Shown here: piece by piece, positions 1 through 64,000 of the stretch
Numbering within the stretch: the first letter of the stretch is position 1
How the letters are laid out: the number at the start of each line of letters is the position of its first letter
Assembly: GCF_963676935.1 (NCBI RefSeq)
Contig: NZ_OY781470.1
Location: 62,001 to 126,000 of the forward strand
Source of the DNA: Halarcobacter sp.
GTDB lineage: Bacteria; Campylobacterota; Campylobacteria; Campylobacterales; Arcobacteraceae
Length of the DNA: 64,000 nucleotides
Reading direction: 5' to 3'
Translations under genes and position numbers: made by a program
Notes under the pieces: model-generated
The model's input: only the letters and a program-made list of their open reading frames with translations
Told to the model about the DNA's origin: nothing
Database searches by the model: none

Positions 1-1
1 A

Positions 2-211
2 AAATGTGGAAGTGAACCTAAAAAAGTAGAAAAAAAGGGTTCTTGTGGGGCTGGAAAATGTGGTTCTTCTGATAAAAAAATGATGCCAAAAAATGATGAG
101 ATGTCAGGCAATTCTGGTAAAAAAACTATTGCCTCTTGCGGTTCTGGGAAATGTGGATCTGATACAAAGAAAAAAGTTGAAGGTTCATGCGGTGCTGGAA
201 AATGTGGTTGA
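2..211 (+). CDS. Cys-rich bufferin-like RiPP precursor, C-terminal part
   Basis: The reading frame is open from the window edge to a TGA at 209-211, so the N-terminus, where a signal peptide would lie, is missing. The visible part is Lys/Gly/Ser-rich and repeats the block SCG(A/S)GKCG three times, with a further KCG at the start, giving regularly paired cysteines. Such Cys-rich peptides directly upstream of DUF692 and DUF2063 genes are known as bufferin-type RiPP precursors, whose cysteines are oxidised to copper-binding heterocycles. Gene order matches that model, with DUF692 starting 15 bp downstream. Copper binding is inferred from the family. Base composition is less AT-rich than the neighbours because of the Gly/Cys codons. 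Confidence 0.75.
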   Translation, partial: KCGSEPKKVEKKGSCGAGKCGSSDKKMMPKNDEMSGNSGKKTIASCGSGKCGSDTKKKVEGSCGAGKCG

Positions 212-226
212 TAGAAAGATTGTCTA

Positions 227-1048
227 ATGAAAAATCTTCAAGGATGTGGACTAGGACTTAGAAGCAGTTTTTTACTTGATGTTAAAAAGAGTGATTTCCA
301 ACCAGATTGGTGGGAAGTTACTCCAGAAAACTGGATGCATATGCCCAAAATATATGAAAAAGCATTTGAAGAAGCAGTTTTTTCAAGACCAACAGTTGCC
401 CACGGGTTATCTTTATCTATTGGTTCAGTGGAAAAAATTAATAAAAAATTTGTAAAACAGATAAAAGAGTTTTTAGACAGATACAAAATAGAATATTATT
501 CTGAACATCTTTCATTTTCATCTTTCAATGGAAAACAAAGTTATGAACTTTTACCAATACCAATGACTAAAAAAATGGTAAATACTGTTAGTGATAAGCT
601 AAAAGAGGTTGAGGATATTATTCAAAGAAATTTGATACTTGAAAATGCTACTTATTATTATGTTCCTTATGCAGAGATGGATGAGGTAGATTTTATAAAT
701 GAGGTATTAGATAAATCTGGTGCAAAAATGCTGTTAGATATTAATAATGTATTTGTTAACTCTGTAAATCATTCTTTTAAAGCAAGAAAATTTATTGATA
801 ATCTAGAAAAAAAATATATTTCATATATGCATATGGCAGGGCACTATTTTGATGAAGAGGCAAATATTAGAATTGATTCACATGGAATGCCAATTTGTTC
901 AGGGGTTTGGAAGTTATTAGAGTATACTTTAAAACAAGTTGATTCCCCTGTAATGATAGAAAGAGATAATAACATTCCACCATTAGAAGAGTTAGCTAAA
1001 GAGTATGAATCAATGAAAAAAATTGTACAAAGAGTTAGATATGCCTAA
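227..1048 (+). CDS. DUF692 / MNIO multinuclear iron oxidase
   Basis: This 273-aa protein has the DUF692 (MNIO, MbnB-like) TIM-barrel pattern. Likely metal ligands lie in AHGLSLS, SEHLS, LENATYYY, DINNV, HMAGH, DSHG and IERDNN, in the family order. MNIO enzymes use an iron cluster and oxygen to modify cysteines of a partner peptide. The Cys-rich precursor immediately upstream is the expected substrate, and the DUF2063 gene immediately downstream is the usual substrate-presenting partner. The ATG at 227 follows the precursor stop by 15 bp, so the genes are probably co-transcribed. The exact chemistry cannot be read from the sequence. Confidence 0.88.
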   Translation: MKNLQGCGLGLRSSFLLDVKKSDFQPDWWEVTPENWMHMPKIYEKAFEEAVFSRPTVAHGLSLSIGSVEKINKKFVKQIKEFLDRYKIEYYSEHLSFSSFNGKQSYELLPIPMTKKMVNTVSDKLKEVEDIIQRNLILENATYYYVPYAEMDEVDFINEVLDKSGAKMLLDINNVFVNSVNHSFKARKFIDNLEKKYISYMHMAGHYFDEEANIRIDSHGMPICSGVWKLLEYTLKQVDSPVMIERDNNIPPLEELAKEYESMKKIVQRVRYA

Positions 1049-1727
1049 GTTAGAAAAAGAGGTACAAATAAGATTTCTAGACAATCTTTTAGACCAAAGT
1101 AAGAAGTTTGAATCTTCTCCTATCTCTATTTATCAAAGACTAGTTTTTCAAAGATATGAAGAGGTACTTAGAAATAGTTTTCCACTTTTTATAAAAGAAG
1201 TTGATGAAGAACTTTTTGAAAATTCAATTAAAGATTTTATGAAAAAAACTCCAAGTACACCTTTTCTTTGGAAGGTTCCAAAAGATTATATAAAATTTGT
1301 AAAGAGAAATAAGTTATTTAATAAACAAAAATATCTTTACGAACTTCTTTATTTAGATTGGATAGAAATAGAGATTTATATGAGAGAATATAAGTTTTCT
1401 AAGAAAAAGAGATTTTCTTATAAAGATACTTATAAACTATCTAAAAGTGCAAGGATTAAGAAGTTTAAATATGATATTTTAAACAAAGAATATACGATAA
1501 GAAGAGAAAACTTTGTAGTTATATATTATGATTTTGAAACAAATGAAGTTGTTTATAGAGAGATAAATCATTTAATATATGAATTACTAAAAAGATTAGT
1601 TAAAAAACAAGAAATTGGCAAAATTCTACGAGAACTTTGTCTCGAAAATGAGATAGACTTTAAAGAGGCAAAAAAGCTTCTAAAAGAGCCTTTATTGGAA
1701 CTTTTATTGAATAAAGTATTTCTTTAA
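1041..1727 (+). CDS. DUF2063 partner of the MNIO enzyme
   Basis: This 228-aa protein belongs to the DUF2063 / MbnC-like type that binds the precursor and forms a complex with the MNIO enzyme. The N-terminal part (IYQRLVFQRYEEVLRNSFP) matches the family's helical region, and a WIEIE segment follows near residue 110. I chose ATG 1041 because it overlaps the MNIO stop by 8 bp and has AAAGAG upstream; an in-frame TTG at 1023 is the longer alternative. Tight overlap supports co-expression of peptide, oxidase and partner. The C-terminal third is Lys/Glu-rich and less recognisable. Confidence 0.78.
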   Translation: MPKLEKEVQIRFLDNLLDQSKKFESSPISIYQRLVFQRYEEVLRNSFPLFIKEVDEELFENSIKDFMKKTPSTPFLWKVPKDYIKFVKRNKLFNKQKYLYELLYLDWIEIEIYMREYKFSKKKRFSYKDTYKLSKSARIKKFKYDILNKEYTIRRENFVVIYYDFETNEVVYREINHLIYELLKRLVKKQEIGKILRELCLENEIDFKEAKKLLKEPLLELLLNKVFL

Positions 1728-1731
1728 AGAA

Positions 1732-3870
1732 TTACTTATATTCAATTCTATCTCTTCCACTATTCTTTGCATTATACAGTGCTATATCGGCTCTATTTAG
1801 GATAGACTTTACTGTATCTTCTTTTTTAGAAATAGTTACTCCAAAGCTTGCCGTTTTATTTTCAACTCTATAAAATGGATATTCAGAAATTTTATTTTTG
1901 ATAGATTCCATTAGTTTTAATGTACCCTCAAGATCTGATTCTGGACAAATTATCACAAACTCTTCCCCACCATATCTGCCTACAAAATCTGTTTTTCTTT
2001 TATTTGTATTTAGAATAGTTGCAAACTCTTCTAATACTTTATCTCCTGTTTGGTGACCAAAAGTGTCATTTACTTCTTTAAATTTATCTATATCAATAAT
2101 TGCTAAACCAAAGTTATGACCAAATCTTTCATTTCTATTTATCTCTAGTTTTAAGAGTTCTTCTATTTTTCTTCTATTATATAAGTTTGTTAATTTATCA
2201 GTTGTTGCAAGTTTTTCTAACTCTTTGTTCTTATCTTCAATATCTTTTTGTGCTTTTGCTAGAAGTTTATTTGTTTTTATAATTTTTCTATTCCAGTAAA
2301 CTACTAAAAGGATAAATACTAAAGAAACAAGGGCTACTCTCCATACAAGGTCATAATTTACCCCTTTTTCATATTTAATAGGTAGCCATTTATTAAAAAT
2401 TTCTCTATGAATCTCATTTGTTAAGCTATCTATTGTTTTTTGTAATATATTTAATAGTGTTTTATCATCTTTTACAACAGCCATTGAGAGTTTTAATGTT
2501 TCATCAATTTTCCCAGCTATTTTAAGTTCTCCGAAATATTTTTGTTGGAATTCATATCCAATACTTGCAAGTGTATCAATATAGCCAAAAAGTTTTCCAT
2601 TTTTTACTTTCTCTAAACCCTCTTTTATATTTTCAACTTCAACTAAATTAAGAGATGGGTATTTTTGTCTTAAAATTTTTACAAAAGCATCACCTTTTAT
2701 AATCCCTATTTTTTTACCTTGTAAATCAAGTATATGGTTTATAAATGGAACATCAACAGTAGTTGCTACAACTAAAGGTACATTTAAATAGTTACTTGTA
2801 AAGTTTAAATATTTTTTTCTCTCGTATGTTTCCATTCCGAGGGCTATCATGTCACATTTTCCCTCTTTTACATAAGTTATTGATTCATTCCAATTTTCTG
2901 TTTTTACAAGTTTAAATTTAGCAGATAAAACTTTTTCAAATAAAGTATAATAATCAGAACTAATCCCTGAATGTGCTCCTTTTTCATTTAATCCTTCAAA
3001 AGGTAAACCGTCAGGGTTTATACAGTATTTAATTACTTTTGTATTTAAATAAGCTCTTTCATCTTTGTTAAGCTCAATATGTCCACCTTTATACTCTTTT
3101 ATAGAACCAATCCATTTAGTTACAAGTTCCTCTTTTTCTTTGTTTGTAATAGAGTTTAAAGCTTTTTGTAAAATAGAAGCTAAAATTGGCTTTTGAGGAT
3201 TTACTCCAAGTCTTAAATCCTCTTTTTTTGTATTTGGTAAAACCAATTCACTAGCAATTTTAATATTTGAGTATAGGTTTTTTTTAATAAAGTAATTAAT
3301 GTTTGTCAGGTTTTGCATTAAAGCATCGATTTTACCAAAAACTAAATCTTTTGTTAACTCTTCATAAGTATCATAATAAACTAAATTAATATCTCCAACT
3401 TTTTTTAATTCTTCAATATAAAAAACATCTTTTAATACACCAACTTTTTTTCCTATTAAACTTTTTATCTCAAGATATTCACCAAAATCATCCCTTACAA
3501 ACACTGTGATGGGAATATCATAATAAGAGCTTGTAAAAGTAGTAAAGGGTTCTCTAAATTTTTTGTGAGAAATACTTGTGATAACATCTAATTCTTTGTT
3601 TTTAAAAGCTGTATAAATAGTGGTCCATTTTGCGATAGTTTTTTCAAATACCAAACCTGTACGTTGAGATATAATATTTAATAATTCATGTTCAAATCCC
3701 ACAGGAGTATTTTTTGTATAGTATGAGAACGGGGCAAAATCTGGCATCATTCCAACTTTAACTAAAGTGTTTTTCTTTATAAACTCTTTTTCCTCATTTG
3801 TAAAGGTTATTGGATTTGCTAATATTTGAGTTGTTATAAAAAATAAAATGATTAATAAAAAAAATCGCAT
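1732..3870 (-). CDS. Diguanylate cyclase with two substrate-binding sensor domains
   Basis: The protein begins with a signal or anchor segment (MRFFLLIILFF). Two consecutive periplasmic solute-binding (SBP_bac_3-like) domains follow, then a membrane helix near residues 520-540, a short coiled coil and a C-terminal GGDEF domain. The active-site motif is intact as RYGGEEF, so c-di-GMP synthesis is expected. Tandem SBP domains suggest it senses a small ligand such as an amino acid in the periplasm. I chose the internal ATG at 3870 because it has AAGG upstream and starts right at the signal peptide. An ATG at 3915 would add 15 residues but has a poorer ribosome site. It converges on the DUF2063 gene with only 4 bp between them. 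Confidence 0.85.
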   Translation of the reverse strand: MRFFLLIILFFITTQILANPITFTNEEKEFIKKNTLVKVGMMPDFAPFSYYTKNTPVGFEHELLNIISQRTGLVFEKTIAKWTTIYTAFKNKELDVITSISHKKFREPFTTFTSSYYDIPITVFVRDDFGEYLEIKSLIGKKVGVLKDVFYIEELKKVGDINLVYYDTYEELTKDLVFGKIDALMQNLTNINYFIKKNLYSNIKIASELVLPNTKKEDLRLGVNPQKPILASILQKALNSITNKEKEELVTKWIGSIKEYKGGHIELNKDERAYLNTKVIKYCINPDGLPFEGLNEKGAHSGISSDYYTLFEKVLSAKFKLVKTENWNESITYVKEGKCDMIALGMETYERKKYLNFTSNYLNVPLVVATTVDVPFINHILDLQGKKIGIIKGDAFVKILRQKYPSLNLVEVENIKEGLEKVKNGKLFGYIDTLASIGYEFQQKYFGELKIAGKIDETLKLSMAVVKDDKTLLNILQKTIDSLTNEIHREIFNKWLPIKYEKGVNYDLVWRVALVSLVFILLVVYWNRKIIKTNKLLAKAQKDIEDKNKELEKLATTDKLTNLYNRRKIEELLKLEINRNERFGHNFGLAIIDIDKFKEVNDTFGHQTGDKVLEEFATILNTNKRKTDFVGRYGGEEFVIICPESDLEGTLKLMESIKNKISEYPFYRVENKTASFGVTISKKEDTVKSILNRADIALYNAKNSGRDRIEYK

Positions 3871-4082
3871 AAGGAACCTTAAAAAGTTAATATAATTGTA
3901 GTTAGTATTATACATGAATATTCTTAGAATAATTGGTAGCTTTTTATAAAAAAGTTTCTAGGAGTTTGTATTGGAAAGCTTAAAAAAAGGCTACTTAATC
4001 TTCTTCTAAATATTTAGTAACTTTTTTTAATTTCTCCCTTTTTATAGGGATATAGTTTTTTAAGTAGAGTATTGAAAAATCT

Positions 4083-5432
4083 TTAAACACAAAGTTTTTT
4101 CAATATGTTTTGTGTATAAATATATGCAAATATAGCAGCACTATATATCATAACTAAAACACCAACCCAAAGGTAAATATAGTCTAAATCTAAAATAACA
4201 ACAAGCATATATGCAATAATAAATTTTGCAGCAATCTGTCTATATAGAGCTATATAAAGTATCATTTTAGGTTTTTTTATTCCTTGTAGGGTTGATACAC
4301 TAATGAACAAAATAACATAAGCATAGAAGATTAAAACCTCTACTATTAAATAGTTATAACCATATGAGATAACTTCTGGGTCATTATCAAATTGTGTGAT
4401 TATTAGTTTTCCAAAAATATATAAAAAGATGATTCCAAATGTAGCAATTATAAAACCATATTTTAGTGCTTTGTTAACTGTTTCTTGAACCCTGTCATAT
4501 CTTTTCGCACCAAAATTATTTGAAACTAAAGATAATACAGCAGAACTAAGTCCAAGTGCAGGTAAAAGCATAAGTTGTTCAACCCTAAATCCTACCCCAT
4601 AACCAGCAACAGCTTTTACTCCATATAAAGATACAAAATACATTAATATCAAAGAACCTATAGACATAATAAGCATATTTAAACTTGAAGGAATCCCTTG
4701 TGTTAAAAGCTCTTTATATATTTTTTTATGGGGAAGAAAATATTTAAGATTTTCAAAATGGATTAGTTTTGTTTGTAAAACTTTATAAAGCATATAAATA
4801 CTATTTAAAATTTGTATTAAAACTGTAGCAAAAGCGATACCTGATATCCCCATCTCAGGGATAATCCAAAAACCATATATAAAAAGTGGATTTAGGGCTA
4901 AGTTTGCAAAAAAACCAAAAATAAGAGTATTTCTATAAGATTTTGTATCCCCTTTAGAAACTAGGATTGCATTTAATGCAAAGTTTGTCATAAAAAATAT
5001 AGTACCAGCTAAAATAACATTTATATAAGCCAATGAGGTATTTAAATATTCACCTGAAGCACCTAATACTTGAAATAAATATGGGGAAAATATAAAACCA
5101 ACTATTGTAAGTAAAACAGCTAGTATTTGCATAAATAATATCCCTTTGTGGGCATATAAAGAAGCCAAAAAGAATTTATTGTTTCCACTGGCATTTCCAA
5201 TTAATGCTGTAATAGCAGATGAAAAACCATATCCAAGTCCTATTATTACAAAAAATATCATAAAAGATAGGGAAAGGGCAGAGATAGCTTGCGTGGAAAT
5301 AAGTCCAGCATAAAAGGTATCTACTACATTGTAAAGTGTGTTAAAAATCATTCCTGTACTTGCAGGGATTGCTATTTGTTTTAGTAAAGTTGGAATATCA
5401 TCAGTTAAAAGGTAGTTTTTATTGTTTTCCAC
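4083..5432 (-). CDS. MATE family efflux transporter
   Basis: This 449-aa protein has about twelve hydrophobic segments in two homologous halves, as in MATE exporters (usual length about 450). The N-terminus (IPTLLKQIAIPASTGMIFNTLYNVVDTFYAGLIS) and the second-half repeat (LLTQGIPSSLNMLIMSIG) are typical. Family members extrude cationic drugs or metabolites with Na+ or H+ antiport across the inner membrane. The substrate cannot be predicted. It is separated from homoserine dehydrogenase by about 70 bp and may have its own promoter. Confidence 0.9.
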   Translation of the reverse strand: MENNKNYLLTDDIPTLLKQIAIPASTGMIFNTLYNVVDTFYAGLISTQAISALSLSFMIFFVIIGLGYGFSSAITALIGNASGNNKFFLASLYAHKGILFMQILAVLLTIVGFIFSPYLFQVLGASGEYLNTSLAYINVILAGTIFFMTNFALNAILVSKGDTKSYRNTLIFGFFANLALNPLFIYGFWIIPEMGISGIAFATVLIQILNSIYMLYKVLQTKLIHFENLKYFLPHKKIYKELLTQGIPSSLNMLIMSIGSLILMYFVSLYGVKAVAGYGVGFRVEQLMLLPALGLSSAVLSLVSNNFGAKRYDRVQETVNKALKYGFIIATFGIIFLYIFGKLIITQFDNDPEVISYGYNYLIVEVLIFYAYVILFISVSTLQGIKKPKMILYIALYRQIAAKFIIAYMLVVILDLDYIYLWVGVLVMIYSAAIFAYIYTQNILKKLCV

Positions 5433-5500
5433 AAGTTATCCATATATATTAGTTGTGAAATAGTATCTTAATAAAGTTTAGAAAAATTTAGAATAGAAGA

Positions 5501-6760
5501 TTAATCTTCTATTCTAATCATTGCAGGTTTTGCAGTTACTACTTTTGTCTCTTCAATAGTTTTAAGTGCAGCAACTATATTTTTTTCAACTGAAGTATGA
5601 GTTGATAATAAAATATGTGCACAAGTTGTATTTAAAGGCTTTTGAATCATCTTTTCTATAGAGATATTTCTCTCCCCTAAGATAGTGGCAATTTTTGCTA
5701 AAACACCTGCTTTGTCTTCAACTCTAAGTCTTAGATAATATTTTGTCTCAATGTCATCTTTTGACATTAGTTTTAGGTTTTTACCATGTGGTTTTTCAAA
5801 ACCTAACATTGGTGAACCTTTACCTCTTCTTGCTATGTCTATTATATTTGCAACAACAGCTGAAGCAGTTGCATCACCACCTGCCCCAGCTCCATAATAC
5901 ATAGTTTCACCAACTTTGTCTCCTATTACAGAAACTCCATTCATAACACCATCAACTTTTGCAATCATCTCTTCTTTTGGAATAAGTACAGGGTGAACTC
6001 TAAGTTCAATCTCTTCACCAACTTTTTTAGCAATTGTTAATAGTTTTATTGAATAGTTAAACTCATTTGCAAAATCAATATCTTCTGGTGAAATATTTTG
6101 AATCCCTTCGATTAAAATATCTTCAGGCTTTGCATCTATACCATAAGCAATAGAACCAAGAATTAAAAGTTTGTGAGCAGCATCAAATCCCCCAACATCA
6201 AATGTTGGATCAGCTTCAGCATAACCTAAATCTTGAGATTCTTTTAAAATAGTATCGTAATCTACACCCTCACCAATCATTTTAGTAAGCATATAATTAC
6301 AAGTACCATTCATAATACCTCTAATTGATTGGATATTATTTGCAGTTAATCCATCCCTTAAAGCATTAATAATTGGAATACCACCTGCTACTGCTGCTTC
6401 ATATTCAAAGGCTGTATCCCCAGCTATCTCTTGAAGCTCATATCTATGATAAGCAAGAAGTGCTTTATTTGCAGTAACAACAGCTTTACCTTTTCTAAGT
6501 GCTTTTTTTACTATTTCGTATGGTTTTTCAATTCCACCCATAAGTTCAACAATAACATCAATTGAGTCATCATTTAAAACTTTATCAACATCATCGGTTA
6601 ATTCGATTGTTACATCTCTTTTCTTACTAAGATTATTAACAACACCTATGGCAGGTACAATCTCACAACCAGCTCTTGCAGCAATAATATCTTTATTGTC
6701 TCTTAAAATATTAGCAACACTAGCTCCAACAGTACCTACTCCTATTATTCCTATTTTCAT
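5501..6760 (-). CDS. hom: Homoserine dehydrogenase
   Basis: This 419-aa enzyme reduces aspartate semialdehyde to homoserine for threonine and methionine synthesis. The N-terminal dinucleotide-binding motif is MKIGIIGVGTVGASVA. It is followed by the catalytic domain with NKALLA and the GIMNGTCNYML and EADPTFDVGG segments. A C-terminal ACT domain (roughly residues 340-415, VEDKAGVLAKIATILGERN) suggests feedback control by an amino acid. Length is normal for the ACT-containing form. It lies 9 bp downstream of the aminotransferase gene, so the two are likely one amino-acid biosynthesis transcript. Confidence 0.95.
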   Translation of the reverse strand: MKIGIIGVGTVGASVANILRDNKDIIAARAGCEIVPAIGVVNNLSKKRDVTIELTDDVDKVLNDDSIDVIVELMGGIEKPYEIVKKALRKGKAVVTANKALLAYHRYELQEIAGDTAFEYEAAVAGGIPIINALRDGLTANNIQSIRGIMNGTCNYMLTKMIGEGVDYDTILKESQDLGYAEADPTFDVGGFDAAHKLLILGSIAYGIDAKPEDILIEGIQNISPEDIDFANEFNYSIKLLTIAKKVGEEIELRVHPVLIPKEEMIAKVDGVMNGVSVIGDKVGETMYYGAGAGGDATASAVVANIIDIARRGKGSPMLGFEKPHGKNLKLMSKDDIETKYYLRLRVEDKAGVLAKIATILGERNISIEKMIQKPLNTTCAHILLSTHTSVEKNIVAALKTIEETKVVTAKPAMIRIED

Positions 6761-6769
6761 TAAACTTTC

Positions 6770-7978
6770 CTATAAACTATTTAAATATTTTTTTATATTT
6801 TTTGCAGCTTGTCTGATTCTTTTTTCATTTTCAATCAGGGCTATTCTAACATATTGATCACCATAATGACCAAACCCAATACCTGGACTTACAGCCACTT
6901 TAGCTTCGGTCAGAAGTTGTTTAGAAAACTCCATACTTCCTAAGTGTTGAGCCTTTTTGGGAATTTTTGCCCAGATAAACATAGATGCATTTGGAACATT
7001 CATCTCCCAACCTGCATCTTTGAAAGCTTCAACCATAATGTCTCTTCTTTTTCTATATTTCTCAATATGCTCTTCTACACACTCTTGTGGTCCATCTAAT
7101 GCAACTGTTGCTGCAACTTGAATTGGTGTAAACATACCATAGTCAAGCCAAGACTTAATTCTTTTTAATGCTCCAATCAGTTTTTCATTTCCAACCATAA
7201 ATCCAACTCTCCAACCTGCCATATTGTATGACTTAGAAAGAGTAAAAGACTCAACTGCAACGTCAAGTGCACCTTTAGCTTGGAAGATTGATGGAGTTTT
7301 ATATCCATCAAATGTGATATCTGCATAAGCAATATCAGAGATGATATAAAATCTCTCTTTTTTCGCCATATCAACAAGTCTTTGGTAAAACTCTGGTCTA
7401 ACTGTTGCACACGATGGATTGTGTGGGAAGTTTACTAATACATATTTTACTCTAGGGATTGATTCATCAATAGTTTTTTGAAGTCTTTCAAAAAATAGTT
7501 CTTCATCAACTTTAAAATCATCTCCAAATGGAAGTTCAAAATTATGAATTGCTCCACCAGCTAACATAAATGCATAAGAGTGAATAGGGTAAGTTGGGTC
7601 TGGAACAACCGCAACATCACCAACATTTACAATTGCTTGAACTAGGTGAACATATCCCTCTTTACTTCCCATAGTTGCAACAGCATGTTTATTTGGATCT
7701 AAATAATCAACGCCATATTTTCTTTTATACCAGTTACAAATAGCAAGTCTTAATTTGTAAATACCAGCACTTGCACTATAACCATGGTTTTTTGGTTTAT
7801 CAGCTGTTTCTTTTAGTTTATCAACAATATGTTGTGGTGCAGGACCATCAGGATTTCCCATTGAGAAATCTATAATATCTTCACCTGCTCTTCTTGCTTC
7901 CATTTTAATAGCATTAACTTCTGCAAACACATAGTTTGGAAGCCTTTTCATTCTTTCAAATTCAATTTCTGGAAACAT
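6770..7978 (-). CDS. PLP-dependent aminotransferase (LL-DAP aminotransferase / AlaC type)
   Basis: This 402-aa fold-type I aminotransferase has the PLP lysine in SFTLSKSYNMAGWRVGF, the VNFPHNPSCA segment and the C-terminal arginine in YVRIALIE. It is of the class I/II group annotated in this phylum either as LL-diaminopimelate aminotransferase or as an alanine/glutamate-pyruvate aminotransferase. The position between homoserine dehydrogenase and a periplasmic protein supports a role in aspartate-family or alanine metabolism. Sequence alone does not settle the substrate. Confidence 0.85.
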   Translation of the reverse strand: MFPEIEFERMKRLPNYVFAEVNAIKMEARRAGEDIIDFSMGNPDGPAPQHIVDKLKETADKPKNHGYSASAGIYKLRLAICNWYKRKYGVDYLDPNKHAVATMGSKEGYVHLVQAIVNVGDVAVVPDPTYPIHSYAFMLAGGAIHNFELPFGDDFKVDEELFFERLQKTIDESIPRVKYVLVNFPHNPSCATVRPEFYQRLVDMAKKERFYIISDIAYADITFDGYKTPSIFQAKGALDVAVESFTLSKSYNMAGWRVGFMVGNEKLIGALKRIKSWLDYGMFTPIQVAATVALDGPQECVEEHIEKYRKRRDIMVEAFKDAGWEMNVPNASMFIWAKIPKKAQHLGSMEFSKQLLTEAKVAVSPGIGFGHYGDQYVRIALIENEKRIRQAAKNIKKYLNSL

Positions 7979-7983
7979 TTTTT

Positions 7984-8802
7984 TTACTCCTTAATTATTA
8001 CACTTAAACCACGCTTTATATTTGCAAGCGTGTAAATATCATCTATTTTTATATAATTAGTCTCTTCTGGAATTTCCAATAGAAGAGAATCCTTCTTTTC
8101 ATCTGCTTTTACGATAGCTAGAATATCTAGATGTTTATCATAAAAAACCACTTGAGGAAACCAGTGATTACCATATTTTGAAATTATATTAATAATTTTT
8201 GCATTTTCTACTTTTATAAAATATGGACTTAATGGCTTCCTAAAATTTACCCTCTCATTATTTGTAATTGTATACGCATTTGAAAGGATAGAGTTAGATG
8301 TATCAATCTCATACATCCACTTTACAAACCCCTCTTGTTTGATATCAACAAATTTGCAATTGTTTTTTGCTAACTCTTTTGATAACATAAGAGGGTCGAT
8401 GGCGGCCTCGGTTTTAAGGTTAATAGTCCATCTTATAGATCTAGCATCTTCGTAAATTAACTCTTTGGTAAAATAGTGATAATATCCTAGTGCAGTTAAA
8501 GAATCAGAAATTATTTTCATAGATTTAATAGGATCATTAGAGATTTTAAAAGTTATTGAGATATCTTCTGGTCTATCCAATCCAACTTTTAGTAATCCAT
8601 TTTCCTTAAGTTTCTCCATTACTGTAATATAATTAACACTTCCATCTGAATAAAATGCAGAGTTGTTTTGAAATAAATAGTCTATTAAACTTTTATTTTC
8701 ATTGAACTCTTTATACCCTATAATATTTTGAATCTTATCATCCAAAACAGAAGCATTTAACACTATTACACTAATAAAAAGTAAACTTAGTTTTTTAATC
8801 AT
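7984..8802 (-). CDS. Exported protein of unknown function
   Basis: This 272-aa protein starts with a signal peptide (MIKKLSLLFISVIVLNASVLDD), so it is probably periplasmic. I do not recognise a catalytic motif. The middle alternates short strands and helices (residues 55-190), and a C-terminal all-beta region includes YKLDDIYTLANIKRG-like text. It sits 5 bp upstream of the aminotransferase gene and 9 bp downstream of the rRNA methyltransferase gene, so it is in one transcript with housekeeping genes. It may be a lineage-conserved Campylobacterota protein. Confidence 0.6.
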   Translation of the reverse strand: MIKKLSLLFISVIVLNASVLDDKIQNIIGYKEFNENKSLIDYLFQNNSAFYSDGSVNYITVMEKLKENGLLKVGLDRPEDISITFKISNDPIKSMKIISDSLTALGYYHYFTKELIYEDARSIRWTINLKTEAAIDPLMLSKELAKNNCKFVDIKQEGFVKWMYEIDTSNSILSNAYTITNNERVNFRKPLSPYFIKVENAKIINIISKYGNHWFPQVVFYDKHLDILAIVKADEKKDSLLLEIPEETNYIKIDDIYTLANIKRGLSVIIKE

Positions 8803-8811
8803 TTTCCACTC

Positions 8812-9495
8812 TTATTTTTTTAAGTTATAAATTAATATTCCACCAGCAACAGATACATTTAAAGAATCAAAGTTATTTGACATCTTAATTGAAATCTTTT
8901 GATCAAGCTTTTTTATCATCTTATTTGAAAGTCCATCACCTTCATTTCCAAGAACTAATGCCGTTTTTTCACAATCGTTTTCAAAGCCTTTTAAATCAAT
9001 ACCATCCATTGATGCACCAAAAAGTTTGAATCCATTTTGTTTTAATTCATTGGCTACATCCAATGAGTTTGGATTATGACAAAAGGAAATATCAAAAAGT
9101 GCTCCACTACTAGTTTTTGCTATACCTTCAAAGTTTAGTTGTTTTACATTGCTCGCAATTATTGTATTTACACCTAAAGAGTAAGCTGTTCGACATATTG
9201 CTCCAATATTCCCAACGTCAGTAAGTCCATCTAAAACTACAACAAAATCTGAATCTTTTATATCTTTTAAAGATGAAGTTTCAAACTCTTTTAGTCTTAG
9301 AAAAAAACCTTGGTGGTTTCCACCTTTAGCTAAACTTTGTGCTTTTTTATTATCAAGCTTTATAATTTTTTTATTTAGACTAGTAAATCTTTTAAATAGT
9401 TTTGGTTCAATATCTTTTGAAAACATAACTTCTTCTATAAGATTTGGATGTCTATCAAGTACGTAGAGTACTACTTGTTTTCCGTATATAATCAT
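8812..9495 (-). CDS. rlmB: 23S rRNA 2'-O-ribose methyltransferase, TrmH/RlmB family
   Basis: This 227-aa SPOUT methyltransferase has a short N-terminal substrate-binding domain (residues 1-70) and the catalytic knot. Motif 1 is LDGLTDVGNIGAICRTA, motif 2 is LVLGNEGDGLS and motif 3 is SLNVSVAGGILIYN. RlmB uses SAM to methylate G2251 of 23S rRNA; the alternative is a related TrmH-family enzyme. Length is slightly short but complete. It probably heads the minus-strand run leading into the exported protein and the amino-acid genes. Confidence 0.85.
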   Translation of the reverse strand: MIIYGKQVVLYVLDRHPNLIEEVMFSKDIEPKLFKRFTSLNKKIIKLDNKKAQSLAKGGNHQGFFLRLKEFETSSLKDIKDSDFVVVLDGLTDVGNIGAICRTAYSLGVNTIIASNVKQLNFEGIAKTSSGALFDISFCHNPNSLDVANELKQNGFKLFGASMDGIDLKGFENDCEKTALVLGNEGDGLSNKMIKKLDQKISIKMSNNFDSLNVSVAGGILIYNLKK

Positions 9496-9581
9496 GGGCT
9501 AGATTTTATCTAAAATTTGTTGATAATTCACTTTCAAATCAAAAGAATATTAAGGAAAGGAAAATTATATGAAAATAAATC

Positions 9582-10391
9582 TTACTGAGATAGTTGGTTA
9601 TATATCTCTTTTACACTTTTTCCTGTAAGTTTTGCTATAAGTTTTGCTTTTACTTTTGGTGCTAAATCAAGCTCTTCAATATCTGAAAGTTCTATGCTTT
9701 CACCTTGTGTTTTTGTTGGCTCAATGATTATTACCCATTCACCTTTTATATTTTCATTTTTAAATTGTTCAAAAAGATTTAAAGCAGTATCTTTATATAT
9801 TTTTTGATGTAGTTTTGTTAGCTCTTTTGCTAGAAAAATTGTTCTATTTTCATCGATATTTTTAATCTCTTCTATGGTTTTTAAAAGTCTATGAGGTGAT
9901 TCATAAAGTATAGGTAAAATTGAACTTTGCATAACTTGAGAAAGTTTTTGGTGTCTCTCTTTGCCTTTGTGTGCTAAAAATCCATAAAATGTAAATTCTG
10001 TTTGTTCAAATCCACTCATTGCAAAAGCTGTTAAAACTGCATTTGCACCAGGGATAACATCATAAGATATGTTGTTTTGTATACAAAAATCTACAAGTGA
10101 AGCACCAGGGTCTGATACACAAGGCATTCCTGCATCACTAACATAAACAATATTTTTTTCAAAATCTTCAGGTGATAAAGTTTTTAATATCTGTTTTTCG
10201 TTGTGAGAATGAAAAGATTTAAACTCATTACAGTTAAATTGTAAGTTTTCTCTTTGGGATAAAAGTTGAAGAAGTTTTTTTGTGACTCTTGTATCTTCAC
10301 AAAAGATTAATTCCGCATCCAATAGGGCAGTGATTGCTCTTTTAGAGATATCCTCTAAATTTCCTATTGGGGTTGGAACTAAAGTTAACAC
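9582..10391 (-). CDS. rsmI: 16S rRNA cytidine-1402 2'-O-methyltransferase
   Basis: This 269-aa tetrapyrrole-methylase-fold enzyme has the RsmI signature at its start (LTLVPTPIGNLEDIS), EDTRVTKKLL, SDAGMPCVSDPG and the conserved YESPHRL segment. RsmI uses SAM to methylate C1402 in the ribosomal decoding centre. Its end (LTGKSVKEIYNQL) is the typical C-terminal helix. It starts 16 bp after the L31 gene on the same strand, so they are probably co-transcribed. Confidence 0.95.
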   Translation of the reverse strand: MLTLVPTPIGNLEDISKRAITALLDAELIFCEDTRVTKKLLQLLSQRENLQFNCNEFKSFHSHNEKQILKTLSPEDFEKNIVYVSDAGMPCVSDPGASLVDFCIQNNISYDVIPGANAVLTAFAMSGFEQTEFTFYGFLAHKGKERHQKLSQVMQSSILPILYESPHRLLKTIEEIKNIDENRTIFLAKELTKLHQKIYKDTALNLFEQFKNENIKGEWVIIIEPTKTQGESIELSDIEELDLAPKVKAKLIAKLTGKSVKEIYNQLSQ

Positions 10392-10407
10392 TTGCTGTAA
10401 GCTAGAA

Positions 10408-10608
10408 TTATTTTTTAGCGTATTTAGCTTTGAATTTTTCTACTCTACCAGCAGCATCAACAATTTTGTGCTCACCAGTAAAGAATGGGTGGCAAGCTGA
10501 ACAAATGTCGATTCTCATTGACTCAACATTTGATTTTGTTTCAAATGTGTTTCCGCAAGCACAAGATACTGTACAAGCTTTGTACTCTGGGTGAATATCT
10601 TTTTTCAC
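10408..10608 (-). CDS. rpmE: 50S ribosomal protein L31
   Basis: This 66-aa protein begins [19 protein letters not shown] and contains [15 protein letters not shown], which is the L31 signature. Cysteines at residues 16, 18, 36 and 39 make it the zinc-binding (C+) form. Campylobacterota normally keep this form. It precedes rsmI in the same transcript. Confidence 0.97.
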
Positions 10609-10697
10609 TTGATTTTCCTTAGTTTAGCTAATGTCTAATAAAAGGTCGAATCTTTTGTCGCCCTTTACTAAACTCTTAAAATGAAATCGGATTATAT

Positions 10698-11567
10698 CTA
10701 AAAAAACTTAAGAATATCTGAATTTAAGTTTTCTATAAAGTTTGAATGTTTCTCTTTGAATTGACCTCTGTTGAAAGTGTTTTGTCTTTTTGCTAGTTTT
10801 GCAGTATTTTGACTAATCTTTTCTTCTAATTCTTTTTTATTTAATTTCCCATCCAAATAATCCAATGTTTCTATAATCCCTATTGAACTCATGCAGTTTG
10901 GCTCTCTTGTATATTTACCCTCTAGAAAGATAACTTCATCTATAACCCCATCTTTTATCATTTGTTTTGTTCTAAGAGCTATTCTTTCACGAAGTTTTTC
11001 CCTATCCCAAACAATCTCAAATATTTTCAAATCTTTAGCAACAGGTTTTTTAGGATTTAGTTCAAAGTATTTTGATGGAGTCATTCCACTTTGCTTGTAT
11101 ATGGAAAAAGCTTTTCTTATACGATAAGTGTCATTTGAAGAGATTTTTTCCATATACTCTTTATCTAGATTATATAACATATCATAAGTTTCTTTCTCTG
11201 AAGCCTCTAATGGAAACTCTTTTTCAAGACCTGTTGATAAACCTTCAATCAAAGCTTTTAAATAAAACCCAGTTCCACCTACAATAATAAGATTGTTGTT
11301 ATTGTTTTTTGCATATTCCTTTGCCTCTTTATAAGTTTGAATAAACTGTATTACATCAAAATTTTCATTTGGATAAACTTCATCTATACCAAAATGTTTT
11401 ATGTCACCTCTTTCTTCAAGTGTAGGTTTTGCTGAGGCTATATCTATCTCTTTGTAAACTGATAAAGAATCCAAAGAGAGTATAATTGAATTTGTTTTTT
11501 GAGCAATATCTATTGATAGTGCAGTTTTTCCTGAGGCTGTTGAGCCTATTATTGCAATTTCTTTCAT
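10698..11567 (-). CDS. miaA: tRNA dimethylallyltransferase
   Basis: This 289-aa enzyme transfers a dimethylallyl group to A37 of tRNAs that read UNN codons. The N-terminal P-loop is GSTASGKT (residues 8-15), followed by LDSLSVYKEIDIASAKP and the VGGTGFYLKALIEGL motif. The C-terminal part contains the usual TAKLAKRQNTF segment. It is divergent from the prenyltransferase gene at 11616 with only 48 bp between them, so their promoters overlap. Confidence 0.96.
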   Translation of the reverse strand: MKEIAIIGSTASGKTALSIDIAQKTNSIILSLDSLSVYKEIDIASAKPTLEERGDIKHFGIDEVYPNENFDVIQFIQTYKEAKEYAKNNNNNLIIVGGTGFYLKALIEGLSTGLEKEFPLEASEKETYDMLYNLDKEYMEKISSNDTYRIRKAFSIYKQSGMTPSKYFELNPKKPVAKDLKIFEIVWDREKLRERIALRTKQMIKDGVIDEVIFLEGKYTREPNCMSSIGIIETLDYLDGKLNKKELEEKISQNTAKLAKRQNTFNRGQFKEKHSNFIENLNSDILKFF

Positions 11568-11615
11568 AAAAAAATTGTATCAAAATTTTACTCTTATTTT
11601 GATATACTTTCGCCC

Positions 11616-12485
11616 ATGGAAAATATAAAACGAATTTTAAACAATTTTAATGAACTAGTTATGTTCAAACACTCAATTTTTGCTTTACCTTTTATTTTTA
11701 TTGCAATGATCGTTTCATCGGTTGAAGTAAATGGTAGTGCGTGGTTTGGCTTTAAATTACTTATATTAGGTGTATTAGCTGCAGTAAGTGCAAGAAATTT
11801 TGCAATGGGCTTTAATAGATATATGGATAGAGATATAGATGCACTAAATCCTAGAACAATAAATCGTCCAAATGTTGATGGGAGAGTAACTCCAATACAA
11901 ATGTTGGTTTTTGTTATCTTAAATGCTTTGGCTTTTATAGTTGTTGCGTATTTTGTAAATGACTTGGCCTTTTATCTTTCAATACCTATTTTATTTGTTA
12001 TTGGTTCATATTCTTATTTTAAAAGATTTTCATATTTAGCTCACATAATACTTGGTGTCTCTTTAGGATTAGCTCCAATTGCAGGTGTTGTTGCAATTAG
12101 TGAAACTATAACTTTATGGTCAGTTTTACTAAGTATAGGTGTTATGTTTTGGGTTGCTGGATTCGATTTATTATACTCTTTACAAGATATTGAAGTTGAT
12201 AAAAAATTGGGCTTACATTCAATTCCTAGTAAATTTGGAGCTAAAAAAACAATGCTTATATCAAAAGTGTTCCACTTGTGTACTGTTTTATTTTGGTTTC
12301 TTTTTGCTATTACTTCAAGTAGTGGAATATTTGCTTATATTGCTGTTATAGTTGCAGCTGTTATGTTAACTTATGAACATATATTAGTAAATAGAGACTT
12401 TACAAAGATAGATAAAGCATTTTTTACTGTCAACGGTTATTTAGGGATTGTATTCTTTTTCTTGATACTTATTGACTCCTTTTGA
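11616..12485 (+). CDS. mqnP: UbiA-family polyprenyltransferase (menaquinone, MqnP type)
   Basis: This 289-aa integral membrane protein has eight to nine helices and both Asp-rich motifs of the UbiA family. These are NRYMDRDIDALNPRT near residue 67 and DLLYSLQDIEVDKKLG near residue 185. It would attach the isoprenoid tail to an aromatic ring in the inner membrane. Campylobacterota make menaquinone by the futalosine route, where MqnP is the UbiA homologue, so that name is preferred. 4-Hydroxybenzoate prenyltransferase is the sequence-equivalent alternative. Confidence 0.82.
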   Translation: MENIKRILNNFNELVMFKHSIFALPFIFIAMIVSSVEVNGSAWFGFKLLILGVLAAVSARNFAMGFNRYMDRDIDALNPRTINRPNVDGRVTPIQMLVFVILNALAFIVVAYFVNDLAFYLSIPILFVIGSYSYFKRFSYLAHIILGVSLGLAPIAGVVAISETITLWSVLLSIGVMFWVAGFDLLYSLQDIEVDKKLGLHSIPSKFGAKKTMLISKVFHLCTVLFWFLFAITSSSGIFAYIAVIVAAVMLTYEHILVNRDFTKIDKAFFTVNGYLGIVFFFLILIDSF

Positions 12486-12574
12486 GACAATTTCTAATCA
12501 AAATTTAAAAACAGCTTAAAAGGTTTTTAGTTATTTTTTATTATAATATAAATAATTAATTAAAAAGGCCTTTT

Positions 12575-13378
12575 ATGAGCAATAAGCTAAAAGAAGTAAC
12601 ATATCTAACTAAAAAAGATTTAAATAAATTAGATGTAGTATTGCCGGGGAAATATACAACAACTTTTGAAAATATTGCAAAGGTCTTAGAAGTAGATTTG
12701 GAAGATAAACAAATTGTAATAAAAGACTTAAGTAGTGATATTGACCATTTAAATAATATTGTTGATCAAACAAGTAAAAATCTTAACCTAATACAAATAT
12801 CAACACAAAATGCACAACAAGCGATAAAAGATAAAAATGAACAATCTTTAGAAGAGATAAATAAAGAGTTAAAAAAGATGAAAGAAGAGATTGTCTCTTT
12901 ACAAAGACAACTTTTCTCTGATCCACTAACAAGTGCTCTTAATAGAAAATGGCTAAATGAAAAGTATTTAAAAGATGATTGCTTCCAAAATGATGGATTT
13001 ATTGTATTTTTAGATCTAAATAATTTTAAAAATATTAATGACATATATGGTCATCTTATAGGTGACCAAGTTTTAAAATACCTAGTAAAGTTTTTAAAAA
13101 AAGAACTAAGCTATCCTGGAGTCGATATAGTAAGGTATGCAGGGGATGAGTTTTTACTTTTATTTAATAGAAACCAAGTAACCATACCTAATATAAATAG
13201 GATAATAAATGATTTGCAAACTAAATTAGCAAAACAAAATCTAAAATCTTCAAAAATAGATAGTTTGCATTTCTCCTTTGCTTATGGATTAACAACTTTT
13301 AAGCATAATGATAACTTCGATGAGGTGTTAGAGATAGCAGATGAATTAATGTATAAAAATAAAGAAGAAACAAAGTAA
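12575..13378 (+). CDS. Cytosolic GGDEF-domain protein
   Basis: This 267-aa protein has no membrane segment. Residues 45-115 are a long charged helix or coiled coil, and residues 120-265 form a GGDEF domain. The active-site motif reads RYAGDEF, an A-for-G variant at the first position that is found in some active cyclases. It is therefore either a diguanylate cyclase or a degenerate c-di-GMP sensor. DPLTSALNRKWL and LDLNNFKNIND match the family. The gene is preceded by AAAAGGCC ahead of ATG 12575. Confidence 0.82.
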   Translation: MSNKLKEVTYLTKKDLNKLDVVLPGKYTTTFENIAKVLEVDLEDKQIVIKDLSSDIDHLNNIVDQTSKNLNLIQISTQNAQQAIKDKNEQSLEEINKELKKMKEEIVSLQRQLFSDPLTSALNRKWLNEKYLKDDCFQNDGFIVFLDLNNFKNINDIYGHLIGDQVLKYLVKFLKKELSYPGVDIVRYAGDEFLLLFNRNQVTIPNINRIINDLQTKLAKQNLKSSKIDSLHFSFAYGLTTFKHNDNFDEVLEIADELMYKNKEETK

Positions 13379-13484
13379 AATCTTAAACTTAACTTAATCT
13401 TAAGTTCTTGCTTACACTAAAGTATTAAGAAAAATATATCTAAAAATTACATATAGTTGACTTGATGGTATTTCAAGCTATAAC

Positions 13485-13513
13485 TTGACAAAAGAATATA
13501 TATTGTTTATAAT
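13485..13513 (+). promoter_or_regulatory. Consensus sigma-70 promoter
   Basis: TTGACA at 13485-13490 and TATAAT at 13508-13513 are separated by 17 bp, a perfect consensus match. Transcription would start near 13520, about 25 bp upstream of the 40-aa peptide gene. Read-through could also supply the tRNA-Arg gene at 13755, although that gene has its own TATAAT at 13686-13691. Confidence 0.8.
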
Positions 13514-13543
13514 AGTAATAATATATAGAGAAAGGATATAATT

Positions 13544-13666
13544 ATGAGTATTTATAAATTAAAACTAGATGCAAATATGCAAACAAGTAAAAAAGCAAGT
13601 TTTACAAATCTCTCAATTTACCTTGGAATGATTTTAGTAGTAGCAGTAATTTTTGCTTTTATTTAA
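13544..13666 (+). CDS. 40-aa single-helix membrane peptide
   Basis: A short gene with ATG at 13544, a good AAAGGA ribosome site ending about 9 bp upstream, and a TAA stop at 13664. The product has a polar N-terminus (MSIYKLKLDANMQTSKK) and one C-terminal transmembrane helix (YLGMILVVAVIFAFI). The perfect promoter directly upstream argues that it is really expressed. I do not recognise a family; the size and topology fit a small accessory or regulatory membrane peptide. It lies just outside the genomic island. Confidence 0.6.
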   Translation: MSIYKLKLDANMQTSKKASFTNLSIYLGMILVVAVIFAFI

Positions 13667-13754
13667 CTAAAGTCGTTAAACTGAATATAATTCAGAGTAG
13701 TTTAAACATAGTGTGTGTAAAATTCGCACTCTAAAGTGTATATTACACACAAGC

Positions 13755-13831
13755 GCGTCTGTGGCTCAACTGGATAGAGCGCCGGGTTTCGGCCCCGGTG
13801 GTTGTGGGTTCGAATCCTACCAGGCGTGCCA
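13755..13831 (+). tRNA. tRNA-Arg(TCG)
   Basis: The cloverleaf folds by eye. The acceptor GCGTCTG (13755-13761) pairs with CAGGCGT (13821-13827), with wobbles, followed by discriminator G and encoded CCA. The anticodon stem CCGGG/CCCGG encloses loop TTTCGGC with anticodon TCG, which reads CGA. The T-loop TTCGAAT is intact. The 3' half from 13786 is duplicated at 39103, so this gene is the integration target of the island and its 3' end was probably supplied by the island's attP. Candidate promoter: TATAAT at 13686. Confidence 0.93.
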
Positions 13832-13833
13832 TT
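13786..13833 (+). repeat. attL: 48-bp direct repeat inside tRNA-Arg
   Basis: This covers the anticodon loop to just past the CCA of tRNA-Arg and matches 39103-39150 at 47 of 48 positions. The single difference is C (here) versus T in the T-loop TTCGA. This copy keeps the tRNA functional. Confidence 0.95.
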
Positions 13834-13838
13834 TAAAA

Positions 13839-13883
13839 GCTCGATATAATGGACTCTTTGGAGTTTTTATATCGGGCTTTTTT
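13839..13883 (+). terminator. Rho-independent terminator after tRNA-Arg
   Basis: GCTCGATATAA (from 13839) pairs with TTATATCGGGC (ending 13877), with one G-U pair and an inner ACTC/GAGT helix, followed directly by six T. It terminates the tRNA transcript. It lies 6 bp inside the island, so the terminator as well as the tRNA 3' end appears to be island-borne. Confidence 0.85.
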
Positions 13884-13901
13884 ATTTGATTCAAATTTTA
13901 A

Positions 13902-13919
13902 TTCCAACCTATTTCCAAC
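13902..13919. promoter_or_regulatory. Putative integrase arm site, left
   Basis: Two TTCCAAC heptamers lie one helical turn apart (TTCCAACCTATTTCCAAC), about 70 bp inside attL. The same 18 bp occurs at 38958-38975, about 130 bp inside attR. Paired arm-type sites flanking the core sites are expected for this class of integrase. The site overlaps the last bases of the CI-like gene. Confidence 0.6.
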
Positions 13920-14478
13920 TTAATGTAAAAGATCTCTTCTTTTCAATAAGAAATATTATAGATTCTTTAAATTGTTCTTTATTCTCAAAGATGTAATCTA
14001 TTTTGTCTTTACTCAGAAAATATTTAAAGTCTTCATTAAGTTTATATCTTCCCTTTCGTGTTGTAAACATGTCATTTTTTAAATTAAATCCAAACTCTTT
14101 AAATTCACTTTTAATAAAGTTGAATATATTTTGTTTAATATCATTTTTTTCCATATTATATGAACAATAGGAATCATAACTATTAATATTTGTTTTGTTC
14201 AAAATAAAATATAACGAAATAAGGGATGCAATTTCAAAATTATATAAGGTATTATTAATTGTGTAGAAAAAATCTGATTCAGAGAAAGAATCTATTTCAC
14301 GAAATATATGATCATATATACCTAATTTTTTACATTTTTTTTTAATTGGTGATATTGCAGAACGTTGCTTCCATTTCGAAACTGTAGGTTCAGGTGTTTC
14401 AATTGCATTTGCTAAATCTTTTATTGTATAAACTTTAAAATAATCAAATAGTTTTTCAAATACATCATTTATATTCAT
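13909..14478 (-). CDS. CI-like phage repressor with N-terminal HTH
   Basis: In this 189-aa protein the first 50 residues (VFEKLFDYFKVYTIKDLANAIETPEPTVSKWKQRSAIS) form a helix-turn-helix of the Bac_CI_repr / XRE type. The rest, roughly residues 60-189, is not a recognisable peptidase domain, so it may not be RecA-cleaved. It is divergent from the small gene set at 14587 across a 108-bp region with inverted repeats, the layout of a maintenance/excision switch. It is probably the island's regulator. Its 3' end overlaps the putative left arm site. Confidence 0.7.
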   Translation of the reverse strand: MNINDVFEKLFDYFKVYTIKDLANAIETPEPTVSKWKQRSAISPIKKKCKKLGIYDHIFREIDSFSESDFFYTINNTLYNFEIASLISLYFILNKTNINSYDSYCSYNMEKNDIKQNIFNFIKSEFKEFGFNLKNDMFTTRKGRYKLNEDFKYFLSKDKIDYIFENKEQFKESIIFLIEKKRSFTLSWK

Positions 14479-14494
14479 TCTAAATAACCTTCAT

Positions 14495-14570
14495 TACATT
14501 TATTTTAAAATGTACAATAAAATACATTTTAAGTCTTTTTTAATATTTAATGCTTTAAAATACATTTAAA
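14495..14570. promoter_or_regulatory. Palindromic operators between divergent island genes
   Basis: TTAAAATGTA (14505-14514) is inverted as TACATTTTAA (14523-14532) with an 8-bp spacer. Further half-sites follow (TACATTTAAA at 14561-14570) and precede (TTACATTTAT near 14495). Repeated half-sites between a CI-like repressor and a divergent gene suggest an autoregulated operator region. Confidence 0.6.
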
Positions 14571-14586
14571 GACATTAGGAGACAAG

Positions 14587-15135
14587 ATGGAAAGTATAAC
14601 CGAAAATATTGAAATTGTAGATAAAATAAAATATAAATCCACTGTAATTAATAATAGTTACAGTGAAATTAATCCAGATACAAAATGGAAAGAAATTATA
14701 TTAGATAATCCTCTCTTGCAAAATAGGGTAACTGTTAATGAATTTGAATTGTCATTAATTTTAGGCCGTGGCTCATCAGAGTCAACATTAAATTCATTAC
14801 GTATTGATGGAAAACATTTTATCCAATATATACAGGTGAAAAAAGGAGCGAGAGTTCTTTATCCTATAATATATGTATGTGAATCGATTACTCAAATAAG
14901 CGTTGCAAATAAACATGAATGGGTTGTAAGACAAATAAAGAAAAGTGATTATGTTAGTAGGTATAGCAATGTAATTAATCAAAATTCAATCGCTAAACTT
15001 ATGGGCGTAAAAGCTGGAACAATATCAGAATACAGGAAACAAGGATTGTTTATTGATCCTATTAAAGGAACGTTATTTTCAATAGACAATTTAGTTCGGT
15101 GGATTTTAAAAAATTCAATAAAGAGTGTATATTGA
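14587..15135 (+). CDS. Predicted DNA-binding protein, two HTH-like segments
   Basis: This 182-aa protein has two short segments that look like helix-turn-helix or MerR/excisionase-type folds. They are VNEFELSLILGRGSSESTLNSLR near residue 42 and IAKLMGVKAGTISEYRKQGLF near residue 137. It starts with a good AGGAGA ribosome site and is divergent from the CI-like repressor. By position it could be an excision or replication control protein of the island; that is inference. It overlaps the next gene if that gene starts at TTG 15132. Confidence 0.5.
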   Translation: MESITENIEIVDKIKYKSTVINNSYSEINPDTKWKEIILDNPLLQNRVTVNEFELSLILGRGSSESTLNSLRIDGKHFIQYIQVKKGARVLYPIIYVCESITQISVANKHEWVVRQIKKSDYVSRYSNVINQNSIAKLMGVKAGTISEYRKQGLFIDPIKGTLFSIDNLVRWILKNSIKSVY

Positions 15136-15605
15136 AAGATCTAGAATTAAAGCTAAAATTAAACGATGACAGTCAAAAAAAAATGATTAATTGGTTCTCT
15201 AGACAAAGTGAAGAAATAAAACTAAAAATATTTGAAGAAAAAAGAAATTATTTCTTTAAACTGAAACAAGATGTCAATGAAAAAAATGAAATACTTGATT
15301 ACATGTCTTTTATACTAGCAGTAAAAGATATCCATGACAAGCTTGATTATCTAAATAAAAAAAACAAAAGTAAATCATTGAATGAAATTGCACACATCAC
15401 TGCTCTTGAATTAAAATCATTGAAGAAAGCACCAAGAAAAGAAAAATATGATGCAATAGTAGATAGATTTTCAATCATACAAAAGTTGAGAGAAAAAAGT
15501 TTTAGTTGGAGAGATATTTCATTAATTTTTAAGACAAAATATAGACAAAATGTCTCACACCAATATATAAAAAATGTATATGAGGAGTTAAAAAATGGAT
15601 TATAA
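15132..15605 (+). CDS. Small helical protein with C-terminal HTH
   Basis: A predicted 157-aa product, Lys-rich and almost entirely helical. Its C-terminus (KLREKSFSWRDISLIFKTKYRQNVSHQYIKNVYEEL) looks like a helix-turn-helix as in plasmid or mobilisation accessory proteins. I chose TTG 15132 because it overlaps the upstream stop (TTGA) and has AAAGAG six bases before it. A GTG at 15099 would add 11 residues but lacks a ribosome site. No specific family recognised. Confidence 0.5.
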   Translation: MKDLELKLKLNDDSQKKMINWFSRQSEEIKLKIFEEKRNYFFKLKQDVNEKNEILDYMSFILAVKDIHDKLDYLNKKNKSKSLNEIAHITALELKSLKKAPRKEKYDAIVDRFSIIQKLREKSFSWRDISLIFKTKYRQNVSHQYIKNVYEELKNGL

Positions 15606-16008
15606 TTCAGCATTATATGGAATTATATATATTATCACACTAATAATGAGTGCAGTGATAATTAGAAACAATATAAAAAGAATTTTTATTGATTTTCTCG
15701 TAAATGAAAGAAAAAAAATCAAAAAAAGTATAGATGAGATATTACTTGCGCACAACAATGATATTGAGAATCTTAGTAGAAAATTGCATTTAAGTCGAGA
15801 TCAATTAAAACGAATAGATCTAACTTTGCATCCTCTAAAAGACACTACAGAAACGATTATGAATCATCTTCATGGCATTTCATTACTTACTGTTGCCATA
15901 AAAAACACACTTGATGAAAGAAAAAAACTTGAAGAAAAAATAAAAGTTTTGAAAAAAGAGAATACAAGATTAAGAGAAAATATTAGAGAAATGGAACTAA
16001 GATTATAA
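15595..16008 (+). CDS. Membrane-anchored coiled-coil protein
   Basis: A 137-aa protein with one N-terminal membrane helix (residues 5-25, ALYGIIYIITLIMSAVII), then a basic stretch and a long coiled coil to the end (KKLEEKIKVLKKENTRLREN). A GAGGAG ribosome site lies inside the end of the preceding gene, which it overlaps by 11 bp. So 14587-16008 is a three-gene unit under the divergent operator. Function unknown. Confidence 0.55.
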   Translation: MDYNSALYGIIYIITLIMSAVIIRNNIKRIFIDFLVNERKKIKKSIDEILLAHNNDIENLSRKLHLSRDQLKRIDLTLHPLKDTTETIMNHLHGISLLTVAIKNTLDERKKLEEKIKVLKKENTRLRENIREMELRL

Positions 16009-16035
16009 AGGGGGATTTAACACTCCTTCCCCCTT
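16008..16035 (+). terminator. Hairpin ending the 14587-16008 operon
   Basis: AAGGGGGA (16008-16015) pairs with TCCCCCTT (16028-16035) across a 12-nt loop, immediately after the coiled-coil gene stop. The following TTAATTAAA is only weakly U-rich, so this may be an imperfect intrinsic terminator. Confidence 0.55.
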
Positions 16036-16099
16036 AATTAAAGACCATTAAATATTTTGGATTAAAAATTAATTTTGAAGTTATCAGTTGTGATACTTC

Positions 16100-16262
16100 T
16101 TAATAGATAAACTTTAACCTAGCCCCAACATGATATTCATGCCTAGAATCACTAAAAATTGAGTTTCCATCAAGATGAAGGGTTAACCCTCCACCTTTAT
16201 ATTCACCTGCACAAATGTATAAACTCGCACTATTAGCTTCATTCCCACCTATTATAGTATTT
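16100..16262 (-). pseudogene. 3' remnant of an outer-membrane beta-barrel gene
   Basis: On the minus strand, about 50 codons are open up to a TAA at 16100-16102 and read like the last strands of a porin or autotransporter barrel. They are Gly-rich with alternating hydrophobics, containing GEYKGGGLTLHLDGN and ending HEYHVGARLKFIY with a terminal aromatic residue. There is no start codon or upstream body of such a gene. It is probably a fragment left by a recombination event in the island. Confidence 0.45.
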
Positions 16263-16775
16263 ATAATATACGAATGATGTAAACATGAGTGTAAACAATG
16301 TGTAAATTTGAAAGTAAAATATAGTGTAAACTATTTTAGTTTTATTATTCTTAAACTCTGAATTCCTAGTACTTATAGCTATTTAATCAGAAAATAGGAA
16401 ACGGAAGAAAAAATAAGTTTCTAGTAATTCTATAAAACAAAATAGGTAAATAGTTTACAAAATTCATGATAGTATAAGGTTTTATTTTTCTTATGAAAAT
16501 AAGACAATGTTTCAATTCATTGCTAAAAAAATTGGGTTTGACTTAAGAGTTATTCTATTTGGCTTAAACAAACTACATTAAAAATAGAGTGCCTTCAAAG
16601 AAGGGTGAGTTTCATCAGTTCTCGCAAAACTGTAAAGACATGATTTATTAAGTTATGCAAGCATTCATGAGCTAAAGATTGAACTAATGTTGATACTTCA
16701 TTAGCAAATAAAAAGTAGATTGACTCAACACATACCTGTATATGCGGCGGGAGAAAAAAACGATAAAGGAGATAA
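16263..16775. other. Intergenic stretch upstream of recombinase
   Basis: No convincing gene is seen. It holds a small inverted repeat CAGTT/AACTG at 16616-16632 around a 7-nt loop, and an AAGGAGAT ribosome site for the gene at 16776. The otherwise unassigned, less AT-rich patch 16590-16760 may be a leader or a recombination site. Confidence 0.3.
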
Positions 16776-17699
16776 ATGAGGGGTTCTGTTTATTATCAAA
16801 CGTCAATTCTTGCAAAAGTGATTTTTGTAGAAGGTGCAAAAAAGATTGATAGAATAAATCCAGATCACAATCATTTTAATTGTATTGCATCATATAAAAG
16901 TATGGAAACATACAGAAGAGTTTGGAATAACTTATTTAACTATTTAAGAGAACACTGGAAGCTAAAAAACTGTGAATTAATAACATACGAACATGTAGAG
17001 GCTTATTATCTTTATAAAATTGAGTATTATCCCGCAAAACAGTATGCTGAAAAAATTGTAAGTGCAATGGTGAAATTAGAATTTACCTTAAATAAATATT
17101 CAAAACAAAAATATGATAATCCAATATTGTATGATTTTAGTAAACTAAAAAGACTTTTATCCGCTTCAAAAAAAATAAAATTTGTTTCTGATATAAAAAA
17201 ATCTAGAGCATATATAAATCCCTATCGAATAATTGAAAATCTTGAATATTATAATCATCAACTAGCTGCACTAATGCAGTTAGAAGGTGGAGCAAGAAGT
17301 GAGGGAGTTACTTTAATAAATAGATCTCAATTAAAAGGAATAAATATTGATGATATTACAAAAAAAGAAATTGGAGTTATTGAAACAAAAGAAAAAGGAG
17401 GTAAGGTTGGGGATATTGCAGTTTCAATAAAGACATATGGGCTGTTGGAACAATATTTTATAGATAAAAATGTTAATAGTTTTAGAATTAAATATCAAAA
17501 GTATGCAAATGACATTAGGCAAGCTTGCTTAATGTCTAAAGAAAGTGAAAATGGTTCTCACGGTTTTCGTTGGGCATTTTGTCGAAGGAGGGTAAGGGAA
17601 TATCAACAATGTGGTTACTCATATGAACAAGCTATGCAAGGAGTTTCTTGGGAAATGAAACATTATAGAGCTAGTATTACTGAACATTATTTATCATAA
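16776..17699 (+). CDS. Divergent tyrosine recombinase
   Basis: This 307-aa protein carries the full tyrosine-recombinase residue set in order: R174 (GGARSEG), K207 (KEKGGK), H262-x-x-R265 (SHGFRWAF), H296 and nucleophile Y305 two residues before the C-terminus. The N-terminal half is helical and could be the core-binding domain. It differs clearly from the integrase at the right end in length and motif context, so it probably acts on another site, perhaps a nested element or inversion. It has a strong AAAGGAGATAA ribosome site and a long leader without genes. Confidence 0.75.
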   Translation: MRGSVYYQTSILAKVIFVEGAKKIDRINPDHNHFNCIASYKSMETYRRVWNNLFNYLREHWKLKNCELITYEHVEAYYLYKIEYYPAKQYAEKIVSAMVKLEFTLNKYSKQKYDNPILYDFSKLKRLLSASKKIKFVSDIKKSRAYINPYRIIENLEYYNHQLAALMQLEGGARSEGVTLINRSQLKGINIDDITKKEIGVIETKEKGGKVGDIAVSIKTYGLLEQYFIDKNVNSFRIKYQKYANDIRQACLMSKESENGSHGFRWAFCRRRVREYQQCGYSYEQAMQGVSWEMKHYRASITEHYLS

Positions 17700-17908
17700 T
17701 TAATTCTATTTTGGTACATCATTACTTCTTGAGATTATTCATTTTATCTGAATTTCCTATATGAACTAAAAGATTTAGAATACTTGGTTATTTGAATTGT
17801 TTTTTCAAGTAAAAATAGAGGTAAAATTTTAATAAAATATAAATTTATTGTTTTAATTCTGATTTTATGATAAGATACAATTTAAAGGTATTCTATTGAT
17901 ATAAAAAT

Positions 17909-17944
17909 AGGTAAGAACTTAGGTAAAATTTGAGGTAAAATATA
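17909..17944 (+). repeat. Three 12-bp tandem repeats upstream of the Fic gene
   Basis: AGGTAA(A/G)A occurs at 17909, 17921 and 17933, exactly 12 bp apart, ending 26 bp before the Fic start codon. A fourth copy lies at 17819. The phasing at about one helical turn suggests an operator, possibly for the winged-helix domain at the Fic C-terminus. Confidence 0.6.
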
Positions 17945-17969
17945 TTATAAAAAATAAAGGAATATTAAA

Positions 17970-19172
17970 ATGTTTATTACTCCTATAATTCCAGAAACAA
18001 ATGAAATAAAAATAGATAATAGCCTTTTGAAAAAAGCTGAAACAGTTGTGATTGAAAGTGCAAAATTAACAGGTGGACACAATATTCATTTTATTAGTGC
18101 TTTAAAAGAGTTACTTAGAATTACAAATAGTTATTACTCAAACAGAATTGAATCTGAAGGTACCCACCCTATAGATATTGAAAGAGCCATGAAAAAAGAT
18201 TTTTCAAGTGACGCTAAAGAAAAAAATTTACAACAGTTGTCTTTAATTCATATTGAAGTACAGAAATATCTTGAAAAAAAAGCTTTAGATGATAGTGAAG
18301 ATAAACTATTTTCAAAAAATACTATTCTTGATATCCATGAAAAATTCTATTCAAAAGATGAAATGAAACATACTCTTGATATAAAACATGGAAACTTATC
18401 AGTTTCAATGGTACCAGGAGAGCTTAGAGATGGAGCTGTTAAAATAGGGTTACATATCCCACCTTCAGATGACGAATTAAACTCTTGTTTTAATGAATTT
18501 GAAACTTTATATAATCAATGTATACCAAGTACTAAAACAATAAAATTAATTAATGTTTTATGTTCACATCATAGATTAGTTTATATTCACCCTTTTTTTG
18601 ATGGCAATGGAAGAATTTCTAGATTATATTTAGACTACCTATTTCAAAGAATAAATTTAGATGGTTATGGACTATGGAATTTATCAAGAGGATTAGCAAG
18701 AAATATAGATGGATACCAAAATGCATTATCAAAAGCTGATGAACCTTATAGAGGTGGATATAATGATGGCAGAGGAAATTTATCATTAAAAGGTCTTGTC
18801 TATTTTTTAGAGTTTATGTTAGATATTGCATTAGATCAAATTAGTTATATGTCAAGTGTGATTAGAATTGACCAAATTTCATCAAGAATATCAAATTATG
18901 TAAAGTTTGCAGAGCAGAATATGTATTTTAATATAAAACCTCTACCCAAACATTCAAATATAATATTCCAAACCCTTCTCGTTCAAGGAGAAATACCTAG
19001 AAATAGTGTTAAAGATATATTGGGAGTTAGTAAGCCAACGGCAATAAAAATAGTAAAAGAATTAGAAGAAAGAGGATATGTGCAATCTAGTGAACCTTCA
19101 AGCCCTATTAGGATTAGGTTAAACTCACATTTTGCAGCAGAGATTATCCCTGAATTATTCCCTAAAGCTTAA
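17970..19172 (+). CDS. Fic family AMP-transferase with C-terminal winged helix
   Basis: This 400-aa protein has the complete Fic active site HPFFDGNGRISR at residues 207-218, so AMPylation or a related nucleotidyl transfer is expected. An N-terminal SNRIESEG (residues 57-64) resembles the inhibitory helix of class II Fic proteins, but with S rather than G/N after the glutamate. Residues 330-395 form a winged-helix domain (RNSVKDILGVSKPTAIKIVKELEERGYV). No separate antitoxin is adjacent, which fits an intramolecularly inhibited enzyme. The tandem repeats in front of it suggest autoregulation. Confidence 0.88.
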   Translation: MFITPIIPETNEIKIDNSLLKKAETVVIESAKLTGGHNIHFISALKELLRITNSYYSNRIESEGTHPIDIERAMKKDFSSDAKEKNLQQLSLIHIEVQKYLEKKALDDSEDKLFSKNTILDIHEKFYSKDEMKHTLDIKHGNLSVSMVPGELRDGAVKIGLHIPPSDDELNSCFNEFETLYNQCIPSTKTIKLINVLCSHHRLVYIHPFFDGNGRISRLYLDYLFQRINLDGYGLWNLSRGLARNIDGYQNALSKADEPYRGGYNDGRGNLSLKGLVYFLEFMLDIALDQISYMSSVIRIDQISSRISNYVKFAEQNMYFNIKPLPKHSNIIFQTLLVQGEIPRNSVKDILGVSKPTAIKIVKELEERGYVQSSEPSSPIRIRLNSHFAAEIIPELFPKA

Positions 19173-19200
19173 AAATTTGTTTTGTATAGATGATCTTATT

Positions 19201-19851
19201 TTATAACAACTTCAACAACTTGTCATAATATTCATCAGAAAAATCTAATGATTGATAATCCTCTTCTTCTTCACACTTTTTTACATATTCAGAATCTTTT
19301 AATTGAGGGAAATATTCTTCTATATTTTTTACTTTAATCCCTTTAAATGCATTCAAATATTCTATAATATGGAATAGAGGCATATGAATCTCATAATTTT
19401 TAACATAATTATAAAATCCTCTAAATTCTTCTTTTATTAATAAATTCAAGCCTAAATAAAATAGTTTATTTTTATCAATAACTTTACTATACTCTTCAAT
19501 TAGTTTTACTTTTATATCTTCCTCACATTTAAATTTTATAACTTCTTTTATAAAATTTTGAGAGAAGGATGAAAGATTCTCTTGATTTTTTTTAATTAGT
19601 TTCAAAAATATTAATAGTTCTTGATTAGTAAAATTTGCTATAAACATCAAATACTCTTGGTATATATCTTCTTTTGAATATTGGATATTGTCAAACTTTG
19701 ATATTGAACCAGTTTCTAAGAATTCTTCTATATCTTTTTCAGTTAAATATTTATGAAGTAAAGAGATTATTGGTCTGTCCTCTTTCTTCCATATATAGTA
19801 ACTATTAATACTAAAATCCATCAACTTAGATACAACTTTATGGTATGCCAT
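19201..19851 (-). CDS. Hypothetical all-helical protein
   Basis: This 216-aa protein is Lys/Glu/Leu-rich, without signal peptide, membrane helix or recognised motif. Its start (HKVVSKLMDFSINSYYIWKKEDRPIISLLHKYL) is compatible with a helix-turn-helix, followed by several amphipathic helices and an acidic C-terminus. It converges on the Fic gene with 28 bp between them, so it is not an obvious operon antitoxin. Confidence 0.45.
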   Translation of the reverse strand: MAYHKVVSKLMDFSINSYYIWKKEDRPIISLLHKYLTEKDIEEFLETGSISKFDNIQYSKEDIYQEYLMFIANFTNQELLIFLKLIKKNQENLSSFSQNFIKEVIKFKCEEDIKVKLIEEYSKVIDKNKLFYLGLNLLIKEEFRGFYNYVKNYEIHMPLFHIIEYLNAFKGIKVKNIEEYFPQLKDSEYVKKCEEEEDYQSLDFSDEYYDKLLKLL

Positions 19852-20042
19852 TTAATTCCTTTAATAGATTTTACAATTAAATTGCTTAGTAAAAAGATTA
19901 ATAATATATGAATAAATATACTTTTAATATAAATATTATTAATAATATAAGAATAATATAAGTTTTATAGTACTAAAATTCATAATATATTAATATAATT
20001 ATTTAGTATTCATTTATTATGAATATTAAAAAAGGAATAAAA

Positions 20043-20459
20043 ATGCTAGTACTTAAAATTATAGCAGTAGCAATAGCTCTATTTTTGCTATTTGGATTAA
20101 TGATGAAATTAAATGAATATGCATATAAAAAATATAGCTATGAGTTTTTTACTGAAACAACATTTGGAATATATATGACTATTTATGCATCTGCTTATAT
20201 TGGATATGAATGGTACATTAGTTCTTTAAAAGATGAGAAAGACATATTAAATGGAATAGTTGTAATGGTTATTTCTTTTTTAATATTTCTTGGAACTGCT
20301 ATTTATAATATTAAAAGTACAAAATTTTTATTTGGTTTAGTATTTACTATTATTCAAGCTATTTTATTTATTCCATTTTGTGTAATTGGACTTATAGTTA
20401 TAGCTTTTGCAATAGCATACTTTTCACAAACAAAACCTGTTTATCAAGTTAATAAATAA
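20043..20459 (+). CDS. Small integral membrane protein, three to four helices
   Basis: A predicted 138-aa protein that is hydrophobic throughout: helices near residues 3-20, 45-60, 75-95 and 105-130. I chose ATG 20043 because AAAGGAATAAAA directly precedes it; an ATG at 20019 would add eight residues (MNIKKGIK) with no ribosome site. First gene of a five-gene run ending at 21660, with an AT-rich, promoter-like region upstream. No family recognised. Confidence 0.5.
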   Translation: MLVLKIIAVAIALFLLFGLMMKLNEYAYKKYSYEFFTETTFGIYMTIYASAYIGYEWYISSLKDEKDILNGIVVMVISFLIFLGTAIYNIKSTKFLFGLVFTIIQAILFIPFCVIGLIVIAFAIAYFSQTKPVYQVNK

Positions 20460-20470
20460 AAGGAGTAACT

Positions 20471-20755
20471 ATGTCTGAAGATATTGAGTGTGAAAAAGAA
20501 AAAAAGAAGTTTTATACATATGTAAAAGGTCTTATATTTTTAATTGCTGTTTATATAATTTTATATTTTACTCATAGTATAGATAAAAATAGAGTTGATA
20601 AAGTAGCTATTGCATTTGAAAATAGCCAAGAGCTTATTTGTGATAATAAAGTAGTATCTTCTACAAAAGGGTATAAGTACTATAAAAAAGAGTCTAATTT
20701 AATAACTGATGGTGATAATATCTTTGAATTATCAAAATGTTTAATAAAGGAGTGA
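20471..20755 (+). CDS. Small single-pass membrane protein
   Basis: A 94-aa protein with a charged N-terminus, one membrane helix at residues 18-35 (LIFLIAVYIILYFTHSI) and a polar 55-residue tail probably facing the periplasm. The tail has two cysteines (C57 and C90). It starts 11 bp after the previous gene with AGGAG in the gap. Function unknown. Confidence 0.5.
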   Translation: MSEDIECEKEKKKFYTYVKGLIFLIAVYIILYFTHSIDKNRVDKVAIAFENSQELICDNKVVSSTKGYKYYKKESNLITDGDNIFELSKCLIKE

Positions 20756-20758
20756 TTT

Positions 20759-21028
20759 ATGTCTTGTAAATTTTATAAAACAATGAATGAGTATTTTAAA
20801 GAATTTTATATACTTATTACAGTTAGTAGTGCCCTTGCATTAATAATTGGTTTTTTCTATTTTTTATATATTGTCGCATTTGAAAACTATGTAAAAAGTT
20901 CAAGTGATGTAAGCTTTGCTCTTATATATTTAGTTTTTTGCCTTATATCAATTGGAGTGGGAGTTGGCATTATTGATAAGGATGATTGGAAAGAAACTAT
21001 GAAAGATAAAAAAAGTGAAGAGAATTAA
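20759..21028 (+). CDS. Small membrane protein, two helices
   Basis: An 89-aa protein with two hydrophobic segments (residues 14-38 and 51-72) joined by a short polar loop, and a Lys/Glu-rich tail. It starts 3 bp after the previous stop, with AAAGGAG inside the end of the preceding gene, so translation is coupled. Function unknown. Confidence 0.5.
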   Translation: MSCKFYKTMNEYFKEFYILITVSSALALIIGFFYFLYIVAFENYVKSSSDVSFALIYLVFCLISIGVGVGIIDKDDWKETMKDKKSEEN

Positions 21029-21071
21029 AAAACTATTTTTTCTTCTCTAAATCTTTTATTACATCAAATAT

Positions 21072-21377
21072 ATGAAAATAGATGAGATTATATTACTTGT
21101 TAGTTATCTACTTATAGTTATTCAAGTAACTATATACAACCATAAGATTATTTCAAATATAAAAAATATGAATAAAAAAGAGATATATAGTAATCTTTAC
21201 TATGAAAACAAGTTTATAAATATGTATTTACTAAGCTCTATATTTGCAGTTGGTTTATTTTACTACTATTTGTCACTGCATACTTATATTGTATTTTTTA
21301 TATTAACAATTATTTTAATATTCTCTTTGTCTTCATTGAAGCTGCATTTTATAAAACAAATAAATAAAAAGGATTGA
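21072..21377 (+). CDS. Small membrane protein, three helices
   Basis: A 101-aa protein with helices near residues 6-24, 52-68 and 72-92. No ribosome site is obvious, but the frame is open and composition fits a membrane protein. It lies between two other small genes of the same run. Function unknown. Confidence 0.45.
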   Translation: MKIDEIILLVSYLLIVIQVTIYNHKIISNIKNMNKKEIYSNLYYENKFINMYLLSSIFAVGLFYYYLSLHTYIVFFILTIILIFSLSSLKLHFIKQINKKD

Positions 21378-21378
21378 T

Positions 21379-21660
21379 ATGTGTTTATTAAAAGATATAA
21401 AAGTTAAATGTTCTAGTTCAAAAGATGAACATCTTTGTTCTAATCATAGATTGATTTATAAAACCTGGTGTGAAGCTGGAGGATATTTAAAATTAATTGT
21501 AAATAATGTAGATGCAAGTGAAATTGAAAACATTGAATATTTTAAAAATATTATAGTTGATTTAGAATTTGATATTGAAAGTTTGGATTTGAATGATATG
21601 AATGATAATAGAAAACTTCATAATAAATTTCAAGACCCTATAAAATACTATATTTTATAA
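21379..21660 (+). CDS. Small soluble protein of unknown function
   Basis: A 93-aa protein that starts one base after the previous stop and has AAAAAGGA upstream. Four cysteines are in the first 40 residues (MCLLKDIKVKCSSSKDEHLCSNHR, then C36), which might bind metal. The C-terminus is acidic. Last gene of the small-protein run; no family recognised. Confidence 0.45.
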   Translation: MCLLKDIKVKCSSSKDEHLCSNHRLIYKTWCEAGGYLKLIVNNVDASEIENIEYFKNIIVDLEFDIESLDLNDMNDNRKLHNKFQDPIKYYIL

Positions 21661-21762
21661 GGTATTGAGTTTTTATAGTGTTTACAAATAAAAAAATGAA
21701 AATAGAAATTTTAAAACATAATAAAATGTTTATATATCTAATAAATTATAAGGTTTTTAAAA

Positions 21763-22347
21763 ATGGCTGAGAAAATCAAAAGAATAAAAGAGAGTATTAC
21801 AGAGATTGAGTTTAAAAAGTTAATGTCATATATTAGAGGTGATGAATCTATTAGAAAAAATACAAGAGACAATTTACTTAGAACATTTATTTTTTTATAT
21901 TTTTCTGGTTTGAGATTAAATGAGGTTCAGGAATTAAAAATAAAAGATGTAAAAAATTTGCTTGATGAAGGAATGATAAAAGTTTATGTGTCTAAAACTT
22001 CTAGTGAGAGAAAAATATATTTATCAACTTCATTTAAAAAAGAAATTGAGAAGGTATTTGATTTTACCAGTGAAGATGATGAAAATAGAGTTATCTATAA
22101 AAGTGTGAATAAAAAAGACAAGATAAATAATATTGTTTTTATACAACAGGTCAATTCCAAAATGAAAGAGATACTTGGATCTGGATTTACTTCACATTCA
22201 TTTAGACAAGGATTAATTACAGAAATGGGAAGTAAATCTATTAATGTGAAGATTATTTCTAATTTTATTGGTCATAAGAATGTTAGTACAACACTAGGTT
22301 ATATTAGACCTACTGATGAGCAGATTAGGGATGCTTTGGTTAGATAG
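21763..22347 (+). CDS. Tyrosine recombinase, catalytic domain only
   Basis: In 194 aa the catalytic residues are complete and in order: R51 (SGLRLNEV), K78 (VSKTSSER), H145-x-x-R148 (SHSFRQG), H171 (GHKNVSTT) and Y180. The usual N-terminal core-binding domain is absent. Such short recombinases act in fimbrial switches and in some small mobile elements. It directly precedes the methyltransferase gene, so it may invert or mobilise the neighbouring defence genes, or simply be a trimmed integrase. Confidence 0.75.
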   Translation: MAEKIKRIKESITEIEFKKLMSYIRGDESIRKNTRDNLLRTFIFLYFSGLRLNEVQELKIKDVKNLLDEGMIKVYVSKTSSERKIYLSTSFKKEIEKVFDFTSEDDENRVIYKSVNKKDKINNIVFIQQVNSKMKEILGSGFTSHSFRQGLITEMGSKSINVKIISNFIGHKNVSTTLGYIRPTDEQIRDALVR

Positions 22348-22494
22348 AATCTAGAAATTTAGAGTACTTTATATTCAAAGATTTATATAATTAATATAAG
22401 AAATTTTGAGACATATTATATTTTATGTTTAAGAAATATTGCAGCTATTTTTAAATATAATAAGTTTTTGGTTCTAAGATAAATAAGAGGTTAA

Positions 22495-23565
22495 ATGAAG
22501 AGTGCAGTAGATATTTTTAGTGGAGCAGGCGGATTGAGTATTGGTGCAGAAATGGCCGGTATTAAAACAATTCTTGCTGTAGAATTTGATAAACATGCTG
22601 CAGATTCATTTAAAAAAAATCATAAAAAAGCTACGGTTTTAAATCAAGATATAAGAACTGTAAATCCTCTAGAACATACTAAGAAGTTTCCATTTATACT
22701 TATGGGTGGTCCTCCTTGTCAAGGTTTTTCTATTGCTAATACAAAAACAAGAAATTTGGATAATCCAAATAACTGGATGTTTAAAGAATATTATAGATTC
22801 TTAAAAGAATTGGAACCAGAATGGTTTCTATTTGAAAATGTTGAAGGGTTTAAATCTTTTGATAAAGGAAAATTTGCTCTAAATATAGAGGAAGAATTTA
22901 AAAAATTAGGTTATGAAACAAGTTCATCTGTATTAACTGCCTCAGATTTTGGAGTTCCACAAAAAAGAAATAGGTTTTTTATCGTAGGCAATAAGAATGG
23001 TATTAAATTTGATTTTAGTTCACTAAAAAAGAAATCTATTGTTACAGTAGGTGAAGCACTATCTGATTTACCAAAAGGGCTTCAAAATGGAGAACATAGA
23101 GAAATATGTTCTTATACAAAAAATGCAGATAGTTTATATTTAAAAACTATGAGAGAAAAAGCTAAAGCACCAACTCAAAATCTAATAAGTAGAAATAAAG
23201 ACTATGTTATAGAAAGATATAAATATATTAGACCAGGTAAAAACTGGCAAGATATTCCCTCTCATCTTATGCAAAATTATTCAAATACCAAAAATATGCA
23301 TAGTGGTATTTATAAAAGACTCGATTCATCTCAACCTTCAGTTGTAATAGCTAACTATAGAAAGAGCATGCTTATTCATCCTGAAGAAGATAGGGGTCTT
23401 TCCTTAAGAGAAGCTGCTAGATTACAAAGTTTTCCTGATCATGTGATTTTTGAGGGACCACTAAGTTATAAACAGCAGCAAATTGGAAATGCAGTTCCCC
23501 CTCTATTAGGGAAAACTATATTTGATAAAATTATTGCTTATTCATCGATAAAACTTAATTCGTAG
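22495..23565 (+). CDS. DNA cytosine-5 methyltransferase
   Basis: This 356-aa enzyme has all main C5-methyltransferase motifs: I (DIFSGAGGLSIG), IV with catalytic C75 (GGPPCQGFS), VI (ENVEGF), VIII (QKRNRFFIVG), IX (LSLREAARLQSFP) and X (QIGNAVPP). The target-recognition region is roughly residues 185-290. It should protect host DNA from the nucleases encoded downstream on the other strand. Its 3' end overlaps the opposing gene by 28 bp. Target sequence cannot be read from the gene. Confidence 0.95.
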   Translation: MKSAVDIFSGAGGLSIGAEMAGIKTILAVEFDKHAADSFKKNHKKATVLNQDIRTVNPLEHTKKFPFILMGGPPCQGFSIANTKTRNLDNPNNWMFKEYYRFLKELEPEWFLFENVEGFKSFDKGKFALNIEEEFKKLGYETSSSVLTASDFGVPQKRNRFFIVGNKNGIKFDFSSLKKKSIVTVGEALSDLPKGLQNGEHREICSYTKNADSLYLKTMREKAKAPTQNLISRNKDYVIERYKYIRPGKNWQDIPSHLMQNYSNTKNMHSGIYKRLDSSQPSVVIANYRKSMLIHPEEDRGLSLREAARLQSFPDHVIFEGPLSYKQQQIGNAVPPLLGKTIFDKIIAYSSIKLNS

Positions 23566-24485
23566 AATTTAAATTCATTAAATGTTTTCGTATAATTGTC
23601 AGTATTATATTCAATAGGTTGTGCATAGCAGATTTGGATATCTTCGTTCATTAAGCCAATTTTAGCAACTCCAATTGTAGATATCTTTGAATTAGCAGCT
23701 ATAATTACATTATTAAATTCTTTATTATTATTTATAATTTTATTTAATGTCTTATAAGTGTTTTCAGCGTTATTACATGAAAATTCAAAATTATCAATAT
23801 TATCTAAATCACTAATAATATTTTTAGTAAATTTATCAACTTTTTCATGTAGAGTATCATTATATTTAGAAAGTTCATTTGTAAAACTTGACTCAAAAGA
23901 ACCTTTACCAACTGATATCTTATAAGGTTCATATTCTTGTATGATTTTTTGAATTCTTTCATTTTCTAAACCAACTAACAATATTAAATGAAGTTTTTTT
24001 GATGGCAATAAATTACCTGAATATCCTATAATGTTTCTTATTTCTTTAACTCCTTTACTTAACCAGCCTGATTCTTGAAATGTTAAATAATGTTTCATAC
24101 TTGTGTAAATTAAATTTATTGAAGAATTAATTTTTATATGACTTAAAACTTTTAAAATTATCATTAAATGTTCATGTGTAAATGTTGAACAATCTAAATC
24201 CATTGTAGAGTTTTCAAAATCTAATATGTAATCTATATAATTATCTATAGTATTTAATGGATCACTAATTGATGTTTTTACAAAAATAAACTTTTCCTTA
24301 TCATGAAAAAAGTCCATTTCATCTTGATAATTATTTATAAATTCTTCATTATAAAAAATTATATATTTTTTATAAGAATTTTCTAATAAATACTTTTTCC
24401 ATCTCTCTTTTTCAAAACTCATACAAACTAGTAATACATCAGATCTTTCAAAGTTTATATCAATTGGTCTAATTTTCATATTCAT
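23538..24485 (-). CDS. Unassigned protein of the HD/ATPase trio
   Basis: This 315-aa protein alternates hydrophobic strands and helices in two Rossmann-like halves, joined near residue 160. Examples are SDVLLVCMSFEKERWK, STFTHEHLMIILKVL, KLHLILLVGLENERI and NNVIIAANSKISTIGVA. There is no nuclease motif. The last block loosely recalls nucleotide-sensing CARF-type domains, but I cannot assign it. It follows the ATPase gene by 9 bp and is probably the third gene of an HD-ATPase-sensor operon. Its 3' end overlaps the methyltransferase gene tail to tail. Confidence 0.6.
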   Translation of the reverse strand: MNMKIRPIDINFERSDVLLVCMSFEKERWKKYLLENSYKKYIIFYNEEFINNYQDEMDFFHDKEKFIFVKTSISDPLNTIDNYIDYILDFENSTMDLDCSTFTHEHLMIILKVLSHIKINSSINLIYTSMKHYLTFQESGWLSKGVKEIRNIIGYSGNLLPSKKLHLILLVGLENERIQKIIQEYEPYKISVGKGSFESSFTNELSKYNDTLHEKVDKFTKNIISDLDNIDNFEFSCNNAENTYKTLNKIINNNKEFNNVIIAANSKISTIGVAKIGLMNEDIQICYAQPIEYNTDNYTKTFNEFKFYELSFIDE

Positions 24486-24494
24486 AAAAAATCC

Positions 24495-26258
24495 TTAAAA
24501 ACCTGGTAGTGTAGGTTGAATGTTTTTTAAGCTGTTATTATCTTCTTGTCGAAGTTTAGCTAATTTTTGGTTTGGATTTGTTAATGCACATTTAATCCAT
24601 TCTGTCGTTAATGATTGATACCCTGAAAAACCATTAGGATCGAGTTTAAAATATGGTGCAAGAACTCTTGTTAATATATATAATTCAGTTCTTCCAGGAG
24701 AATTTTTTTTCCCAATTTTAGATTCATATAACAATCCATATTCTATTGCAAGTTTTAGAATTTCTTTAATTTCAGTTGTAATATTTTTTTCATCACTAAT
24801 TGTAAATGAAAAAACTCTTCTTTCTGATAAGTCTGATAAAAGAATATAATGAAAATTTTGTCCTATAGCAGTAATAAAATTTTTTAATCTTATAATTTTT
24901 TCTTCATGAACATTGTTATTTGTTATCTCTTTTTCTAAATGTTCAAACTGAGAAGTAAAAAAATTATCTGATTCTCTTTTTATTATATTATCTTGAATTG
25001 AACTTTCAATAAATTCTAAATTTTTTGGATTTTTTAAAAGTTGTTCAGAATACATTTTTGATAGAGGTTCTAAAAAATGTCTAATTATTCCAGAAGAAAT
25101 ATTTACTAATTGTTTAAATCCAGAATAACTATAGTTAGATTTTTGTTTACGCTTACCACCTAATTCTTTAATATAATCTGAACGTGCATATCTATATGCA
25201 TCATCATTTACTTGGTTTCCTTTTCCTTTTCCTTCATGCCATTTTTTCTTAAATTCTTCACTAATTTCCTGTATTCTTTTTACTTGTGATTTTTTCTCTG
25301 GTAAAAATTCATATGCTGTTGAATCAATATTAATTGTCTTTAACCTCTTTTCTACTATATCTTTTACAAAATTTGTATATTCTTTCTTTTTTTCTGATGA
25401 AACTACATAAGAAAAAATAATTTCATTGTAATCATGAGGTTTTTCAATTCTACTATTTGAAATTGTTCTAAATGTTTTATATTTCAATTGGGTAGAAATT
25501 TTAAAACTAATATTTTCAGTATCTCTATATAAAACCCATTCATTTAATATTTCAGTAAAAACTAGAGGTAAATTATCAGCATCATCAATTAATAAAAGTA
25601 TATCTTTATTTAAAACTCGATTTTTATCAAATTTTTTCAAAAATTTTATTAAAGGTAATAAGAAGTCATGATAAGTTGTCAATATTGATGGTTCAGAAAT
25701 ATCTTCTGGTCTTCTTGCAATGGACATTTTTCTTCTTATTAAGTTGTCTTTACTCCAGTTAAGTTCAAATAAATTTAACAAATCTTTTAAAATAAAATCA
25801 TTATTTAAATTTGAAACATCAAAACCTAAAAGTCCAATTTTATTTTTAAATACGTTTATTTCTTTTTCATCTAATGATATTTTATAATCAATAAAATCTA
25901 TTAATTCTTTACATATATTAATAGCAAAATGTAAACAAAGCATATGTTCTGCAAAATATTTTTCTAATATATCATTTTTTAACCTTTCTAATTCAGTTGA
26001 TGCTAATACGGATCTTTTAATTGGAATATAAATACAAATAAAAGGCAAATCTTTAATATTTTCAAAACCTTTGTATTTTATATAATTTTTACTTCTTAAT
26101 ACTTGTAAAGCCATACTTTTACCACAACCTCTATGTCCATGTATAAAAGTATGTCCTTTTTTTTCTAAGCTTTTAAAATCAATACTTTCTACAAATAAAC
26201 TTTTTATATCATCTGATGTTATATTTTCTGGAGTTACTACTGAAAATGGATTTGTCAT
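24495..26258 (-). CDS. ORC/CDC6-like AAA ATPase of the defence trio
   Basis: This 587-aa protein has Walker A at residues 41-48 (GHRGCGKS) and Walker B at 221-228 (LLLIDDAD), giving an ORC/CDC6- or STAND-like P-loop ATPase. The N-terminal NPFSVVTPENI leader is characteristic of defence-associated members. The middle (residues 280-400) is charged and helical; the C-terminal 150 residues look like winged-helix domains (YGLLYESKIGKKNSPGRTELY). Its ATG overlaps the HD gene stop by 4 bp, so the two are translationally coupled. It probably acts as the switch of the module. Confidence 0.75.
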   Translation of the reverse strand: MTNPFSVVTPENITSDDIKSLFVESIDFKSLEKKGHTFIHGHRGCGKSMALQVLRSKNYIKYKGFENIKDLPFICIYIPIKRSVLASTELERLKNDILEKYFAEHMLCLHFAINICKELIDFIDYKISLDEKEINVFKNKIGLLGFDVSNLNNDFILKDLLNLFELNWSKDNLIRRKMSIARRPEDISEPSILTTYHDFLLPLIKFLKKFDKNRVLNKDILLLIDDADNLPLVFTEILNEWVLYRDTENISFKISTQLKYKTFRTISNSRIEKPHDYNEIIFSYVVSSEKKKEYTNFVKDIVEKRLKTINIDSTAYEFLPEKKSQVKRIQEISEEFKKKWHEGKGKGNQVNDDAYRYARSDYIKELGGKRKQKSNYSYSGFKQLVNISSGIIRHFLEPLSKMYSEQLLKNPKNLEFIESSIQDNIIKRESDNFFTSQFEHLEKEITNNNVHEEKIIRLKNFITAIGQNFHYILLSDLSERRVFSFTISDEKNITTEIKEILKLAIEYGLLYESKIGKKNSPGRTELYILTRVLAPYFKLDPNGFSGYQSLTTEWIKCALTNPNQKLAKLRQEDNNSLKNIQPTLPGF

Positions 26259-27265
26259 GCATCACCTTTATTTTTTTCTATTTCTTCATATAAATCTTCA
26301 AGTCCAAAAGCTTCAATTTTTGGATAACTATCAGTAGTACTTATTGAAATAGTTTTTAATATATTGAAATATTCTTCATCAACTAGATGTATTTTCACAT
26401 TAATTTTTTCTATATTGAATGAATTACACATAAATCTTTGGAAATATTTTCTTTCTACTTCTAATTTTTGTAATCGATTGTAAATTTCCTCAAGTAATGT
26501 AACTTTATCACCACTTGGTTTTATATAAATCTCATTTTCATTTTCACTTATTTCAAATGTTAAATTAAGTGTACTGTCTTCATGAGAAATACTTAAATTA
26601 CTCATTGATAATGAATATTTATGAAATACAATATTTTCTTTTTGTATATTTTCAAATTTAAGTTGAGATAGATTTGTTCTATGTTCACCTTCTTCTAATT
26701 CATCAGAAAATCTTACAATTGCAGCTAACATTTGAGGTCTAATATATTTACTATCTATTTGTGTAATTTTTTCTAAATCTTTTATTGTATCTTTAGTTCC
26801 AGTTAAAGAGTTACCTGTATGAGCAGAAGCAATTTCTGATATTAATCTAAGACTAGCTATTTTAATTTTCATAATTTTTAAAATATTCAGTGTATATAAT
26901 ATATTAGTACTATGGTCTTCTCTATTGATGATTAAGCCTATATCATGAACTCTAATAGAACATAGTAATATAAATAGTTCCAGTGAATTCTGAAAAAAGA
27001 AAACTCTTTTTTCTTCATTACTTAATAAATCAAATGCTTTCTCTTTTGCTAATTTTAGAATTTCATCTGCTCTTAATAAATAACCTGCTTGTTTTATAAC
27101 TAAATCAAAATGTTTCTTATCATGATTAGTATAAATTCCATTTTTAACAGCTAGAGCTTCATTAATACAGGGATAGATATCACTTGTTAAGTCTTTTAAT
27201 AATGAATTATATTCTTCATACAAATTTTGGTCAATATGTTGTAATATTCTTTCTAAATCTTCCAT
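26255..27265 (-). CDS. HD-domain phosphohydrolase of the defence trio
   Basis: This 336-aa protein (numbered from the TTG at 27268) has candidate metal ligands H49/H53, H108-D109 (RVHDIG), H150 (SAHTG) and D189 (RFSDEL). These form the HD superfamily pattern. Residues 200-335 form an additional alpha/beta C-terminal domain. It should hydrolyse a phosphoester such as a nucleotide or cyclic nucleotide; the substrate is unknown. I chose ATG 27265 (MEDLERI) over the TTG one codon earlier. It heads the trio, whose genes overlap or lie within 9 bp of each other. Confidence 0.72.
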   Translation of the reverse strand: MEDLERILQHIDQNLYEEYNSLLKDLTSDIYPCINEALAVKNGIYTNHDKKHFDLVIKQAGYLLRADEILKLAKEKAFDLLSNEEKRVFFFQNSLELFILLCSIRVHDIGLIINREDHSTNILYTLNILKIMKIKIASLRLISEIASAHTGNSLTGTKDTIKDLEKITQIDSKYIRPQMLAAIVRFSDELEEGEHRTNLSQLKFENIQKENIVFHKYSLSMSNLSISHEDSTLNLTFEISENENEIYIKPSGDKVTLLEEIYNRLQKLEVERKYFQRFMCNSFNIEKINVKIHLVDEEYFNILKTISISTTDSYPKIEAFGLEDLYEEIEKNKGDA

Positions 27266-27290
27266 CAATTCCCACTATTATTTTTATAAT

Positions 27291-27552
27291 TTAAATTATA
27301 ATATATTTGCAATTATAATAATCATTAATCAACGTTTTTAAAGCTGAAATATCTAATACTTCTTTATTAAGTAACACATATTTAAGTTCTAAATTCTTTT
27401 CTTTTATGTATTTCATCGCATGACTATTAAATATCATAGGTTGTTGATTTAGGCTTACTATAGTTCTTGCATTGAACTAGTAATGTTTTATTTTCTTTAG
27501 TATAAATTAAATCTATACCTTTATCAATTTGTTTCTCATAAAATTTTTTACC
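27291..27552 (-). pseudogene. Truncated Mrr-type restriction nuclease remnant
   Basis: Between HNH and HD genes the minus strand encodes FYEKQIDKGIDLIYTKEN followed by LLVQCKNYSKPKST. This is the D-x(n)-QxK active-site segment of Mrr-like PD-(D/E)XK nucleases. It stops after TTYDI, but the homologous text resumes in another frame (HAMKYIKEKNLELKYVLLNKE ... YYNCKYIII) to a TAA at 27291. The 5' part, including the start, is missing and the HNH stop lies over the break. It is a decayed nuclease at the junction of the two defence modules. Confidence 0.7.
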
Positions 27553-28234
27553 TCATTAATCTTTCTATATTTTTATAAATTTCATTTATTAAATTTTTTC
27601 TATTTTTACCATAATGTAATTCTCGATGGCAATTAGGACATACTGCAATTGCATTATCTATTGTATCACTTCCTCCATCAGACAATAGTTTTAAATGATG
27701 TACCTCTAAAAAATAAGAATCATCTTCTTTTTCAAAAGGAGCAGCTTTTTTACAACATTCACAAATTCCTTTAGAATTCTTCAATATCCAAGCAACAACT
27801 TTGGGATCTCTTTTAAAATTGGTTACTTCAACATTTTCTCTTTTAGGGATTTTATTACCTTCAGGTATAGTATCTTCATTAATATTTTCATACTTATAGA
27901 TTTCAGAATTAAAAATTAAATTTTCTCTACTTATAAAATTTTCATATTTAGTAATTAATTTCTGAATTGTATCAATTTGTCCTGGACTAACTCCACTTGC
28001 TGGCTTTAATCCAGGTATATAATCTCTTCCCATTAAAGTATAAACATATGATATATTTTGCATCCTATATTCAAATGATTTTATTGTTCTACCAAATTTT
28101 TCTACTAATTCCTCATAATATTTTTTTTTAATAAAATTTTCATCATTCAAGTACTTATTTCTCATATCAACATAGGCTTTTACAGACTCATCTAATTCTT
28201 CAATTGTCCATAGATTTTTAGTATTCTTTTTCAT
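27548..28234 (-). CDS. HNH endonuclease
   Basis: In this 228-aa protein the C-terminal 75 residues are an HNH nuclease with structural zinc. The key parts are C158/C161 (GICECCKK), H179-H180 (LEVHHLKLLSDGG), N194 (DNAIAVCPNCHRELH), C199/C202 and H207. The N-terminal 140 residues are helical and may give specificity. It begins one base after the AIPR gene stop and is the last gene of the minus-strand operon. It is probably a DNA-cutting effector. Confidence 0.88.
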   Translation of the reverse strand: MKKNTKNLWTIEELDESVKAYVDMRNKYLNDENFIKKKYYEELVEKFGRTIKSFEYRMQNISYVYTLMGRDYIPGLKPASGVSPGQIDTIQKLITKYENFISRENLIFNSEIYKYENINEDTIPEGNKIPKRENVEVTNFKRDPKVVAWILKNSKGICECCKKAAPFEKEDDSYFLEVHHLKLLSDGGSDTIDNAIAVCPNCHRELHYGKNRKNLINEIYKNIERLMR

Positions 28235-28235
28235 T

Positions 28236-30320
28236 CTAAATTTCTAAACCTATATCTTCTAATCTATAAACTGCGTTCATTAAGTCAATAGATACTTTTT
28301 CTTTATTTGTAATATCATTGTGCATTATAATTGCTTTATCAATTAATCCTATTTCATATGCTGTTAATTCATTATTATCAATTGCAAAACTCTTAATTTC
28401 TTGCCACTTTTTATTTTTAATAAGATCAAATACTTTCTTTTGAGCTTCTATTCCATTGTCTTGCTTTTGTTGTTTCTTAGCAATCTTTTTATCTTCAGAA
28501 AATTCTTCTTTATCTAAAAGTTCATTCATAAACTCAGAGGGTATTTCAATTTGTATTTTTTGTACACTTTGCCAACATCCAGGTTTCTTTGCCCATTGAG
28601 AAACATTTGCCACTCCAGTTGGTGGATTAGTAAGATCTTCATATACAGTTTTTGTTATAACTTTTAATAAGTCTTGTGTAGCGAAACTAATTTTTTGTTT
28701 ATCCCAAACATTCATAAAATCAAAATATTTATTTTTTTGTTTTATAATATGATCTAAATATGAAATAGAATATGCTACCGTTTGAGCTCTAAATCCACCA
28801 TCATACCAAGGTGAATTTGAAATGATATCTTCAGTAGCTTTAAATATTATAGCTTTCGCAATAGCTGATTTATAGTAAAATTCATTGTATTCGGCTTCAC
28901 CTTTTTCCCATTTCTTACCAATCTCTTTTGCATATTCTACAAAACTATATTGAGCTCCTTTAGCAACAACATCTGGTATACCTTCCCAAACATTTTCATA
29001 TTTAGAAAAATCTGTTTTAGTAATAAGTTGTTTCTTGGGATACTCTTTTAAAAACTTTTGAACCTCTGCAGGTGTTTTAAATGCTTGCTCATCTTTATAT
29101 TGTCCTCTAGCTCGTTCATAAAACCATTTTGTTTCTCGATGCCCTCCAGTTGCATCTTTTGCATAAACTCTTCTAGAAAACTCTTCCATACGAACATGAA
29201 ATGGATGATTTGAGAAGAAATCTGCTGCATTTACTTTATTTTGAGTATTAGCATATTCAGAAATTTTTTGTACAAATTTAGTATCTTCGCTTTCATCATC
29301 AACCAAATCAAATGGAGCAATTGTAAGTTTAACTTGTACAAATAATTTAGATAATTGATCTTTAGCCTTATCTTTTATTAGTGCTCTATAAATAGATGCT
29401 GATGTTTGTCCCCCATTTACTATTTGTAAATTTTTTAATTTCTTTATTTTTAGGCCACCTTTAGTTTGCTCAGTAATAATTTCTTCTGCAATAGTTGTTA
29501 AACCATTGTTATAAGCAAAAAACTTATCAGGCTTTTTTAGTATTGTATTTCTAATTCCTTTATTTACTTTTCCTTGTGCTTGTAAAAAAGTCCTAACATT
29601 TTGCTCTAAAAGTTTAGATCCATGATCCGCATATAGTTTTGATAATATTGTTCCAGGTAAAACTAATAAATAAGACTCATAATTAGATGTATTTAAATGT
29701 GCTGGTAAACAATAAATTGGTGTTTCAGATATCTCATCAAAATCTATTAAAATGTCTTCTCTTTGCTGCTTTGAAGAATTCATTCTAAATAATCTGCTTA
29801 TATCCCATATTCTATATGAATATTCTATTTCATCAAGAACAACACTTGGAGGTGTTTCTGCTTTTTCACTTATAATCTTATTACTTAGAAGATAAAAACG
29901 AATTTTTGAAAAGTTTCTTTTATTTTTATGAATTATATAAGAGATATCATATACTGGTGTTGATTCTTCAAGTTTTGAATAGTAAGATTTATCTGAAGAA
30001 TTTTTATAAAATTTTTCCAATCTATTAAAAGCCTGATTAATTTCTGTCTTTGTAAGACTTTTTTCAGAGATATCTTGACTAAAAACTGTTACAAATAAAT
30101 TTAATATTTGTTCATCTTCATCATACGAATATCCATTAACCTTTATTCCTGTTTCATACCAATATGATATTTCAATCTCTTCATCAATCTCTCCAATTTC
30201 TTGTAACTCTTTAGCATATTTTTCTGTAAAAACATTTTCATAAAAGTCATTATTAACTTCAGAAGAGTTAAAGATATCTTGTAGATAATTTTCTCTAAAA
30301 AGTTCAATTTGGCTAGACAT
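28236..30320 (-). CDS. AIPR family abortive-infection protein
   Basis: This 694-aa protein is of the AIPR (abortive infection phage resistance) type. The conserved core is at residues 270-440, with FAYNNGLTTIAEEI, LQIVNGGQTSASIYRALI and RGQYKDEQAFKTP. An N-terminal DUF-like alpha/beta domain precedes it. AIPR proteins occur in restriction-like and abortive systems; the biochemical activity is not well established. Its start overlaps the end of the PD-(D/E)XK gene by 8 bp. Confidence 0.85.
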   Translation of the reverse strand: MSSQIELFRENYLQDIFNSSEVNNDFYENVFTEKYAKELQEIGEIDEEIEISYWYETGIKVNGYSYDEDEQILNLFVTVFSQDISEKSLTKTEINQAFNRLEKFYKNSSDKSYYSKLEESTPVYDISYIIHKNKRNFSKIRFYLLSNKIISEKAETPPSVVLDEIEYSYRIWDISRLFRMNSSKQQREDILIDFDEISETPIYCLPAHLNTSNYESYLLVLPGTILSKLYADHGSKLLEQNVRTFLQAQGKVNKGIRNTILKKPDKFFAYNNGLTTIAEEIITEQTKGGLKIKKLKNLQIVNGGQTSASIYRALIKDKAKDQLSKLFVQVKLTIAPFDLVDDESEDTKFVQKISEYANTQNKVNAADFFSNHPFHVRMEEFSRRVYAKDATGGHRETKWFYERARGQYKDEQAFKTPAEVQKFLKEYPKKQLITKTDFSKYENVWEGIPDVVAKGAQYSFVEYAKEIGKKWEKGEAEYNEFYYKSAIAKAIIFKATEDIISNSPWYDGGFRAQTVAYSISYLDHIIKQKNKYFDFMNVWDKQKISFATQDLLKVITKTVYEDLTNPPTGVANVSQWAKKPGCWQSVQKIQIEIPSEFMNELLDKEEFSEDKKIAKKQQKQDNGIEAQKKVFDLIKNKKWQEIKSFAIDNNELTAYEIGLIDKAIIMHNDITNKEKVSIDLMNAVYRLEDIGLEI

Positions 30321-31266
30321 TAAAAATCCTTTCTTTTACTTTTTCCTCTTCTAGAATATTTTTACTGCATGTATTTAGATCAATTGTATATTTGATACTA
30401 GAAATTCCACTAGGAGTATTTGAAAAAGTTAATCTTGGAAAATTGTCATCAACTTCATAAAACATATTTTTAATAAAAGCATAAAATCTTTCATTGTACT
30501 CAGGTAATTCTATATAACCCATTTCCAATAAAAGAGACTCAAATAATTCAATAGATTCATAATCCTCAATTAATTCTTTAATACTATTAATTAATGAAGA
30601 TAAACTATATGAGTTTTCTTCTGACTTATTTAAAGTTAAAACAAATAAGTATGCAGATTTTGTTTGAAAATTTAGTTGTTCAATTGAACTTATATGTACT
30701 TCTGAAGAAGTTGTACCTAACTTCGTTTTTACTTCTATACTAGTATTCCCTATTCCAAAATCTTGTTTATCACCTATAGGTCCTCTCCAAAAAGATAATG
30801 CTAAAGGAGAAGAATAATGATTAAACAAATACTCTTTTAGAAAAAAAAGTTCCCCCATTAATCCTTGTTGTTCTTGTTCTGTAAGTAGTTTTTTACCAGT
30901 TTTTCTAAACATCTTTTGCCATCTTTGCAAACGATTATGCATTGCAGTTAATAAAACTTTTTCATCATCTATTTCTTTTGATAAACTTAAAATATCATCA
31001 CACAAAGTATAAAAAATATCCCAATCATTTAACATTTTAAGAGTTAATAAAATTCTAAAACCTGATTGTAATTGGTACTGTTCAATCTCAATTTCATTAA
31101 ATGACAATTTCTTATTTGGCCAATCTTCAAAATTTTTATGTTCTAATAAAAACAAATATTCTTTATTTTGATTTAGTCCCCAAAAAAAATCAAACTTATT
31201 TAGAGGATCACATCTTTTAAAGTTAATATCTTGAGTTAATTCTTTCCAAGGATTATTCTTCATCAT
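30313..31266 (-). CDS. PD-(D/E)XK nuclease (DUF4420-like)
   Basis: This 317-aa protein has the active-site pattern D169 (GDKQDFGIG), then E178-V-K180 (SIEVKTK), preceded by E139 in QGLMGELFFL. This is the arrangement of the PD-(D/E)XK family found next to Z1 helicases. It should be a DNA endonuclease. It overlaps both neighbours (14 bp with the Z1 gene, 8 bp with AIPR), showing one operon. Start ATG 31266 or the adjacent ATG 31263. Confidence 0.85.
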   Translation of the reverse strand: MMKNNPWKELTQDINFKRCDPLNKFDFFWGLNQNKEYLFLLEHKNFEDWPNKKLSFNEIEIEQYQLQSGFRILLTLKMLNDWDIFYTLCDDILSLSKEIDDEKVLLTAMHNRLQRWQKMFRKTGKKLLTEQEQQGLMGELFFLKEYLFNHYSSPLALSFWRGPIGDKQDFGIGNTSIEVKTKLGTTSSEVHISSIEQLNFQTKSAYLFVLTLNKSEENSYSLSSLINSIKELIEDYESIELFESLLLEMGYIELPEYNERFYAFIKNMFYEVDDNFPRLTFSNTPSGISSIKYTIDLNTCSKNILEEEKVKERIFNV

Positions 31267-33955
31267 CTTCGTATCCAGTGTATTGGTTTTTAATATATGT
31301 AGTATTTACAGCAAACTCAACTTCTTCTATATCAGGACCTTTTAATGGGAAGCTAATTCCATATGCAAATAAATCTTTCTCTACAAGTGTATTATCATCT
31401 TTTATATCAGTATAAGAATTAATAAGATGTAGCATTAACAATGGCTTACTTCTATTTTTTCTTAAGAATCTACCATTTAAAGATGCTATTTTAAAATCTT
31501 TTTTTTTCATATTATTTGTTTTAATATGTTCATCAATTGCATTTGATAATTCATCCTCACTCATTCCTGCCATTTCAGCATATATATTACCTACTCTTCT
31601 TCTTTTGGTAATTTCAATAAAATCATTTTCTTTATAATGAGGCTCTTTTTTTTCAACCGTTCTTCTTTGAATATGTATATCTAATCCAGATAAAGTTGTA
31701 GTGGTTTTTTCTTTTTCATTACTAACTATAACTACATCCCAGTTTTCAAAAGCGGCTTGTGCATTTTTTAAATATGCTACTAAAGGTTGTGTTTCTGTCA
31801 TATGAGAATTCTTATAGTTTCTAAAATCAAAAACAAAATCTATAATATATTCAATTGGTATATTTTCAAAGACATAGTTATTTTGTTTGTTCTTATTTAT
31901 ATTTTTTAGTTTTAATAAATTTGAAACAAAATTATTAAGTAAGTTGAAATTAAATTTCCTATTATCAGGTTTTAAATCAAGTTTATCTGACTCTAATAAC
32001 TTTCCTTTAAAATTAACCTTTCTTCTAACTATTGTAGCTGTCCTCATTTTATTTTTTGCAGTAATTAAAAGTGACCCAGGATGAGTTCTAACTTTAATTC
32101 CAAAGTCTTTAGGTGTTAAACCTTTTGCAAACATTTCTTTTAATTCATCTCTTAATTCTTCTGTTGCCTCTGCAATATGACTAAAATATGCTTCAGTCAT
32201 AGGAGTTAAGTAAATTCTACATAAATCATGATACCCATCTCTGTAACCAAACCATCTACCCATTTGCATTAAAGTATCATACATTGATGTATTTCTATAA
32301 AAATAACTTGTTGCTAAACCCTCAAGTGTTAAACCTCTTGATAGTCTATCTCCACCAACAGCTATAACATTTAAGCCATTTTCTTTATAAATAGCATAAT
32401 CCAAATTATCGTCAGAATCACCATTAATCAACATAGTCTGCATTGGACCACAAGCTTCTAAAAGTAAGTCTTGAATCTCTCCCCAATTTGAATGAATATT
32501 TCTATATTCTTTTTCCCAAGTATTATAAAGGTTAACAATATAACCATTTTTTATAGCATCTTCAAATGATAACTTATAATATGACCTAATATTGTTTAAC
32601 ATATTTTGTTTATACTGTGCAATTAATCCATAAACTTGTTTTTGGACATCTTTAAATCTCGAAACATGAACTAACATTGAATGATGTTTTTTATTCTGAC
32701 CTCGAATTATTCTAATAGCTTTAGAAATTATATGTGAATTTATGGCTTCAAATAAACTATCAGGTAAGGCTACAAAGTCAGCATCTTTTTTGTGTCTTAC
32801 AGGTAGGATATCTTCAATATCATTTACCTCTCTAATAATATTGATTTCTTCTGTACTATTAAATATTTTTTCTGCACCAACATAGTTATTTGGTGGCTCT
32901 AAACTATATATAAAATCTCTTGGAAACAAATCATCATTTAACATATCATCATCATTATCTGGATCAATAAAAATATTTGCAAATGGAGTTGCAGTGTAAG
33001 CTAAATAACATTTTCTATTAAATAAAGATAATATTTCCCTAATTCTCTGATTTATTGCAGTAGGATCTTTATCTGGATTATTTGTATTAACCGATGCGTG
33101 ATCTGCTTCATCATCAATCATAAGTAAAGGTAAATCTGAAATAGTTCCGTTTAAATTTGTATTATTTCTTTTAAGCCACTCTTTTAATTTTCTTAATACT
33201 GAAGTATTCTTTTTCACAACTATTATAGTTGCATTATTGTATTCATTTGGTTGAAAGTTAGTTGTTGTTTTAAAATCATTGAACTTGTCTGTTAATGTCA
33301 TAGGTATTCGATTTGGATCAATATTCCCAACTCCAATTAATGTTTCTGATCTATCAACATTATCTTTTTTACTACTATCTTGTCCAATGTAGCCTTCATC
33401 TACTCTAATTTGAGTTTGAGATCTTAAATCTTCTATCATTCCTGCAAGTATTATAATTAGTTTATATCCTACATCTGAAGCTTTATTTACTACTCCAATA
33501 AAGTTGGCAGTTTTACCTGATTGTACATGTCCTACAACCATTCCCTTTCTGTTCCAATATCCTTTTTTTGATGGATTTTCTAAGCGACCTAATATTTTAT
33601 CTGTTACATCATCTATCCTAGAGATTATTTGGTCAGGAAATTGTTGTTGAAATAGATACTTTTTATATCTATTCCAAAAATATGGCTCAAAATCTTCTGA
33701 AGCTTTTTTTTCTGGAAGCCAAGGAGTAAATTCTTCTTTAGATTCTAGTAAAGTTCCTTCTTCCATTGTTAACCCAAACATATATTCAATATGTTTTGCT
33801 ATATCTTCAATCTCATTTTCTAGTAATTCAATTGGATTTAAAGGATTAGCTGCAAAATGCACAATTAATTTACGAATAAATTCAGGTGTTTTATTGTCTG
33901 GTGTTTGGGATAGGTCATGTATTACATTATTTATAAGTTTTTCTTTTATATCCAT
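31253..33955 (-). CDS. Z1-domain helicase-like ATPase
   Basis: A protein of about 900 aa. Numbered from TTG 33964, Walker A is GHVQSGKT (145-152) and Walker B is DDEAD within LLMIDDEADHA (284-288). The central Z1 domain contains VGGDRLSRGLTLEGL and LMQMGRWFGYRDGY, a superfamily II helicase motif VI-like arginine arrangement. Family members are tied to restriction systems with GHKL ATPases. I start at ATG 33955, three codons into the longest frame, because it has GAAAG upstream; TTG 33964 overlaps the previous stop. It is the putative translocase. Confidence 0.9.
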   Translation of the reverse strand: MDIKEKLINNVIHDLSQTPDNKTPEFIRKLIVHFAANPLNPIELLENEIEDIAKHIEYMFGLTMEEGTLLESKEEFTPWLPEKKASEDFEPYFWNRYKKYLFQQQFPDQIISRIDDVTDKILGRLENPSKKGYWNRKGMVVGHVQSGKTANFIGVVNKASDVGYKLIIILAGMIEDLRSQTQIRVDEGYIGQDSSKKDNVDRSETLIGVGNIDPNRIPMTLTDKFNDFKTTTNFQPNEYNNATIIVVKKNTSVLRKLKEWLKRNNTNLNGTISDLPLLMIDDEADHASVNTNNPDKDPTAINQRIREILSLFNRKCYLAYTATPFANIFIDPDNDDDMLNDDLFPRDFIYSLEPPNNYVGAEKIFNSTEEINIIREVNDIEDILPVRHKKDADFVALPDSLFEAINSHIISKAIRIIRGQNKKHHSMLVHVSRFKDVQKQVYGLIAQYKQNMLNNIRSYYKLSFEDAIKNGYIVNLYNTWEKEYRNIHSNWGEIQDLLLEACGPMQTMLINGDSDDNLDYAIYKENGLNVIAVGGDRLSRGLTLEGLATSYFYRNTSMYDTLMQMGRWFGYRDGYHDLCRIYLTPMTEAYFSHIAEATEELRDELKEMFAKGLTPKDFGIKVRTHPGSLLITAKNKMRTATIVRRKVNFKGKLLESDKLDLKPDNRKFNFNLLNNFVSNLLKLKNINKNKQNNYVFENIPIEYIIDFVFDFRNYKNSHMTETQPLVAYLKNAQAAFENWDVVIVSNEKEKTTTTLSGLDIHIQRRTVEKKEPHYKENDFIEITKRRRVGNIYAEMAGMSEDELSNAIDEHIKTNNMKKKDFKIASLNGRFLRKNRSKPLLMLHLINSYTDIKDDNTLVEKDLFAYGISFPLKGPDIEEVEFAVNTTYIKNQYTGYEDDEE

Positions 33956-33960
33956 AAGTT

Positions 33961-35406
33961 TCAACTTTCTAGTTTATAGTTTACAAAATTCTCACTAAAC
34001 TCAATGAAATGACTAAATGGTTCTGTATTAAGAAACTTTTTTTTGATGATATCATCTTCATTCCCCATTTCTTTTTGTATTTTCCAATAGTCTTCGGCAT
34101 ATTTTAAGAGTTTTTCTTTTTCTATATTTTGTTGTCTAATATTTTCAGGTTGAATTGTCATATCAGAATAAATTGTGTCAATCGGTAAGTTATCTTCAAT
34201 ATAACTAAAAATTTCTTTTACAGAATTTTTATCTTTTAGATCTAGATTACTTAGTAATTCACTAATCATTGGGTGTTCCAAATTAATTTTATAACTTTTC
34301 TTATTATGGTTATGATATTCATTCCAAAATGATACATTATCTTTTTTTGAGATTTTAGCACCTCTTTTTGTATATACTCTAGTCGATTGTGAAGTTATCT
34401 TATCAATAGTTCTTTTTAATTCATTTTTAATATTATCGGGAGGAACAGCTTGAGATTTTTTAACATCAATTGACCAAGAAAAATCCTCTGAATTAGGAAG
34501 ATCTATTTTTACTCTTGCAAGTTTTGTTATATCTGTTTTTTTTATTAATCTAAACCATGTTCCATATACCAATAATCTTGAATTTCTATATATATAAAAT
34601 CCTTGTGAATTTAAATAACCATCTTTACCTTCTAACTTTTTGTATTGTTCATATGAAATTTTACTATGATGTGGTAATAAATAAGCTTGCATTTTAATAT
34701 TATTAAATTCTTCTTCTGGAAATGGTTTCCCCGCTCCCTCAAAAGGATTGAATGGGATTAGGTTGTCGTTATTAAGTTTAATGACAATTTTCTTTATTCC
34801 CGGTTCTCCAGTTAAGTATCTGTGAAAAACCAAAGATAAATGATCTCTTAATATCGCAATCTTTTCTTGAAAAATATCTTCAGCTTTTCTTTTTGTATTT
34901 TTTTCAATAAGTTTATCTAGCTTTTCCCAAACTACTAAAGTTCCACAACTTAGTAATTTATTAATTTTTATTATATCTTGGAGTTTATTATTTAAATTTT
35001 CAATTTCCCATTTTTCAGTTTTTATTATGTGTTCTAAATCCCAACATCTTGCATATGTATTTAAGTTTTGTGAAGAGGCAACTGTTAATTTACTTGCTTG
35101 AGAAAAAGATGCTGTTTTTAGACCTAAACCAAATCTTCCTAAGTCATTTTTTTGTCTTGTTTGGAGTGGATTAAGAGAACCTAATTTCATTGCATCTTTT
35201 AACTCTTCTTCATTCATTCCAATACCATTATCTATGATAGCTATATAACTATTCTGAAAATCAAATTTAATATAGATATTGATTTCTGTTGCTTTAGCAG
35301 AAATACTGTTATCAATTATATCGGCTACTGCAGTTTCTAAAGAATAACCGATGTCTCTTAACGCACAAATTAAATTTTTAGCTGAGGGAATATTTTCTTC
35401 AAACAA
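33961..35406 (-). CDS. GHKL ATPase, paraMORC type
   Basis: This 481-aa protein has an N-terminal histidine-kinase/Hsp90-type ATPase fold: N-box with D32-N33 (ADIIDNS), G1 (DNGIGMN, residues 59-65) and G2 (DLGRFGLGLKTAS, 88-100). A transducer (S5-like) domain follows to about residue 330, and the C-terminal 150 residues are charged. It matches the prokaryotic MORC-like ATPases predicted to work with Z1 helicases and nucleases. The only reasonable start is TTG 35406, because an upstream ATG is out of frame or followed by a stop. First gene of the minus-strand operon. Confidence 0.85.
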   Translation of the reverse strand: MFEENIPSAKNLICALRDIGYSLETAVADIIDNSISAKATEINIYIKFDFQNSYIAIIDNGIGMNEEELKDAMKLGSLNPLQTRQKNDLGRFGLGLKTASFSQASKLTVASSQNLNTYARCWDLEHIIKTEKWEIENLNNKLQDIIKINKLLSCGTLVVWEKLDKLIEKNTKRKAEDIFQEKIAILRDHLSLVFHRYLTGEPGIKKIVIKLNNDNLIPFNPFEGAGKPFPEEEFNNIKMQAYLLPHHSKISYEQYKKLEGKDGYLNSQGFYIYRNSRLLVYGTWFRLIKKTDITKLARVKIDLPNSEDFSWSIDVKKSQAVPPDNIKNELKRTIDKITSQSTRVYTKRGAKISKKDNVSFWNEYHNHNKKSYKINLEHPMISELLSNLDLKDKNSVKEIFSYIEDNLPIDTIYSDMTIQPENIRQQNIEKEKLLKYAEDYWKIQKEMGNEDDIIKKKFLNTEPFSHFIEFSENFVNYKLES

Positions 35407-36547
35407 TTATAAATCCATATATAAATTATTAATAGAATAGTATATCAAAAAAATCTAAAATTAATTTTATTTTTTAAGTTTTTTTGTTGTGGGAGTATAG
35501 AGTATTAAATTTATTAAGTTTTATTGAATTAAATACAACTTATTCAATACTTTTTAGAGATAAATTATCTTTATGTACATAGATTAGAAAAATCAATATA
35601 ATAGTTACCATAATTAGATATAAAAGTATTCTAGGCTCGGCAAAGCAATTATTAATCTGCTTAGCAAGTGGTCACTTGATTTTCTTGCTGAGCCTAGAGT
35701 ATTTTTTGAGATTGATAATTGTATGCCGATAATTTATTCAAACTCAAAAGTCTCAAACATTATACATAATTTATAAAAATTTAGTTATTGATTTTTTATA
35801 TTTGGAAGGGGTAAATGAAGCTCCCTCTGTTTGGCGACTGAAGAGCTTCACTAAGATAAAATCTTATATTTTGTATTTTAACATAAACAAAATTTTTAAT
35901 CAACTCAATTGTTGAGAATAAAGTACTGCTTGTTAAAAAGATAGGCATATTCTCTTGTGTCTGACGAAGTAACCATCTACAAGGACAATTCTACTTAAGG
36001 GTATCTTGTATAAACGCCATTTGGTGAACAAATGAAAAAGAGACCGAAAATGTTCCATAACTATTTGGATTAAAACCTTTGAAAGGTGCATTGCGGACGT
36101 AGTGAGAGAGGAAACAATTGAAGCTAAAAAGATGGACTACATGCAGATATGGCGTAGTGTTTGATACTAGATTCTCAACCAAACTTGAGGTGTTTTTTCT
36201 AAGTCTAGTTATATAACTTTACATTGACCTACAAATCAATGATATAACTTATAACTATAATGATATGAAAAATATACAGTATCGCATTACCCACTATGAA
36301 GCCTCGCTAATATGAGCATGTAAAAGTATTAGCTAAAGTGTAAGTGATTCATTCCAAGGGTATTATTTTGGAAGTTTGGTTTATTAATCAGGCCAAATTT
36401 CTACAGCTTCAGAAGATTAAATCCAGGGTATATATTATTGTTTATTAATAATATAATATAATTTGAGTTATTATGGAACATAATTTAGTATAATTTAAAT
36501 TCATTTGACTATATACTGAAAATATAATAATTAGGTGGTTTGTAATA
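35407..36547. other. 1.1-kb non-coding region between divergent genes
   Basis: No convincing gene is present on either strand. It holds a 19-bp stem-loop at 35625-35703, a second perfect 8-bp hairpin TGAAGCTC/GAGCTTCA at 35816-35850, and GCTAATA/TATTAGC near 36308-36336. The patch 35940-36180 is less AT-rich than its surroundings without coding potential, which could mean structured RNA or a decayed element. Promoters for the defence operon (minus) and the 36548 gene (plus) must lie here. Confidence 0.4.
35625..35703. ncRNA. Long stem-loop, possible terminator or leader RNA
   Basis: AGTATTCTAGGCTCGGCAA (35625-35643) pairs along its full 19 nt with 35685-35703 if three G-U pairs are allowed. 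The 41-nt loop contains its own near-palindrome CAAGTGGTCACTTG (35665-35678). A T-run follows on the plus strand and a shorter one on the minus strand. It could be a bidirectional terminator or the structured leader of the defence operon. Confidence 0.45.
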
Positions 36548-37606
36548 GTGCTAGAAGATTTTAACAAAGAGTTTTGGAATATCTGGGGAATTGTAGGTAA
36601 TAGGCGAATATATACACATGAAGATGTTTTTAGGATTAAAAGTTCATGGAGAGAATCTATAAAAAGAAATTTTTTTAAATTTTTGAATAAAGAAAAAATT
36701 TCAAATAGAACTTTTATTCAAATTTTATATAATGAACCAAATACATTCTATTTACTTTTTGAAAATCTTTTAAATAATCAAAAAAACAATCTTTTTTATG
36801 TCAAAGAACTGAATAATATATCTTTTAGTTTTAAGTTCTGTCAGATTTTTAATGTATATGATAATAATACTATCATTGATTTAATCTCATTTCAAATAGC
36901 ATATATAGTAGAACATATGAAAACTACAAAGATTGATGTTAAATTATTTGATGAGACTATAAAAACCAAATCTTTAATACATTATATAGAGCAATTAAAA
37001 ATCAAAAAGAATAAAAATACATATGGAATAGCAAGAGAACTTTCTTTAATTCATAATAATCTATTAAGAGATATAAAAAAGAGAGGATATAAAACAGCTA
37101 TTAAAGAAATGAAAGAGGATGAAAGCTTTGGATCTACGTTTGAAAAAGATATTTCAACTTGGAAAAAAGGGAAATTGCCAGGTTTTTTCAAATTGTTAGT
37201 TTTATCAGTTGCCTTATTTGAAAATTATCCTAAGGAAGAAAGGTTTGCAAGTTTTTTATTACTTTTAATAGCAAGAGGATTGTTATATATAAAAGACTCA
37301 TATAAGATAAATGTAGATATTGAGAATAGATTTATTAAAAAGTATTCTTTCTTTCGAGAAGAGTTAAGTTCTCTTTTTAAAGATAAGTCCTTTGACGAAA
37401 TAGATCGGTTACAAAAAAAATATTGTATAAGTTTTGAAAAAATATTTGGAGAATTAGACACTGAAATTACTATTAATATGAATGATTTGATGAAGAATAT
37501 ATATCCTTTTTTTCAAAATAAAATAGATGCTTTGAATATAAATGATAGTATGCAAGATAAAATGAATGATTTTGTAAAAAGTGAAAATATAAAGTTTCAC
37601 TATTAG
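36548..37606 (+). CDS. Hypothetical island protein
   Basis: A 352-aa protein rich in Lys, Asn, Phe and Ile, predicted helical, without signal peptide, membrane helix or known catalytic motif. GTG 36548 is chosen because AGGTGG lies about 10 bp upstream and no nearby ATG exists. It is divergent from the GHKL-Z1 operon across 1.1 kb and is followed by a 27-aa peptide gene. It might be a regulator or accessory defence protein, but nothing in the sequence shows it. Confidence 0.5.
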   Translation: MLEDFNKEFWNIWGIVGNRRIYTHEDVFRIKSSWRESIKRNFFKFLNKEKISNRTFIQILYNEPNTFYLLFENLLNNQKNNLFYVKELNNISFSFKFCQIFNVYDNNTIIDLISFQIAYIVEHMKTTKIDVKLFDETIKTKSLIHYIEQLKIKKNKNTYGIARELSLIHNNLLRDIKKRGYKTAIKEMKEDESFGSTFEKDISTWKKGKLPGFFKLLVLSVALFENYPKEERFASFLLLLIARGLLYIKDSYKINVDIENRFIKKYSFFREELSSLFKDKSFDEIDRLQKKYCISFEKIFGELDTEITINMNDLMKNIYPFFQNKIDALNINDSMQDKMNDFVKSENIKFHY

Positions 37607-37694
37607 AGTAATTTTTATTTTTAAAGATAATATATAATTTTTTATACTCTTTTTTGATTAAAAGTAGTAAAAAATTTTATTTAAGGGATAAATC

Positions 37695-37778
37695 ATGTCA
37701 AAACCAAGACCTTTTAATGGACCTAGTACAACTGGAAAACCATCTGGAAAAGGAAGAGGTAATAACCCTTCCAAATAG
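37695..37778 (+). CDS. 27-aa Gly/Pro/Lys-rich micropeptide
   Basis: ATG 37695 to TAG 37776, with AAGGGA ending 7 bp upstream of the start. The product begins MSKPRPFNGPSTTGKPSG and continues KGRGNNPSK, and is basic and disordered. It is followed within 2 bp by a perfect terminator hairpin, which supports it as a real transcription unit. Its position between cargo and integrase suggests an island maintenance or integrase accessory role. Confidence 0.5.
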   Translation: MSKPRPFNGPSTTGKPSGKGRGNNPSK

Positions 37779-37780
37779 TT

Positions 37781-37815
37781 AAATAATTCCTAGTATATTA
37801 TACTAGGAATTATTT
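37781..37815. terminator. Bidirectional terminator, perfect 17-bp inverted repeat
   Basis: AAATAATTCCTAGTATA (37781-37797) is exactly inverted at 37799-37815 with a single central base. Both arms begin or end in A/T runs, so it can stop transcripts of the micropeptide (plus) and the integrase (minus), whose stop codon overlaps its last base. Confidence 0.85.
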
Positions 37816-38936
37816 CAAAAGTTTAAATTGCTTATTGCATCTTTACCACTATCAGGAGATAACTTAGCATATCTAAGAGTCATTTTTATATCACTATGAT
37901 TCATAAGTTTTTGTATGGTAAAAATAGGGGTTCCATTAATAGCAAGATGTGATGCAAAAGTATGCCTAAGAGTATGAACCACCGCTCTATTCTTTCTATC
38001 TTCTTTATCTAGTCCTTCATTAAATAGTTTATTTAAAATATCTAACATTTGTCTTTGTATTGTTGTTGGTTTGTCTGAAAATATTCTATCATTGAAATTT
38101 AGGTTTTCACACCATTTCTCAAGTAAAATAGTAAGTTCTTTGGTTAAAAAACTTTTATATGATATTCTTCCTTCCTGATCTTTTTTTAAATCATATAAAG
38201 TAATAAGTTGATTACTAAAATCTATATCTTTTTTAGAAATATATAGAATTGAAGCTAATCTTGTTCCTGTTGTTAAAGCAATTTTTGTAAATAAAAAAAG
38301 TCTTGGATTATCTTCTAGATATTTGTATAATTTATTTATCTCTTCTAATGTCAAATATCGATCTCTAGTGTTTCTGATTGATTCTAGTTCAATATACTTA
38401 ATATAGTTGTTTTTTAATAGCTCTTCTTTAATTGCAAAACTAGTAATAGATTTAAGAATGGTAAGTATATTATGAACAGTTTTATCTGATAAAGGCAATA
38501 GCTTTTGGTTTTTTGACTCTTTTATTTTCGTTTGAAGTTTTCGAATATCTTCCTTTGTAATACTTTCAAGATCTTTTTCATAAAAAAAGGGTTTAAGATG
38601 TTTTTTAAACGTAGAATAATCACTATCTTTGCTTTTCCCTTCTTTTCTCGTTTTAAAATACTTTTCTTGAATATCATCTAATAATACTTTTTTAGCTTTT
38701 TTATTCTTCGCTGCAGCAGGTGGCTCTTCACCTAGTCTTATTTTAGTAATGATTTCATTTCTTTTCTGATAGCAATAGTTTTCTCTAATCCCTTCTGAAA
38801 ATTTACCTAGTTTAATTTCTTTTGTCTTGTTATTTAAATCTTTATATGTGATATAATAAGTTTTGTCAGGTTTTCCATTTGAAATAGATTCTCTATAATA
38901 TACGCCAGTTTTAGAAGTTTTTATTCTTTTATTCAT
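37815..38936 (-). CDS. int: Island integrase, tyrosine recombinase
   Basis: This 373-aa protein has an N-terminal arm-binding domain (residues 1-65, GVYYRESISNGKPDKTYYITY), a core-binding domain (85-185) and a catalytic domain with R226 (TTGTRLAS), H321-x-x-R324 (HTLRHTF), H347 (MNHSDIK) and nucleophile Y356. Length and domains are those of P4/Tn916-type integrases that insert into tRNA 3' ends. It lies 167 bp from attR and has a putative arm site directly upstream, consistent with autoregulation. It probably catalyses integration into and excision from tRNA-Arg. Confidence 0.95.
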   Translation of the reverse strand: MNKRIKTSKTGVYYRESISNGKPDKTYYITYKDLNNKTKEIKLGKFSEGIRENYCYQKRNEIITKIRLGEEPPAAAKNKKAKKVLLDDIQEKYFKTRKEGKSKDSDYSTFKKHLKPFFYEKDLESITKEDIRKLQTKIKESKNQKLLPLSDKTVHNILTILKSITSFAIKEELLKNNYIKYIELESIRNTRDRYLTLEEINKLYKYLEDNPRLFLFTKIALTTGTRLASILYISKKDIDFSNQLITLYDLKKDQEGRISYKSFLTKELTILLEKWCENLNFNDRIFSDKPTTIQRQMLDILNKLFNEGLDKEDRKNRAVVHTLRHTFASHLAINGTPIFTIQKLMNHSDIKMTLRYAKLSPDSGKDAISNLNF

Positions 38937-38957
38937 GAGGATATTATATCATAATCT

Positions 38958-38975
38958 TTCCAACCTATTTCCAAC
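38958..38975. promoter_or_regulatory. Putative integrase arm site, right
   Basis: Identical to 13902-13919 (two TTCCAAC units spaced one helical turn). It lies 22 bp upstream of the integrase start codon and about 130 bp inside attR, so occupancy could also repress the integrase promoter. Confidence 0.6.
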
Positions 38976-38986
38976 CTGATAATAGA

Positions 38987-39087
38987 TTTAATTGAATTTT
39001 TTAGTTTTTATTGAATTTTATTAAAATCTTAAAAGCTCTATTTTTAGGGACCTTGAAGGGTATTTAATTTTTTACATTTTATTGAAT
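38987..39087 (+). repeat. Three 11-bp direct repeats next to attR
   Basis: TTT(A/T)ATTGAAT occurs at 38987, 39006 and 39077, between the arm site and attR. They may be additional integrase, excisionase or IHF-type sites; AT-richness makes chance repeats possible. Confidence 0.4.
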
Positions 39088-39102
39088 ATTATATAAAATA
39101 AA

Positions 39103-39150
39103 GTTTCGGCCCCGGTGGTTGTGGGTTTGAATCCTACCAGGCGTGCCATT
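39103..39150 (+). repeat. attR: displaced tRNA-Arg 3' end
   Basis: Forty-seven of 48 bases match attL at 13786-13833. The T-loop here reads TTTGA instead of TTCGA, consistent with a displaced, non-functional tRNA 3' fragment. Confidence 0.95.
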
Positions 39151-39191
39151 ATTATCATATATTACATAAATTCTCAAATTTATATAAAAAA

Positions 39192-40376
39192 TCAACTATT
39201 ATTTTTAATATTAGAATTTTTCAAAATAATAAAGCCTATCATTGCAGATAGTATTGAACCTATAAATATTGCAATTTTATTGAGGTCTGAAATATAATTA
39301 TATCCTTCAAAAGCTAGGGTATCGACAAAGATACACATTGTAAATCCTACTCCTGTTAAGATTGCTGCTCCGTAGATATGCATCCAGTTTGACAGGGCGG
39401 GTAGTTTTGATATTTTTAGTTTTACACAAAAGTATGTAAATAAAAATACACCTAACTGTTTTCCTATAAACAGACCAAAGATTATCCCTAAAGATAAGTT
39501 TGTGGTTAGGTTTTTTAAGGTTAGTTCACTTAAGTCAATTCCTGTATTTAAAAAAATAAATAGTGGAAGAATGTAGTAATTTACCCAAAATCTACTATGG
39601 TGTTCTAATATTTTTGAAGGGGAAGTTTCTTTATTTTGGTTAGTTTTACTTTTTAGAGGTACTGCAAAGGCCAAAATGATTCCAGCTAGTGTTGCATGAA
39701 TACCTGAGTTTAAAATAAAAAACCATAAAAAGATTCCAACAAGAAAATAAAAGCCTAATTTTTTGACTTCAAAATAGTTTAATAAAAATAAAATAACAAT
39801 TGAAAAAAAAGCAAAAACTAAAGATGAAAGAGAGAGTTCTGAACTATAAAATAGTGCAATAATCAAAATAGCACCAATATCATCAAAAACAGCGAGTGTC
39901 ATTAAAAATATTTTTAATGAAGTGGGGATTTTATTTCCCAATATTGTTAAAAGTATTAAAACAAAAGCAATATCAGTTGCAGTTGGTATAGCCCAACCTT
40001 TTAAGGCAATTTGATCTCCAAAATTAAAAAAAATAAACAATATTGCAGGGAAAATCATACCACCTAATGCTGCGATTGCAGGTAGTGCTACTTTCGATGC
40101 AGAAGATAAGTGACCAGTCAATAATTCTCTTTTTATTTCTAAACCTATTAGAAGAAAGAAAATTGACATTAGACCATTATTTACCCATTGTATTACGGTT
40201 CTTTTGATTAAAAATAGATTAGAAAATTCTATAGAGATTTGAGTATTTAAAAAATTCTTATAAGATGGTTCAAAAGTGGAGTTTTTTAAACTTATAGCTA
40301 ATAAAATCATTGATATGAGTAAAACTCCTGAAAACAATTCTTTATTTAAATATTTAGCAATAATTGTTTTCATCAT
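39192..40376 (-). CDS. nhaA: Na+/H+ antiporter NhaA
   Basis: This 394-aa inner-membrane protein has about twelve helices. NhaA features include GLEIKRELLTGHLS, AIPTATDIAFVL and LAVFDDIGAIL, which carries the paired aspartates for ion transport. It exchanges Na+ for H+ for pH and salt homeostasis. It lies 13 bp after the GTPase gene and is the last gene of a minus-strand run starting at 44755. Its stop is 41 bp from attR. Confidence 0.95.
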   Translation of the reverse strand: MMKTIIAKYLNKELFSGVLLISMILLAISLKNSTFEPSYKNFLNTQISIEFSNLFLIKRTVIQWVNNGLMSIFFLLIGLEIKRELLTGHLSSASKVALPAIAALGGMIFPAILFIFFNFGDQIALKGWAIPTATDIAFVLILLTILGNKIPTSLKIFLMTLAVFDDIGAILIIALFYSSELSLSSLVFAFFSIVILFLLNYFEVKKLGFYFLVGIFLWFFILNSGIHATLAGIILAFAVPLKSKTNQNKETSPSKILEHHSRFWVNYYILPLFIFLNTGIDLSELTLKNLTTNLSLGIIFGLFIGKQLGVFLFTYFCVKLKISKLPALSNWMHIYGAAILTGVGFTMCIFVDTLAFEGYNYISDLNKIAIFIGSILSAMIGFIILKNSNIKNNS

Positions 40377-40389
40377 AAACCTCTTTTCT

Positions 40390-42168
40390 TTATGCTACTA
40401 GTTCAGAAAAATCTTGGATTTTTTCTCCTATAAAGATTAAAAATTTTTCTTTTTTTGTACCATCTTCTATCTCTTTGATATCATAAAAACCGTTTACATA
40501 TTGAACTACATATTGTGAAGTAAAGTTTTGAAACTCGACGATACCTTTTACTCTTAATATATTTTTTGGAATATTTTTGAGTATTTTTTCAAACTCTTCT
40601 CTATTTAGTTTTTTATCTACAGATTTTTTTATACTTGAGATATTGTCCTCTAAGTGAGTTCTAAAAACTGTGCTTTCTTCATTAAACTCAGTTGAGATAT
40701 GATTTGTACTATTGCTTAAGTGAGCTTGGTTTGTAACTTCATTTGGATTGATATTACAGTTAACAGTTTTTATTACTGCTGCACATCTATTTTGTAGGTT
40801 GATTTCATTTTCTATTTTTTCAAGTTGATCTTTACTCAATAAATCGATTTTATTTAATAAAATAACATCTGCAGCTCTCACTTGATCTTTAAATACTAGA
40901 TAAGAAGAGTTTAGTTTTTCGTAACTATTTGCATCAACTATTGTAATAATAGAATCAAACTCTATTAGATCACCTAATTGATCAATTTCACTTAAAAGAT
41001 TAAAAGGATTTGCAACACCTGTTGTTTCTAAAATTATAGTATCTGGTATTCTTTTATCAAATAATGTAGTAATTGCACTTCTTAGTTGTCCTGCCATTGA
41101 ACAACAAACACATCCTTCATCTATCTCGACAATATTGTAATCATAATTTAAAAGTTTCCCATCTAATCCAGTTTTACCTATTTCATTTTGAATAATACCA
41201 ATAAATCTGGAGTTTTGATTTTCAAATTCAATAAAATTTTGTAAGAAATTTGTTTTCCCTGAACCCAAAAAACCAGTTACTACAATCAGTTTTGGTTTTA
41301 AAGAATTTGTTTGTTTATTTATAAAGCTTTTCAAATCCAAATCAAGTTTGCTCCAAGTACCAGATAACAAAAGTTTGTGAAGTATTGAATGATCTTTATT
41401 TATGTTTATATTTTTATTATCATTATAATCAATTGTAAATTCAAGTTTAGTGATATTTGTATCTTCTTTTTTACTTTGAATCCCTTCTTTATCATAAACA
41501 ATTGCGTTAACTTTAGTTTTTTTAAGTTTTAAATCAACGGGTGCTTTTTTAATAATTCTAGTAAGCAGAGTATTGAAAAAATTGAAAAAAGGTAAAATAA
41601 ATTTAAAAGATGGGAAGTTTTTATCTATGCTATTGGGCGATATAATATATTTGTTATTTGTTAAGTTATTAATATCTTCAATTCCATCTTTTGTATATGT
41701 TTTGATTCTATTTAAAACTTTATATTTTATTTGAAAATTTTTTTCATTTTTTGGAATATTTAATATAAGTTTTGCAATTTTAAAGTTTAAATATACTTCT
41801 AAAAAAGATGAGAAACCTTTTACTTTTTCAATAAACTGCTCACTATTTACTATATACTCCTCTATTAAAGAGGAGTTTTGTAACTCTTTTTCATTTGGTG
41901 AGGGAAAATAGTAAATATCAAAAACTGATTCATAACTATCATCTTTTTCTGTAGCTTGACTTTGAATCAAACCATAAATTCCCTCTTTAGAGTCAAACTT
42001 CAAAGTCCAACACTCTTGTGAATCATTGTATTGATGCATCCCTTTATATCCAGTAATTTTTTTTAATATAGGATCATAATTTGCTTTAATAAGAAATGCT
42101 CTCATAAGTGAGTCAAAATCTTTTTGTGTACCATTAAAATCTAATGGATAAAAATCTTTTAGTTTCAT
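40390..42168 (-). CDS. CobW/COG0523 GTPase with long N-terminal extension
   Basis: This 592-aa protein has a G3E GTPase domain starting near residue 293: P-loop GFLGSGKT (299-306), metal-binding CVCC (353-356) and the NKID motif in LLNKIDLL. A short CobW C-terminal domain follows. The first 290 residues form an additional domain with no similarity I recognise, making the protein about twice the usual length of about 330. COG0523 members act as metallochaperones. Its neighbours are a Tat-exported metallohydrolase and a membrane protein, so it may deliver metal to one of them. AAAGGAG precedes the start. Confidence 0.85.
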   Translation of the reverse strand: MKLKDFYPLDFNGTQKDFDSLMRAFLIKANYDPILKKITGYKGMHQYNDSQECWTLKFDSKEGIYGLIQSQATEKDDSYESVFDIYYFPSPNEKELQNSSLIEEYIVNSEQFIEKVKGFSSFLEVYLNFKIAKLILNIPKNEKNFQIKYKVLNRIKTYTKDGIEDINNLTNNKYIISPNSIDKNFPSFKFILPFFNFFNTLLTRIIKKAPVDLKLKKTKVNAIVYDKEGIQSKKEDTNITKLEFTIDYNDNKNININKDHSILHKLLLSGTWSKLDLDLKSFINKQTNSLKPKLIVVTGFLGSGKTNFLQNFIEFENQNSRFIGIIQNEIGKTGLDGKLLNYDYNIVEIDEGCVCCSMAGQLRSAITTLFDKRIPDTIILETTGVANPFNLLSEIDQLGDLIEFDSIITIVDANSYEKLNSSYLVFKDQVRAADVILLNKIDLLSKDQLEKIENEINLQNRCAAVIKTVNCNINPNEVTNQAHLSNSTNHISTEFNEESTVFRTHLEDNISSIKKSVDKKLNREEFEKILKNIPKNILRVKGIVEFQNFTSQYVVQYVNGFYDIKEIEDGTKKEKFLIFIGEKIQDFSELVA

Positions 42169-42197
42169 CGTTGACTCCTTTTATTTGATGTGATTAC

Positions 42198-43358
42198 TTA
42201 TCCAAAAGTAATCACATCTCCATTACCTAAATAGGCTTTACTTTTAGATTTATACTGTGCAGTACCTTTTACGATTGGATAACCTGCTCGTATAAATTTT
42301 TCTGCTGTTAACAATCCTGTACAGTGATTACATCCAATTTTCTCAAAATTCCATTTATTTAAAGAGATAACTAAATCATCATATTTTGGATCCCAGTCAT
42401 CAAATGGAGAGATATGTAAACCTCCATAGATTCCATACATTTTATCATTGTCATATTTTAGTTCTTTGTATGCTGTATTCGCAAATTTGATAATACCTTG
42501 GTGGCAACACCCTGTGATGCTAACCAAACCTTTATCTTTTACATTTGCAAAAATAGATTGTTCACCAAAAACTCTACAAATAATTGGTACATCAAAAACA
42601 TAAGTTACTAACCCAGGTTCTAATTCATAAAGACCAGTTTTTGCAACTTCTAATTCCCCTTTATGTCCAGAGTCTTTTATATATTGTAAACCCTCTTTAT
42701 AAAATCCTTCAGGAATTATTACTTTTAGATTAGGATTATATTTCATTGCAACAGGAAATCCCCAAAAGTGATCAAAGTGTTCATGTGAGATTATTAAAGT
42801 ATCTATCTCACCACTTTCTAGCATTTTATCAATACCCTCTCTTTTAAAAGATTCATCCATCCATTTGTATGACCATCCAACATCTAGAAGATATTTTTTT
42901 CTTGTACCATCTAGTCTTTCTACATCAATTAAAGCTGCAAAACCACCTGCATTTTCAGGACTTACAGAATTTTTTTCTATGATTTCCCAAGCTTCATCTA
43001 ATTTTTCTGGAAGTAGATGTTTGATTTTTGCAATCCCTTTATCATAACTTCCTTTTGCTAAACCTGTTCCATCTCCAAATGGCGGCCAGTTAAAGTCATA
43101 TTGATTAACTAGCAAGCCTCCAGCTCCTTTAATATCTCCCATTAAAGTTGCATTGTCAAACCAACTTGTTTCACTTATATTGGTTACTTTTACACTTTTT
43201 ATGCTACCAAAATCAGTCATCTTTCTTTCCAAGTCTGGAAAGAATATATCTCTCATTGGAGAATAAGAGAATATACCCATTGCCGCAAGTGCACCTAATC
43301 CTAATCCAGTTGCTGAACCTTTTATAAAGTCCCTTCTTGATTCATTATTAGTTTTCAT
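42198..43358 (-). CDS. Tat-exported metallo-beta-lactamase-fold hydrolase
   Basis: This 386-aa protein has a twin-arginine signal SRRDFIKG (residues 7-14) followed by a hydrophobic segment, so it is exported folded, presumably with metal bound. The MBL motif is SHEHFDHFWG (H192, H194, D196, H197), with further ligands in GCCHQGI and GGLHISP. It resembles the MBL subgroup annotated as dihydropterin phosphate synthase-like. The substrate is unknown. Strong AAAGGAGGATAAG ribosome site, 11 bp from the membrane protein gene. Confidence 0.85.
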   Translation of the reverse strand: MKTNNESRRDFIKGSATGLGLGALAAMGIFSYSPMRDIFFPDLERKMTDFGSIKSVKVTNISETSWFDNATLMGDIKGAGGLLVNQYDFNWPPFGDGTGLAKGSYDKGIAKIKHLLPEKLDEAWEIIEKNSVSPENAGGFAALIDVERLDGTRKKYLLDVGWSYKWMDESFKREGIDKMLESGEIDTLIISHEHFDHFWGFPVAMKYNPNLKVIIPEGFYKEGLQYIKDSGHKGELEVAKTGLYELEPGLVTYVFDVPIICRVFGEQSIFANVKDKGLVSITGCCHQGIIKFANTAYKELKYDNDKMYGIYGGLHISPFDDWDPKYDDLVISLNKWNFEKIGCNHCTGLLTAEKFIRAGYPIVKGTAQYKSKSKAYLGNGDVITFG

Positions 43359-43369
43359 CTTATCCTCCT

Positions 43370-44755
43370 TTATTTAAATATGGTAAATAATTCACCCATT
43401 GCAGGTAAAGTATAAACAATCACAAAATATGCTGAAACACCAACAACTGTTCCTACTACTAAGCCTAAGTTAAATCTAGGAGTTATTCTTATCTCCTCTT
43501 TATCAACTTTTCTACACTCAGTTACAGTTTCAGGAGATAATCTCCATCCTGGCCAGTTGTCCATAAACCAGTGGTTTATAAGCATTACATTGATTAACCA
43601 AATCATTGGAATCATTGGAAATTGTTGTGGATGTGAGAACCCTTTTTGTGTTCCTAAAAATAAGTGTGAAGTTTTATAATATACATAATAAATAGCTACA
43701 GCTGCAACTATTGTTATGATGTTTCTAAGTAACACATTTATTGGTTTAGAATATTTAGTAACGCAGTCTTGCATATAAAAGTGAATATACAAGGCAGGAA
43801 CTAACCAAAAAATTGCCATCTCCCCAACATGTAACCATCTCCAATCTGGTGACATCAATCTTCTTGTTCCTCTAATTGCTTCTCCCCAAATCAACTCTTG
43901 TACAAAGTATAAGAAAAAGCTAACAGCTATAGCAATTATAATAATTCCAAAAAATGAAGTTACTCTTCTTATCCAAGCTGTTTTAATTAAAGAAAAAGGA
44001 TATCTTTCCCATATTGTTTCATACATCCAAACAATAACGGTACAACACATAATCCATGCAATATTAAAGTTACCATGTACAGTATCTGCAAATGCTTCCC
44101 ACCAAGGTGGTGTTATTGCTGTAAACTGTTGCCAAGGATCAAATAAGATTGCCATATGTGAGTGAAAAGCTACAAAGTATACAATCATACTAAGTAGAAA
44201 TGTGAACATTAAGATTGTGAAACCTTTAACAGGTTGTTTTAAGTTTTCCCAAGGAGAACTTTCTGCTGCAACAACCCAAGCAGGGCTTAACCAAGAAGCA
44301 ATAGCAGCAAACATCAAAATAGCTTGTGCTGAATACTCTTCCGCGTAAAATGCTACAACCCCTAACTCTTCAAGTTTTTCAGGACTAAAATATGCAATAG
44401 CATAATCTCCTAGAATTGTTTGGAAAAAAAGCTCCAATACAATGGCAAAAAAGAAAACAGTTAAGACTGTAAAGATTATACCTTTGAGTAAAGGATTTGT
44501 ATTTCTTAACCATTGTCTGTTAAATGGCCAAAAATCAAAGATATATGCAATCCAAATCATTATAACAAGAAGCCATCTACACCACATATATCCAACATAA
44601 GGGGTGTACATTCTCATTAAACCTCTAGGATCTTGGAAGATCCACCAAGTCACATAAAACAAAAATAAGACAAAAGCAGTATTAAGAATAAGTGGCCAAG
44701 GGCCATTCCATCTTTTTTCAAGCTTTCTCTCTTCTACGAAAAGTTTATCTTGCAT
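43370..44755 (-). CDS. Polytopic membrane protein, Trp/His-rich, unknown
   Basis: This 461-aa protein has about eleven to twelve hydrophobic helices and unusually many Trp residues (for example WNGPWPLIL, VTWWIFQDP, PDWRWLHVG). Several conserved-looking His lie near helix ends (AFHSHMAIL, LMINHWFMD). I do not recognise the family. It starts with a near-perfect ribosome site AAAGGAGG seven bases before ATG, suggesting high expression. As the first gene of the operon with the exported MBL hydrolase and the CobW GTPase, it may be the membrane partner of a metal-dependent periplasmic process. Confidence 0.6.
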   Translation of the reverse strand: MQDKLFVEERKLEKRWNGPWPLILNTAFVLFLFYVTWWIFQDPRGLMRMYTPYVGYMWCRWLLVIMIWIAYIFDFWPFNRQWLRNTNPLLKGIIFTVLTVFFFAIVLELFFQTILGDYAIAYFSPEKLEELGVVAFYAEEYSAQAILMFAAIASWLSPAWVVAAESSPWENLKQPVKGFTILMFTFLLSMIVYFVAFHSHMAILFDPWQQFTAITPPWWEAFADTVHGNFNIAWIMCCTVIVWMYETIWERYPFSLIKTAWIRRVTSFFGIIIIAIAVSFFLYFVQELIWGEAIRGTRRLMSPDWRWLHVGEMAIFWLVPALYIHFYMQDCVTKYSKPINVLLRNIITIVAAVAIYYVYYKTSHLFLGTQKGFSHPQQFPMIPMIWLINVMLINHWFMDNWPGWRLSPETVTECRKVDKEEIRITPRFNLGLVVGTVVGVSAYFVIVYTLPAMGELFTIFK

Positions 44756-44865
44756 GACATCCTCCTTTGATATACTTTTTATTTCTAATTTAATTATAAA
44801 GAAAGAATGTCTATGAATAGTCTAATTGTGTGTGTAAAAAGATGTTTAAATTGTCTATTAAATGT

Positions 44866-46008
44866 CTATTTTTTTATTGGAAGTTTTATAATAAATGTTG
44901 CACCATTGTTTTTGTTATTTATTGCAGTAAGTTTTCCTTTGCAGTTATCTTCAATAATAGTTTTTGACATGCATAGTCCAAGTCCTGTACCATTTGTAGA
45001 TGACTTTGTAGTAAAATAAGTATTAAAGATCTTATTTAGATTTTCATCTTTAATTCCTCCTGCATTATCAATTATCTCTAAATATGCAAAATTGTTTTTA
45101 CTAAAAGTATGTAGTTCAATATCTCTATTTTTTATATCATTTTCTATAAAAGCGTCTTCAGCATTTTTAAGGATATTTAATACAACTTGTCTTAGTTCAT
45201 TTTCTAAAGTATATATATTATCATGAGATTCAAAATTGGTTGTAACATTTATATGGCTATTTGTAAGAATAGGTTTAATGATTTTTAAAGTATTCTCGAC
45301 AATATTTTTAAAATTTGTAATAACCTTTTGTTTATCAACTTTAAAAAAATTTCTAAAATCATTTATTGTATTTGAAAGGTGTTCTGCTGAATCTTCTATA
45401 AGACTTAATTCTTCTAAAAATTCTTCTTGATTAAATTCATTTATGAATAGTTTTGCTTGAAGAAAGCTTGTTGTTGCAGAAATTGAGGTTAAAGGTTGTC
45501 TCCATTGGTGTGAAATCATATTTAACATCTCTCCCATTTGTGCTAGTCTTCCTTGGTATTGTAGCTGTCTATCTTTTTCTCTTAATACTTTTACTTGAGA
45601 ATCAATTTTGATATTAAGTGTATCATTGAGTTTTGCTAATTCTTCTTGAAACATTACCCTTTTATTTATATTAGTAATAATCCATAAAACCTCTTGCTTA
45701 TCTCTTATCACATCCCCTGTAATTTTTATCCAAATAGGATAACCATTTTTATGCCGAAATTTATATTCTAAGTCTAAGGTATTGTTCTCTAATACTGTGT
45801 TAAATGCGATTTTCCCAAACTTATCAGAAGACTCATCAGATATGTGTAAGATTCTTGCATGTTTTTTGATTAATTCTTCATATTTATATCCAACAATATC
45901 ACAAAATGTTTTGTTGAGTTCTAGAATAGTTCTGTTTTTATCAACTATTAAAATTCCAACACCACTGTTATTAAATATATGTTCAAACCATTTTTCTTTA
46001 TTTTTCAT
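44866..46008 (-). CDS. PAS-domain sensor histidine kinase
   Basis: This 380-aa soluble kinase has a PAS domain at residues 8-125 (NNSGVGILIVDKNRTILELNKTFCDIVGY), then a coiled coil, H-box MISHQWRQPLTSIS and ATPase boxes DNAGGIKDENL and GTGLGLCMSKTIIE. It lacks membrane helices, so it senses a cytosolic or redox signal. It starts 2 bp after the reading frame of the response regulator, its likely partner. It is 110 bp upstream of the membrane-protein operon on the same strand. Confidence 0.92.
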   Translation of the reverse strand: MKNKEKWFEHIFNNSGVGILIVDKNRTILELNKTFCDIVGYKYEELIKKHARILHISDESSDKFGKIAFNTVLENNTLDLEYKFRHKNGYPIWIKITGDVIRDKQEVLWIITNINKRVMFQEELAKLNDTLNIKIDSQVKVLREKDRQLQYQGRLAQMGEMLNMISHQWRQPLTSISATTSFLQAKLFINEFNQEEFLEELSLIEDSAEHLSNTINDFRNFFKVDKQKVITNFKNIVENTLKIIKPILTNSHINVTTNFESHDNIYTLENELRQVVLNILKNAEDAFIENDIKNRDIELHTFSKNNFAYLEIIDNAGGIKDENLNKIFNTYFTTKSSTNGTGLGLCMSKTIIEDNCKGKLTAINNKNNGATFIIKLPIKK

Positions 46009-46010
46009 TG

Positions 46011-46714
46011 TTATTCCAAGTTTAGTTCATATCCCTCACCATATTTAGATTTGATTAGGTGAGTGCCAACTTTTTTATGTAATCTTGATATTAATCCTCT
46101 TACTCTTTTATTATCATTATAGTTATCATCAAATACTCTAATTCTATGTCTTCACTTGAAAAAAGGATGTTTTTAGAAGAACCTAAAAGTTTAAAGAGTC
46201 TTGTTTCATTTTTTGTAAGCTTTATATGCTTAGAATCTTTATGTAAACTATAAGTATTATTATCCCATATAAAATTATCAATTAGATTAATAGTGTTGCA
46301 TTGTACTGAGAAACTATCTAGTTTTTTTATTATCTTTTCAATAACACTTTGTATTTGATTCAATTTAAAAGGTTTTAAAATATATCCATCAATACCATAT
46401 TCTATAGTTTTTAATAGATATTCTGTATTATCATAAGCAGAAAAAACAACAATCGGAATATTTAGATTTTTTTCTCTAATGAGCTTAATCATTGATATCC
46501 CATCCATTTTAGGCATATTTACATCAGTGAATATAATATCAATCTTTTCATTGTTGAAAATATCAATAGCTTTTTTTCCATCTGAAGCAAGAAGAATTTT
46601 GTCAAAATAAATATTCAAAACTTTGGAAGTTTGTAATTTTACTTTTTCATCATCTTCTACATAAAGGATTGATAAGTTTTTGCATTTATTCTGTAATTCT
46701 TTTATATTTTCCAT
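46011..46714 (-). pseudogene. OmpR-type response regulator broken by a frameshift
   Basis: The receiver domain is intact (residues 14-125: YVEDDEKVK, phospho-acceptor D60 in FTDVNMPKMDG, SAYDN, KPF). The DNA-binding domain begins normally (ITLTKNETRLF-like text) but the frame runs out at 46100. In another frame the missing winged helix continues: DNKRVRGLISRLHKK and KSKYGEGYELNLE to a TAA at 46011. One base is missing near 46138-46143, not in a homopolymer. Either the regulator is inactivated or the sequence has an error. Read through, the gene ends 2 bp before the kinase gene. Confidence 0.82.
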
Positions 46715-46747
46715 AATAGATAATTATACTATTTATTAGATATATAA

Positions 46748-48718
46748 TTAATTTACAATATCTTTAATAGGTAAAAGAATAGTAAACTTAGCTCCTTTGA
46801 AACTCTCATTTTCAAATGGTATATTTGTATTATCTACGTGGATATCTCCATTTAAGTGATTTGTTATAATTTGGTAGGTCATATATAAACCTATTCCTGT
46901 TCCTTGTGCTTGATGTTTTGTTGTGAAGTAGGCATCGAAAATCTTATCTTTTATCTCTTCTTTTATACCATTTGCATTATCTTTTATTTCTATTAGAAGA
47001 TACTCTTTTGTATTATCTATTTTAAAAGGGTTTAGTCTTTTTTGTATTTTTGATTTATCAAAATGTTTAATTGTAAAAAAGATAGTTCTTTTTCTATCAT
47101 TTAGGGTGCTTAGAGCATCTATTGAATTATTTAAAATATTTATTAAAGCTTGATTAAGTTCATTCTCATAGGTGTAGATTACAAACTCTTCTACTTTTGA
47201 TTCTATATGAATATTATGATTTTTTATTCTTACATTTATAAGGTCTATTGTTCTTTCATATATTGATTTTGTTGAAACAAGAGATTGTTTTTTATTTGGA
47301 TTAAAGAACTCTCTAAAATCATCAATTGTTTTAGACAAATACTGTGTTGCTCTTAAAATAGAATCCAAAGAATTTTTTTGTGATTCTTTTGTAAGTATAT
47401 TTAGGTCTTCTTCGAGTTTTATACCACTTGCTGCTGTACTTATTAAGTTTAATGGTTGTCTCCATTGATGGGCAATATTACCTATCATTTCCCCCATTGA
47501 TGCCATTTTTGATTGTTGATAAAGCATCTCATCTTTTTTTCTATTTGCTTGAATCTCTTCTTTAATTCTTTTTTTATAGTTATTAAAAAATATTCTTAAT
47601 CTATTTGATACATAGCTAGCTAGAAGTATTAAAACAATTGATAAAATAATACTTATTAAAAGAATTTTTCTAAATGATTTATTGTTTATTTGTTTTAATT
47701 CTTTTTCTTTTTTTTCTAAATAGTTCATCATATCTTTTGTATAAAATCCAGAAGCAATAGCCCATTCCCAGTTTTGAAGACCTCTTACATAAGTAATTTT
47801 TTCAGAAGGTTTTCCTGTTGATGGCATAATGGTACCTATATAAGAGATAAACCCTTTTCCCTCTTTGGCTTTATCTATTATTGATTGGGTGATTTTAGTT
47901 CCATTTGCATCTGTAAGATTTATTCTGTTTTTTCCTATATATTCTTTTTTTATATGAGCTAATTGATAACCATCATAATCAAAAACTAAAACATAACCAT
48001 TGTCTCCATAAGTTATATTTTGAATATATTGTAGAATCTCTTTTTTTATATTATTTCTAATATTCTTTAAATATTCTCCTGTTCCAACAACAATATTTAA
48101 AGGCCGAAATACTTTATTAAATGTGATTTTTTCATATTTTATTTTAGTCTCATTTGGTTTATACCAAAAAAGATTGTTAAAGGTTTCGTTTTTATTTTTT
48201 AATGTTTCAAGTGAACTTATTATAGATTTTATTGTTTCATTTTGATTTCTATTATATATGTTTGTATTTTCAAAATTTGGATTTATAGGATGTAGGACAA
48301 TATTACCATCTAAATTATTGATATAAAAATAACCTCTTCCTTCATTGAATCTAATTGGACGTAAGGCTTCTTTTATTTGTGTTAAAACAGTTTCTTTTTT
48401 GGTATTTGGATTTTTATTATAGATATTTTCTATTATGGCATAGGCTTCATTTACTCTATCTTTTAGATCTTTTTTAACTTGTTCTTCTAAATTTTCTTTT
48501 TGTTCTTCTATAAGTGAAAAAACTTTTTCAACATGTAGTTTTATAATCTCTTTATTTGTTTCAATATAGTTTTTTTTATAAATTTCCATATCTTTTTCAA
48601 AATTTTTTAAATTTTGAAAATAGATTAAAGCATTAACCAATAAAGCAATTAAGATAATAATCACTACAGGAGAATACTTTATAAAATCTAAAAGATTTTT
48701 TTCACTTTTGATTAACAT
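46748..48718 (-). CDS. Cache-domain sensor histidine kinase
   Basis: This 656-aa protein has an N-terminal helix (residues 15-32), a periplasmic region with two Cache-like domains (about 35-345, including GRGYFYINNLDGNIVLHP and GYVLVFDYDG), a second helix (350-370) and a kinase core. The core has H-box NIAHQWRQPLNLIS, DNANGIKEEI and GTGIGLYMTYQII. Double Cache sensors detect small molecules such as organic acids. It is separated by 33 bp from the response regulator, so two kinases flank one regulator. Confidence 0.9.
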   Translation of the reverse strand: MLIKSEKNLLDFIKYSPVVIIILIALLVNALIYFQNLKNFEKDMEIYKKNYIETNKEIIKLHVEKVFSLIEEQKENLEEQVKKDLKDRVNEAYAIIENIYNKNPNTKKETVLTQIKEALRPIRFNEGRGYFYINNLDGNIVLHPINPNFENTNIYNRNQNETIKSIISSLETLKNKNETFNNLFWYKPNETKIKYEKITFNKVFRPLNIVVGTGEYLKNIRNNIKKEILQYIQNITYGDNGYVLVFDYDGYQLAHIKKEYIGKNRINLTDANGTKITQSIIDKAKEGKGFISYIGTIMPSTGKPSEKITYVRGLQNWEWAIASGFYTKDMMNYLEKKEKELKQINNKSFRKILLISIILSIVLILLASYVSNRLRIFFNNYKKRIKEEIQANRKKDEMLYQQSKMASMGEMIGNIAHQWRQPLNLISTAASGIKLEEDLNILTKESQKNSLDSILRATQYLSKTIDDFREFFNPNKKQSLVSTKSIYERTIDLINVRIKNHNIHIESKVEEFVIYTYENELNQALINILNNSIDALSTLNDRKRTIFFTIKHFDKSKIQKRLNPFKIDNTKEYLLIEIKDNANGIKEEIKDKIFDAYFTTKHQAQGTGIGLYMTYQIITNHLNGDIHVDNTNIPFENESFKGAKFTILLPIKDIVN

Positions 48719-49294
48719 TTATTCTTCTAATTCTTGTATCATCTGAGCTTTTGCTCTATCAGATAAAATATTTTCATATAAATTAAAGTCAACTTTAAAT
48801 AGTCTTTTACTACTTAATTGTATATCTTTGGCAAGTATTGAGGTATCTATTTTTATAAGTGTAAACAGTTGATTTTCATCACTTTGCCAAAACCCTTTAA
48901 TCTTCGCTTTGTCTAGCGATTTTAAAGCTATTTGTTCAGCTTCTTTTTTTATATCTTTTTCAAATACTTTACTAGGAACTTTTTTTAAATAGTTTTTCAA
49001 TATTTTTAAACTTTTTATATAAACTTTTCTACTTAGGTTATGTCCTGCATTTATCAAAGCTTTTTGTTTTGATAATTTTAGTTGATTTGGTTTAATATTT
49101 TTTGTTGCACCAAGAGCAACAATATTGTTTTTTTCTTTTTGCTCTTTTAGCCAAATTGGGGCCTCATCAGGAATCTCTATTTCAACCCTATTTTCGTCAT
49201 CTTTTGAATCAGAAAAAGGGTTTAATGAAGAGAATGAAAAACATCCACTAAAAAGAGATATTATTAAAAATGAAAGAATAAAACTTTTTTTCAT
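48719..49294 (-). CDS. LPP20-like lipoprotein
   Basis: A 191-aa protein with a lipoprotein signal (MKKSFILSFLIISLFSGCFSF), so it is lipidated at the cysteine of FSGC. The body resembles the LPP20 family of Campylobacterota (APIWLKEQKEKNNIVALGATK and ALINAGHNLSRKVYIKSL). I use ATG 49294; the longest frame starts at TTG 49303 inside purT. It begins 2 bp after the purT stop and ends where the Cache kinase gene starts. Confidence 0.75.
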   Translation of the reverse strand: MKKSFILSFLIISLFSGCFSFSSLNPFSDSKDDENRVEIEIPDEAPIWLKEQKEKNNIVALGATKNIKPNQLKLSKQKALINAGHNLSRKVYIKSLKILKNYLKKVPSKVFEKDIKKEAEQIALKSLDKAKIKGFWQSDENQLFTLIKIDTSILAKDIQLSSKRLFKVDFNLYENILSDRAKAQMIQELEE

Positions 49295-49296
49295 AA

Positions 49297-50466
49297 TTAA
49301 CAATCAGTAAATTTTGAGATAATTTCTCTTGATTTTTCTAGTGCAATTTTACTTGAATCTTTATCAAATACAAGTGCTACAGCCATTCTTCTTCCTTCAT
49401 GTGATTGAGGTTTACTAAATACTCTTACATAACTATTTTCAGTAAATGCAGAATCTTCTATATCTATAATTGGAGTAAAGGTATCATTTTCTGCTTTATA
49501 TGCTGCACTGGCACCACATCCATAATCAATATAATCTAATGGTAAACCTAAAACAGCTCTTACATGAAGTGCGAATTCACTTTGACTTTGTGTAATCATA
49601 GTAACCATTCCAGTGTCATGTGGTCTTGGACTTACTTCACTAAAATAAACTTCATCACCTTTAATAAATAATTCAACACCAAATATACCTCTACCACCTA
49701 AACCATCAGTGATTGTCTTAGCTATCTCTTGTGCTTTTGTTTTAGCTGTTTCACTCATTTCCATTGGTTGCCATGAGAATACATAGTCACCATTTTTTTG
49801 AATATGCCCAATAGGTTCACAGAAAACTGTTTGATTTTCATTTCTTGCTGTTAACATAGTGATTTCATAATCAAAAGTGATAAACTCTTCAACAATTAAC
49901 TCACTAGCATCTCCTCTAGCTTCTTTTGCTAATTCCCAAGATTCCATTAGATCACCAGCATTTCTAGCAATACTTTGTCCATGACCTGATGAACTCATTA
50001 CAGGTTTAATTACACACGGAAATCCAATCTCTTTTGCAGCATCTTCTAAAGCTTCAAATGTAGTTACAAACTTATAATTACTTGTTGGAAGATTTAATCT
50101 TTCAGCAGCAAACTCTCTAATATTTTTTCTATTCATAGTTTTATTTACAGCTTCAGCATTTGGTATTACATGGAAACCTTCTTCTTGGGCATCAAATAAT
50201 GCTTGAATATTGATTGCTTCAACTTCAGGTAAAATATATGTTGGTTTTTCTCTTCTAATTACATCTAAAACTTCATTTTTATCTTTCATATTTATAGTAT
50301 AAGCTTTATTTGCAACTAATTGAGCAGGTGCATTATTATAAGAGTCTACAGCAATAGTTTCTATTCCTAGTCTTTGTGCTTCAATTATTACTTCTTTACC
50401 TAATTCTCCACTTCCAAGAAGCATAATTTTAATCGAATTAGATTTAAGTGGTGCAGTAAATTTCAT
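49297..50466 (-). CDS. purT: Formate-dependent GAR transformylase
   Basis: This 389-aa ATP-grasp enzyme has the N-terminal [21 protein letters not shown] motif, then [12 protein letters not shown] and [14 protein letters not shown]. It uses formate and ATP to make formyl-GAR in purine synthesis, bypassing PurN. Length is normal. It follows the glucosaminidase gene by 13 bp on the same strand. Confidence 0.96.
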
Positions 50467-50479
50467 TTTTTTCCTTTTG

Positions 50480-51214
50480 TTAATCTAGATTTTTTATTTT
50501 TTCAAAAAATTTCATATCGTATTTTATTAATTTATTTTTTGTAATTATTGATTGTAAAATTTTTACATAGTCATGACCAATACCTGAATACTTTGTCATT
50601 GTTGCACTTAGAGATAAACCATTAATAAATATTTTACTATTTCTCATATTTTCTCTAAGTGTTCTGAAGTTTTTATATGCAGAGGTACGATTTAGATTTA
50701 GCATATATGCCGCAATTGAGTCTTCTAAAGTTGCAAAAACTCTTACTAAGTGTCGTTTCCCTTCAGGTCTATCAAGAGGTACCATTCCAATTTTTGGATT
50801 GTAGGTCCAATGACCAAAGATATTATTTGCTTCTTTAAAAAACCTACTTTTCCCCCAACCACTCTCGGTTGCAGCTTGTGCTAAAGCCATTGAAGGGGGA
50901 ATAATATCTATTCTTTTTACATATTTAGGATAATCAAATATATCTTGAACTTTATATTTCTTTTGTAAAGATTCAAGCTTTTCATACTCTAAAGAACCCT
51001 CAATAGGTAAAGGTGCTTTTTGTAAAGATTTGATAAAAAGTCTATCAGCTAATATTTTTATATTTTCTATTTCAATTCTTTTTTCAAAATATTCAAAAAA
51101 GAACTCTTTAGCTTTTTTTGATGACATCTTATAATATTCTTTAGGAAAGCCAGATTGGGCATAACTTGAACTACAAAAAACTAAAACTAGTAAAAATTTT
51201 AATAAGCTATGCAT
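50480..51214 (-). CDS. Exported glucosaminidase (Bax/FlgJ-like, GH73 type)
   Basis: This 244-aa protein has a signal peptide ([20 protein letters not shown]) and a peptidoglycan glucosaminidase domain at residues 90-230. The catalytic region is [26 protein letters not shown], with Glu in ATESGW as the likely general acid, followed by [11 protein letters not shown]. It probably cleaves N-acetylglucosaminyl bonds in cell-wall turnover. It starts 2 bp after dapF, a gene of the same wall-precursor theme. Confidence 0.85.
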
Positions 51215-51216
51215 AT

Positions 51217-51957
51217 TTAATCTATTGTTGCAGTAAACACTTTTTTTACTGCTCCTTTAAAAAATATTTTATTATCAACTATTGAAATTGTCAATTCTTC
51301 ATTACTTTTTGGGTAAACGAAAGCTAGATCTTCTACAAGTTTTAATTGAGTAGCTCTTAAAAAACAAGCAACCATACCTGTTCCACATGCTAAAGTTTCA
51401 CCCTCAACACCTCTTTCGTAAGTTCTTACATAGATTTTTCCATTTTCCACTTTTGCAAAATTTACATTTGCATTGTGTTCATATCTCATTTTTGCACATA
51501 AATCATGGTTATATGTTTCTAAATCATCTACAAATGTAACTAAGTGCGGAACTCCTGTATCAATTAAATACCAAGTTAAACCCTCTTGTTCAAACTCTTC
51601 TTTTATAACTTTTGCTTGGGGCATTTGAGTTTTTACAACATCTTGTGTAACTTCTGATTCTATAATTCCAGCTTCAGTTAAAAATTTCATTTTAGAACCT
51701 GCTAGATTATTATTGTATGCGTAGTGTGCAACTGCTCTTGTTGCATTTCCACACATAGCCGCATTACTTCCATCACTATTATAAAATTTCCATTTAAAAT
51801 CTGCATCTTCACAAGGAAGTAGGGCAACTAGACCATCTGCACCAATCCCTTCTGTTCTATTACATAGTCTTATGGCATCTTGTGTAAAATCTTTCTCTAC
51901 AAAAGAATGGAAAATTACAAAGTCATTTCCACTTGCAGAGTATTTTGCATAGGTCAT
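51217..51957 (-). CDS. dapF: Diaminopimelate epimerase
   Basis: This 246-aa enzyme converts LL- to meso-diaminopimelate for lysine and peptidoglycan. The two catalytic cysteines are in MCGNATRAVAHYA and LACGTGMVACF, and the N-terminus SASGNDFVIF is characteristic. It overlaps the coaE stop by 4 bp (ATGA), so the genes are coupled. Confidence 0.95.
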   Translation of the reverse strand: MTYAKYSASGNDFVIFHSFVEKDFTQDAIRLCNRTEGIGADGLVALLPCEDADFKWKFYNSDGSNAAMCGNATRAVAHYAYNNNLAGSKMKFLTEAGIIESEVTQDVVKTQMPQAKVIKEEFEQEGLTWYLIDTGVPHLVTFVDDLETYNHDLCAKMRYEHNANVNFAKVENGKIYVRTYERGVEGETLACGTGMVACFLRATQLKLVEDLAFVYPKSNEELTISIVDNKIFFKGAVKKVFTATID

Positions 51958-52544
51958 AAAATCTCCTTAATAATTCTTTCTACTTCATTTTGCAAATTTT
52001 TTAAATTTGAAGAGTTGTCTATAATAAAATTTGCTAACTCTTTTTTCTTTTCTATATCCATTTGATTGGACATTTTAATTTTTGCTTCCTCTTCCTCTAT
52101 ATTATCTCTTTGCATCAATCTTTGGATTTGCAACTCTTTTGGAGTATATACAACCAAAGATTTAGAGATTGGATAATGCATTTTTTCAAAAAACAAAGGA
52201 ATATCTATAAAGTATGGTTTCCCTTGATTTTCAAATACTCTTGATTCTTTTACAATCTCTTCTTTAATTAAAGGGTGGAGAAGTGCCTCAAGCTTTAATT
52301 TGTTTTCTTCATTTGAAAATATAATTTTACCTAGTTTTTTCCTAAGTACTTTTCCATTTTCTACATATTCTTCTCCGAACATTGAAGCAATTTTTCCACT
52401 ATTTTCATCAAGAAGTTTATGGGCTATTTTATCAGCATCAATAGTTAAAAAGCCGTGAAGCTTTAGAAGATTACAAACTGTACTTTTTCCTGTTGCAATT
52501 CCACCTGTAAGTGCAATTGCATATTTAAATAAATCATTACTCAT
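51954..52544 (-). CDS. coaE: Dephospho-CoA kinase
   Basis: This 196-aa kinase has P-loop LTGGIATGKSTV at the N-terminus and the DADKIAHKLL and DIPLFFEK segments of CoaE. It carries out the last step of coenzyme A synthesis. It is part of a minus-strand run with speE-like, dapF, glucosaminidase and purT genes. Confidence 0.95.
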   Translation of the reverse strand: MSNDLFKYAIALTGGIATGKSTVCNLLKLHGFLTIDADKIAHKLLDENSGKIASMFGEEYVENGKVLRKKLGKIIFSNEENKLKLEALLHPLIKEEIVKESRVFENQGKPYFIDIPLFFEKMHYPISKSLVVYTPKELQIQRLMQRDNIEEEEAKIKMSNQMDIEKKKELANFIIDNSSNLKNLQNEVERIIKEIL

Positions 52545-52602
52545 AGCATATATTTTACTAAAATAATGATTTATTTTTTATTATTAAGATATTTTTTAGG
52601 GT

Positions 52603-53154
52603 TTATCTCTTAGCTATACCTGTAAGAGCTTTGTGTTGAGCAGCTGGAAATACAAATGAAGCTGAGTGTATTTCTGTAGAATAATACTCTAAATCAACTA
52701 GTAAATCCGATCTTTGTAAGATTATATCTGCTGTTGGATGATATTTTTTAGAAGCCAAAATAGCTGTATCATGTCCAAATCTAAATGGCATAGCTATCCA
52801 GAAGTGTTCCCCAACTAATTTTAAATCTGCTTTAAGTTTTTCTTCATCTTTGTGAAAACTTTCAGTTGCAAATGTGATGATACCATCATCTTTTAAAACT
52901 CTTTGAATATTTGCTAAAAGTAATTCATCAATATCTACATCAGTAAAAATTACAACATCTACATCTTTTTCATTTTTCGCATTAAAAGTTGCTAAATCTA
53001 TAAACTCAATATTTCCTGTATGTTTAGAAGCCTCTTTTTTTATACCTTCGTTAATTGTTCCAACTATTGAAACATTTTGTGCTTCTTTATGTGTACACAA
53101 TGGCGTATGTACCATCATTTCATTAAAAGCTTGATTTTCTTTCATCTTATTCAA
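52603..53154 (-). CDS. Spermidine synthase-like protein, short form
   Basis: A 183-aa protein with a Rossmann-type core (VSIVGTINEGIKKEA, DVVIFTDVDIDELLLANIQRVLKDDGIITFAT). The C-terminal region (ADIILQRSDLLVDLEYYSTEIHSASFVFP) is like those of Campylobacterota spermidine synthases. It is shorter than usual SpeE (about 260-280 aa) and the canonical GGGxG SAM motif is not evident, so activity is uncertain. It is divergent from purM. Confidence 0.6.
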   Translation of the reverse strand: MNKMKENQAFNEMMVHTPLCTHKEAQNVSIVGTINEGIKKEASKHTGNIEFIDLATFNAKNEKDVDVVIFTDVDIDELLLANIQRVLKDDGIITFATESFHKDEEKLKADLKLVGEHFWIAMPFRFGHDTAILASKKYHPTADIILQRSDLLVDLEYYSTEIHSASFVFPAAQHKALTGIAKR

Positions 53155-53274
53155 GTCCTTATTTTATAAAAATTTCGATATAATACCACAAATTTTTTAA
53201 ATTGCAAGGATATATTAACTAAGCAATCTTAAGATGCTTTGAATATATTACTCTAATTAACAATAAGGAACGTA

Positions 53275-54270
53275 ATGTCAACTGTAAGTTACAAAGATGC
53301 AGGTGTAGATATAGATGCTGGAAATCAGTTTGTAGAGAATATTAAACCCCATGTAAAATCAACTATGATACCAGGTGTTTTGGGTGGAATTGGGTCTTTT
53401 GCAGGAGCTTTTGAGCTACCAACTGGATATAAAGAGCCTGTACTTCTTTCTGGAACAGACGGTGTTGGAACAAAACTAAAATTAGCAATTGATTCAAAAA
53501 AGTTTGATACTGTTGGTATCGATTTAGTTGCTATGTGTACAAATGACTTATTATGTAATTTTGGTGAACCACTATTTTTCTTAGATTATTATGCAACTGC
53601 AAAACTTGAAGTAGATGAAGCAACTGATGTGGTAAAAGGTATTGCAGAAGGTTGTGTAAGAAGTGAATGTGCATTAGTTGGTGGTGAAACTGCAGAGATG
53701 CCAGGGATGTACAAAGAGGGTGATTTTGATTTAGCAGGTTTTTGTGTTGGTATTGCAGAGAAATCTGAGTTAAATAGAATTGAAAAAATTGAATCTGGTG
53801 ATATATTAATTGCTTTACCATCTTCAGGTGTACATTCAAATGGTTTTTCACTTGTTAGAAAACTTCTTTTAGAAAAATTAGGGATGACTTTAGAAGATGA
53901 ATTTGATGGAAAACCTTTAAAAGATGTACTTTTAGAGCCAACTAGAATTTATGTAAAAGAATTCAAAGCAAACAAAGAAAATATTAATGCTTTAGCACAT
54001 ATTACAGGTGGAGGAATTACTGAAAACCTTCCAAGAGTATTACCTGATAATTTAAAAGCGGTGGTTGATAGAAGTAAAATCCAAGTATTACCTATTTTTG
54101 AATTTATGTCTCAATTTGTAGAAGTTGAAGAGATGTATAGAACTTTTAATATGGGTGTTGGTATGGTTCTTGTTGTAAATCCAAGTAATGTTGACAGCGT
54201 ATTAGCTAATACTGATGGATATGTTATTGGAGAAATAGCAGAGGGTGAAAAAGGCGTTGAGTTTATTTAA
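53275..54270 (+). CDS. purM: Phosphoribosylaminoimidazole (AIR) synthetase
   Basis: This 331-aa ATP-dependent enzyme closes the imidazole ring in purine synthesis. Family motifs include YKDAGVDIDAGN, LLSGTDGVGTKLKLA, GGETAEMPGMY and HITGGGITENLPR. Upstream, an imperfect palindrome AAGCAATCTTAAGATGCTT (53221-53239) lies about 36 bp before the ATG and could be an operator. AAGGAA precedes the start. Confidence 0.97.
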   Translation: MSTVSYKDAGVDIDAGNQFVENIKPHVKSTMIPGVLGGIGSFAGAFELPTGYKEPVLLSGTDGVGTKLKLAIDSKKFDTVGIDLVAMCTNDLLCNFGEPLFFLDYYATAKLEVDEATDVVKGIAEGCVRSECALVGGETAEMPGMYKEGDFDLAGFCVGIAEKSELNRIEKIESGDILIALPSSGVHSNGFSLVRKLLLEKLGMTLEDEFDGKPLKDVLLEPTRIYVKEFKANKENINALAHITGGGITENLPRVLPDNLKAVVDRSKIQVLPIFEFMSQFVEVEEMYRTFNMGVGMVLVVNPSNVDSVLANTDGYVIGEIAEGEKGVEFI

Positions 54271-54281
54271 ACTCAATCCTT

Positions 54282-54983
54282 TTAACTATTCATTTCAATA
54301 AAAAGAAAATGTGAATTTTCTAAAGCCTCAATTTTTATAGATTTTTCTTCTGTAATCTCAAGTGCGTCGCCATAATCTAAAGTAATATTGTTTATATTTG
54401 CTTTACCCTCAATTAATACAAAATAGATTTGTCTGTTAGTTTTTATATCGTATTCTAATTCTTTATTCTTATCAAGTTCACTAACATACATATTTATATC
54501 TTGGTATATTTTTACATTTGCTTTCCCATTTGTAGAAGATACTATATTTAATAATCTGTTTCTTCTTTCCTCTTCTTTAAATTTTTGTGAACCATAAAGT
54601 CTTGGTAAACCATTTTGGGGTGGTAAAATCCATATTTGTAATAATCTTAATATTTTTGAATGGTGAAGATTATATTCACTATGAAAAATACCATCTCCTG
54701 CACTTAAATATTGAACTTCACCTCTTTTTAATGTTTCTTCATTACCCATAGAATCTTTGTGAGTAATCTCTCCATCTATAACATATGAGATGATCTCCAT
54801 ATTTGAGTGTGGATGGGTATTAAATCCAGAGTTTGGTTCTATTAAATCATCATTTATAACTCTTAACACACCAAAATTGATATTTTGAGGGTTATAGTAT
54901 TCAGCAAAAGAGAAATGAAATCTACTTTTTAACCAACCTAAGTTAGAACTTCCCATATTATCTTTTGGTAGTTTTTTTAACAT
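54282..54983 (-). CDS. Pirin family protein
   Basis: This 233-aa cupin has the pirin metal site HPHSNMEIISYVIDGEITHKDSMGN and the second conserved block GDGIFHSEYN. Bacterial pirins include quercetin-dioxygenase-like proteins and redox regulators. It is the last gene of a minus-strand run (YceI, extradiol dioxygenase, FMN reductase, pirin) preceded by a MarR operator. This context suggests a role in handling quinones or aromatic electrophiles. Confidence 0.9.
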   Translation of the reverse strand: MLKKLPKDNMGSSNLGWLKSRFHFSFAEYYNPQNINFGVLRVINDDLIEPNSGFNTHPHSNMEIISYVIDGEITHKDSMGNEETLKRGEVQYLSAGDGIFHSEYNLHHSKILRLLQIWILPPQNGLPRLYGSQKFKEEERRNRLLNIVSSTNGKANVKIYQDINMYVSELDKNKELEYDIKTNRQIYFVLIEGKANINNITLDYGDALEITEEKSIKIEALENSHFLFIEMNS

Positions 54984-54986
54984 AAC

Positions 54987-55490
54987 TTATTCTTTGATTA
55001 GACTTGAAAATTGATCTAATATTCTATCTGAGCTATCTTCTCTTAGAGGATTAGTGTATGATGTTACAATCTCTCTTGGCATTACAATTGAACCTAGTCT
55101 TGTAAATTGGGCTCTTAGTGAGTTCATTAAATCAATTCCATTACTTCCTGAGTGAGTAGCTAATTGTATTTTTTTCAAAGAAAATAGTTCTCTAAAATCA
55201 TCTCCAATTCTTGAAACCCATGCAATCATATTTACTAATACAGGAGGCACACTAAAATTGTATTCAGGAGAAACAAAAATATAACCTGAGGCTTTTTTCA
55301 TTTTTTCACTTAAATCTAAAGCTTTTTGTGGAATTCCATCATTTTGTTCTTTGTCTGTATCATACATCGGAAGATTTAATTCTACTAAATTGATAATCTC
55401 ACTTTCTATTTTTTTATCATTTAATTGTGTTTGTAGCTTTTGAGCTAATTTTACATTTTCATTTAAACTTGCAACAAATATTAATATCAT
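54987..55490 (-). CDS. NADPH-dependent FMN reductase / quinone reductase
   Basis: This 167-aa flavodoxin-fold protein has VASLNENVKLAQKLQTQL at the FMN phosphate loop and the GYIFVSPEYNFSVPPVLVNMI motif typical of FMN_red enzymes. It reduces FMN, azo dyes or quinones. It starts 3 bp after the dioxygenase gene and 3 bp before pirin, so it belongs to the MarR-linked operon. Confidence 0.88.
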   Translation of the reverse strand: MILIFVASLNENVKLAQKLQTQLNDKKIESEIINLVELNLPMYDTDKEQNDGIPQKALDLSEKMKKASGYIFVSPEYNFSVPPVLVNMIAWVSRIGDDFRELFSLKKIQLATHSGSNGIDLMNSLRAQFTRLGSIVMPREIVTSYTNPLREDSSDRILDQFSSLIKE

Positions 55491-55493
55491 AAT

Positions 55494-56273
55494 TTACTCC
55501 TTAAATATTATTGTGTCCATTGATTGATTGCCATACATATATACGTCATGTAGGCTTTCACCAATTTTATTTTTTGAATTTCCAAGTGTTATATAGAATG
55601 GTAAAAAGTGTTCAGGTGTAGGATGATTTTGTCTAAAATCTTTAGCTTTTGATTCTATATCAAGTAGCGTTTTATAATCACCATTTTTAGAATTTTCTAC
55701 AACCCAATCATGGAAATCTTTTGCATAATCTTTTATATGTTTACTATCTTCTATCCAATCACTATCTCTTAAGTTATGAGTTATTGCACCACTTGCAATA
55801 ATTAATGTGTTTTTTCTTAAACTTTGTAGTGCTTCACCCAATTTAAATAATTGATATTGGTTAAAAGTATATGGTAAAGATAGTTGTATTATTGGTATAT
55901 CTGCTTTTGGATACATAAATCTAAGTGGTGACCATACACCATGGTCGTAACCACCTCTAGAATAATCTTTTTCCACTTCAAAACCTTCATTGATTAGAAG
56001 ATTAAGTATCTCATCTGCTTTTTTTAAATCACTATTCGCAGGGTATGTCAATTTATATAATTCTTTAGGAAAATTATAAAAATCATAAATCAAAGAGGGT
56101 GACTCTTCATATAAAACTTTTAAATTATTTGTCACCCAGTGAGCAGATATTACCAAGATATATTTAGGCTTTTCAAATTTAGTTGATAATGTATTTAAAA
56201 ATTCTGTTGTATTATTTTTCATTATCATCAATTGTGGTGAGCCATGTGATATATATATACTTGGTAACATCAT
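55494..56273 (-). CDS. Class III extradiol dioxygenase (LigB/DODA-like)
   Basis: This 259-aa protein has LPSIYISHGSPQLM at the N-terminus, with the first metal histidine, then ISAHWVT and YDHGVWSPLRFMYP with further ligands, and ASGAITHNL near residue 165. It is of the YgiD/4,5-DOPA dioxygenase type, cleaving catechol rings. It starts 6 bp after yceI and is likely part of the MarR-controlled unit. Confidence 0.9.
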   Translation of the reverse strand: MMLPSIYISHGSPQLMIMKNNTTEFLNTLSTKFEKPKYILVISAHWVTNNLKVLYEESPSLIYDFYNFPKELYKLTYPANSDLKKADEILNLLINEGFEVEKDYSRGGYDHGVWSPLRFMYPKADIPIIQLSLPYTFNQYQLFKLGEALQSLRKNTLIIASGAITHNLRDSDWIEDSKHIKDYAKDFHDWVVENSKNGDYKTLLDIESKAKDFRQNHPTPEHFLPFYITLGNSKNKIGESLHDVYMYGNQSMDTIIFKE

Positions 56274-56279
56274 AAATCC

Positions 56280-56846
56280 TTATTTTGCTAGAACACCTTC
56301 AAGTTCTACATTGATTTTTACATCTTCTCCAACCATTACTCCTCCAGCTTCAAGAGCTTTATTCCAGTTTAGACCATAATCTTTTCTATTTACTTTACCC
56401 TCAATTTCTAAACCAACTCTTTTATTTCCCCATGGATCAACAATTTCACCAGTTTTTTCAATATCAAAAACAACATCTTTTGTAACACCTCTCATAGTAA
56501 ATTTACCATAAGCTTTTTCATCTTCTATTTTGTTAACTTTAAAAGTGATTTGGGGATGATTTACTGCATCAAAAAAATCTGCTGATTTTAAGTGACCATC
56601 TCTTTTTTTATTATCAGTGTTGATTGAATCAACTTCAACTGTCCCATCGATTGATTTTACAGTACCTGTTTTTTCATCATATTCAAAAGAGCCAGAAAAT
56701 TTTTCAAAATTTCCTCTTACATTAGAGATCATTAAGTGTTTTACTTTGAATCCAACATTTGAATGACTTGCGTCTACCTTATAAGTTCCTGCATATAATG
56801 CGCCTGCTGCAATGATTGATGCCAATCCTATTTTAATTAATTTCAT
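56280..56846 (-). CDS. YceI family periplasmic protein
   Basis: This 188-aa protein has a signal peptide (MKLIKIGLASIIAAGALYAGTYKVDASHS) and the YceI lipocalin-like fold (HSNVGFKVKHLMISNVRGNFEKFSG, GKFTMRGVTKDVVFD). Family members bind isoprenoid or quinone-like molecules in the periplasm. It is the first gene of a four-gene run and has the operator TACTAATTAGTA 16 bp upstream of its start, pointing to control by the adjacent MarR protein. Confidence 0.93.
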   Translation of the reverse strand: MKLIKIGLASIIAAGALYAGTYKVDASHSNVGFKVKHLMISNVRGNFEKFSGSFEYDEKTGTVKSIDGTVEVDSINTDNKKRDGHLKSADFFDAVNHPQITFKVNKIEDEKAYGKFTMRGVTKDVVFDIEKTGEIVDPWGNKRVGLEIEGKVNRKDYGLNWNKALEAGGVMVGEDVKINVELEGVLAK

Positions 56847-56861
56847 TTTATATCCTTAAAT

Positions 56862-56873
56862 TACTAATTAGTA
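56862..56873. promoter_or_regulatory. MarR operator in front of yceI
   Basis: The perfect palindrome TACTAATTAGTA, 15 bp upstream of the yceI start, is identical to 57369-57380 in front of the marR gene. Shared, perfectly symmetric sites strongly suggest a common repressor. Confidence 0.75.
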
Positions 56874-56892
56874 TTATTAAATTAAAAAAAAC

Positions 56893-57342
56893 TTATGCTT
56901 TATAAATTTTTCTTAATAACCTATAAAGAGTTTCAATCTCACCTTCTTCTAAAACACCCATATAATCATAAATGTTTTGAGCATGTTGAGGGAATATTGC
57001 TTTCATCTTATCTTTACCCTTTTGTGTAATAGATAAAATACTTGCTCTTTTATCTTCTGGATTTACAACTGATGTAATCCAACCATCTCTTTTCAAATTT
57101 TTTACCACTACAGTGATATTCCCTGGTGTACTAAGGGTTAACTTAGTAATTGAACCAATGCTTAAATCACCTCTATGATAAAGTACTTCTAAAACTTTAA
57201 ATTGATTAAAAGTTAATTCATGTTCAGAAAAATATTTGAGTTCATGATTAAAAAATTTATTATATGTTTTTGAAACTTGCACCCAAGTTTTCATAGACAT
57301 ATCTGTTTTTTTGCCATAACTAATTAAACTTTTTCTTTCCAT
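56893..57342 (-). CDS. MarR family transcriptional regulator
   Basis: This 149-aa protein has a winged helix at residues 45-110 (TFNQFKVLEVLYHRGDLSIGSITKLT, recognition helix LSTPGNITVVVKNLKRDGWI) and DKRASILSITQKGKDKM in the wing. Two copies of a TACTAATTAGTA-type operator lie 27-80 bp upstream of its start, and one lies before yceI. It probably represses itself and the redox operon, responding to electrophiles or oxidants. It has one cysteine-free sensing region, so ligand binding rather than thiol switching is likelier. Confidence 0.9.
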   Translation of the reverse strand: MERKSLISYGKKTDMSMKTWVQVSKTYNKFFNHELKYFSEHELTFNQFKVLEVLYHRGDLSIGSITKLTLSTPGNITVVVKNLKRDGWITSVVNPEDKRASILSITQKGKDKMKAIFPQHAQNIYDYMGVLEEGEIETLYRLLRKIYKA

Positions 57343-57368
57343 TTTTAACTCCTTGTGTGAAATTATAG

Positions 57369-57380
57369 TACTAATTAGTA
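57369..57380. promoter_or_regulatory. MarR operator, first upstream copy
   Basis: Perfect palindrome TACTAATTAGTA, 27 bp upstream of the marR start codon and identical to the site before yceI (56862-56873). Confidence 0.75.
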
Positions 57381-57410
57381 ATAAAAGTCAAGGGTTGAAA
57401 TATTTTTTAT

Positions 57411-57422
57411 TACTAGTTAGTA
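57411..57422. promoter_or_regulatory. MarR operator, second upstream copy
   Basis: TACTAGTTAGTA differs from the other two sites by one base. Its centre lies 42 bp (four helical turns) from that of 57369-57380, an arrangement that allows two dimers to bind on the same DNA face. Confidence 0.65.
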
Positions 57423-57526
57423 GTACATGAAGCTTATAAAAATACTATTTTTTGGTAGTTCTAGAAAAATTGAATTTTTTATAATTTGATTAAAACAGGT
57501 TTGAATTTTTGTAGTTAAAGTAGTGA

Positions 57527-57552
57527 TTGACAGCAGTAAAAACTGCTGTCAA
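57527..57552. terminator. Hairpin downstream of the H1-like gene
   Basis: TTGACAGCAGT pairs perfectly with ACTGCTGTCAA over 11 bp with a 4-nt AAAA loop, 8 bp beyond the stop of the H1-like gene on the minus strand. The U-tract is upstream rather than downstream on that strand, so it is a stabilising 3' hairpin or a weak terminator. Confidence 0.6.
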
Positions 57553-57559
57553 TAAAAAA

Positions 57560-57745
57560 TTAAGCAGCTTTTTTAGCTAGTTTTTTAGCAGCAGCTTTTG
57601 CTTTTTTAGGTTTAGTAAGTTTTAATTTAGTAACTTTTTTTGCAACTTTTTTCGCAACTTTTTTTACATCTTTCTTTTTAGCAACTTTTGCTGCAGCTTT
57701 TTTAGCGATTTTAGCAACTTTTTTTTCTTTTAATTCTTTTGCCAT
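57560..57745 (-). CDS. Histone H1-like Lys/Ala-rich protein
   Basis: A 61-aa protein made almost wholly of Lys, Ala and Val in KK-A-x-KVAKK repeats, like bacterial histone H1 or Hc1-type proteins. It would bind DNA non-specifically. It has AAAAGGAC just upstream of its start and a hairpin downstream. Low-complexity sequence makes orthology uncertain. Confidence 0.75.
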   Translation of the reverse strand: MAKELKEKKVAKIAKKAAAKVAKKKDVKKVAKKVAKKVTKLKLTKPKKAKAAAKKLAKKAA

Positions 57746-57952
57746 TTGGCGTCCTTTTATAATAGTTTTTATCTATTACTTATAATCTAAAGTAATAAAA
57801 TATAGAGAATTATAACGATTATTATTTATTTTGTCAAATATTATTAAAAATTCTTTATAAAAATTTGTAAATTTATGCTTAACCTCTTCGTAATTTTCTT
57901 TTAGATAAAATATCACGCTTTACTGTAAATAGAGAATTTATAATTAGAGGAT

Positions 57953-59068
57953 ATGAAAATGCTTTTAACACCAGGACCTACCCCTGTACCAGAGTTTGTT
58001 AGAAAAGCTATGGCGGATGTGACTATACATCATAGAACACCAGAGTTTGAAAAAATATTTGAAGAAACAAGAGAATTATTATTTGAATTATATGGAATGG
58101 ATGAGGTAGTTATGCTTGCATCTAGTGGTTCGGGTGCTATGGAAGCTTGTGTTACAAACTTAACTCATAAAAAAGCTCTTACAATCAATTCAGGAAAATT
58201 TGGTGACAGATTTGGAAAAATCTGTAAGGCTTTTGATATAGATTATACAGAAATAAAAAATGAATGGAATACTCCTGTAAGTGTTGATGCAGTTGTAGAA
58301 ACAATAAAAAATGATAAAGATATTGATGCTATATTTATTCAGCTTTGCGAAAGTGCTGGAGGTTTAAGACACCCAGTTGAAGAGATGGCAAAAGCTGTAA
58401 AAGAGATAAATCCAAATATTTCAATTGTAGCTGATGGTATTACTGCAATTGGTGTAGAAAAAATAGATGTAACAAATTTGGATGCAGTTATTACAGGTAG
58501 TCAAAAAGCTTTAATGTTACCTCCTGGTTTAGCTATAATTGGTTTATCAAATAATGCTGTTGCAAAGATTGAAGAGAAACCAAGAGGGTTCTATTTTAAC
58601 CTTGCAACAGAGATAAAAAAACAAAAAACAAATACTACAGCTTGGACTGCTGCTACAACTTTAATAATTGGATTAAAAGCAATTTTATCTCATATTAAAG
58701 AGAATGGTGGGTTTGAAAAGCTATATGAAGATACAGCAATCAGAGCAAAAGCTACAAGGGAAGCTTTAAAAGCTATAGGGTGTGAAATATATCCTAAAAC
58801 TCCAGCTAATGCAATGACAACAATTTATACTGAAAATGCACCAGCAATTAGAAAAATATTAAAAACAAAGTATAATGTAAATATTGCAGGTGGGCAAGAC
58901 CATATTAAAACATTGATATTTAGAATAAATCACATGGGACTTGTTGAAGATTTTGAAGCTTCATGGGTTGTTAATGCTATTGAATTAGCTATGGATGAAT
59001 TGGGCTTAAGAACTTTTGATGGTACAGCTAGTAGAGTTCTTTTAGAAAATATGTTTAAAGGTAACTAA
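57953..59068 (+). CDS. Class V aminotransferase (alanine-glyoxylate / serine-pyruvate type)
   Basis: This 371-aa PLP enzyme starts MLLTPGPTPVPEFVRKAM, the signature of this subfamily. The PLP lysine is in VITGSQKALMLPPGLA, and GSGAMEAC is an early conserved block. It interconverts serine, glyoxylate, pyruvate or related amino donors. It overlaps hisZ by one base and heads a plus-strand run hisZ-purA-DUF507-carA. Confidence 0.9.
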   Translation: MKMLLTPGPTPVPEFVRKAMADVTIHHRTPEFEKIFEETRELLFELYGMDEVVMLASSGSGAMEACVTNLTHKKALTINSGKFGDRFGKICKAFDIDYTEIKNEWNTPVSVDAVVETIKNDKDIDAIFIQLCESAGGLRHPVEEMAKAVKEINPNISIVADGITAIGVEKIDVTNLDAVITGSQKALMLPPGLAIIGLSNNAVAKIEEKPRGFYFNLATEIKKQKTNTTAWTAATTLIIGLKAILSHIKENGGFEKLYEDTAIRAKATREALKAIGCEIYPKTPANAMTTIYTENAPAIRKILKTKYNVNIAGGQDHIKTLIFRINHMGLVEDFEASWVVNAIELAMDELGLRTFDGTASRVLLENMFKGN

Positions 59069-59913
59069 TGATATTTGAACACGAAATACCAAAAGGTAGT
59101 AGATTATATTTTGGTAAAGCTGCTAAAGCAAAAAGGGAACTAGAATATAAAATAAGTACTCTTTTAGACAATAGAGGCTTTGAAGAGGTTGTTACACCAA
59201 ACTTTTCCTATTCACAACATCAATCTATTGCTAATGAAAGAAAACTAATAAAGTTTTCAGATGAGAAAAATGAACAGGTTTCTTTAAGAGCAGATTCTAC
59301 ACTTGATGTAGTTAGAATTATCACAAAAAGGTTAGGGCGTACAACCGACCATAAAAAATGGTTTTACGTACAGCCAATTTTTACATATCCATCATCAGAA
59401 GATTACCAAATAGGTTGTGAATGGATTTGCCATGACAATATTGTAGATATATTAAATCTTACTGGGGATATTTTAGTCGATTTAGAGATAAATCCTATTT
59501 TACAATTATCAAATATCAATATCCCAAAACTTGTATCAAAAGAGTTAAATATAGATATTGAACTTTTCAAAAATGGTGAGATTGCAAAACTTTTAAGTTT
59601 AGATATTGAGTGGCTAAATGAACTTATTCAGGTTAAAGATATTGAAGATTTAGAAAAAAGTATAAAAACTGCGCCTGAAGTTATAAAAAATGAACTTGAA
59701 AAGTTGCTAAGTACAGCAAAAGAGGTTTCATATAAAAATTTAGTAATAGCTCCTCTATATCATGGGAGTTTGAAATATTATGATGATGTATATTATAGAG
59801 TAATTCAAGATAATTATGTTTTATGCAAAGGTGGAAAATATAGTTCTGAGGGGATCAGTTCTTTAGGTTTTGCACTATATACAGATAGTTTATTAAAAAT
59901 TTTAGAGGATTAG
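59068..59913 (+). CDS. hisZ: ATP phosphoribosyltransferase regulatory subunit
   Basis: This 281-aa protein is a class II HisRS-like paralogue without tRNA-binding domain (FEHEIPKGSRLYFGKAAK, SLRADSTLDVVRIITKRLG). It partners a short HisG in histidine synthesis. Its start overlaps the stop of the aminotransferase gene, and purA follows 3 bp later. Confidence 0.85.
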   Translation: MIFEHEIPKGSRLYFGKAAKAKRELEYKISTLLDNRGFEEVVTPNFSYSQHQSIANERKLIKFSDEKNEQVSLRADSTLDVVRIITKRLGRTTDHKKWFYVQPIFTYPSSEDYQIGCEWICHDNIVDILNLTGDILVDLEINPILQLSNINIPKLVSKELNIDIELFKNGEIAKLLSLDIEWLNELIQVKDIEDLEKSIKTAPEVIKNELEKLLSTAKEVSYKNLVIAPLYHGSLKYYDDVYYRVIQDNYVLCKGGKYSSEGISSLGFALYTDSLLKILED

Positions 59914-61170
<1,257 letters not shown>

Positions 61171-61174
61171 GCCT

Positions 61175-61726
61175 ATGAGAATGAAGTTACATCATACACC
61201 ATATATTTCAAGACGAATATCAAGAGATTTGGTAAATTGCAATTTTGTAGAGATAAGAAAAACAAAAGATGAAATTACTGATGAGATTGAAAAGATTTTG
61301 GATGAAGACATCGAAAAAGAGTTTACACTTGACGAAAAAGTTAGTGAAATATTAGAGGGTCAAGAAGATAATATAGAGTTTTATAATGCTGATTATAGAC
61401 AACTTTTTTGGTTAACTAAAAAAAGGTTAGCTAATGATTTTGGTGTAATTTTAAACAATGAAGATAGATTTTCGGATATTGCACATAAGATATTAGATTT
61501 TTTATGGGAAGAGGATTATATTCATTATACTTGTTCAGATAATCAAGTGAAAAATGTAATATTTTCTTCAATAGATGAATTTTTAAAAGGTTTTGAAAAA
61601 GCAGATGATGCTGTTATGGAAAAAATTAAACATTATAAAAGAAAGTTAATACCAGGAACTGAGGAATATGATATTGTATATCATAGACTATATGAAGAAG
61701 AATTAATTAAACGAGGGTTAATGTAA
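61175..61726 (+). CDS. DUF507 family protein
   Basis: A 183-aa acidic, helical protein of the DUF507 type (HTPYISRRISRDLVNCNFVEI). In this phylum it is often found next to carA, as here (1 bp gap). Function unknown; it has no membrane segment or catalytic motif. Confidence 0.75.
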   Translation: MRMKLHHTPYISRRISRDLVNCNFVEIRKTKDEITDEIEKILDEDIEKEFTLDEKVSEILEGQEDNIEFYNADYRQLFWLTKKRLANDFGVILNNEDRFSDIAHKILDFLWEEDYIHYTCSDNQVKNVIFSSIDEFLKGFEKADDAVMEKIKHYKRKLIPGTEEYDIVYHRLYEEELIKRGLM

Positions 61727-61727
61727 A

Positions 61728-62852
61728 ATGCAAAAAGTATGGATTTATATAGAAAATGGCACTTTTTTAGAGGCTACTTCTTTTGGTGCAACAGGTACTG
61801 CTGTTGGAGAGATTGTATTTAATACTTCATTAACAGGATATCAAGAGATTATTACAGATCCTAGTTATGCTGGACAATTTGTTACATTTACAATGCCAGA
61901 GATTGGAAATGTTGGAGTAAATAAAGATGATATGGAAAGTTCAGGTGCACACTGTAAAGGCGTACTAGTTAGAAACTATCATCATGAACATTCAAATTTT
62001 AGAGCACAAGGTGATTTAGAATCACTTTTAAAAGAACAAAATGTTCTTGGAATTTGTAATATTGATACAAGATACTTAACAAAAATGATTAGAGATGAGG
62101 GTGCAATGATGATGATTGCTTCAACTGAAATCTCTGATAAAGATGAGTTAGCAAAAGTATTAAGTGAAAGTCCAAGAATTGAAGATATCAATTACATCAA
62201 AGAGGTAACTACAAAAGAGTCTTATGTTCATAAATTTGGAGCATGGAATCATGATAATCTAGCTTATGATAAAGCTGTAATGAGTGATAAAAAAATCGTA
62301 GCTATTGATTTTGGAATTAAAAGAAATATTCTAAATGAATTAGTTGCCTCAGGTTTAGAAGTTGAAGTTATCCCTGCATCATTCAAAGCAGATGATTTAA
62401 TCGCAAGATATGAAGCTGGTGAGATTGGTGGAGTATTCTTATCAAATGGACCTGGTGATCCATTAACTTTAACAGAAGAGAAAGCACAAATCCAAAAATT
62501 AATAGACAAAGATATCCCAATGTTTGCAATTTGTTTAGGACATCAAATGTTATCTATTGCACATGGATTTGATACATATAAATTAAAATTTGGTCAACAT
62601 GGTGGAAACCATCCAGTAGCAAATTCTGAGACAAAAGTTGTGGAGATTACAGCTCAAAACCATAACTACAATGTTCCAGATAATATCACTGATATTGCAG
62701 ATGTAACACATATGAATCTTTTTGATAATACTATTGAGGGTGTAAAATATAAGAATAAACCAATATTCTCAGTACAACATCACCCTGAGGCTAGTCCTGG
62801 CCCACACGAATCAAAATATATTTTTGATGAATTCGCAAAAATCGTAAAATAA
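61728..62852 (+). CDS. carA: Carbamoyl-phosphate synthase small subunit
   Basis: This 374-aa glutaminase subunit supplies ammonia for carbamoyl phosphate. The nucleophile Cys is in FAICLGHQMLSIAHG, the catalytic His/Glu in FSVQHHPEASPGP, and the N-terminal domain shows NTSLTGYQEIITDPSYAGQ. Length is normal. A strong terminator follows. Confidence 0.97.
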   Translation: MQKVWIYIENGTFLEATSFGATGTAVGEIVFNTSLTGYQEIITDPSYAGQFVTFTMPEIGNVGVNKDDMESSGAHCKGVLVRNYHHEHSNFRAQGDLESLLKEQNVLGICNIDTRYLTKMIRDEGAMMMIASTEISDKDELAKVLSESPRIEDINYIKEVTTKESYVHKFGAWNHDNLAYDKAVMSDKKIVAIDFGIKRNILNELVASGLEVEVIPASFKADDLIARYEAGEIGGVFLSNGPGDPLTLTEEKAQIQKLIDKDIPMFAICLGHQMLSIAHGFDTYKLKFGQHGGNHPVANSETKVVEITAQNHNYNVPDNITDIADVTHMNLFDNTIEGVKYKNKPIFSVQHHPEASPGPHESKYIFDEFAKIVK

Positions 62853-62859
62853 TTCTTAT

Positions 62860-62880
62860 AAGAAGGGGTTTACCCTTCTT
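62860..62880 (+). terminator. Terminator after carA
   Basis: AAGAAGGG (62860-62867) pairs with CCCTTCTT (62873-62880) across a 5-nt loop, followed by a T-rich tract (ACTTCTTTTTATC). It ends the aminotransferase-hisZ-purA-DUF507-carA run. Confidence 0.85.
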
Positions 62881-62927
62881 ACTTCTTTTTATCTTATATT
62901 TTTTAACTGATAAGCAAAAGGCAAATT

Positions 62928-63803
62928 ATGCAAAGCAAATCTGCAATAACAATTTTTTTATTATTAGGCATAGTTTGGGGTAGTAATTTTATATATATGA
63001 AATGGGCAAGTGATTTCATTACCCCTTTACAAGTTGTATTAGTAAGAGTTTTATTTGGTTTTATACCTGTATTAATATATGCACTATATAAAAAAGTTAT
63101 AAAAATCGAGCATTTTAAATATAGCTTTCATTTTTTTATGATGTCTTTATTGGGCACAACAGTTTATTATTTTTTCTTTGTAAAAGCAACATCTTTATTA
63201 TTATCTGGGGTTACAGGTGCTTTAAGTGGCTCAATTCCCTTATTTGCATTTCTATTGGGAATAATATTCTTAAAAGAGGAAAAACTAGATAGACGAATTA
63301 TAGGAATTTTTATTGGAATGTTAGGGGTGATATTTATCTCAAAACCTTTTGATACAAATTTGTTTGAATCAAATCTTGAAGGTATAGTTGATATTATCTT
63401 AGGTTCGTTAATAGTTGGTTCCTCATTTGTATATGCAAAAAGGTTTTTATCACCTTTAAAAATTCATTTTGCAGCACTAACAACATATCAATTAGGTTTT
63501 GCATTAATTACTTTGTTATTTATAACAGATTTAAATGGTCTAACAAGTATTACAAATGATATTCATGTATTTTTAGGTTCTGTTATAGGTTTAGGTTTAT
63601 TAGGTACAGGTTTAGCTTTTATTTTGTATTACTATTTAATAGAAAACTTAGGTGCAATTGCGGCATCATCTGCAACATATTTACCTCCAGTTGTTGCTTT
63701 GATAATAGGGTATTTTTTTATAGGTGAAGATATAGATTTAATTGATTGTTTAGGAACAATATTGATTTTTGGTGGTGTATTTTTAGTGAACAATAAAAAA
63801 TAA
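62928..63803 (+). CDS. EamA/DMT family transporter
   Basis: This 291-aa protein has ten hydrophobic helices in two EamA repeats (GIVWGSNFIYMKWASDFI and GSLIVGSSFVYAKRF...), the classic drug/metabolite transporter layout. The substrate is unknown. It has its own upstream AAAGGC ribosome site and is flanked by terminators, so it is transcribed alone. Confidence 0.9.
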   Translation: MQSKSAITIFLLLGIVWGSNFIYMKWASDFITPLQVVLVRVLFGFIPVLIYALYKKVIKIEHFKYSFHFFMMSLLGTTVYYFFFVKATSLLLSGVTGALSGSIPLFAFLLGIIFLKEEKLDRRIIGIFIGMLGVIFISKPFDTNLFESNLEGIVDIILGSLIVGSSFVYAKRFLSPLKIHFAALTTYQLGFALITLLFITDLNGLTSITNDIHVFLGSVIGLGLLGTGLAFILYYYLIENLGAIAASSATYLPPVVALIIGYFFIGEDIDLIDCLGTILIFGGVFLVNNKK

Positions 63804-63814
63804 TTGTTCACTAA
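63783..63814. terminator. Bidirectional terminator after EamA gene
   Basis: TTAGTGAACAAT (63783-63794) pairs perfectly with ATTGTTCACTAA (63803-63814) around an A-rich loop. It separates the EamA gene (stop at 63801) from the opposing phytase-like gene. Confidence 0.8.
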
Positions 63815-63824
63815 TATTAAAATT

Positions 63825-64000
63825 CTATTTTATTTTTTGGATATAAAGAGTATTTGAATCAACTTTACCATTGCCTAGCATTTTAGAGTGTAAGTTACCT
63901 TTTGTTGACCAAGTAGCAAAGTCATCATCATTTAAAATACCAATATAGTTTTTATCTATAATCCACATACCCTCCATTTTATCATGAGGATAGTTAACAG
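63825..64000 (-). CDS. Esterase-like/phytase-like protein, C-terminal end
   Basis: The reading frame is open from the window end to TAG 63825-63827, about 58 codons. The text NYPHDKMEGMWIIDKNYIGILND and DDFATW is typical of the C-terminus of phytase-like (esterase-like activity of phytase) proteins. The N-terminus lies outside the window, so length and export signal cannot be judged. Confidence 0.6.
   Translation of the reverse strand, partial: VNYPHDKMEGMWIIDKNYIGILNDDDFATWSTKGNLHSKMLGNGKVDSNTLYIQKIK

Follow-up and report, generated by a model that had tools for sequence, protein, structure and literature searches.

What do three adjoining genes of a Halarcobacter genome do for their host, given that they encode an HD-domain enzyme, a P-loop ATPase and a protein that could not be assigned when its sequence was first read? 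The genes lie in a 64,000-nucleotide stretch of contig NZ_OY781470.1 (hereafter, the window), and the original prediction, made from the sequence alone, regarded them as a candidate defence trio not described before. Comparison with related loci indicates that they are the core of a widespread four-gene operon, probably of immune type, that combines a methylase, an HD enzyme, an ORC ATPase and a double CARF sensor.

Gene Content of the Locus

The coordinates (Table 1) agree with the proposed arrangement of three minus-strand genes joined by a 4-bp overlap and then a 9-bp gap. The genes had been placed between a methyltransferase and a five-gene restriction-like operon within an integrated island; we found a C5 methylase on one side and HNH and MzaE/D/C/B-like genes on the other, and two tyrosine integrases fit the island. 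The same island holds a Fic-domain protein with a winged-helix tail (17970–19172).

Table 1. Features of the locus, in window coordinates
Feature	Position	Strand	Remarks
Tyrosine integrase	21763–22347		
Dcm, DNA cytosine-5 methyltransferase	22495–23565	+	PF00145, 2.9e-67; fourth gene of the quartet
CARF6 tandem CARF sensor (predicted)	23538–24485	-	315 aa; 9-bp gap after ATPase gene
ORC-CDC6-like AAA+ ATPase	24495–26258	-	587 aa; 4-bp overlap with HD gene
HD-CE phosphohydrolase	26255–27265	-	336 aa; ATG at 27265, alternative TTG at 27268
Decayed Mrr-like nuclease remnant	27268–27547	-	Between HNH and HD genes; reading frames of 27260–27560
HNH endonuclease of MORC/Z1-type module	27548–28234	-	PF01844, 3.7e-11
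AIPR / MzaE-like	28236–30320	-	PF10592, 7e-97; MzaE below equivalog cut-off
DUF4420 PD-(D/E)XK / MzaD-like	30313–31266	-	PF14390, 1.2e-75
Z1 helicase-like / MzaC-like	31253–33964	-	PF10593, 5.8e-78
GHKL (MutL/MORC-like) ATPase / MzaB-like	33961–35406	-	PF13589, 6.5e-35; MzaB PADLOC, 3e-79
Tyrosine integrase	37815–38936		

The HD-CE protein matched PF24391 with 57.5 bits (2.2e-15) and the ATPase matched PF24389 (ORC-CDC6-like) with 302 bits (1e-89), both above the curated Pfam cut-off of 27. The ligands of the HD enzyme are intact, as had been claimed, the seven residues of metal-ligand type (H48, H52, H107, D108, H118, H149 and D188) being identical in 28 of 28 homologues, and K267 is likewise invariant. 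The Walker A (GxRGxGK[ST]) and Walker B (DDA) motifs reported for the ATPase are conserved among its homologues apart from single variants; a sequence search for a solved structure of this protein found none. We modelled the other two proteins with AF2, leaving plasmid-derived rows out of the alignments used for structure prediction. The HD model (pLDDT 86) is nearest to PPX/GppA (Z about 12) and then to class I cyclic-nucleotide phosphodiesterases (PDEs; Z about 10.5), and its profile weakly matches PDEs (E 1e-3). For a helical fold, Z values of this size are modest, and the likeness fixes no substrate; Cas3, dGTPase and SAMHD1 are not among the matches listed, which excludes none of them. 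There is no recognised nuclease domain in the trio beside Dcm, and the HD enzyme may be one.

The third protein had been left unassigned, as a possible sensor to be compared with CARF, SLOG and other folds. The CARF option was borne out and an assignment found, as PADLOC places the protein in CARF6 (PDLC01917, 8.4e-69). The best match in the PDB for its model (pLDDT 87) was Can1, with a Z of 14.5 and an rmsd of 3.8 over 230 aligned residues covering both halves, and the best 34 structural matches were all CARF or SAVED folds. By this model, the protein is a sensor with two CARF units in tandem, similar to Can1, and it stands alone, with no fused effector. The CARF6 class itself reportedly comes from the classification of Makarova et al. 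2020.

The Quartet across Genomes

A scan anchored on the ATPase covered 84,980 species genomes together with viral contigs and genome samples and yielded, besides the window, 29 HD-type loci with both flanks present. All 29 have the order dcm, HD, ORC, CARF6 on one strand, and the spacing from gene to gene mostly lies in the range of -110 to +20 bp. The recurrence of the trio as a unit was thus confirmed, the three genes being together in every informative locus, and a search for their independent occurrence did not contradict the grouping for the HD type. What did not stand was the number three: the trio is a real conserved unit, but a fourth gene, that of the C5 methylase, always accompanies it. 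When plasmids were searched with each trio protein separately, the identical four plasmids were matched, with the genes contiguous. Pairwise identity in any one of HD, ORC and CARF6 correlates with that in the others at 0.90–0.93, and Dcm identity correlates with that in each of the three at 0.62–0.72.

The hosts span several phyla and include Acinetobacter, Burkholderiales, Rhizobiales, Rhodobacterales, Magnetococcales and Desulfovibrio, as well as Bacteroidota, Verrucomicrobia and Candidatus Edwardsbacteria. The quartet occurs on plasmids and is absent from a genome of the same genus. Among viral contigs, a single-protein search found no match and an alignment search found one locus; phage records gave one short match only, and the E. 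coli genomes searched gave none. Four candidate loci were rejected, two for weak CARF6 matches in unrelated proteins (L004 and L005) and two because their ATPases were unrelated (L103 and L104). The comparison shows the C5 methylase, HD enzyme, ORC ATPase and tandem-CARF protein to be, as far as gene order and sequence can tell, one conserved, mobile, operon-like unit.

The methylase of the window is placed differently from its relatives: it is convergent with the CARF6 gene, overlapping its 3' end by 28 bp, whereas elsewhere it is the first gene of the operon. Its usual place is occupied here by the decayed Mrr-like remnant, for which the matches to Mrr_cat_2 (5e-4) and Mrr_cat (2e-3) are weak and both just below cut-off. 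The window Dcm, the sole C5 methylase of its genome, is 62% identical to the quartet Dcm of locus L034 and 60% to that of L013, compared with at most 34% to the Dcms of MZA-like operons, and by both tree and identity it falls in the quartet Dcm clade; for that reason we rejected its membership in the MZA-like module by descent alone. For the target-recognition half (residues 183–342), the best solved relative is the eukaryotic DNMT1 (3e-36).

The Neighbouring Module and the History of the Locus

Upstream of the trio, an operon of HNH and MzaE/D/C/B-like genes spans 27548–35406. Its MzaB to MzaE matches score 335, 582, 133 and 358 bits against equivalog cut-offs of 850, 1500, 420 and 1050, and by these scores the proteins are relatives of MZA, not MZA proper. 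Operons of GHKL, methylase and AIPR genes, some with HNH or Vsr genes, have been described as restriction systems (Iyer et al. 2008; PMC2292703). Of eight other MZA-like loci sampled, seven have a divergent Dcm of their own, and no HNH gene was seen in any. The nearest relative of the window, L034, comes from the same taxonomic order and carries an MZA-like module with HNH and a single Dcm, its trio having the opposite orientation to ours. The module genes and Dcm of the two loci are 52–62% identical, whereas the trio genes are only 26–28% identical; the trio and Dcm trees disagree and place the two trios in different lineages (supports 0.97–1.00). Because of these differences in identity and the discordant trees, we infer an exchange of a trio cassette around the Dcm common to the two modules. 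Z1 genes are absent from all quartet loci other than these two.

An Exchangeable Enzyme beside a Constant Core

We sampled the ORC-CDC6-like family in genomes of Gammaproteobacteria, Alphaproteobacteria and Bacteroidota and in plasmids, and found its matches almost always adjoining CARF6. The comparison shows ORC and CARF6 to be constant, judging by domain matches, while the enzyme and the type of methylase vary. An HD enzyme is paired with a C5 methylase; a PRTase-CE in the same slot goes with N6/N4-type methylases where these were identified (L035, L097 and L137–L142), and a calcineurin-like phosphoesterase goes mostly with a Dam-type methylase (L096, L098, L133–L136 and L146). In two loci, a protein kinase is fused to the N terminus of the ORC-CDC6-like ATPase (L091, 5787–10450, and L092, 5032–9752), and these fusions adjoin CARF6 and an N6/N4 methylase. 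As neither PRTases nor kinases are nucleases, the slot cannot be regarded simply as that of a restriction nuclease, and the exchange of the HD enzyme for a PRTase, metallophosphoesterase or kinase, as predicted from sequence, argues against an obligatory DNA nuclease. The slot also offers natural swaps for finding what the ORC/CARF6 core controls.

Two PRTase/ORC/CARF6 loci (L095 and L102) have a HAD-type hydrolase upstream, a gene of PfkB-like appearance downstream and no adjoining methylase. Another PRTase-type system (L035, 4947–14286) adjoins TniQ/TniB/Mu-type transposition genes, suggesting Tn7-like carriage.

Source of the CARF Ligand

To our knowledge, CARF sensors are known almost solely for reading cyclic oligonucleotides that Cas10 makes, and the related SAVED domains for reading CBASS cyclase products. 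We searched 24 genomes with the system for Cas10 and SMODS cyclases. A clear Cas10 was found in one (G306; 103.7 bits, 904 aa) and SMODS cyclases in two. For the window genome (G000), the searches found no clear Cas10, the palm matches reaching at most 34 bits, and no SMODS cyclase in either the genome or the operon; weak palm matches, these among them, were taken to be GGDEF proteins. In many phyla, a tandem CARF protein is coupled with a DNA methylase and with an ATPase that resembles replication initiators, and most of the genomes searched have neither a clear Cas10 nor SMODS. This raises a directly testable question: what does CARF6 sense?

Association with Thymidylate Synthases

A thymidylate synthase lies within about 7.5 kb of 11 of 54 loci (6 of HD, 4 of PRTase and 1 of phosphoesterase type); the gene is absent from most loci, and none adjoins the system in the window. 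By a rough estimate that assumes one synthase per roughly 4-Mb genome and takes no account of the loci not being independent, chance would place one near fewer than 1% of loci. Both ThyX and ThyA, which have unrelated folds, occur, as confirmed with Pfam, and in L096, L099 and L140 the synthase gene overlaps the methylase gene or is a few bases away. The five genomes tested all have a separate ThyA elsewhere, which makes the linked synthase an extra copy, and for these five we rejected its being the housekeeping gene. Extra ThyX or ThyA genes adjoin ORC/CARF6 in L007, L008, L019, L021, L023, L096, L099, L137, L139, L140, L141, L146 and L147. In a Moraxella PRTase operon (L142), a dUTPase lies 3 bp upstream.

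In the reverse direction, we looked at 13 rhizobial plasmids that carry this ThyX: in 10 an ORC/CARF6 system adjoins it, and in the remaining three (L143, L144 and L145) ThyX stands beside a two-gene cassette. In L143 (7932–11290), it directly precedes the PADLOC candidate defence pair PDC-M65A/B, and by gene size L144 and L145 share this layout. Thymidylate synthase may thus be a wider defence companion, and it is listed among the newly validated defence domains in the DefensePredictor paper (PMC13092281). The extra synthases beside related loci suggest, from gene neighbourhood, a thymidylate pool that is hit or needs refilling, and the repeated pairing with unrelated synthases names the metabolite to measure first.

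Discussion

We tentatively read the quartet as a methylation-marked immune operon with an HD effector that probably acts on nucleotides, and hold this reading with a confidence a little short of even. The methylase would mark self DNA, and the ORC ATPase, as a DNA-binding switch of initiator type, would recognise incoming or replicating DNA that lacks the mark. CARF6 would gate the response through a nucleotide ligand made by neither Cas10 nor a SMODS cyclase, and the HD effector would halt phage replication, probably by hydrolysing nucleotides or a messenger of nucleotide type and not by cutting DNA. We counted for this reading the gene order in 29 of 29 loci, the correlated identities and the invariant HD and ATP sites. 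By analogy, the validated metallophosphatase–NACHT system of DefensePredictor, which needs its phosphatase residues (PMC13092281), shows that a phosphoesterase with an NTPase can protect. A broader proposal appears unlikely as a whole: the loci would form a methylation-licensed family with an ORC-CDC6/tandem-CARF core and plug-in enzymes, in which CARF responds to a nucleotide that no known cyclase makes, the effector is directed at the thymidylate branch of the nucleotide pool, and the host escapes harm through an extra thymidylate synthase or dUTPase.

The quartet could instead be a strict restriction–modification system in which ORC and CARF6 load the HD enzyme as a Cas3-like metal-dependent DNase that cuts unmethylated DNA. 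HD domains such as that of Cas3 do cut DNA, the C5 methylase is an obligate partner in 29 of 29 loci, the conservation of the Dcm target domain (0.49) is close to that of the core (0.53), in keeping with one common recognition site, and Vsr beside a few loci fits real 5mC. We nevertheless consider this unlikely, as the matches listed by the fold search for the HD enzyme, albeit with modest Z values, are led by PPX/GppA and cyclic-nucleotide PDEs rather than nucleases, and the slot is also filled by the nonnucleases PRTase and kinase. A different role for the exchangeable enzyme would be to make or destroy the CARF6 ligand, the HD enzyme tuning the signal and the killing step lying in the ORC/CARF6 complex or elsewhere. 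The lack of a Cas10 or SMODS ligand source in most genomes, the resemblance of the HD enzyme to cyclic-nucleotide PDEs, the nucleotide-handling nature of PRTase and phosphoesterases and the stand-alone CARF6 all agree with this, but no recognised effector would then remain and a kinase as slot enzyme is hard to accommodate, and we regard it as quite unlikely.

Locally, the trio might be an accessory of the MORC/Z1/AIPR restriction module and not an independent system. One Dcm is common to both modules in the window and L034 and is co-inherited with the module genes, yet all other loci carry the quartet without Z1 genes and the two trios descend from different lineages, which makes this explanation highly improbable. 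We keep to the methylation-marked operon as the preferred reading, and the earlier view of the trio was, as a whole, partly right.

Relation to Known Systems

The domain families of the quartet are already catalogued. In the literature searched, which left Makarova et al. 2020 and Burroughs and Aravind 2020 outside its coverage, we did not meet the grouping as a system that has been named or tested by experiment, and we found nothing on HD-CE with ORC-CDC6, CARF6 or PRTase-CE. The description of the grouping as new holds to that extent, but the Pfam accessions of the ORC-CDC6-like ATPase (PF24389), the PRTase alternative (PF24390) and HD-CE (PF24391) are consecutive and CARF6 is catalogued, which makes an earlier recognition of the grouping probable; the two 2020 works likely predicted it.

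The match to the CARF6 model of PADLOC-DB is strong, but CARF6 is a catalogued sensor family rather than a defence system that has been named or tested, and here no cyclic-oligonucleotide synthase accompanies it. Can1, Can2, Card1 and other CARF effectors of type III CRISPR share the CARF fold, and Can1 has two CARF units per chain, but CARF6 is without their fused nuclease and the window genome without a clear Cas10. Similarly, CBASS couples a CD-NTase (SMODS) with a sensor, and the operon in the window is without SMODS. In sister systems, HD gives way to a PRTase that matches PRTase_III-A of retron III-A in PADLOC; the window has HD, and the neighbours examined included no gene recognised as a reverse transcriptase. 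Upstream of the trio, the five-gene module is of the kind found in MORC/Z1/AIPR operons and MZA (PMC2292703), but homologues elsewhere have their own divergent Dcm and no trio, and the module is separate from the quartet. The metallophosphatase–NACHT system DS-8 (PMC13092281) protects and, like the quartet family, couples a phosphoesterase to a P-loop NTPase switch; it is a single protein with a NACHT rather than an ORC-CDC6-like domain, with no methylase and no CARF. Among the PADLOC matches listed for the nine proteins between 22495 and 35406, there were none to the BREX families PglZ, BrxC or PglX/BrxX (for the methylase, the best 25 matches). BREX and BREX-related systems (PMC12839542) resemble the quartet in joining an ORC/Cdc6-type AAA+ ATPase with a DNA methylase in a compact operon; in place of BREX components, the quartet family has a CARF sensor together with an enzyme of HD, PRTase or phosphoesterase type.
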